A stretch of DNA of 60,000 bases from Bugula neritina (lineage: Eukaryota > Bryozoa > Gymnolaemata > Cheilostomatida > Bugulidae), in the NCBI GenBank assembly GCA_964035545.1, contig OZ037768.1, positions 2,781,501 through 2,841,500 of the forward strand, given 5' to 3'. A model generated the notes under the pieces. The model worked only from the letters and a program-made list of their open reading frames with translations. It made no database searches and was not told the origin of the DNA. Both the position numbers and the translations under genes were made by a program. Every line of letters begins with the position of its first letter. Position 1 is the first letter of the stretch. Shown here one piece after another: positions 1 through 60,000 of this stretch.

Positions 1-1425
1 GCATACTGCAGAATACTGTACATTTTATGTTATAGGAATTTCTAACTTAGGGATGTATAAGAGACACTTGATAAGCAGTAAGATAATTTGATAGTCCAAA
101 GTCAAAATTCACCCAACTGCTGCATACCCGAAATGATGACATGTTATTTTTTATAATAATCTTTAGAGTCGCCCTGACTGACCTTTCTGCTTAATAATAG
201 TAGAGACCATAGATATGACACTTGACTAGACACTCTCAGGAATGCAATATTTTCAAGATGTGATTCAAATGTAAACTTGATCTAAAATAGCTATTGTTCA
301 AATCGAATTTATCAACTTGAAATAATGTAGGTGTAGGTTTGCTTTTTCAGATTGATCTCACTTTGATTACGGATAATAAAGTTCAGTGATTTAATTGCAT
401 GAACAATTTCAGGCAGTTACCTAATTTACCCTTTTATAATCCTAAAAATATCAGGTTGGAGGTACAACTCGTGATACAGAATAGCCTTTATATAGTAACT
501 ATATGACTAGAATCTAGACTCTCGACCAGGGCTGTCCAACAGGCGGCCTCAGGGCCGGATGTGACCCCCAGCCTACATTTATGTTGCCTTCGAAGCTAAA
601 ATTAGTTTTCACAAATATACATTAATTAGAGTCAAAAACCACCTTTTAAATGTCTTATTTCTACAGATGCTACAAAACATGCAGCCTGCAGTAACAATTG
701 AGACCTAATTGTGTAATGATTCATAATAATTTTGAATAAAATGATTTGAAAAATACGAATGCTGTGGCCCCCAGCTCAAGCTGAAGTTTACAATGTGACC
801 CTCGTCATGGAATATTCCATTTTAGTGGCCCTCAGTCTATAAAGGTTAAACACCCCTGCTCTAGACCATTGAAACCTGCAGAATACATGCTGCCTTATTT
901 TCAATAATTCAATCTCTTAAAGTTTAAACCAATAGCTTTTATCCATGCAGACTGTAATTTTAATTAATAACTGCAGAAGTAAGATTGTACTGCAGGCATG
1001 AACAAAATAGCACCCAGGAGGATGCCAAGCTTAATAATTAAATCCTAAAAGCAATACAGTATTAAAAGTATCAATAGGCTAAGTAGATGAAGTGCCTACC
1101 ATAGGCTGATGAACTTCTAAGTGCAGTACATGGCTGCTAAAGTATAAACAGTATATGAATTTAGCTCTCACTAAAAGATAGTAACTTTAATTTTTGGTCA
1201 TGCATATATAGGTATTATGCTATTACATTATTTTGTTGAACAATTATATTGATATGCAATCTAATTCTTATTATTTTGTTATACTATTATCCTATGTAAT
1301 CAAATTATATTAGTATATTTTGTTGTCCCTATGTTTTAATATAAATTATTTTTGTGTTACATTATCAATATGCTCTTTAATTTATATCATATTATATAAT
1401 ACTATACTATATTATACTAATTTAG
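1..1425. other. Upstream region or intron of the BRICHOS gene
   Basis: This AT-rich sequence has no exon I can support. Apart from the hAT-type element at 527-858 I see only low-complexity AT runs, strongest at 1200-1420 just before the first recognised splice acceptor. The missing N-terminal cytosolic exon(s) and promoter of the BRICHOS gene are either here or left of the window. Confidence 0.5.
527..858. mobile_element. Non-autonomous hAT-type DNA transposon (MITE-like)
   Basis: A 332 bp element starts CAGGGCTGTCCAAC and ends with the near reverse complement of that sequence (GTTAAACACCCCTG). It is flanked by an 8 bp duplication, CTCTCGAC at 519-526 and CTCTAGAC at 859-866, with one mismatch. 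CAGGG-type termini with an 8 bp target-site duplication are hallmarks of the hAT superfamily. The interior is GC-richer at both ends, contains CCC-rich tracts and has no long open frame, so it carries no transposase. It lies upstream of the first recognised exon of the BRICHOS gene. Confidence 0.8.
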
Positions 1426-4400
1426 AGACTGCAAAATCTGGCCCGAAGAGGTAAATGCAAGTGGATAGCATTCGTACTGCTGACAGTCCTCATCCTTCTG
1501 CTGCTGCTGTGCGGAGCTGTCATCATTCTGTTCACGTCGGATGGAAAGTATGTTGTGGCCCAGGAACCTGAGGAAGCTATGGGAGCGGAGAGCCAAGCTG
1601 CCCCTCTCAAAAAGGTATGACATAGCTCTTATGCACACTTGTTACGACACATTTACAATAATCTTTTAATGCTGTGTGGAACAGCTAAAGTTTAGGTCAT
1701 AAGTGCTCTTTTTATATCTCACTAAGTTGCAGGTTCGAAACCTCAATTGGTGACATAGTAGAATACCAGATTTAACTCACGGATCCATTAAATTTGGTTG
1801 TTTGTCTCTATGCACGCATACATAAGCTACAGAACAGTATCTAAGCTCTTTTCGTGACCTATGGAATTTCGTAAGACCTGGATCTGAAGGGAGCATTGTA
1901 TTTATAATGTAGATTGTACCTGCAGGGGAATAACTTAGAACTAAAATTATATTTAAATTAATTTAAAAAAATGGTGTTATTGAGCACACTACTAAGTGCA
2001 TGTTCTAGTACTGTTTGATAAATGTACTGCAACTAGAATATCTTGACCCTATTGCATAAGAAATCAGTTTCAAGACCCACAAAACAAGAAATAATGGGTA
2101 TGTTGCATTATTGCACAACAATCAGCACCAAAATAGAATTATAATGCAACAGTATTGTTCTTATTGAACTGAAAAACGGTCAAGTTGGGGCTACTAATGG
2201 CATCTATTTCAAAGTTAGTACATTAAATATTTCAAATAATCATTTTTAAATAGTGAAAAGTTTATGGCATAACTATAATATTACAGTGCTATAATCAAGT
2301 GGTTGCCATGTTAATCCCAAAGGCCCTTTTGTCTTGAGCAACACATCTCACCAGATGTGTCCCCCCACACCCATTATGTAAATGTGATTATCATGATAAT
2401 TGCACACCTGTCTAGTGCAGTCAGGCAGGGAAGTTTGCATATATTTTAAATATTCAAGTTTGTATGCAGCAGGTGTGGCTAGTCATTCACGGGCTTTCCA
2501 TGTACCGATCTCAGATCGATCTCGCTAAGATCGATCTGAGAAATGTGCTCAGATCGATCGTTTTTCCATGAGAGTGTCAGATCGATCTCACGAAGTTGCC
2601 TCCTCTTAAGTGAAGGATACTTTAAAAGTATAATTTGTTCACCTATTTGAGTGATTAAAGCTACTACTGTTGAAAACAAGGCGGTCGTAGTCTAAAATTT
2701 AATCCCAGCTATAAACTATACGCAGCAAAGCTTTCAGTGTATGGTAATTTGGCCAATTTAAAATAATTATTTTTAATTTTTTAGCTTGACAGCTTATAAA
2801 AAATTAATGGCTGTCTTGCAAATTATTAATAAACTTACAGGAATGTTAGGCTTGAAATTACAAAGAAAATAGCTAATGAAACTAAGTTTTAATAGTCATT
2901 TAAATTCAATTTAAATTCTCCCATTTTTTTTTACCTCCTATACTGCATATAATTGAGTTTTCATTGTACTGAAAGTCAAAGTTTTGGCATCTAAAAAGGT
3001 GGCTATCATAATTATTTAATACTATTTAATATTTAATACTTATCAACAAGTTATCATTTTTATTAGCAGACAACATTGTAGCGCCCAGTCTTTTTCTACT
3101 TCTCAGATCGATCTGGCGTCTTTCCATGGTCTTATTGACATGAGATCGATCTGAGTTCGAGCTTTACAGACCGACCAGCTCAGATCGACGGAAATCGATC
3201 TTTGGCGTCTTTCCATGAATCGATCTCACTAAGATCGAGCTGAGATCGGTCCATGGAAAGCCGGTGATTATACTGTGCAATTTCCAGAAGGCATCTGTCA
3301 ACTGGTCCATGGTGACCTTTTTAAAACTGGCATTTGGCTATAGGACTAAAATTAATTGGGTCTTTTAAACAAATGTGCCCTATTTTTGAAGTATAAATAT
3401 ATTTTTTCAGACAAACCAATTTTTACTTAGCACTGCTGCTTAATGATCTCAAACCTAAAATTTACAATTTACCAAGTGTACCCGGCTTTTTAGCTATTTC
3501 TGTTGAATATCCTGTACATTGTCAAAGGAGACAGAAGTTTAAAACTAGAGTTAAAGATTTCCTGATGACTCATTCCTCCCAAAACATTCTAGAAATTATT
3601 AAATTTGCCTGGCTTAATAAAATAATTAATTAATTATCTCCCCATAGTTTACTTCTCGGTTTGGCACAAGTTTAGATGTACTTCTATTTGATGACTTGAC
3701 TTTAGGAGGAAAAGACTTATAAGTTTGAGTACCAAACTGAAGGGAAGCAAAAAGAACAGGTTATTATAAATGTCAAGGACAACTACACAGAGCTGTTTGC
3801 AGACGATGTCACTGTCTTCAATCACTTCAAACAGGTAGGTGCAGGCTCTTTTCATAAATAATATGTTTACTTTCCGGTGTTCTGATAACAAACACAGTGA
3901 GTTGATGGCAGCAAGGTATGTTATGTTGGCAAAATATTGACCTCTACTCACTCAACTCTGGCCAGTTCTATAACTTCCTTGTTTTCATCTGGACTGTTCA
4001 TTGTATTTTACGTAGTGTTCACTATTACATTTTATACCATGTATACATTACACCCTACATTGTGTTCTGTATTATGTTATGTATTATGTTCTATGCCATG
4101 TTTTATACATTTACAATACATTTATTGCATCATGTATTGTGTTTCTATAAAGAGTTTGGTATCATATCTTCTATCTACATTCTTACAGAGAATTTCTCTA
4201 CACAGAATACAAGTTACCAAGACAGTTCAAGTTTGTCTGGTAAAGACCATAAAGGGTGAAGTGAGACCAAAGATGTTGGAGAATGCTTTGTCAGAGTTGA
4301 CTACTATTCAGGTTAGTATCTAACTTTTAGGACTCTGCAAGGCGAGAGTAGCAATATCTGTATAGGCTGAGCACATGGTGATACTCAAAGAGTGAAAGGT

Positions 4401-5843
4401 ACAACTGTTTGTCTCCACTATGTTAATTGTATAGAGCAACTAGCCTACATAGAAAGAACTGATATCAATTATGGGACTCCAATTCTTCTATCATTTGCCT
4501 CCCCCTCCTTTTCTTAAGTTTTTCTGCAAAATATTCCATTTGAAGTACAAGAGAATAACCGATTTGTGGTTGCTTCACTTTAAACCTACACAAAGGCTGA
4601 AGTGCTACACAATGTTATATTAACTTATCTCGGCACTAGAAGGAAATAAAAAGCTTCTCTCTGAAATAGGTGAACTCCAGTGAGCTCTACATCATAGACT
4701 CATCTCCAGTACCAGAGGAGGTGTTGGGGGACATGACGGTGCATCAGTTCTGTAGCCATCTACCAGTTTACTTACTCAAGCAAGTCAATGTAACTGGTAA
4801 CGGCCCTGACATTGGTCTCACTATTGAGGACATTGTTCAACAATTTCAAGGTATTCCCAGCTGGAGCAATTCACTACAATCACTACTACTACATCGTGGT
4901 TAAAATTCTTGATCTTGTTTCAATGCTGTACGTAGTGAACGAAATCTTAGCATATGGAGCATGAAGTATATAGACACTGTATGTATTTGGTATCATTTTG
5001 AATATTTTTAACCCTTACCCTGAGGAGGTAATATTTGAGTTGGAGAACTTATAATCTGAATAATTTAAATAAAAATTAGACAATATTTATCACCATTTTT
5101 ATTCTATTATTTTATATTTTTATTTCAATTATTTTTTTCAATTCCTATTTATTGTTTAATTTTGCAGAAAGAGGATACATTCCTAGAAAGCGCCGTCAAG
5201 CACTGGATCCATATGACCAGCACAATGGAGGCCCATATTACTGCGGCGGTCCAATAGGGACGGGAGATCCTCTGCCCGCTATACAGTACACATGCACTAA
5301 AAAGAAGAACTACTGCTATCGTAGCCTAGTCAATGAGCAGTGCGATGAGTGTTACCATGGCCACTGTGAGTTGCACAAAGATACAAATCTCTGGCTATTT
5401 TTAGACCAGTCAGACAATCGTATACTTTACATACTATCAGCTGCATCAGTTAATAAAACTGAAATACTTCTACTTGCTGGATGTTTTATCTCTTCTAACC
5501 CTTGCAGTGTGCTTTGCACATTTAATTCAGTAATTCTAAGGTTCTAGAAAAATCTACTATATTACCACTATCACTATAATAGTCCTAAAGAGCTTGTGAC
5601 ATATACTTGGAACTCCAGACAAATATTTTCTTTGCAATGAGAGGAAAACAATGTCTGTTTGCAGATCTGAGGTCAAGTGGTTGCTGGTGCCCCATTAATG
5701 CAATACAAACATGTATAAAAATCACCTACAAGCCAGACAAAAGATATTGCTGTGGTACAAACCTGTCTCCCTGCATAGCAAGTGAATGTGGTAAGTGCCA
5801 ACAGTATTGCAGTGTCTACAGGTCTGAACTAAATGGCTGCTGA
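1426..5843 (+). CDS. BRICHOS-domain type II membrane proprotein with cysteine-rich C-terminal domain (5' incomplete)
   Basis: Six exons join in consistent phase: 1426-1614, 3706-3834, 4189-4311, 4670-4850, 5168-5365, 5665-5843 (TGA). Exon 1 encodes a short basic stretch (RRGKCKW) followed by about 22 hydrophobic residues, a signal-anchor transmembrane segment. Exons 2-4 fit a BRICHOS domain: the first conserved Cys is in VQVCLVK and the second in HQFCSHL, 53 residues later, within the family's usual spacing. Exon 5 has a dibasic/furin-type site (PRKRR) followed by about 115 residues with 15 cysteines, including CWC, YCC and CGKC. The order anchor, linker, BRICHOS, furin site, C-terminal product is that of ITM2, chondromodulin and related proproteins, where BRICHOS chaperones a released C-terminal peptide. 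Paralogous annelid BRICHOS proteins release antimicrobial peptides. The function of this C-terminal domain is unknown to me. The N-terminal exon is not identified. Confidence 0.8.
2485..3269. mobile_element. Foldback/MITE-like element with AGATCGATCT-rich terminal inverted repeats
   Basis: The left end (ATTCACGGGCTTTCCATG) and right end (CATGGAAAGCCGGTGATT) are inverted copies with about 16 of 18 matching positions. Both flanks then continue inward with many copies of the palindromic core AGATCGATCT, at about 2507-2590 on the left and 3103-3247 on the right, interspersed with CTTTCCATG. The middle, about 2600-3090, is AT-rich and noncoding. The element lies in intron 1 of the BRICHOS gene. 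The superfamily is not clear because I see no convincing target-site duplication. Confidence 0.7.
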
Positions 5844-5957
5844 AGTTAGAGTTGCAAATAATTCAGAGCTACAAGCTTGAATTGCAAGTTCCAGAAACTT
5901 GAAGCTGTTAAACTTTTGAACCTGCTACAAATTTAAGAAAATGGTTGTGCTTTTGTA

Positions 5958-5963
5958 AATAAA
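5958..5963 (+). terminator. Polyadenylation signal AATAAA of the BRICHOS gene
   Basis: A canonical AATAAA lies 115 bp after the TGA stop, followed by a T/G-rich stretch (GATTTGTTATAGG). It supports ending the gene at 5843. Confidence 0.6.
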
Positions 5964-7331
5964 GCTGATTTGTTATAGGTTTTTGGGAAATGTACAACTT
6001 ATTGAGAGCGAGGTACAAGTATTGCAACTAAGGTCAATGCTCTTGAGCCAACAACACCTGTGTTAATAACTTGCTTATGTACTAAATACATTATTTCCAC
6101 ATTTTACATAGCATCAAAAATGGAAGCTTTTCAAACTACTCGTATATGAATGGCACTTCATACTGACAATCATTATTTTTATAATGAAACAACATTATTT
6201 TAATGTCACTAAGCTTATAATTTTAGATACTCAAAGAGTACCATTCCTCCCAATTCCAAAGATAAAATTTTCCATAATTAAGAACTGAAGAGAATATCTG
6301 TACCATCTCCTATCTTTGTTTTCTGTGGCTACCCATAATGCAGCTCAGGTCTCTTCACTAAGATCTGACGAATCCCAGGCCTCTACTGATAGAACACAAC
6401 TTCACTTAGTAGATTCAAACTGTTCACATCAAACTTATGTTTACACAACTACAGTGTGTTGCAGGCTGGTATCCCTGTATAATCATTGAATTTAAAGGTA
6501 GATCAAAAGGACATGGAACTGCCCCACAGCTAAGCTATGGCAATTTACACTATTGTTTACTTTGAAAATATCTCAAGTTATTACTTGCTGTTAGAGAAAG
6601 CTGGGATGTAGTGGGAACCAGAGAAGCAATAAACCTTACATTGCCTGACATGTGTGTATTACAATGAAAGGTTGCTACATGTTTTAGAATTTAATACCAT
6701 AGAGGAGAATTGCTTCTCATGAATTCTATGCAATGACATTTAACTCTATTTAGTATTATTTGACCAATTGACAGAGTATTTAATGTCATGGGCAACACCA
6801 CGTATTTATATATTACTAATGTATAAATTCCTTTCTATGGTACCTTTTAGCAGCTTATAAAGCACTGTTTTGTGATATAAATTAAAGCAGGAATATATAC
6901 TTAACCAGAGCCTATGTTCACGTAGAACTAAAGAGTGTACATTTAATTATATACTTCACAATGTAATTAGAATTTTATTTTTGTTATAATTTACATATTG
7001 CGGTTATTGTTTATTACAAGAGATAATAAAACATCTTTAAATAATAATTATTGACTAAATTTTCAAAGATTGAAGCGAATTCTATGAATATACACTGCAC
7101 ACAGGGCAGAAAGAAAACAATAGGTAAATATATATGCGCAAAACATAGACAGTCGTACATATAGATACAATTTCATGATAAAAAGCATATTTGCCAAATT
7201 ACAGGGAAAGAAACCAATGTGAAATTACTAGATAGGATGTAACATTATGGCAGATTCCTTCAGCCAAGTTTCCTCCACCTAGTGCCAGTGTACACTATTG
7301 CCAAGTATAATACCATACATTAGCTTAGGCT

Positions 7332-7378
7332 CCTTGTTATGATAGCTTAGGCTCCGAGGAGAAGCTATCATAACAAGG
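7332..7378. repeat. Perfect 17 bp inverted repeat (short hairpin)
   Basis: CCTTGTTATGATAGCTT at 7332-7348 and its exact reverse complement at 7362-7378 flank a 13 bp loop. Part of the left arm context, TAGCTTAGGCTCC, is also directly repeated (7321 and 7343). It is in the EMC4 3' UTR or intergenic region. Confidence 0.8.
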
Positions 7379-7733
7379 CAATCCCACCAGCCACATACTC
7401 CATCCTCTACAGTACATACAACATTCACTGCAATGATGCTCACTGCATGAAATCAAAAACAACACAGCATTGATTTAATTACTTCAACCAAACTAACAAT
7501 GTGATATAGTTGAAGGTACAGTAAAATGTTATGGTCCCAAGACAGCTTGCTTTGTATATATTTCAACAGTATCATCAATGCACACACAAGTGTTGCGAGC
7601 AGCAGTGAAAAATAAGTCAGAAAAATAAACCATGGAGTTTAACTGTTGCATTTAATTAATTAGCAACAAACATTATGTTAGGAGTTGTCCTTCCATAACA
7701 TTGAATCAAAGTCTAAAGCTTTGACAACTGTTG

Positions 7734-10281
7734 TCAATTAGTAGAATTTTTAGAACGAGCTGTGCCAAGAACACAACTCAAGTTTAACTTCAGAAGAGTT
7801 GCTGTTAGAGACAACTCTTTCAGCTTCATGATACACCGTGTACGTGTGTGTGTGTGTGTGTGCGTGTGTGAGTGTATGCATGAGTGTGTGTTGAATGTTG
7901 TTAGATACAGACAGACAAATACAAACCTGAGGCGGGTCAGCAAAAGCCAGCCAATCAGATGCATGTGTCGGCAGCAAACCCATGGAGTTGCATTTATATA
8001 CAGCTAAGGCGACAGCAACTAGATTTCCACTAATATATGCTAATTTTTGAAGAGGTGCTTGTTCTCCCTGAATCATCTTGAACGCTATATAACAGAAACA
8101 TGCACTGAGGATATAATAGATGTAGTAAGATAGTATACAGCAAGGTACGACAACTCTTAAAAAGATATATAACAGGAAAACCAAGAGGTCATTGTAAGTA
8201 ATGCAAGTATCTCTCTAGACACCAACATCATTAAATAGATCAAACAAAAAATATAACATAACAGCTGAAAAAACATGGGGACACCTTTTTTACTGATTTT
8301 CATTGTTAATAGCAAAAAATTCTAGCATTTAAAAAGTCTAGCCATCAAACATAACCAGCAGGGTGAATCCCTCTAATAGAAACCACTGTAAGAAACAGAA
8401 TTGACCTACTTTGAGATAGAGAGAGAAAAGCCTGTATGGGTCGTACTGCCATCATACCGACCATCATGATGGGGAACATAGAGATGGAGTTACCCGCCAT
8501 CCACATCATGAATAGGTTCATCGGTACCTGCTTGATGGGCCCCAGGGCTACATCCCATGATCTCTGTAATGTTTACCACACAAACTCATATGTACAATGA
8601 TCTCTATAATGTTTATTAGACAAACTCCAAGATACAATGTGGGCTGGCAAAATAAACACGTGTTTCACCAACAAATACCAGAGCTGGAGTTCATATAAAT
8701 GTAGAATGATCGTGTGTATATATTTAAGTACCCCAATCAGTATTTCAACATCCAGCTTTAGGAACCCAGATTAATATTGGGTTTCTTCATTTGTTTTGTT
8801 TTAAAAAACTAAATTAAAGCAAGATTTACCTCCCACACAAACACTGTGTAATTGTAAAAGTCTATGAATCTTAGTCATACTTTGAATGAGCTGAGCTATT
8901 AGATGGGGTATAGTAGAAAGCATAGTATTAGTAAATGACATTAGAAAGTGACTATTGAATGCTCAAGAATATACTGATAGTACACATTTGATAAATATTG
9001 AGAACCTAAACTAATAAATATTTATCCAACAAATTCTAGAAAATCTAGTTTGTAGTCCTTTTTGCCAAAATCCATACTTGTTGTATTTTATCTTACCAAA
9101 ACTACACACAAAATGCGAAATTTATATATCAATGCAATGTATTATCCGGCGATCACTGATTGCTATTGACGGAATATAACTTGAAATTTCTAGGTTATGG
9201 CCCATAGAAAGCACATTAAAAACACGAGTTTAAAAACTCAGAGCACAGATTTTTATATAATACGCAGACAAACCAGCCAACCTTCACAACTAGATCTTTG
9301 TCCACATTTTGGTTACGTTCAGAAACCTCCATTCCGCCATATTTGACATAACTGTGTGGAGCAGGTAACTCTTGAAACTTCACTACTGATGACCTACAAA
9401 CATGCTACTATTATAATAATACTACAATAATTTACACTTATCAATTATAGTTAATGTTATACCCATCACATCTATAAAAATTTGAGATTAGGACCTATTT
9501 GAAATAATGATTTTAATTGTACTGATATTTTTTTTCCCAAATTTTTTTATGTCTACTTATTATAGCCAGTATTTACACTGAATTTTGCAACATATTTTCA
9601 TGTCTGTGATATGTAATAAATCAATCATTATTGTCATTTAGCAGACCTAATTCATTAGTAGTAAACCACTATCAGCATCAGTAAACAGTATTGAAAATAA
9701 GTATCTCCAAATCTAACACCCAGTCCAACAGTAACAGGGTAACAGCAATGCAACAACTAACAGGCAACAGCTAAAAGTAAATATCAGTAACTCTAATTTT
9801 AAGTCTATGAGTTAAAACTACGAGTTACATTTAGACTTAAGTCTAGAGCTACTGCTCGGGCCAGGAGCCTAAAACTAAAAGTACAACTACAGGCAAACTG
9901 AAAAAATAATTTATATTTAGTCTTACAGCTATTGAAAATAAAACTAAAAGTAAACTTTAGAGTTTAAACTTAGTCAGAGTGACTACTGATAGGGATTAGT
10001 CTCAAGTCTTACTCTTAGTCTTCGACTTACTCTTAGAGTTACTGTTAGTGTAAGTCTAAAAGTAAAAGTAAAACTAAAAATTAAAATGCAAGTACTGAAA
10101 AACAATTTGGTCAAAGTAAAATACACTATGGGATGATACTATGGCTATACTTTATAGTGAGTACAACAGCCTTGAACACAAAAATAAAACAACTGCTTAT
10201 ATTAGTATACCCTGAACTGCTGGACATATCCAAGTACCATCTTTTGTGCTGTTTTCTCTCCCTTCGTTCACTTGACGCCAT
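7734..10281 (-). CDS. EMC4: ER membrane protein complex subunit 4
   Basis: Five exons read on the minus strand: 10211-10281 (ATG), 9282-9393, 8410-8563, 7927-8084, 7734-7823 (TGA), about 194 aa against 183 in human. EMC4 belongs to the EMC, an insertase for tail-anchored and multipass proteins in the ER membrane. Exons 3 and 4 are very close to human EMC4: [33 protein letters not shown], then ALAVYKC and [15 protein letters not shown]. The N-terminus ([16 protein letters not shown]) matches the basic family N-terminus. Two hydrophobic segments fall in exons 3 and 4. The last exon is the least certain. It is in phase, but its 29 residues do not resemble the vertebrate C-terminus and its acceptor sits beside a GT/CA microsatellite. 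Confidence 0.92.
7839..7893. repeat. GT/CA microsatellite
   Basis: An imperfect (GT)n run with a few interruptions lies inside the last EMC4 intron, just upstream (on the minus strand) of the predicted final acceptor. Confidence 0.9.
9780..10090. repeat. Degenerate hexamer array in EMC4 intron 1
   Basis: Loose repeats of the types AAGTCTA, AAAGTAAAACT and CTTAGTC recur with a period near 6. The left half is rich in AGTAAAACTA-like units and the right half in their complements, so the segment has partial inverted symmetry. It lies in the 5'-most intron of EMC4. Confidence 0.6.
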
Positions 10282-11528
10282 CTTGCATTGAAAAAGCCTT
10301 GTTTTCAGTTGATATTTGAACTGTTAATTGTGGGAAGCCTCGTAACGGCTCTGTTATAAAGAAAATAATGATTCTTTGCTATGAAGCTTTTTCTGTGAAA
10401 AAGCGAGTTAGTGCTAGTACATTTCCAAAGTTAAAGATGTGCTGTAGCAGGTAAGAACAGCGCAATACTTTTTAAAGCGTATCTTGAAAGTGTATAACAC
10501 AATAATTAAACCTACACTGGTTTCCGCTTACCGTGGTGCTCGTACTTTTTTTTATTGAGACTTGTTAAAGCCTGTACTGTATTCAGATTCTCTAGAAACT
10601 TTTATCAGTAAAGTACAAATTGAGACCTTATAGTTATTCGAATAACAGCCAGCCAGATATAGAAGAAACTTTGGTTTAGTTTTAGAATATTCACCATGAA
10701 CCAGCAAGTTAGTTGAACTTTAACTTAATAAGTTAATACTTATTGAAACTTATTCTTAATATTTAATTTATAATTTAAATTTTAATTTATACTTGAAGTC
10801 ATAGTGACCTATGGTCACACTCACTATTACTATAGTTTAAATAGACCTAAAAAGTGGATACGAAACGACTTGTGTACGAAATGACCTGCACCCATTTAAT
10901 GATTTATGGTTGCAAATAACTCACAGTGATACTCATAGTCATACTGATAGTCGTTATCATAATGATTATCATTATGATTATTCATTATTGATTATCCATT
11001 AATTTTAAATTTAATATTAATAATTATACTTATTTTATTGAAATAGAATTTCTATTGATAATAGTGGTATTATAAATAATGTTGGATATAAATATAAAAT
11101 ATGGATATCACTGTTGAAAGTTATTGTTAATGTTAATGTTAGACCCACTCTTAGTGTTTGAGTGTTAGTGTTGGATTCATTTACTCTTAATCTTAGAGTT
11201 GGTCATAATCATAGTCATAGTGTTAATGATAGACTCATAGTGATAGTCATAGTGTTTTCTTTTTTAGTTGAACCTACAATTAGTGTTAAATTAATAACTA
11301 GTAGTAGTGTCATGTCTAATACTAATAGTAATAGTAATAGTCTAATACTTTAATACAATTACTATTAGTCGTACTTATATCAGCACTGAATTTAATGTAT
11401 TTTTATAAATCTTTTTATACTATTGTGATTATTATTATAATTAGGTGCGGCAAGTGCAGCCTGGTTATGAGTTCATGGTTGTTGATCGACACACTGAAAC
11501 TAATTTTGAAATGTTATTTAGTTGACAG
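10282..11528. other. Divergent region between EMC4 and NGDN
   Basis: The start codon of EMC4 is at 10281 on the minus strand, so this interval should hold a shared or paired promoter plus the NGDN first exon. A good donor (AGCAG then GTAAGA) occurs at 10450-10456. An open frame from an ATG at 10368 runs into it, but in phase 2, whereas the first recognised NGDN exon needs phase 1. It may therefore end a noncoding leader exon. A degenerate hexamer array fills 10900-11350. Confidence 0.4.
10690..11360. repeat. Degenerate AT-rich hexamer array
   Basis: AACTTTAACTTAATAAGTTAA-like inverted bits start the segment. From about 10920 it becomes an array of ATAGTCATAGTG / ACTCATAGTGAT-type units, ending in TAATAGTAATAGTAATAG at 11320-11345. 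It is noncoding; the open frame across it is a by-product of the period. Confidence 0.7.
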
Positions 11529-14497
11529 CTTGTGATATCCAAAGCAGCAGAGAACTTTTTTCAAAAATAAAAGAAACAGCTGACAAACTTATAGAACGGG
11601 TCAAAGGTATTACAGAACAAATCAAAACAGGCGAATTCACTACAAAAAATGTAAGTTGTTCTCTACTTGGTGTGCTGTAAATAAATGTTCAGTTAAATCA
11701 GTTAACATTTTTATTCTAGTCTCTATTGGTCAATCACACTAATATTTGACTTCTTTTAAAGGGTATTTCATTTTTGGATGTCAAGAATGAGCTTTTGGGT
11801 CAGTATAACCTAAATATTGGAGGTGTGGTGGCCAGGAAAATGTCTGGCATCTCTATAGAAGACTGTGAGGAGGTCGACAGGCTAGCAGAAATACGAACTG
11901 TAAGTGTGCAATCTGCAAATAATAGACATAGTTTTTGTTGTTTGCATTTAGACTTTGGACAAACTTCTCGATTTCTAAAAGTTATGAAAAGGTGATAATT
12001 AGTTGATGCATTTTTGGTGTAAAATGTATATTGAAGGATTGTCCTAAGTTAGTATGTATTGTGTGAGCTTTTTCTACTAACCAGTACAGCACAGACACTA
12101 GCTAGAAATGTTCGGATTAACTGTGCTCCAATGACGGAGTGTCTGGATACATGTACATGTGCTTATGCACACAATTGGTTATTGGTTCAACAGTTGTAAA
12201 CATCTCATTCAGTTTTATTTTTTATTGTTATTGTGGGCTTAAACTTGTGTGAAGTATTATATATAAATGAGTTTAAATGAACTTAAAAAATATTTATATT
12301 TTAGGTTGCAGTTTGTATGATAAAGTATAATGCTGTTAGCAACTGCTTTGATACAAACTTAGATTATGATGTTTTAGTATCTTTGCTAACCCCAGCTAAA
12401 CTAAAACCTTTATGCTGATTGACTCTGAGATAATAGAGATTTAAATTTGAAACTCAAAGCCTTTATATTTTTTTTAAACTTGAGAATTATTCAAATCTGC
12501 TCAATGTAAAAATACGTACGCTATAAAAGTAGGTTTGATATAAGAGAATGAAACTGTTTGGTGGATGTGCTACAACAAATAAATGATAATTTAACAAACA
12601 CATGTTTGGAATTTTTTGCCCATTCCAATTATGAAATGTGATTTTTGGTAAAGCGACTACTTTTCAAGTTCTTGCCAAGAAATTTAAGATGGCTGTTAGT
12701 ATCAAGTAACTCCAAGTATAAAGTATATTGTATATTTGCTTATTTTTCAGTATATAGAAAAGAGTCGTCCAATAGAGCACAAGCTGAAATATCAAATGGA
12801 GAAACTCTTGAAGATAGCAGCTTCTGGCGGTTTGAGTATGTATAAAAAAGCTATCGCTATCTCTGTGAGAAACCCCTGATGGAAAAGGTTTTTGTTAGAA
12901 CGGGCTAAGGAGTTGTTCAGATGAGGCACAGGAGCAATTATGAATGGATGCTCTTCTTAACATCACCAATGGTCTTTGTCGGGGTGATGTTATACTTGTA
13001 GACAGGCTAGCCAAAGTTTTGACTGCATTAGTGTATATTTCTCTAGCCAATTGATTGAAAATTCATACCTGCTTAATATGTAATATTAACGTCTAACGTC
13101 TGGTATTGATATGTTTGTTTGATATTTTGAATTGATGAGTGCAGAAGGAACTAGATTGACTTTCTTTGGTATACCATATTGTAGGTAATGATGATCCATT
13201 ACACCTGAAACCTAACCCAGCTAACATGGTTAGTAAACTAGCTGGACAGGGGAGTGACAACTCTGATAGCGAAGAGAATGCAGATGGGAAAAATGCTTCC
13301 GGTGAAAAAACTGGAGTCTATAAACCTCCAATGATGTCTAGCTCTCATTACGGTAATAACCAAATTTGTTTTAAAAAATTATTAGCGACCTATCTGCTAC
13401 TGCAAACCATATAAAAATCAGTCTATTTTTTTGTAAGTGAAATCATTATAAATTATATTAAAAGAAATTATTTTATTACAAAAACTTGCCGTGATGGTGC
13501 ACTGACTGGTTTAAGAAGTTTTGATTTTCGTTAATGAGTAATACTTGTTCTCGTTGACAAAATCCTGAAATAAAAGTCAGACAAAAATGTAGCTTTATTC
13601 CTTATATGAGTGTTTAGCAAAGCAATTTGGTTTTGTAAATGAAAATATTTTTTCTAAACATATTTAAAGGTACTAGTTATATAGTATACACTGTATAATG
13701 TACTAGTCATGTAGTCTAAACTGTGTAGTGTACTAGTTATGTAGTCTGCACTGTATAATGGTATTTTAAAGCGGAAGAACTGTCCAGAAAGGAAAGAGAA
13801 GAAAAATTGATAGCAAAGGCCAAACGAAAAGCTTTGAGCACGGCTATGATGAGAGAGTTGCGGGCGGAGTACTCGGAGGCCCCTGAAGAAGTGAGGGAGG
13901 ACATGAACCTCCACCGCTTTAAACAGTCTAAAGAAGACAAGCACCGAATAGCTTATGAAGAGGATAACTTTAAACGAGTTGCTATCAGCAAACAGGAAAA
14001 GGTGCGTGGGCATGTGCAAAGACTAGATGGCGCTTTATATAAGTAAAGTCTTAGTAGAATGTAGGCACAGCAATGAAAAGTAGTGACTAATTCATGCATA
14101 ATGCAAGGAGTGTATTCAAGAGTTGCCTTCTCATAATATCAGACAATATCGTGTAAATATTGTACTATTACACAATGCAACAGTTCTGATCTCCCTTTAT
14201 TTCAGTTTTCTATAAAACCAATACCCAGTGGCTGCTGTGCATGTGTACGCTGAATCTCTAACTCCCTACATGTTGCTGCACTCACTGCATGTAAATGATT
14301 TGCTAGATTAGCTCCTGTATCTGTATTTGCAGAGACGACGCAGTCAGCTGCAGACCGTCTCTTCGCTAGACCAGCTTACCAAGTTTGGAGATATTTCAGC
14401 TTTGACTGGAGGCTCATCGGGTGTTGCGGGTGGCAAAAAACGAAAACTCAAGTCCAAACCCAAGTCTGGTCACAAGAAGAAGAAAATACGAATGTGA
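11529..14497 (+). CDS. NGDN: Neuroguidin, SSU processome / Sas10-C1D family (first exon missing)
   Basis: Six exons were recognised: 11529-11650, 11762-11899, 12751-12829, 13185-13352, 13772-14001, 14333-14497 (TGA), about 260 residues. The first needs one base from an upstream exon I could not place. Matches to human neuroguidin run the whole length: SSRELFSKIKE, GISFLDVKNELL, LAEIRT, RPIEHKLKYQMEKLL, NDDPLHLKPNPANMVSKL, YKPP, AKAKRKALSTAMMRELRAEY, SEAPEEVRED, EDKHRIAYEE, FGDISALTGG and a Lys/Arg-rich tail (KKRK, HKKKKIR). The Sas10/Utp3/C1D domain covers roughly the first half. The yeast relative Lcp5 acts in the small-subunit processome, and the vertebrate protein also binds eIF4E. A basic nuclear or nucleolar C-terminus is visible. 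Confidence 0.93.
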
Positions 14498-14643
14498 ATG
14501 AATATTTAGCTGATGAGTCTAACAGCTTCGCCATTTCTTACTTTTTTGCTGATGTTGATATACTAAGTTTTACATATATCTGTTGATGTGTATATAAAAT
14601 ACAGTTCCAGTAGGTTTCAAAGACATTTTCAAGTGAAAGTGAG

Positions 14644-14649
14644 TTTATT
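14644..14649 (-). terminator. Polyadenylation signal AATAAA, PSMD11
   Basis: TTTATT on the plus strand gives AATAAA on the minus strand, 51 bp past the PSMD11 TAA. PSMD11 would thus have a very short 3' UTR overlapping that of NGDN. Confidence 0.55.
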
Positions 14650-14676
14650 TTTGGGTAAAGATGACGGAAGATATAC

Positions 14677-14682
14677 AATAAA
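14677..14682 (+). terminator. Polyadenylation signal AATAAA, NGDN
   Basis: It lies 180 bp after the NGDN stop and only 18 bp before the stop codon of the opposing PSMD11 gene. The NGDN transcript therefore probably enters PSMD11 coding sequence in antisense. Confidence 0.55.
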
Positions 14683-14699
14683 CTGAATTAAATATAGGA

Positions 14700-17600
14700 T
14701 TATGTGAGTTTCTTGACTTTGCCATAGAGAGAGTCTACGACTTTGCCCATGCTGTGAATAGTTTCTATGGCTGATTCGTAGGTCTTGTCTTTTGATGTCT
14801 CGTCAAATATGATGAGAACTCCATCTCCCTGGTCCAGTATGCCGTGAAATTTCTTGTCCAAAATCATCTGAGATAATTTCTTTTCCACCAGCTCCTGATG
14901 ACACAATATAACAATAAACAAAATTAACGCAATAAACTAAGCAATGTGCCAACAGACCAGAAAAATTCAGTTTAGCACCTTTCTGGTAATCTTTACTTCT
15001 GAAATATGTTCCAACATTAAATTTCACATTAACACAGGAATATTTTTTCTAGTTTGAAGGCTTTGTGAACTCTTTGTGACCCATGGGTACACAATGTGTA
15101 TATTCTGTGAGTTATGGTAAATCATTAACTAAATCATTCATTGCAGCTACAATTGTTTGTCTTGAACTTCCATACCAAATGCTAAACTTTTGAGAGGGTA
15201 AAACTTAACTGCAAACAGACACAACTTTTGATTGATGATGGCCAAAATGAATTGCACAACATTGACTATGGAGATAAGAATTCCTTTACATGCATAGAGA
15301 TATACACTCACCTTGTCAAGGTCAATGAGTTTAGCAACGTGCGGAACCTGCACGCGAGAGTACGGCTCTATGATTCTGAGCAGATTTCCTTCGAGTAGCT
15401 TGTCGTACAGAGACTCCAAGTGCGCCTTGATTATATGGTCATTCTCTAACTCTGCTTTGTGAATCTGCAATGCCTAGAAAGTAGGTCAACCATAAATTAC
15501 ATCACTGGTATCAAGGATTGTGGTGTAATTAGATCAAAAGTTACAGCCAGTCTAGGTAGAAGCTATTCAACAGTATTCATGCATTAAAGAAAGACATGTA
15601 CCTTCTTAAAGTCGGCTAGTGATCTTTCTTTACTAGCCTTAGCAACACTTTTCATAGCCTCAGCATCTTTGCCCATATACTTGAGGGCCAACTTGCCACT
15701 CATGATTTGTGTTACTTCATCGGCTCTAAAAACACATTTCTTATTTTAAAACTATACTAAAATGACAAAAGTTGCAACAAATAATTGGTTTTTTATTTAT
15801 TAACCCACTAATAATTTAGGAGCTGAAATACACTTTATTTAGAAAAATCGTTCAGGGTAGTATCACTCCGAAACTTAGTGAAAAATTTTTCGACAAAGTT
15901 ACACTGCTTAGAAATATGTGGCAAAATGACTAATCAAGCCGGCCTTGAATATAATATCCCATACATAGTTAAATTAGGATGAGTAAACAAGATAAAAATA
16001 ACTAATAAGTTGCACCAAAACTTTTGATCTTCAAAAATATTTCTGAATAATCAGTTTCAACCATTCATTTATTTTTTAATAATCCATTGAAGTTTCAACC
16101 GAAATAGAAAAATCGAAAAAAAAGAAACTACAAAGTATTTTAATATCAGCTACAATTGCATAGTAAGCACTCACTGTTCCAGCATAATCTTGGCAAGCAA
16201 CATGTACTTCAAGCTAACAATGGCCTTGGGACTGTCAATAGAATCATAGCCTTCAAACGCTTCATAAAAATATGAGAATGCCGTCTTAAAGTCCCTGTCA
16301 GCGGCAGCATGCAGTATTCCTACAACATATCAGCAATGGGAATTGTCATCTCTTGGCACATCAAAATCTGAAATTATATTGTTAGAAAAAAGAGTTAGTG
16401 ATAGTATCATAAGCATTCTCAGAAACAATTTCAATGCTAATATTATAACGTGGCAACATTAACGAATACTGCACAGTTTTAAGGGTGCAGAGTTTACATA
16501 ATCAGATAAGTAGTATAATATAGAGCGTGGAATACAATGGAGGGATCAGCTTATAGCACCCACCAGATTGCAAGTCGAGGGATGCTTGTAGTTTAGGTGG
16601 ACAATATATACCATTAGCAGTGGTCCTGGCAGAGGTGAGGGCAGCTCTACAGGTAAAACACAACACATGCGAAAAGGAAACATACAAACATAATACTAAT
16701 ATAATAATATAATAAAAAAAGACAAACATTTGACCGACTTGAAAGGGAGGAAAGGTTAAACTCACAATCTGTACAACAGTAAATAGTTAATAGCACATTA
16801 TAAAAAAGTTGAACAATTCTATCAACTTTGATAAACATATTTTCAAAGCATCAAACCCACATTGAAGGCAGTATTTCCTATCAATTACTTCCCAAAATAT
16901 CAATAAAAATATATGCCAAAATTTACCTAAATCTGCTTTTTTAACTACTCACATGTATCAGGCTATGACACTGAATACGCGAGCTCTGTATCTTCACTTG
17001 TTCAGTAATTCAATTAAAATTTAACCAATAAATCACCCCACCATTAGAAACAAATATATAAACTAACTTGGCTTTAGGTAGGTTACCGAGAGAGTGGTAG
17101 ACTTTGCTCTCTATCAACTGCACCTCAACTAGCAGAGCTTTGTCATCCAATTTCTTCAGTTCATACAACAAACTGGAGCCGAGCTTCAGTGCCTGCTGAT
17201 ACTGACCTGGAGAGTGAAGATAGGACAAAGTGAATAAATCTGATAGGAAAATAAATCATGCTACAAACCCAAGAGTTTCAAGCTAGCCTACCATCCTCAA
17301 TGAAGTTTTCTTAAATTTTTATTTTTTGTGGTATTGACAAAAAATATTTTCAAGTTCAAGTGGCAACGGTATGACTAAAAATATTTATTGCATTATAGAA
17401 TTACAGTCAATATGAAGTAGGAGTGATTTGCTGCGAAAGTGAACAAGAATATATCCGTACATGGGAAGTCAATATGATTGTCAAACCTAAATCGTAGTAC
17501 AAAGCTATCAGCCTGCATTCCAAAGCCTGTCTCAAGAATGTTCTCTTTTCTTCTTTAGCCCATTCAATGCATTCTTTACACAACTCTACCTACACAAATA

Positions 17601-19100
17601 GTAATACATCAAATCCACCACTTGATAATATTAGTTGCATTACTTTTTTCTGGAACTTATTACTGTTAAAGTTCTGTTTTAAATAGCAAATGCTTTAATG
17701 GTGTAAGTCATATAAAGCAAACAAAATAAATATAAAATAAGCGACCTGCATAGGCAAACCTAAACAAAGACAAACGACTTCTTTGTGCCTGATATTTCAC
17801 ATATAATGATATATGGTCTCAGAAAACATACAAAACCTAAATAAAAAAGAGAAAAATTCTATACTTTGAAACACTGATGAAATAGACCAAGTACAGTACC
17901 TCTGACCCCGTAGCTGCCTCCATATCTAGGAAGAGGTCAACCAATGCCTTGACTAGCTTAGCTGCCTTTGCTTTGCTGATCATACTCAGGAACGAACGTG
18001 AGAATTTGATGAGCTCAGCAAGGGAAGTAGCTTTGTCATGTTTAGAATAGAGTTGGCCAAGGTCCATTATGGCTTGTTCCTTACACCTAGTTCCTGCTTC
18101 ATCATTTTCATAATCTTTTTTCACTAAACAAATAGGAAATACGTTATATCGAAATGTAAATAAAAGTGCTCAAGTAATTCTGAATGCATAAAAATTGTAA
18201 ATCTAAAATTTATAAATAAAAACATTTGGAGGTGGTACTCTGATAGTTCCATCTTAATTAGTATACATCAAGCACAGTTAAAATATTACACAAGGTATCA
18301 CATCAGGAGTGATGCAACATATAACATGTTAATCTCTTTTATTTAAATTAAATTTATTGAGCAAACAATATAATAGCTCAACAGCAACACAATTGTACTT
18401 TATTAGTTTATAATCTAGCCACACATAGAAATATTTTAAATATATGATTTTATTTACATTATTTTTCAATGCTTACTAAAACTAACTTATTCAAACTCTT
18501 ACTATGCATACAAAATAGTATAGTAATACAAGTAACATAGGTATAAATTAGATTAATAGTAAACTTACGCTTGGCAAAGCCAAAAGTCAAAACAGATTGT
18601 GACAGTCACACTTTGACTTTGACTTACAATTTAATTAGTATCATAAACATAATCATAGTTATAGTAAGCCTGACAGTATTAGCCATAGTGATAGTGATAG
18701 TAAAAAAAGTTTAAAATAAATAAACTAAATTACTTCAACTTGTAGTTCAAGTTGTACTACTACTAGTTGAACTTTATATTGATGATTATTTGATCATGAT
18801 GGCGACTATGAGTAAAATTAAATGTAATCAACAAAAACTAGCTATCATATTGATTCTTAAAACTACCATATTGGCAACACTTTAAATTGTTAATGTAATT
18901 TTTGATCACTGTTCAGGTCTTCTGACTTTTAAATCTTGAGAAATTGGAAGTTCAATTACATTTATTTACTTTTAGTTTTACTGAGCTAGTATGAAATTTT
19001 AAGTTTTACCTAGGGTTTCTAGCATCACTATTGCTTGTTCAGGATTTAGAAGAGACGCTGAAGAGGCTTTTTCAAGTACTTCGTTAGGATCAGGTTCCAT
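14700..19100 (-). CDS. PSMD11: 26S proteasome non-ATPase regulatory subunit 11 (Rpn6)
   Basis: Nine exons: 19010-19100 (ATG), 17900-18123, 17487-17589, 17068-17206, 16564-16646, 16175-16319, 15602-15725, 15312-15473, 14700-14894 (TAA). They join in phase to 421 aa; human PSMD11 is 422. The protein is a proteasome lid scaffold that bridges the 20S core and the base. Diagnostic stretches include [95 protein letters not shown] and [21 protein letters not shown]-like helical repeats fill the N-terminal two thirds. The C-terminal PCI domain ends in the invariant helix [13 protein letters not shown]. Tail-to-tail with NGDN, with 202 bp between stop codons. Confidence 0.97.
18600..18790. repeat. Degenerate hexamer/foldback segment in PSMD11 intron 1
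   Basis: CATAATCATAGTTATAGTAA and CATAGTGATAGTGATAGTAA-type runs sit next to mutually complementary AACTTGTAGTTCAAGTT stretches near 18735-18770. It resembles the arrays at 10690-11360 and 19640-20600. Confidence 0.55.
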
Positions 19101-19639
19101 TTTGAATGTTTCAAATTATCTATAATAAAAACGTATAATGATCAATATTAACGTAATCAATAAGTATAACTGTAATGTGAAAACTAAAAAACTAATATAC
19201 TTTTAGTTTTAGTGAACAACAAAATTAAAATGAATGATAAAGCCTGTCGCTCAATTTTGCTTTTTATGTTTTTACGAAACCGGGCTAATAGTATTTGAAA
19301 CAAATCGAAGATAGCCCGTTGATAGGATAAAGTTGCTTAAAAACTGTGCTAACAATCAGCTGAGCCAACTATTTACACTTTTAATGCAGAAAAGCGCATA
19401 TATGACTCGACTCAGTTTTAGCAGAGCGGTTACTAATACCTCAGGCTCAGTGAAGAAGTGCTAAGTTGGCTCTGCAGGTGTAAAGACAGAAGTTCAAGTG
19501 AGTTTCAACTCAAACTGTAAGCGGCTCAGCCAGTCAGTGTTTTAGTTTATGCTCAACCTCATAAATTGAAATCGCACCCTGTGTTTTTAACAAATTTCAA
19601 TAGGAAAGATACATTAAAAACTAAAAAGGAAGTTTTTAT

Positions 19640-20600
19640 GACAGACAATCACAATGACATACTCAATCATACTGATAGTGATACTCATACTCATAGTCTA
19701 AGTCATACTGATACTCATACTCATACTCATATTGATACTCATTGATAATGATTGATTGATTAGCTGTCCGACGGTGACTGATACTGATACTGACGGATAC
19801 TGATAGTGATACTCATACTGATAGTGATAGTGAAGCTAAATTTGATACTGATATTCATATTCATATTGATATTGATATTGAATTTGATTGTCATAGTCAT
19901 ATTTAATAATTTATACTTATAGTTATAGTGATACTCAGCTTGATTATATTAATATTCTATCGACATAGGCTGATGGGACGAGTACTACTACTACCACTAG
20001 TATTACTGCTAGTACTAGTACTAGTAGTAGTACAAGCCCCATCAGCCTATGTCGATAGAATATTAATATAATCAAGCTGAGTATCACTATAACTGGTACT
20101 AGTAACATTATCACTAACATTAATTTAATCATCAGTATGAGTATCAGTATGACTGTGAGTATCAAATAGTTATCACAAAATGTAAATGTGCAAGTTAAAT
20201 GTCTCATTTAATTTTATGACTTAAAACAGTGTCAGTGTGCTACACTTGTAGGTATGACAGTGAATCAGAATGTTGCTAATTTGTTGTTACTTACTTTTAC
20301 AGGTATTTAATTTTGTTTTATTTATACTTTTGTCTTATACTTATAGTTATAGTTATGGTTACTAATAGTAATAGTAATACTAATATAAATTTTCAAATTA
20401 TAACTTATAAGTATTAGTTATACTAAGTCTAAAAGTAATACTTATACTTATAATTATATTTATTATTTATACTATTTTATTACTATGTTTATAGTATAGA
20501 CTATAGTAATACTAATAGTTGAACTAAAACTTGAAGTTAATGTTTTTGTTGTAGTATTAGTAATAATATTAGATTTAGTATAACTATAACTTATAAGTAT
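19640..20600. repeat. Degenerate hexamer satellite (ATACTC/ATAGTG type)
   Basis: Long runs of TGATACTCATACTCATAGTC-like units occupy 19665-19930 and 20095-20165. A second block, 20335-20600, has TATAACTTATAAGTATTAGT-like units. Repeat units are 6 bp and drift strongly in sequence. A perfect hairpin (19921-20094) is embedded in the first block. Confidence 0.75.
19921..20094. repeat. Perfect 57 bp inverted repeat with 60 bp loop
   Basis: The left arm 19921-19977 and right arm 20038-20094 are exact reverse complements over all 57 positions by my reading. The arms contain CTATCGACATAGGCTGATGG. The 60 bp loop is made of ACTACTACTAC / TAGTACTAGTAGTAG trinucleotides that can themselves fold. No coding potential is apparent. 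Confidence 0.9.
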
Positions 20601-21799
20601 TAGTATTACTATAATTTACATGATTTACTCAAAGTAAATATGTAGGAGTAAAAATGGTGTTGTTTATGCATAGCTTAAGTGCAAAATAAATTTAAATCTT
20701 CCAAGGTTACATTTGAGATACTGCATTAGGTAATGAATTATGGTTTTTCTGTAGCTGTGAAACTTTATAAGATATTTATGTTGATTTTTCTAATGGGATG
20801 TGAAGCAGTTGTTTTCTATAGTAGATCAGGTAATGGAATTTACACAGGTCTCAAAATTACTAAAGTGCAGTGTTTACTTTCTGAAAACAATACCCCGCAT
20901 TTGTATATCTGAGTGTTTTTTTGGACCAGATTCAAATTGAAAAATATATGAGTGAATTTGTTAGGTCTAAGATGTACATGGATATAGCCTTACTTCCATG
21001 CTTATGCTTTGATTTACTGACTATTGTGTGAACTGGAGGCTAATCACTGCTACTCATAGGGTGAAAAATTAAATGTCTTGAAACGACGAAGTCAAACTTT
21101 GGTTGAATGTTGGCAATTATTTAACAAGTTTGGCCTGCTATGATATTCTTATTGTAATACGAGTAATATAGTCAAAATAAGGAGACATTTATTTAACTAA
21201 ATTTATTTTTCTGAAGGGAATTTTTCCTGTAGCCTAACCTACATATCTAATTTATTTAAATCTTTGGATTTTATGAAAAACAATAATTGATTTCAGTTTT
21301 TAGTTCATATACTTATCAAAACTCATGGTCTATATATGTGATACTTTAAGTCTCTTTTCTTCCAGCTATAAAATCTTTATTGGCTATAAAATCTATGCTC
21401 ACATTATATAACTTTTACTATATAGACATACTGTATACTTACACAATGTATATATAATATAAGTTGTATAACATTGAACCAGCATACAATAATACCAAAT
21501 TGCAGCTATACCTGCAGGGGGTATGCATGCTTCATCCGTGTGACTACCATTGCTGTGACATCACACGACAACTGACAATTCAACAAGATACTTATGTTAG
21601 GTGACCTCTATTCATGTTTCAATGACATTCTATGACCTCATTGCCTCATCAAATAAATACTTCAACTTTTATGATATGCAATTTATATTGTTGCCAAATA
21701 CTGCATTTTTGCACAAGTTTTTATCTGTTGTAGTTTGGATAATTCTAATGAATGATATCTCAATTGGATAGTTTAGATATCATTATGATTGATTGAAGA

Positions 21800-24700
21800 A
21801 TGAATAAAGGAACTATTTTTGATATCCACGAAGCATTTAAGGTAATCCAAACATTCATAATAGCTCTATGTGATAGGTTTTGTGCTGCATTGTGGTGTTG
21901 AATTGTGTTTTGTTTTTATGAAGCTATCAATTTTGCTTGTTTCCTTTAAAGATATATAGATGTTCTTTGTAAAATATAATAAATTATTGATTTCTGTAAA
22001 ATGAAACACTTGCCTAAAAATTTATAAAATGTGATTTTTTGTTACATTTGTGTATTGAACTTGAGAATATAATGCATTCATTTTGTTAGAGACCAGTTTC
22101 ACCCGAGATGATTTCTTGGCGTGTGTGCAGTGTCATTGGCCATCATCATAATTATTTTCCACTCTTATCACTGATAGCACAAATACTGTATAGGGGTGAA
22201 GGGATTGTAGTTACTGATGTATAATAATTGTGGGGTTGTAGTTAACTGCATGTGGCGTGTCATCAGCCCAGTCGACGTGGCCCAGAGTCAGCGTGTCAAA
22301 TACTGGACTCACTTGTGTTATTCACAATGATGAGAAAAGCGAATCTGTGGAATCAATGCACTCCAGTAGTAGCAGCAGGCAAGATTCCAAGGCCACCAGG
22401 GTTAGTCTGCGTGTTGACTTGTAAAATAATTATTATTATGTCTATCAGCTTGACCTCCTGAACTCTACTATGTAGTTTCTTTCTTTCATTCACATTCTTG
22501 TTATCCAACACTCTTCACTGTCTTTTTTAAATAAACCTTTTCATCAACTTTGAAGTTCTTTAATAGATGGTGAAGATAGAGTGATTGAGGTGAAATACTG
22601 ATGGTATCTATATACATAACATTTATACACTATATAAATAACACATGTTATGTAATGTATACCTGCACATGTTATGTAATGTATACCTGCAGGTTACAAT
22701 CATCACTGATGAAGGGAAAATCATATCCAGAAGTAAAACTGTAGCTGAGTCAGCCAAGGTTCATCCCACTAAGCCCATTATAGCTTTGAAAGGTATTTGT
22801 TGCCAGTAGCCCTCTAGTACTGCTCTTATAGGAGGGGGGGGGGTACACACACCAGCCCCTCTAGTACTACTCTTATACAGTAGGTACAAAGGTATTATGC
22901 TGGCAGCCTAATTAGCTGTATAAAAATATTACTTTGATAGGAGGTAAGCTTTACTGATCTTGATAACCTGCAGTGTGCGCACACCGAGCCTACTGGTGGA
23001 ATATTAAGATTATTTTTTCTATGTGCAGGTTTAAATGTGATGTAGTTATACACCCTAACATTCAGCATAGAGAATAGTTATTTTACAAACATGTGTCTGA
23101 GGCACGTAGCTAGAATCAACACTTGCTGGTCACACTACTACTCCGTATGAGTCAGGAGCTTGAATACTGAAATGTGTTGCTGACACACACGCGCTGCCAA
23201 CAGTTGGGCAGCGTTATAGCAGTGACATTATTGTGGTGTGCTGTCGGCTTACCAGTTAACTGGTCATTCTCCCTTCGCTGTTTGTGCGCTTGTTTCACAC
23301 TCCAAAAAATCTTTTATGATAGCATATATTCTAGCAGACATTTCAGTAGCTTCCAATAACAAATTTCAACTTCAAAACAATTTTTTTTTCAGCGCATAGC
23401 GTGTTCCAAGTTTACAACTTTGAGTCAAAGAATTTGCTGAATGAGTTGGACATGGTGCACGATGTCTTATTCTGGAAGTGGACGAACGAAGACACTATTA
23501 TACTGGTTACAGAGGCCAGCATCTTCCAGTGGATGGTGTTTACAGGTTAGCTTGGCTTATATCCTCTTTCTAGAACTTTCTGGTAGCATCTGGTAGACAA
23601 CATCTGGTAGACAGCATCCACCAGGCGTGAGGTAGTCGTCTGGATGAAGTGAGGTGTTGGTGTAACTGCCGATGAACTTCAGTTGACCTTATGCAATAAT
23701 AGTATAGACTCCACTCCTACATGCCTTTCAAATTTTCCAACAACTACATGTGTCTATACTGGGTATCTGTGACTGGTTGCTACCAGGGGGAGATGCTGTG
23801 ATGACTCATAATGTGGAGTATATATCTCTGTATGAAATGATGACTACCAGTATTACGGTGGATTTTATGTCTAACAATCATATCGAATGTAACTTTTACT
23901 TAGCATTGGCTGATGCTTCTGGTACACTTCTATCCCACAATACTGCCACAGGATGCAGTGATGTTGCATTGAACTTCAGAGCTTATTTATTTGATTGATT
24001 TTCAATTATTTCTGTCAGTGTGAGACTATATGCCGCTTTCAGTTACTGAAACATGAGTGTGCTTACAGTGTTATATAAAATAGCGCATTTACCCAGGATT
24101 TAGGTTGTAGCAGTGGATCGGCAATTAATAAGGAATTTTCATCCCTTCCAACAAACGGTGCCTCACAGTATATCACACAATATAAGAAAGGGTGTATCAT
24201 ATACTAGTGTAGTATATTATATACTAGTATAGTGTATCATATACTAGTGTAGTGTATCATCAACCATCGTTGGGTTTTCTCAGAGAGAAGTGAGGCGGAG
24301 TTTATCTGTCATCGTCTTCCACGACTGAATTGCACAGAAGTTGTGAACTGTGCTATAGACGATAACCACAGGTGGTACACTGTTACAGGACTTCTTGATC
24401 ATGGAAAGGTAAATCATGATTTTCTTGCTTTTGTCTAGACTCTAGTCTAATAGCAATTCTCTGTATGGTATGATATGCAAGAACTATAACTGCACTAGCC
24501 AAAGTAATGTGCTATGATGTGGTAATATATAGTAATGTGCTGTGATGTGGTAATATATAGTAATGTGCTATGATGTGGTAATATATAGTAATTTTCACCT
24601 TCAAATGGTTGAGATTTACTTGTCCAATGCTTTCAGCTAGTTTTATTTGACACCAGACATTGCAACCAAATGTTGCCAAGAGTGATTCTATAACTTTGCC

Positions 24701-26796
24701 AAAATAACGTATATTGTAAGTCGCAAGACAATAGCTCTGTGATAGAGAGTTTCTAGAAAGTTCATAAAACTTATCAGGATGTTTATCTGCTGGCATAGCG
24801 ATGATTCACTCAATAGAACAGATCATTTCCTTGTCTTAGTAACAGTTGACAATAATTTAGTGACAATAAAAGTATGCTATTGTTCTGATTTCAAATATTT
24901 GTTATATTCATTTACTAAGCACTATCACACAACTCAGAGGGCATTGATACTTTGAAGTGTGTACCTGTGCAAACTTTAAGCACATGTTAGTGTTTTTATG
25001 CATAAGATTATATCTTTTCATGTTCGCATATGCAAATACATGCTGTAGGTTTTTTTTGCTTGGAGCAAACAGTGCCCACCTGTAAACTATACCCCCAGTA
25101 CTACAGCAAGGTTAAAGGTGAATCTCACGACTTAAAACCAGAAGATAGTAATTATTTAGCTGACTTTCTTGTTCTGGAACATATACTTCTACCAGTCTAG
25201 TTTATTTGTGTTTAGGACTCAGTGATAGAGGGCGTCACTCAGGTCTATTCTGCAGAGTATGGCGTGGCTCAGTGCATAGAGGCTCATGCAGTTACCTTTG
25301 TCACCCATCGGTTTGCTGACTCCATACATGAGTCTGTCATCTTATGCGCTGCCTCCAGGCAGCTTCATTCTCCTCACCTCACTGGCAAGGTAAGTAAGCT
25401 AGTACAATAGTTCGGGTCTCAGTGAACCCGCCCCCCTCTTGTATTTAGTAGTAATGCTTATATTGCGATGACTGCTAAGTTGAGGCTTCAACCAAAATTC
25501 TTCCAGATAAGGTTGCGCCTACTCATCTATTTTAAGAGTTTCCTTCTCAATGTTTGCAACTTTGTTGTAAGTTAGCTTGTTCAAACAGTGGTTCAGCTAA
25601 TCAGCTAGTCAAAGAAGTTTCATGTTGGGATATAGAATGATTTTATGGGACTTTTTATTGCCCTGTTGGCAAAATGTCCATAAACTTAGATTACTAAACA
25701 ATTTTACACCTTTGACTAATACATTTCTTTACATAAAAATATTTTATGCTAGAATACATGTTTTCAACATGTATGCCATGACATATGAAGTTTTTATATC
25801 AGTTGTTAGAATATGACATAGTATGCTTGCCAGATATTTAAATGGTGGCAGATATGATCTATTGCTGTTCTTGGTTGATGTTACACGGCAGTAATTTTTA
25901 TTCAAGTTTGAGATGTTTTTTCTAATTTCGATTTCATCTTACCAACTAGTTTTCGAGGCAACTCCATAAATGCAATATTTCTCTAACTCAATACTGCTTT
26001 TAATCGACAGGTGCACTGTATTGAGTTTGCCTCGGCCGCCTACTCCCAAACTATCCCTCGACTAGCGTCTTCCGATTTGAAGTTTTCTCCCCAACAAGAT
26101 GGTAGCCAAAGCGTTGACAGCGACAGTAGCCAAAAGGTGTCTTCTAACCATGGAATAGATTTCCCAGTGTGCATTCAGGTAGTCTGTGTGACATGTTTTA
26201 ACCTAAAGTTTTTATTGGTAGTCAAAGAGCCAGGTTTCCACCTTGTAGAAAAACTGTTTGTGTTACAGGCAGATACAAGTCACTGCGTGCTGTATATCAT
26301 CACCAAGTTCGGTACTCTGTACATAGCTGAGCTGGAGTCTGCAGTCGTTCTATCTCAAACTCGGATCTGCTTTGATATTACTTTCTGTAGCAGTCTCAAT
26401 TCTCTGTCTACCCTAACAGTAGTCAATAAAGCCGGTCAGGTGTGTATGTTCACCATGCTTATGCCTTATAGTGGTGCAGCGCTTGTAATGGTGCAATGCT
26501 TGTAGTGATGCAATGCTTGTAATGGTGCAGTGTTAGTAGTGCACGTGACTTCTGAAAATTGTTGAGGTTGCGACTGTTAGAAATGTTGATGGCACTCATA
26601 GACTGTATGTCCGAGTAGATTACTGGATGGAAGGTTGATAAAGCATTGCGGCTCTCTGATACAGGTGCTGAACATTTCTATAGACTGGCTGTATTTAATC
26701 AAATACGTGACCACAGTGCTGAACAGACCTGATCTTGCCCAGAGATTACAGAACAGCAGGGGAATGGAGAATGTCAACTTGTTACTAGATGGATAA
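21800..26796 (+). CDS. Clathrin heavy chain N-terminal beta-propeller-only paralogue
   Basis: Nine exons: 21800-21841 (ATG), 22242-22400, 22693-22792, 23393-23545, 24284-24408, 25216-25389, 26011-26178, 26269-26439, 26665-26796 (TAA), joining in phase to 407 aa. The whole length aligns with residues 1 to about 370 of clathrin heavy chain, the seven-bladed terminal domain plus the first linker helices. Matching landmarks are [54 protein letters not shown] and LNRPDLAQRL. Exon 4 is about 43% identical to the local clathrin by eye. Ser-rich insertions occur near residues 50-60 and 245-260. The leg, trimerisation region and QLMLT tail are absent. Intact frame and splice sites, and a nearby poly(A) signal, argue against a pseudogene. 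Function is unknown; binding clathrin-box adaptors without forming lattices is a guess. Confidence 0.85.
22643..22692 (+). repeat. 24 bp tandem duplication ending at a splice acceptor
   Basis: Two exact copies of a 24 bp unit (ACATGTTATG...ACCTGC, 22643-22666 and 22667-22690) sit at the 3' end of intron 2 of the propeller gene. The second is followed by AG, forming the acceptor of exon 3. The first is followed by AC and is not a splice site. Confidence 0.85.
24503..24592 (+). repeat. 28 bp minisatellite, three copies
   Basis: The unit AGTAATGTGCTATGATGTGG plus AATATAT-type tail is repeated three times inside intron 5 of the propeller gene, about 95 bp after the exon 5 donor. Confidence 0.85.
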
Positions 26797-27561
26797 TCCA
26801 TTAACTTTTAAATTATATTTTTTTATATTTTTGCTGCTCTTGTAGAATAAAGTAAAGACATTGTACATAGCGTTAATATTGTCAATATTTTTGTAAAAAT
26901 TATGAATTGATGTTTTTTTCACAATTTATATTTATTATAATATTTTTATGTAATCATGTATAATATTGACAATAAATATACCAGCCTAGAATTTCAAATA
27001 ATTATAACTATGTAGATTCGGTACTGTTCAGACATAGAATAGACCAGAATACAGTGATAATGGTAAAACATTTACTAGAAACTAGCTGAATTCCTGTTTA
27101 ATGCATAATTATGTAAAAGTCTGCATTGGTTCTAAAAACAAAACAACCAAAGATAGCATTTATTCAACACCATGGGATAACATTGTTGGGTGTTAAATAT
27201 AGAGGATAAGTACAACAATTGTTGGTTGGCTAATTCAATAAATGTAACCAAATGTGGACAAATTCTATGCTAACAATACTGTGTAGCAAAATAACTTACA
27301 ACTACATTGTCCTTATGCTGTAATTATTGCAACCCATTAGACACTCTACTTGGAGCTTATAACAATATAAACGTGATAATATAACGGAAAAATATGAATA
27401 ATTAGTTTATGTAATAAACATTTGACACAATAATATGCTTTGGGAGGAAGGATGTTTAACGTCAGTGGCTGAAGCCCCCAAACCTACTGCTCAATTGGAA
27501 TAGATATCAGTCTAATAGTGGAATCTAGTCAAGTCTAGTATAATCGTGGTGGTGACTGTCT
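26797..27561. other. Convergent intergenic region between the propeller gene and clathrin
   Basis: AT-rich 3' UTRs of both genes. A minus-strand AATAAA candidate for clathrin is at 27159-27164. No residual clathrin leg exons are visible in either orientation here. Confidence 0.6.
26846..26851 (+). terminator. Polyadenylation signal AATAAA of the propeller gene
   Basis: It lies 50 bp after the TAA at 26794-26796. It supports a genuine transcript end right after the linker helices instead of a missed continuation into a clathrin leg. Confidence 0.65.
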
Positions 27562-41648
<14,087 letters not shown>

Positions 41649-44379
41649 TTTTAATGGTGTGGTGGGCTGCACTGAAGATCAGCAGCACAGAATATCAAAT
41701 AAATGAGATTAGGAAGAAAAATTGAAGAGACAACTAATCGCTAAAATGGCGTATACCGGAAGAATATGTTGGATGCTGTAAAACTGCGCAAAGATCTTTT
41801 TGGTGTTATCTTTTAACACCTGTGATATTTCAACTGTTTTAAATTGTTTAGTTGTTTTTGAAACAAAATTCAAATTTAAAAACGTAATATGATGCAAATA
41901 AATAAATAAATGTAAATTAATGTCGTGATGCGTAGTAATAACTTATTGACCAATTTTTCTAATGTCAAGGACAGTCTTAGGGGCGTTACAAAGCTCATAA
42001 GGTAAATAAAGGTCATAAAACTAGGCATATAGCAAATCCATGGATAGTGAGTTGGAAAGCCCAGACTGTTGGCTGATAAGACTATCGTATTATAGCTATT
42101 GGCCAAATTTGCAGTTGCAAAACATTAGATAACACCAGAACATTGATATGATTTATATATAGGGACTAGCTGCCAATAAGCCCATACACTAAAAAGACAA
42201 TGTACTTATACATACTTCAAGAAATTATAACCAAGTAAAAATAACAGTGCACAGCCATTGAAAACTTTTATATGATGCCCTAAACCTCAACAATGATCAA
42301 TGTTGCTCATAAATAAGCATTCCAATCACCATCAGTAACCATATGAAAAATCTAGCAGTCAGAAAACGCACTACCTATTCAGCATCTCACAATGAAGACA
42401 CATGAGACTTACAGATGAAGTAAAATAGTTACACTTACGGTTATGTAAAACCATATAGTAACAAGGAGAGATAACTCTGAAAAATTTACCAAGACTTTTA
42501 TACACAATTTATTTATATTGGGAGATTACCCATAATAAGCTATGAACCTGGTATTCATAGAACCTAGCCTACAAAACTATGAATCACATTTAGTATGAAT
42601 GGCAACACAATGTACATATAGTTGTAAACTCAAATTATGCAATGCACATAGTATATAGAAGGAATGCATTATTTTGTTAAAATTTCCACAATGCTTTCAA
42701 CTCTAAAATTTCCTGCTTGCACTCATATGGCCTTGGAAGTTTTTAGACAAAACCTATTATTAAGAAAACAACTCCTTCTGCAAATGTTGAACTGTAACAT
42801 AATTATGCTTATTATATATTCACACATTAGAATAATTTTTTTGAGCTTTCATGAGGAGATGAAAATATAGAATGAATATTGTGATGCAGACAACAAGTAG
42901 TACAATATTATGGCTAAAAATTATATCTATTGCAATAATTGCAAGGTATGTAATGTTATATGCAATTTCTATAATTATTTGTACAAGCAGCTATACACGG
43001 TTTAAACAATGCAGATCTACCAGTTTTTCTCAGTGTAGTGCTAGGTACATGCAGAGTTTTGAAAAAAAAATTGTTTTAAACTTAAGGAGTACCTAACTTA
43101 TAAAAGCAATGAAAAAATATTGTAAAGCTTTTATGCGCATCACATATAGCCTATATTGCATTTTAGTTCATCGTCATCTATAGAATGTGTAGTGGAATTT
43201 ATAAAATAATTGGCATATACCAATATATATTCATTACTCTTATTAAAGTATTAAATTATTAAATATATGATAGGCACTATATGATGTACAAGGTGCACAT
43301 ATAAAAATGTACTACTCATGATAATTGAAAAAAAATTATAAAATGCACATATTATACATAGAAGCTTTTGAAAAAGTAGGTATTGATTTTTAGCAATTAT
43401 TTTATAGGTTCTGTGAGATAAATTATTGTACAGCGCATATAATATATGCTACTCACTATGATCAAAGTAAAACTTGGTAATTCCCAATATTATAGAGTAC
43501 ACACAAAAAAGTACATTGAAACTAAAGATGCATATATAGATTAAATGACGTTGAAAAAAAATGTAAAGGAGCAAAAAGTGTCAATTTATACACAACCATA
43601 CAGTTTAGTTCTATAGGGCTAATTTACTCTATGTTGTAGATCAAAGCATGTGCAACAGCATTTAATACAGTTTGATGGTCCAGGAAATATTTGAATTGGT
43701 CCTTTAATCTTTTTTGTACAAACTCAAGTTTTATTTACTATCACACGAGTCACCAAACAGTACCGTTCTAGGCAAACAGTTACTCTTCATTCTAGAAACA
43801 TATGACTGAATCAACATGGTTGTTGTTTTGTGAAATCAGGGACATGGTCCCACCACTTTATTTGGAAGATAGTTTAGAGACAATAATTTATGTTCATAAT
43901 AATATTGCCCCAAATATGAATGCGATATTTTTAAGTGATCCACAGTTCACATTTATATAGCAAGGTAGTCAGCATTGGGTTTCAGTTCATTGGTGGTCAG
44001 TACTGCAGCACAGACTTACTTAGTTCTTTATTTTTCCACACCCTTTTATGGAGTCTGTCAAATGCCCCTGTTGTTGAGATATAAAAAGGAGTTATCTTTT
44101 CGTTTCAAACTCACGGCAAAGCTGTTCGAAAACTTTTGTGGCACCAAGAAGCTCTAACTTCAATTTGCCATCAACAACGTAATCACTTTATACGAGAGCT
44201 CAGGTGTTTAAAGCTTCAGTGTTGTAATTAGAACAAACTATATTAATATTTCATTAAAATACTTGTAGATTAACATTCAACATAAACATATTCTTATAGT
44301 TATAGTTATACTTATAATTTATAAATATAATATTTTTGTTGCTGTTGTTATCATTATTAAAGTTCCATGAGCCTAAGCA

Positions 44380-44587
44380 AAGCCATTAACTGCAAGTTCA
44401 AGTTCAACTTCAATTATTATAATTCTAATACTTTACTAATACTAATACTAATAGTAATACTAATACTAATACTAATACTAATAGTATTACTATTACCAAT
44501 AGTAATTTATATATATATTTAATTATTATTTGTAATAGTTAAATTAGAATTATAATCGTTGAACTTAAACTTGCAGTTGATGGCTTA
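44380..44587. repeat. Foldback element with a microsatellite loop
   Basis: The left arm (about 44380-44428, AGCCATTAACTGCAAGTTCA...TATAATTCTAAT) and right arm (about 44545-44587, ATTAGAATTATAATCG...TTGCAGTTGATGGCT) are near reverse complements over about 45 bp with a few mismatches. The loop is (TAATAC)n/(TAATAG)n. Confidence 0.75.
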
Positions 44588-44599
44588 TTGATATTTATA

Positions 44600-45060
44600 T
44601 TTATATTGGTGTTGATAATCACTATCAGTAAATCACCATCACTATAAGTATAACTATAAGTATAAGTATGACATTCACAATCAATGTGACATTGAGTTTG
44701 ACTTTGAGTTTAACTATCAGTCTATCACTGTATAGGTATCAGACTGGGACTGACAGTGAATATCACTATGACTATGATATTGATAGTCACTCTGATTCTT
44801 CTTTTCAGACTGAAAATGAGAATATTCATAATGATAATGATATTCAAAGTGAATTAAGTTTCATATTGATATTCATTGTCATTATGATTATTTCATATTC
44901 ATATTGATATGCTTAAGTTATAGTCATGGTGCTATTCATATTGATATTGATATCATCAGGAGTTTCCCATTGCCATACCCATTGGCCATTAGTATTATGA
45001 TAATGGTTGTGATTATCATTATGATTATCATGATTATTATAATAATTATAATTATTTTAA
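44600..45060. repeat. Degenerate hexamer array upstream of dynactin
   Basis: ACTATAAGTATAACTATAAG, GACATTGAGTTTGACTTTGA and ATTGATATTCATTGTC-type units with period near 6 run to an (ATT/ATC)n tail at 45000-45060. Confidence 0.7.
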
Positions 45061-45197
45061 TACTTATTAATATAGGATCTCACCCCCCCCCCCCCACAGA
45101 GTGTAGGTAGACATTACTCTATTTGTAAAAAACAATTAAGTAATTTCAAACCATCTCGGTGTTTACAAAGTGTGACTGTTTGATTTATACAGGATCC

Positions 45198-48100
45198 ATG
45201 GAGGTGGCAGCTAACCTTCAGGTTGGTTGTCGAGTTCAAGCCACCACCAAAGAAGATGTTAAAATCGGACGAGTTGCATTTATTGGTATAACCAGCTTTG
45301 CACCAGGTAAGTATTGAGTATTAATATGAATGGTGGCATGGGGTAAATTTTAATGTTGGCCTATATTATGTATCTTTTAATTTTAATGTGCTATTTATTT
45401 TTTGAATAATCTTCATTTTTTTTAAGATATTGTACATCATGCAGTAAAATAACACAATTAATTTCACTTACAAATCTACTTGTGAGAAGTGAATTTAACA
45501 AGTCATCACAATTCTATTTCATAGTAAAATACCACACAGAGTAAATGATGTTGCATATGCAATAACTATGTATTTTGTGACTGTCATGCAAAGCTGTTGT
45601 GTAGTCCCTAACCGTCCCTAATAGTGATTGAGACTTTCTGCGTGACAAAACCTGATTATATTTCAGGTAAATGGGTGGGAGTGGTTCTTGATGATGATAG
45701 TGGAAAGAATAATGGAGAAGTTCAAGGAAAAAAGTACTTCTCATGTCCAGATAACCACGGCATATTTGTTCGTCCCAATCAGGTGGGCATTTGCAGAATA
45801 ATAGACTATTTTATGAAGTTTATGCACTTTTAATACACCGCAGACTGTATTAAAATCAAACACACATGATATCAGTAGTTTCAGGTTAGTCGTTTGGAAT
45901 CAATGTATAAAGTATAAATTTACTATTTAGGATGTTAAACTAGTAGTTTTATTGAATGTGTAGGTGACAGTTCTTGAAGAACTGGAAACATCAGCTGCTA
46001 ATGTTGAGGGTGGTGAGCCAGCCGCCCTCAAACCTAGACCTAGTGGCCTAAGGAAACCGTCTGGCCTCACTACTCCTTCCTCCAGCATCAGACCTCCCGG
46101 TTCTGGTCTCAGGATGCCCAGTGCTACTGGTGGAAAGGTTTGTATAGCTTGAACTCCTATTTCAGATTTTCTCATTAGCTGCCTTAAAACCTGTTTTCAA
46201 ATGTTGGATGATCAGTTTTCATGACACAGTAAAGGGTTAGTTTCAGAGCGTAATGTTGAACATTTAGGGGAGTGGTTCTAACCTGACTGCGGCAGCCGGC
46301 AGTAAGGGCAGCTCCTCTAACCTCTCCTCCTCGGGCAGTAAAGGCAGCAGTCCAAACCTAGCTGCTGCCGGGGAGTCCAGACAGAAACCTCGTCAGAGTA
46401 TTGGAGGCCCTTCAAAGCTGAAGTGTAAGTTGCTATACAGTATATACAACAGTGTGAGTGGTACAGAGGCTACACAGTGTGAGTGGTACAGAGGCTATAC
46501 AGTGTGAGTGGTACATAGGCTATACATTGTGAGTGGTACAGAGGCTACACAGTGTGTGTGGTACAGAGGCTACACAACAGTGTGAGTGGTACAGAGGCTA
46601 TACAGTGTGAGTGGTACAGAGGCTACACAGCGTGAGTGGTACAGAGGCTACACAACAGTGTGAGTGGTACAGAGGCTATACAGTGTGAGTGGTACAGAGG
46701 CTACACAGTGTGAGTGTTACAGAGGCTACACAGTGTGAGTGGTACAGAGGCTATACAGTGTGTGTGGTACAGAGGCTACACAGTGTGTGTGGTACAGAGG
46801 CTACACAACAGTGTGAGTGGTACAGAGGCTATACAGTGTGAGTGGTACATAGGCTACACAGTGTATACAACAGTGCCTGTAACGTAGTAAGAGTGAGTAA
46901 GAGGTTGAGACGTGGTATTCTTTACTTGCAGTGTCTACATCAGCTGACAAGAGAGTGGATAGTCCCTCACTTCAGTCTGTAGTGAATGAGCCTGTGGTTG
47001 AGTTGTCAACCCCACCCATCCTACCTTCCCTACCAGCTGTAGGTCTACTGGTTACGCATCTCTATTTAGTATCTCAATATTAGCAACTTACATGTTGTTG
47101 CTCCAAAAATCATTGAACTTCACTGAATTCCTTAATATTTTGCTATTCAAGCTGCCGAGTTATGTGTATCATTCAGAGTCCTAGAGTAGGTCTTTGTCAT
47201 TACTAAGTGTTATGAAATGGTTTACAAACAGGCAATTGGCAACCCGGATGATTTGGAGAAGATCAGAGGACTGGAGGTGCAGGTCGTTGACCTTACTGAG
47301 AAGCTGGAGACTATCAAAGCCAAACGACTTGAGGATAGAAATAAACTAAAAGATGCTGAAAAGATAAAGATTATGTATGATCAGGTACATTGTCTTGGAA
47401 AGGGAAGGGGTATCAGCAGTCCTAAACCTCTCTTTTGCTGTTTTATTTGTTGTCTATTGTCTTTTGATATGGAATTTAGTCTCGGCAATAAATTGCCGGT
47501 TTTTTTGGATCTAATTTTCGATAGACCTGCAGCTCCTCAAGTTTGTATATAAATCCTCTTGAATCTGCACCAATTGCAAGATATGTGTTTCAGCTGAAAG
47601 AGTACAAGAGTAAGGCACAGGAGATACACAAAGACTTACAGCAACAGTTGCTGGCTGCTAAGAAAGAGTCTAAAGACATACAAGAGCAGTATGATAGCTA
47701 CAAAGATGAGATGAGCGAGATGCAGGAAACTATAGAGTTGTCTACCCTTGACAAGGAAATGGCTGAGGAGAGGGTGAGTGTCTTTACATTAGGCAGTATA
47801 TAGCCACGTATGTTATACCTCATCATTATCCTGGTCACTAGATTCTCTTACTGCCAAAACTATTTGCAACTTTAATCTAAAAATGCTCACAACGCCAATT
47901 GTTTTGTTTATATTTACTTTTAAAATTTATTAAAAAATTTTTCTAAAAATATCTTACTAAATCTAATAGTTTTATTCTATAAAACTCAATCTGGTTTCTT
48001 GTTTGATATTTTTCATATTCAGTAAATAGTAATGTTGGCCTCTTCTATATAACTGCTGCCGCTGCTCTTTTTCACGTTGTTGAATGTCCGAGATTTGTTT

Positions 48101-51100
48101 GCCAGGCCGAGTCCCTCCAGGAGGAGCTGGACAGTCTAAAAGAGAAGCACGAGGAGTTGTCCACTTCTATGCAGCTCTTGCAGACAGAACTAGAGTCTGG
48201 TGCTGGGGGCAGTGCTCAAGGTGTGTCAAGTTATCAAGTCAAGCAACTTGAGCAACAGAATGAGAAACTCAAGGAGGCGCTAGTCAAGTGAGTGGGAAAA
48301 TAATCTTTGAAAAAATTGTTTTAGTTTTATGTAAAACAATAGTATATTTTAAGTAGCAGAAATTGGCTTTTGATTATTTTTTGTTTATTACATAACTTTA
48401 ATATTTTCTGCAATTTGGTTGCTGTTGCCTTTTTATTGACCAGAACAAAATTTGTTAGAGTTGCTCCCTCCTTTTTAACACGTTAATACAAGTTTTTTAT
48501 TTTATTGATCAACGACAGCCTGTCATTCTATACTACGAGTTAACTTTAGTTAGACTGTGGCCCACTGATATTGTTTCTTACTTAGGATGAGGGACATGTC
48601 CAACAGTGACAAATCTGAAATCACAAGCTTGAAGAAGCAGAGCGACAAGTCTGCCCAGGAGTTGTCTCATCTTAAGAAGGACAGAGAGTCTCGTATTGAA
48701 GAGATAGAAATACTCAACTCTGAAATCCTGGATCTGAAGGACCAGGTGAGACTTGGTTTATTTGCTGCTGAGTCAGTGTTGAAACTTGAACAGTTTAGGG
48801 AAGAACTTATGTATCTGCCCCTTATCACATGTATAAAGCTTGTGAATTCAAACTGAGGGCGGTAATTATTTAGTGGAGCTATGGAGGAATTTTACTAGCT
48901 TTTTATTTTATTTATGAATTTTCGTTGGTGTTTCTGGTCAAAATGCTCGTGAGAACATGGTTTCTTTTGCTACATTTTTTCTTCCAAAGTGTGATGTAAT
49001 ATCCTGCAGTCCCCCACTCTATGATGTAATATCCTGCAGTACCTCACTCTGTGATGTAATACCCTGCAGTACCTCACTCTGTGATGTAATATCCTGCAGT
49101 ACCTCACTCTGTGATGTAATATCCTGCAGGTTGACGCTTCTCTCGGCGCAGAGGAGATGGTGGAGAAGCTGACAGACAAGAACTTGGAGCTGGAGGAGAG
49201 GGTTGGAGTCCTGGAGGAGGAGAAAGCTGACTTGGAGGCAATCAATGAGATGAATGAAGAGCTGCAGGAAAACGCCAGGGAAGTGGAACTCGACATGAGA
49301 GAACAGCTGGACATGTCCAAGTCAAGAGCCAATCAAGTGAGCTCTTAGTTTAGCTTCAACCAATCAAAGGATTGATTACATTAGAATAAGATTATTTTGA
49401 AGGATTACCAGACAACATAGTGCTATTAATGCGGTTGTCACACTTCGCTAACTCCACTGTAATTATATTCCTGCTTATACACAAACTATAATCCTACAGT
49501 TTTATTCGTAAAACTTAGTGAAGCTACTTTTACTAGTGAATTTAATTTACCCAACTTTAGAGTTTCCATTTTTCTTTATTAGCCAATAAAATATCTGCTT
49601 GCTTTTAGCTATTTCTATAAAAAATATCACTATTCATTGTACAAACAATTTTTATTTGTTACAGTGTAATCTATATTTATTTCCTTGGTGTAATACTTTT
49701 TACATTTCGCTGTGATACTGTTACAGTGATAGTATGACTGTTTTAGTATCACTCTAGTACATTGTGTTGTAGCTGGAGCAGAGTATACAAGCCTCACAGC
49801 TGCAGATGGCAGACCTACAGGCTACTATTGGTAAATACAGAGAGCTGGTGCAGAACCTCCAGTACGAGAACGCCTCTCTTGCACAGAAGTCTAGTGACGG
49901 CAGTGTTACCGCCCCAACCATGCCTCCTGTTGATAATATAGAAATGAAGGCTAGACTTTCCGAGTCCAAAATTCAGTCTAAGGTTTGTGCTGCCCACTGC
50001 ATGCTGGTCGCTGACTTTCTATTTATAACTGGCAGCATCAGCTGGATATCATGTTACACTTCGCTATGTTATGCACCGTTTTATAGACATTAGTATTTGA
50101 AAGATGCTGTAAAATAGTTTCAATTTATTTTAATTTAAGAGTTTAGTAAGAAAAAAAAATTAAACTCAAGTCTCTCCTTTCAGGTGATAGAGATGGAGCT
50201 CCTGCAACTGGATATTACTCACATCAAAGCTCAGCTCAATCTTACCGGAAAGTTCTTGCCCGAGTCATTCTTCCAGCATGGTCAAGACGGGGACGGGGTG
50301 CAGGTTATGCTGCTATTTTCCAACCTGGTGCAGAAACTTAGTCTACTCGGCGCTCAGTTAAAGAGCAAAGTAAGTCGTGTAACTCATTATCACTCATTGA
50401 TGGACTTACAAGGTTTTTACTTTTTGTTGTTGAATCAACAACCTGGAGATATTTTTACCATAAATCTGACTTCAAATACGATATAAGATTATTTGTCACC
50501 CTGTTACATTATATAATAGACTAAACCTATTTGTTAGATGTTATTAGTAAATGTTTTGTTTATGTTCACAGTTTCCATGGATACCTAGTCTAAGTAAAGA
50601 GGATGTGGTGAAATCACAGAAGTCTGAGCAAGCTAGTTATGGTGCCTACCTGCAGTGCTATATATCCCAGCTAGTCATGCAGTTCAATAAACTCTCTGAA
50701 GTCCTTAATGATGGCGACGTTGAGACATACAAGGTAGCTACAGAATATGCCGGAAAATGTGTTCACACGACGCCATTATAGCAACTTTCTATTACTTGTT
50801 CTCTGCATAGAGTCTGATTGCAAACCTTTCTATGAGAAAATTCAACTTGAGAATATGTAGCTTTTTTGTCACATTTGTTTACCTTCTGTCATGTGATCAT
50901 CTCTCACCAACTGGTATACTAATTCTATTGTCATGTTTTGCAAGGTGTTTGCTGGTTTAGTGACAGAGTTTAAAGCATATGCAAAGCCGATCTCCCAGTA
51001 TTTGGACCTCCTGCAGAAGGACCAGCTCTATGAGTCAGTGTCTGTTGAATCGTTGGCTAAATCGCTTCGTTACTTTCAGGTAACATTAACTAAATGACTT

Positions 51101-54100
51101 CGCTATTGTTAGGTAACATCAGCCATGTCCACTTGGCTACTTTTAATGCTGTAATTTTGCTGTTGGCACTTGAGTTTATTCTACCTGCGCTGTGAGATAA
51201 TTTAGTTTGTCTGAAAATACAAAATAGTCTAGAAATTTCTTGTCTTAGTCATGTGATACTTTTTACTCAATACTAATTTTATTTAAAAACAAAAGCTGAT
51301 TGAAAGGGGAAGGCTGAATTAGCCAATCTCAGTGTAGAATGTTGATGTTGCTAAAGTATTATTAAAGCCAATAGTCACCTTTTGTTATTTAAAACTTGCT
51401 GAGTCCAATACATGTTAAACATGTGTATAATCTAACCAACATGTGTATAATAATAAGTCTCTTTTCTCAGGACTACTGTGACAAGCAGCTGGAGACGTAC
51501 CCATTCGAATCAACCAATCTGTTGAGAAATCAGGCTAAAGTTCTCATATCATTTGCTGAGTCACTCAACCTTGACCTCAAAAGACTGGAGATTATCCTTC
51601 AGGTGCGGACAACTCACGCATGACCTAACTATGTGGAATCTTTTATTCTCTCTCTCAGTGACTGTCTTGTATTCATCAACGTCAGTGTTTAGTGTTAATT
51701 CTGCTCCTTAAAAATTGTTCAGTTTTGACATGAATCTCTGATTAAATTGTATTGGATTAGTTGTATGCAGGTTATGCTTAACTGTGTATACAACTTTCAT
51801 CAGCTCAACCTTGGACAAAGTTCTTAAAGCTTCTATAAATACTCACACACCTTTAGTTCCTTCGCTGTAGGCGGGAGATAGTAAGGAGGTGACAACCCTC
51901 AACAAGATGGCTGAAAGTGTAGCAGAGCTCTTACTAACTAGTAAAAGGGTACGTGGAGTGTTAGTATAGCATGTAGAGAGTAGCTACTTGACTCAATTGC
52001 TTTCGGGAGATGGTATGCACATATTCAGTGGCTTTTTGAAAAGACAATATGTTATGTCTTGTTTAAAATTAGGATGATTGGTAATGTTACCATGAATATA
52101 TATAACTCATAAATAGATTGATAATTTTGAAAACTTGACTATATTTAGAGCTTTGAGCTTAGTTTCTCACCTGCCACAGGCACATGACTAATGTTCAGTG
52201 TTTTGGTATTACGATGAATCTATGTCACATTTCTCCAGAGTTTCTAATGTGAATACATTTCTGTTTTTAGCTGAAACATTGTCTTCCAAATCCAGCTTCT
52301 GGTACTCAAGTGACTGTCAGCACGGAGTTGGGGCAGCGTATGGCAGCGTCTATCAAGTCTGTGTGCAGTGCCATGCAAGTGATACACAATGCTGCCACTC
52401 AGGCTGACCGGGCTTTAAACCTTCAACCTGGTTTGTATTTGGCGGGATATTAAGTTACATTGCATATGCCTGCTATCTCATAATCATATAGCTACTCTCT
52501 ATACAGCCAGTTACTATAGTTAGCTAATGTCGTCTGCATGACGTGTTACAGAAGTTGAGTCACTGCCCAGTCACCAGATACACCAGTATATACTGACAGC
52601 CAGTGAAGTGCTGGAAGATGATTCTACTGACCTCTACGACTCTCTCCTAGCCTCAGTGTCCACACCCTTAGACAGAGTGAAAGTACTCGTTAGTCAGCTG
52701 GAAGGCGGGTCCTTAGACGCCCCACCCTCCAAAAAAGAAAAGGTATTGAGTTGTTTAACAATTAAAATTATCCAACGTTCAACACTCAATCTGTATTCAA
52801 AGTATTATATAACCAATGCATCAGCTATTGATGGGCAAGCCATAGGTACTGGGAAGTTGTCTCCTTTTCATATAAAAAAAACATTCCGGAATGTTCATTG
52901 CAGAAGGAGAGTGTAATAGAGCTGAGAGCTGAAGTTTTCCGAAGAGAAGGAGCAGACGGAGGCAGTACAAAGTCTAAACTAATTGCTAAGGAAGAGATGG
53001 TGAATCAACTGAAGTTTGAGTTGAGAAAGAAGGTGTGTTCTACATTACTATGTCACGTGTTCTACATTACTCGGTCATGTGTTGTACATTACTAGGTCAC
53101 GTGTTGTACATTACTATGTCATATGTTCTACTATGTCACGTGTTCTACTTTACTATGTCACATATTCTACATTACTATGTCACGTGTTCTACTATGTCAC
53201 ATGTTCTACATTACTATGTCACATGTTCTACATTACTATGTCACGTGTTCTACTTTACTATGTCACGTGTTCTACTTTACTATGTCACATGTTCTACATT
53301 ACTATGTCACATGCTCTACATTACTATGTCACATGTTGTACTTTACTATGTCACATGTTGTACTATGTACTGGTATAGCCTGGTTGTAACATGCACTACT
53401 TTACAAAGCTGGTTACAAGATGATGAGCGATAAATTGCCTCATCTAATCTAAAGGCCAATGTAATCAGTTGTGCATATAGCTATTCCGTTCTTAAAGAAC
53501 CAATCAGTTAACTTGTTACTTTCAGCAAGAGGAAGTGGATGAGTTCAAGGTGAGAGCCAGCATGGCCGACAAGAAGATAGCCTCAGCCTCTAAGGAGAGA
53601 GAGGAACAAGTTCTCAAGCTACAGCGTAAACTGGAGGAAAGTCAAATCCAGCTGGCCAAGAAAGAAAAGTGAGATTTTCTAGTAACACCCAACTTTTTTG
53701 AAATTTCATAATTCTATGAGTGTTTCCTCTCTGTCGAGGTCTATTAAAGTTTAGTTTCACATTTGCAAATATGTTGATTGTGTCACTCGACACTAATTTT
53801 GATATCATATCAATACTATTTATTCTCACAAGCACTTCTTTCTAACAAACCAAGATACTCTTTTTGTGATCAAGTTCTAGAACATTCTAACCTGCATTCT
53901 AACATGTTGTGTTTCACCAGAGAGTTTGAGCAGACCATGGACGCTCTGCAGGGTGATATTGATAGTCTGGAGGTAGAGAAGGCTGCAGCTCAGACTAAAC
54001 TCAGCAATCTCTCCAAGAAGCAGATGTACGACAGCCTGGCTAAGAATTCTGCCGGCGGCATCGGTTCCGCTGTCGGTAAGGATGATATATACTCGGTATT

Positions 54101-55500
54101 ATGGGTATTAAATTGAATTAAATCTGTAGTTGAGAAGTAGCGGAGTGAGTTGGTCATATATCCCTGTGTTGGTCACCTAATGGTGTTTGGTTTATTGGTA
54201 GCCCAAGGAATGGTTGCTAGTGGACTGGACTCTCCTTATCTCTTAGAGCAGATCAAGTCTCTAAAGTCAACTGTTGGCTGGCTGAAAGAAGAGAATCAGA
54301 TGTTTAGAAGTAAAGAGATGAAGGTAAGACATCATTGTTATAGTGTGTAGAGTAGACTTTGTATATGCAGCAATGTGTAACTAGATAGAAAATACCTTTA
54401 TATATAATCATGTGATATTTCCCACTGCAGTTTGTGCACTTAAAGTGAATATGATTGGTCAGAGAGTGGATTTTTGTCTGTTTTATAAACAACTAGATAT
54501 TTTACTTTAACCGTTATTAAATAATTGGTTTCTGCTAGGAGAAGTTGCTGCAGCTGAAACCTTTGACTCCAGTGGTTGGAGATGGACTGAGGTTGCCCTA
54601 TATTGATAATGAAAAGAACAAGCAAGCTAGTCTAATGAGACAGCAACAGACTGAACTAAAGGCTAGTTTGAACAGACTGCATCAGGTGAGGTCTCAGTGA
54701 TACCCTCTATATCCGTGTTCATGTAGCTGGTGCTGAGGCTAGGTCATGTGACATGACATTGTTTTGTCGTTGCAGAACACTTGCAAAGTTGTTGGAAACA
54801 GGAAGGTGACCAATGTCAAGGTCTCAGCCAACAGCATTCTGGGATCAGAAGAGTTTAAAGTAACGGATCAGCTGCATACACTGTCCCGGGAGTTGGACAA
54901 GCTGAAGCAGCAGACGACAGCTTTCCTGGCTTCAAGCTCTTCCAGAGGGGTTCACACCCCCCTCCACTCCTTTCCTAAACCCCACTCTCAGCAGGTAAGT
55001 CACACTCTACTCCTTTTCTAAACCCCACTCTCAGCAGGCGAGTCTGTCATCATATCCTCTCTAGTGACAGTTATTTGCTATAACACAAGTAATAGTTGAA
55101 TTACCTATAGTTCACTTATGTTACTGTAGCTTTGCATTATATTTTAACCAGAGCTTGTTTTAGGTTCATAAGAATTGAATATTTTAGTGAGACTGTAATG
55201 TTAGCTCAGGCAGTATAAGCTTTTTCAATTCTGAGAGTCAATAGTTTGCTTTTACATGTAATGATTACTATTCAACATGTAATATAATGCATTGTACATA
55301 TAACATGTAGTATTTAACTGGTTGCAATATTGTAATCAAATTTTCACTTCGATTCCTGATACGTAACCCCTTTCACTCTGTAGGTGTCACAGTCAAGATA
55401 TATTGGGAGAATCAGAGTTCCTACACCAGGAAAGTCTGAGAAAGTCAAGTTGTATGTAAATGATAGTCAGCTGAGGAACCTCCTACTACTCGTTAACTGA
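45198..55500 (+). CDS. DCTN1: Dynactin subunit 1 (p150/Glued)
   Basis: 25 exons: 45198-45306, 45667-45782, 45964-46137, 46268-46424, 46932-47038, 47232-47384, 47594-47773, 48106-48287, 48586-48745, 49130-49336, 49773-49982, 50184-50369, 50572-50733, 50945-51079, 51471-51602, 51871-51948, 52271-52430, 52552-52742, 52904-53032, 53526-53668, 53921-54075, 54202-54323, 54539-54685, 54776-54994, 55384-55500. They join in phase to 1,276 aa; human p150 is 1,278. The protein is the dynein-activating, microtubule-binding shoulder of dynactin. The CAP-Gly domain is at about 8-73 ([34 protein letters not shown]), then a Ser/Pro/Lys linker (76-221), the CC1 coiled coil (about 224-560, with [11 protein letters not shown] and [17 protein letters not shown]), a globular domain and CC2 (about 935-1060, [18 protein letters not shown]). 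The CAP-Gly signature reads GKNNG where the family usually has GKNDG. Confidence 0.97.
46451..46870 (+). repeat. 16-copy minisatellite with GTGAGT in most units, dynactin intron 4
   Basis: Units of CAGTGTGAGTGGTACAGAGG plus CTACA(CAA), 22-28 bp, begin 26 bp after the exon 4 donor and fill most of the intron. I count 16 units. Twelve or so contain an exact GTGAGT, a good 5' splice-site match; others have GTGTGT. Confidence 0.9.
48991..49129 (+). repeat. 30 bp array carrying the splice acceptor, dynactin intron 9
   Basis: Five copies with exact 30 bp period (GTGATGTAATATCCTGCAGT plus ACCTCACTCT) end precisely at the acceptor of exon 10; the last copy's CTGCAG is the splice site used. Each earlier copy has the same CTGCAG. 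Entry at an earlier copy would meet an in-frame TGA within the unit. Confidence 0.92.
53033..53371 (+). repeat. Minisatellite starting at the dynactin exon 19 donor
   Basis: Units of CACGTGTTCTACATTACTATGT type, 16-23 bp, begin with the donor itself (AAG then GTGTGTTCTACATTAC) and continue for about 340 bp. ACATGTT and ACGTGTT variants alternate. Confidence 0.9.
54958..55043 (+). repeat. 43 bp tandem duplication of the dynactin exon 24 end and donor
   Basis: CTAAACCCCACTCTCAGCAG followed by GTAAGT (donor in use, 54995) is repeated 43 bp later, followed by GCGAGT at 55038. The copy has lost the GT dinucleotide but keeps a GC-type donor. The 43 bp offset would shift the frame if it were used. 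Confidence 0.85.
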
Positions 55501-57173
55501 TGTCATCACTTTGGTACCACTTAAGCCTATTTCTAGCAGTTTTCTATTCTGAGCCTAGATTATTATTTATGAAATTATAGTAACAGTAGCATGTTAGCAG
55601 GAGGCACATATATAACTCTTTTTACAAATCTTATTTCAGAAAATGAACATGAGAAAAAAAATAGAGAATTGTTTTTTATAATAAATTTTATTTGAAATAG
55701 AATATAAAAATATTTCTCTTGGCACTAAAACAGCAAGACAAATAGAGAAAAATTTTGGCGGTATTTAATTTCTAAAATTATTCTACAAAAAATTTTGTAT
55801 TAAAAATGATATATTGCAACTCTTGTAAAAACAAAATACGTTTGAGAATCAACAGTTACTGAGCAAATTTGAGCAGATCTCAATTGACTAGGACTGAGTA
55901 CTTAATGATGAGATTCAAAATAATCGCATGCCATTATAATCATGTAGCTGTGCATTCAGATTTATAGGGGCCAACGGGTTTCTTCTCTGGTGAGGCTCGC
56001 GGTTATTTAAATTCTGGAACAGTAATAAATAATATAAGTTGCTGTGTTGAAGTTTAACACAAAAACTTATTGAAATTTAAATCACATTAAACACTAATAG
56101 ATCAGATAAACTACTTTGAGAATGCAATTTTAATTATAAGTTTTACTTTTCTTAGGAATAACAGCCTGAAAGTGTGCCAAGTTAGAATTGAATAAATTCT
56201 CATGAAGTAAGATATTTCAACAACTAATGTTATACTTGCATCTGTTCAATTACATTAACTTACACGCAAAATGGTGAAAATTCTAAAAACAGTTTAATTG
56301 AATTCGATTCTTGGATCTATTCCCGCTACCCGAACAGAACAAAGCGGAGAGAGGTGAGAAAAAAATTACTTGGATTATATTCTGAATATTATGAAATGGA
56401 CTCTCTTTGTAAAAGAAATTCTATGTTTATAAAAACACTTTAATTAATCATAAAACATTGGTTAGACACATGTTATACTACAACAGTGAATTTTCCCAAC
56501 ATTACAAGTCAAAGGATGTATTGTATACCTTAGAATGTGGGGGCATTCCTTTTTTCCTGCAGTTTTGATTTTCATCTCCACCTGTAAAGACCAGAAACCT
56601 GAAAACTCCAAATAGAAGAAATGACGTGCTTTAATTAAGTTCAAATGTTTCCTTTTCAATAAATTATTTGGGCAGCTATTCACATCAAACTTCGGTCCCT
56701 AGAGACTGTTGAGGGTCAATATAATTCATTAGCTAACACAACTGGTTTTGCCCATAATCTCAAGTTCAATGTTGTGATAGTTTCTGCAACCAATATGAGC
56801 CAATATTAGCACATTTACATAATTATGCTAGAAATCTTCTCATGGCACACAGCTGGCCAACAGAAGAGCTGCTAAAGTTTGGGTTGAACTTTGAAAAGGT
56901 CAAGTCAACTAACAGTCGAACAAGACAGCTTTTAAATTTTTCCACTTCAAGAGAAACTAGACGAATTGAGCTGACTTTTCTTTAAAAATATTGATTAAAA
57001 AGCAATAATTAATTAACATCAAGTCTGAGCTTGCACAATCCAAGTCTATAATTCCGGTAACTTGTAATTAGAATAAAGATTGTGTGCTGATACACACTTT
57101 ACAGACTCTCTATTACATATACTGCATACAATATAAACATTATAAACACAGTTTTGCACTGGTGAAGTAGGGG
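55501..57173. other. Convergent intergenic region between dynactin and the PCED1-like gene
   Basis: AT-rich noncoding sequence with the 3' UTRs of both genes. I see no supported exon, hairpin or hexamer array here. Confidence 0.6.
55680..55685 (+). terminator. Polyadenylation signal AATAAA, dynactin
   Basis: The first AATAAA after the TGA at 55498-55500, 180 bp downstream, embedded in a T-rich region. Confidence 0.5.
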
Positions 57174-59649
57174 TTAATTACCAAAATGATAAGGATTGGC
57201 CCTTCTCTCAACTCTACAATGGTTTCTGTTCTTCATTTTGAGCGAGCAGTTCCCGCCAGACCCGTAACGCCCTTCATGCCGGTGTTGGCCACCAAACGAG
57301 TTTGTTTGCTGCCTACCAGATGGGTTCATATTGTGCTGCCAGTTTTGGTGACCAGGCGGTATCATATGCTGCCAGTTTGAGTTGTTAAAAGGGTTTATTT
57401 GCCAGTTTTGGCTGTCAAATGGGTTTATATTGTGCTGCCAGTTTTGGTTGTCAAATGTGTTCATATTATGCTGCCAGTTTCGGCTATCAAAAGGGTTCCT
57501 ATTATGCCAGTTTTGCCCATTAAATGGGTTCATATCATGCCAGTTTTGCCCATTAAATGGGTTCATATTATGCCAGTTTCGCCCATTAAATGGGTTCATA
57601 TTATGCCAGTTTTGCCCATTAAATGGGTTCATATTATGCCAGTTTTGCCCATTAAATGGGTTTATGTTATGCCAGTTTTGCCCATTAAATGAGTTCATAT
57701 TATGCTGCCAATTTTGGTTGCCGGAATTGTTTGCAGGATTGTTCCTCTGTGAAGAAGACAACCTACAAAGTACAAAAACAGCACATGTGTAATTTACAAA
57801 CCAACCAATAATCTTCTCATAATAAATGATTCATGAAGCATAGAACTTAAAGGTAACAGGCTAATTATACAATTGTATTCATGTAATAATAGTGTCTAGT
57901 CCCCCTTTTTAGTACTGCCTAGCTAACAGAATAACTTATGGTACACAGTCTACATGCAGATGTCAACTTCTGTTTTGTCTAATTAGCAATCAGTCTTTGA
58001 GTTCACATAAAACCAGAAGTTCCATCTAAAATATTTTACACACCAATTGATGCTCTGATGGTCAACTTCTGCCTCTACCCACACGGCGTACTCCGGCTTT
58101 GCCACAATGTCGGTGACACCCCAGCAGCGGGACAGGTGGTGCATCAACATGAACGTCATGTTACGGTGTGCGCTGCTGTTCCAGTGGGCGCCGTCAGCCT
58201 TTCGGGCTATTTGGAATGCCCTACAGATTTATTACAAAACACAGGTTTCATGTTTCACAGTTTCACCCCACCATACTCATCTTGTGTTCACTGTTCTAGC
58301 ATGTTCTATATCATTCCGTTGAGATAATAAGCTCGAATCATTCAACTTATATTCTCAATTCCTATTCTTTTTACAAAATTGTCATACTTTTAACTATATA
58401 CTCATATGTAGAAAATTTGTGAATAATTAAAAATAAAAATGAGTTATAATATAGTTGGTAGTAATCTCTTATAAAACACAGCTGCAAGTTTCAGGCAAAT
58501 TGAAGCCATAAAGTTTAAATTTCTCCATTACCAGTTTATGCTGACTTATAAAATTCTTGTGAGACCAGCTTCATAGAGTTAGAGCTGAGACAATATGTAT
58601 GTAAGTAAATAGAAAGTATACCTATCTCCACTTACCTGAAGAAATAATGGAAATCTATAACATCAATATCATGCTTTGTCGCCAGTGCTGATGAAAAATA
58701 ATTAGCTTCGAGTACGTCTCGACGGAGTGAGTTGTTACCATTTCGCTCAGCTCCGTCCATGACTCCGCCTTTGATACTGTCACCTATCGGCATGCAGCAC
58801 CCCCACAGCACAACGCTGTGTTGCGGCAGCACCTCGTGGAGTCTACATTTTATTATAGGAAACTGTTATCTTATTCAGCTGTTACTAGTTGCCTCTTAGT
58901 AAATATACTGATGCTGATTTCTAGATAAATATATAACGGCTAGTAACAATCATTGCATGCTTTTCGAATAAAAAGTAAAATAAATTACTATTATATATTA
59001 ATATATTATTACACTTTATATTAGTAGACATACACACTGACCTGGTAAAGAGTATTTCTAAGTTTGCTTTGTATTGACATAAAGTATTCTCCCCTGACTT
59101 TACCTCATCCTTCCACCTGCAGCCAAGTGAGAGAGTATGCATGTACAGATATTGAATAGATTTAGTGCTGCAGTGCCACATGGGCAGTGAAATGTTGCAC
59201 AATACATACCAACATTCAGCATATGGCAGGAGGGAAAATAACAAAACTGTAAGTAACATATACTTGTTAACAATATTTGCAGGTGAAAAAATAGACATGA
59301 ATAATTGGGGAGACAACTCATTATGAAGAAATAAATAAATCAAATTTTAATGTACAAACTTCCAAACCTATAGAGCCACATACAAAAACACCATTTATAA
59401 AATACTATTTTATCAAAGCAGTAACTGGATCACACAGTTTAGCGAAATAGTAAGAATATCGGTTATATACAAGTCAGCACCTGTTCAAGTCCCAGCAGCA
59501 TGAGCTAAGGTACACTACATCTGGGACAGGCTGTGACAGGAAGTCCATCAGAATGGTTTCAGAGTAGTCGTAATACGCTCGGGTTATGAAATAGAAACGA
59601 ATGCAATAAACTTCAGTTCGGTATTCACGGACTTCAATATACGAGCTGC
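57174..59649 (-). CDS. PC-esterase domain-containing protein 1-like (5' end outside window)
   Basis: Five exons on the minus strand: 59481-59649, 59042-59116, 58636-58842, 58044-58220, 57174-57762 (TAA), joining in phase. About 400 residues are present. They match the middle and C-terminal part of PCED1A/B (FAM113), SGNH-like PC-esterases of unknown substrate: RFYFITRAYYDY, PDVVYLSSCCWDL, a MPIGDSIKGG loop, SLRRDVLEANYFSSALA, then DGAHWNSSAHRNMTFMLMHH, which carries the Asp-x-x-His catalytic pair. The N-terminal GDS block with the catalytic Ser should lie beyond 60000 or in an exon I did not find. The last exon adds a long Asn-rich tail of 11-residue repeats, where vertebrate PCED1 has a Pro-rich tail. 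The end (RRANPYHFGN) recalls the Arg-rich PYH motif in vertebrates. Confidence 0.87.
57350..57720 (-). repeat. Coding minisatellite: 11-residue Asn-rich repeats in the PCED1-like tail
   Basis: About ten units of NGQNWHNMNPF (33 bp), nearly identical in the N-terminal half and drifting to NWQHNINPFDSQ-like 10-12 residue units toward the C-terminus. The near identity at DNA level of the first six units shows recent expansion. Confidence 0.92.
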
Positions 59650-60000
59650 CTGCAACAAAAATATGCTTATTTTATATCAAAAACCAATCAAGCATCAAAT
59701 AATATTTAGATATATTGCCAAATTAAATTATATATCAATTTTGTCTCCTGTTATGCTCAGTGATTTGAGTTAGATTAGAAAAAGAGAGTTAGTGAGATCT
59801 TCTCAATAAAATTGAAGCAGTAAATTCCAACAGTTGTGTAACTACAGCCTAATGAGATGTTGAATAATGAAAAAATGTATTTGCAACCATTGGTTGCTTA
59901 AACAACATTAAGTGAGAATAATCATAAAAATTAAACAACTTCTTACAAAAAGCATGCCTTAAAACTGCATGTAACACTATTACTTGATAACTGAAATTAT

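Follow-up and report, generated by a model that had tools for sequence, protein, structure and literature searches.

Is clathrin's head separable from the coat it helps to build? The protein is familiar as a coat component with a head that acts as one of many in a lattice; an animal gene encoding nothing but the head, if conserved, would demonstrate that reading adaptors and building coats can be uncoupled. A short gene that raises this question lies beside a full-length clathrin heavy-chain gene in the bryozoan Bugula neritina, within a 60,000-nucleotide stretch of contig OZ037768.1 (the window). We asked what the short gene encodes, where it came from, whether it is maintained and what its product may do.

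Structure of the short gene and its protein

Nine plus-strand exons between 21800 and 26796 join into a 1224-nt coding sequence of 407 codons followed by TAA (26794-26796). All eight introns are GT-AG. The gene ends tail to tail with the canonical clathrin heavy-chain gene, in whose model the splice junctions were picked with a human sequence as guide.

21800..21841, plus strand: exon 1, with the start codon; 14 codons, ending in phase 0, length and phase as in canonical exon 1
22242..22400, plus strand: exon 2, residues 15-67; matched by residues 13-69 of the orthologue P0001
22693..22792, plus strand: exon 3; the preceding intron has no canonical counterpart
23393..23545, plus strand: exon 4, clathrin-box groove region (Q89, F91Y, K96)
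24284..24408, plus strand: exon 5, W-box Q152E and arrestin-box W164
25216..25389, plus strand: exon 6, arrestin-box Q192 and I194
26011..26178, plus strand: exon 7, holding the second insert
26269..26439, plus strand: exon 8; the preceding intron has no canonical counterpart
26665..26796, plus strand: exon 9, last blade strand, first linker helices (placed from the P0001 model) and the stop codon TAA
26846..26851, plus strand: AATAAA polyadenylation signal, 50 bases past the last base of the stop codon
27562..41648, minus strand: intact canonical clathrin heavy-chain gene with 31 exons, encoding 1681 aa
8345-8572, minus strand: EMC4 exon (Pfam)
15147-15473 and 17837-18169, minus strand: PCI and RPN6_N exons of proteasome subunit RPN6 (Pfam), which we take to be RPN6/PSMD11
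45612-45833, plus strand: CAP-Gly exon (Pfam), which we presume may belong to dynactin 1

The initial annotation had proposed a nine-exon gene of 407 residues with a 14-codon first exon like that of the canonical gene and an AATAAA 50 bp past the stop, and each of these elements is present as described. At intron base composition the naive chance of 407 stop-free codons is about 4e-13, a figure that is naive because the exons had been picked for being open. Elsewhere in the window, a 218-residue minus-strand frame (57174-57830) consists of Asn/Gln/Trp-rich repeats with units like NGQNWHNMNPF; it has no Pfam match at E<=0.001 and may represent a structural or secreted protein built of repeats.

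The short protein comprises the clathrin propeller and the first helices of the linker. It ends near canonical residue 362 of 1681, and the Pfam linker model starts at residue 331 in the canonical protein P0005, in line with the earlier claim that the match stops within the first linker helices. A phmmer search of the PDB led to the clathrin N-terminal domain (NTD) with an E-value of 8.7e-41, and the protein is a seven-bladed propeller homologous to that domain. Identity to its own canonical clathrin is 29.9% (109/365 aligned columns). The structure prediction proposed earlier as a check was answered through the orthologue, since the model is that of P0001: among the fold matches listed, its fold is closely clathrin-like. 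Two inserts not found in canonical clathrin, one Ser-rich in the 3' part of exon 2 (about 22350-22400, plus strand) and one Ser/Asp-rich in exon 7 (about 26104-26157, plus strand), fall in low-confidence stretches of that model (46-64 and 277-287 of P0001). With gap placement good to within a few residues, the first insert ends at one of the two introns that lack a counterpart in the parent gene, and the second lies 7 codons before the other.

Family profiles scarcely see this protein. For the window protein, every Pfam model stays above E 0.1. The propeller model PF01394 (Clathrin_propel) leaves it unmatched, gives the orthologues P0001 and P0002 17.7 and 18.8 bits, below the cut-off of 21.3, and across the whole genome matches only three canonical exon stretches. 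The case for homology is accordingly made by the PDB and fold matches, and the gene is an example of a conserved gene below Pfam cut-offs. NCBIfam gave chance matches only, and tblastn against phages gave none.

Everything that builds a coat is missing. Leg repeats (PF00637) are absent from the window protein, P0001 and P0002 and occupy seven stretches of canonical P0005, and none of the three short proteins matches the linker family Clathrin_H_link (PF13838) at E<=0.1. Canonical residues 363-1681, searched by tblastn against the 60-kb window, gave only chance-level matches on the plus strand (E 1.6, 5.2 and 9.9), and thus the earlier statement that no leg exons follow holds within the window. 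The trimerisation domain and light-chain binding region are likewise absent from a protein that ends near residue 362. With no legs, no trimerisation domain and only the start of the linker, the short protein cannot serve as a triskelion subunit. All three short proteins keep a tail E-N-V-(D/N)-L-L (26767-26784, plus strand), which we take to fit an acidic dileucine pattern; the fit may be chance, because canonical clathrin has E-D-L-F there.

Origin, orthologues and constraint

The intron pattern points to a DNA-level copy of canonical exons 1-7. The six introns in the head region of the parent are all present in the short gene with phase and aligned place kept, one of them offset by one alignment column, which argues against a retrocopy. 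The short gene also has two introns that the parent lacks, after residues 67 and 307, and its stop codon falls within the homologue of canonical exon 7. On this evidence the first seven coding exons of a clathrin heavy-chain gene, together with their introns, would have been duplicated to give a paralogue, and the duplicate would now stand inverted, tail to tail with its parent.

The short gene appears once in the genome we searched (215.85 Mb in 295 contigs). The orthologue P0001 gave 10 matches (10 of 10 candidates scored), comprising eight short-gene exons and, weakly, two canonical exons; this search found no second copy, its counts being lower bounds. Canonical P0005 gave at least 32 matches, of which the canonical gene accounts for 30, the short gene for one and contig C9 for one. 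Judging from the frame list only, minisatellite-like and trinucleotide-like repeats occupy introns of the canonical gene at 30994-31290 and 32003-32300.

Relatives of the short protein exist in other data sets. About 5.8 billion proteins were searched at E<=0.01 by a method that detects only relatives that share exact five-residue words; three matches came back, and a profile search returned the identical three. P0001, annotated as 'clathrin heavy chain-like', is a 403-aa protein of Watersipora subatra and supplies the counterpart that the initial annotation had suggested looking for; P0002 is a 330-aa JGI protein with its N-terminus missing; P0003 is a fragment of canonical clathrin. According to PMC12902671, W. 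subatra is a cheilostome bryozoan whose Ensembl annotation was built mainly on transcript alignments; the P0001 record is NCBI's. The coding sequence of P0002 takes up 990 bases of a 1665-base contig, and the six introns that the window gene has in that region sum to 3081 bases. Together with P0005, 1682 aa on a 5614-base contig, these sizes suggest that both contigs derive from cDNA.

The three short proteins share their sequence and their end. Identity over aligned columns is 62-66.5% (window to P0001, 264/397; window to P0002, 211/326; P0001 to P0002, 199/321), and all three end 3-9 residues past a common NV(N/D)LL stretch. The truncation is therefore inherited rather than a local accident. 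In a maximum-likelihood tree of 26 sequences they form a clade with 100/100 support, separated by pairwise paths of 0.48-0.64 substitutions per site. Selection appears to keep the gene, because orthologues with an identical end point exist, and to this extent the earlier argument from an intact frame is borne out. We regard it as almost certain that this is a genuine, selection-kept paralogue consisting of the clathrin NTD only.

Its evolution has been fast. From the window protein to P0002 the tree path measures 0.56 substitutions per site, and the canonical pair of window and P0005 lies only 0.064 apart; Poisson distances are 0.435 and 0.057, and across the columns present in P0002 the canonical pair agrees at 286 of 307. 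If the hosts of P0002 and P0005 are comparably distant, the short protein changes at about six to nine times the rate of canonical clathrin, and despite this it keeps frame, length and end. The stem of the clade measures 3.83 substitutions per site, so long a branch being poorly estimated, and would mean much faster early change or great age.

The date of the duplication is left wide by these data. The clade attaches to the mite Oppia with weak support (79.3/66), a link that is most likely a long-branch artefact. By the AU test, a grouping with bryozoan-type clathrins (p 0.285) and a placement outside all animal clathrins (p 0.236) are both compatible with the data. Pairwise identity gives no date either: the 29.9% to the short protein's own canonical clathrin falls within the 28.5-30.7% found for eleven other canonical rows.

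Motif grooves and possible roles

The peptide grooves of the propeller are partly kept and partly rebuilt. In yeast NTD, according to PMC11543927, three boxes have in common a glutamine that acts as anchor, a pocket of hydrophobic character and basic residues; bovine groove residues are given in PMC5182127. Our residue lists were selected from these two sources, with yeast numbering converted to mammalian by offset except for H229, R64, V177 and V262, which the source itself pairs. The anchors of the clathrin box (Q89) and arrestin box (Q192) are glutamine in all three short proteins, and R63, K96, W164, Y184, S185, V190, I194, H229 and I231 are also kept. Altered positions are R64 (R64S), T87, F91 (F91Y), K98 (K98L/M), L183, R188, F216, V233 and K245, with S191 altered in two of the three. 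A longer clathrin-box list adds I52, I62, I80, L82 and I93; on it I80, L82, Q89 and K96 are kept and I52, I62, R64, T87, F91, I93 and K98 are changed. In the W box F260 and V262 are kept, the glutamine Q152 has become E in all three, and the other changes are F27W (2/2), I154V, I170L and V177I. The Royle box retains E11, with I in place of F9 and K in place of Q14 (2/2).

Statistical support for groove conservation is moderate to weak. In a plain test, which left out the five positions added in the longer list, 11 of 21 groove residues are kept, against 68 of 294 elsewhere (P 0.0024; all groove P values nominal). Restriction to canonical-invariant positions gives 10/20 against 56/178 (P 0.054), class-matched tests give 4/8 against 31/103 (P 0.19) and 6/12 against 25/75 (P 0.16), and an earlier residue list with P0002 gaps allowed gives 7/13 against 60/218 (P 0.036). 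Within the short clade, invariance of clathrin- and arrestin-box positions is not above background (15/21 against 170/294, P 0.14), nor is W-box identity to canonical clathrin (2/6, P 0.42). From the residues themselves, binding of the clathrin-box and arrestin-box type is plausible, and W-box specificity may have been rebuilt.

We favor, at about even chances for the whole statement with its mechanism, a monomeric, motif-binding NTD-only paralogue that tunes adaptor availability without a lattice. Such a protein would be the clathrin N-terminal domain by itself, much like the 1-363 construct employed in binding studies, and would be soluble and monomeric. It would capture short leucine-type adaptor motifs at its clathrin-box and arrestin-box grooves, with the W box rebuilt, and so would tune the availability of adaptors and accessory proteins without building a lattice. 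The initial annotation suggested that such a domain could compete with clathrin for adaptor motifs or chaperone them. An adaptor bait captures oligomerised NTD far better than monomeric NTD, according to PMC5182127. Plain competition would therefore need high expression or altered affinity, and for the same reason we prefer a motif-binding regulator with changed specificity to a plain decoy. More tentatively, in a version we think rather improbable, the protein would act as a bryozoan anti-clathrin that does not polymerise: the head alone would hold adaptor motifs and set the timing and place of coats, perhaps docking by its E-N-V-(D/N)-L-L tail.

A serious rival, quite possible if short of an even chance, is that the propeller has left clathrin biology and binds other partners through its two Ser-rich loops and its differently fixed residues. 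Of the 218 positions at which 12 canonical rows agree throughout, 55 carry a different residue that is shared by the three short proteins; the inserts sit where model confidence is low; groove conservation loses significance under the stricter controls; and the long stem beside short within-clade paths reads as rapid change followed by a slow-down, or as great age. Set against this are the groove residues Q89, W164, Q192, I194 and I231, kept in all three, a closely kept fold and the poor estimate that so long a branch allows.

A dominant-negative decoy, expressed highly in some cells or stages so as to occupy adaptor motifs and lower clathrin-mediated uptake, would be a special case of the motif-binding regulator that we favor, and we consider it unlikely. 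The grooves are in part kept and the coat-forming parts are missing, as a decoy would require, but the basic groove residues R64, K98, R188 and K245 are gone, and monomeric NTD is captured less than oligomerised NTD (PMC5182127).

That the gene is decaying, whether as a pseudogene or as a near-neutral leftover from partial duplication, is very improbable. The long stem would fit decay, and so would the precedent of truncated maize clathrin genes without detected cDNA, described as likely pseudogenes in PMC9263852; we rejected this reading because the frame and the GT-AG splice sites are unbroken and three orthologues ending alike retain their sequence identity. Least credible of all is that the nine exons form the start of a longer transcript with its leg elsewhere, so that the truncation is only apparent, a reading we rejected for want of any support found, since an in-frame stop is followed by AATAAA, plus-strand leg exons were not found in the window nor a second leg set in the genome save a 39-residue linker-type match on C9, and the orthologues share the end point.

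Comparison with known clathrin proteins

The closest structural likeness is to the clathrin NTD itself. Like the domain in solved structures such as 1utc and 5m5r, the short protein has a seven-bladed propeller and the first linker helices, with the clathrin-box, arrestin-box and W-box positions recognisable and the Q89 and Q192 anchors in place. It differs in being a separate gene product without further linker, leg or hub, in its low identity, in Q152E and in its two Ser-rich inserts.

Other animal relatives of clathrin are built differently. CHC22 (CLTCL1), a full-length coat protein, is likewise a duplicated clathrin heavy chain, whereas the short protein has none of the parts that build a coat. 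CLHC1 (clathrin heavy chain linker domain-containing 1) is also an animal protein derived from only part of clathrin, but it carries the Clathrin_H_link part and not the propeller, and the short proteins have no PF13838 match. The C9 frame at 1183548-1183664 does match PF13838 (E 1.5e-11), and we take its gene to be probably CLHC1. That gene lies at 4519-4878 on the minus strand of the C9 section 1179000-1188900, and frames upstream of it look coiled-coil-like by eye.

Among described genes, the nearest are the predicted truncated clathrin heavy chains of maize, ZmCHC3a, ZmCHC3b, ZmCHC4a and ZmCHC5b, for which PMC9263852 reports that no cDNAs were found and that the authors consider them likely pseudogenes. 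A described protein consisting of the clathrin head alone was not found in the open-licence PMC literature, among the matches listed, which agrees with the initial annotation, whose author knew of no described animal protein of this form. A head-only clathrin would serve as a natural experiment on which peptide grooves matter without avidity, and would be a natural candidate regulator of endocytosis.
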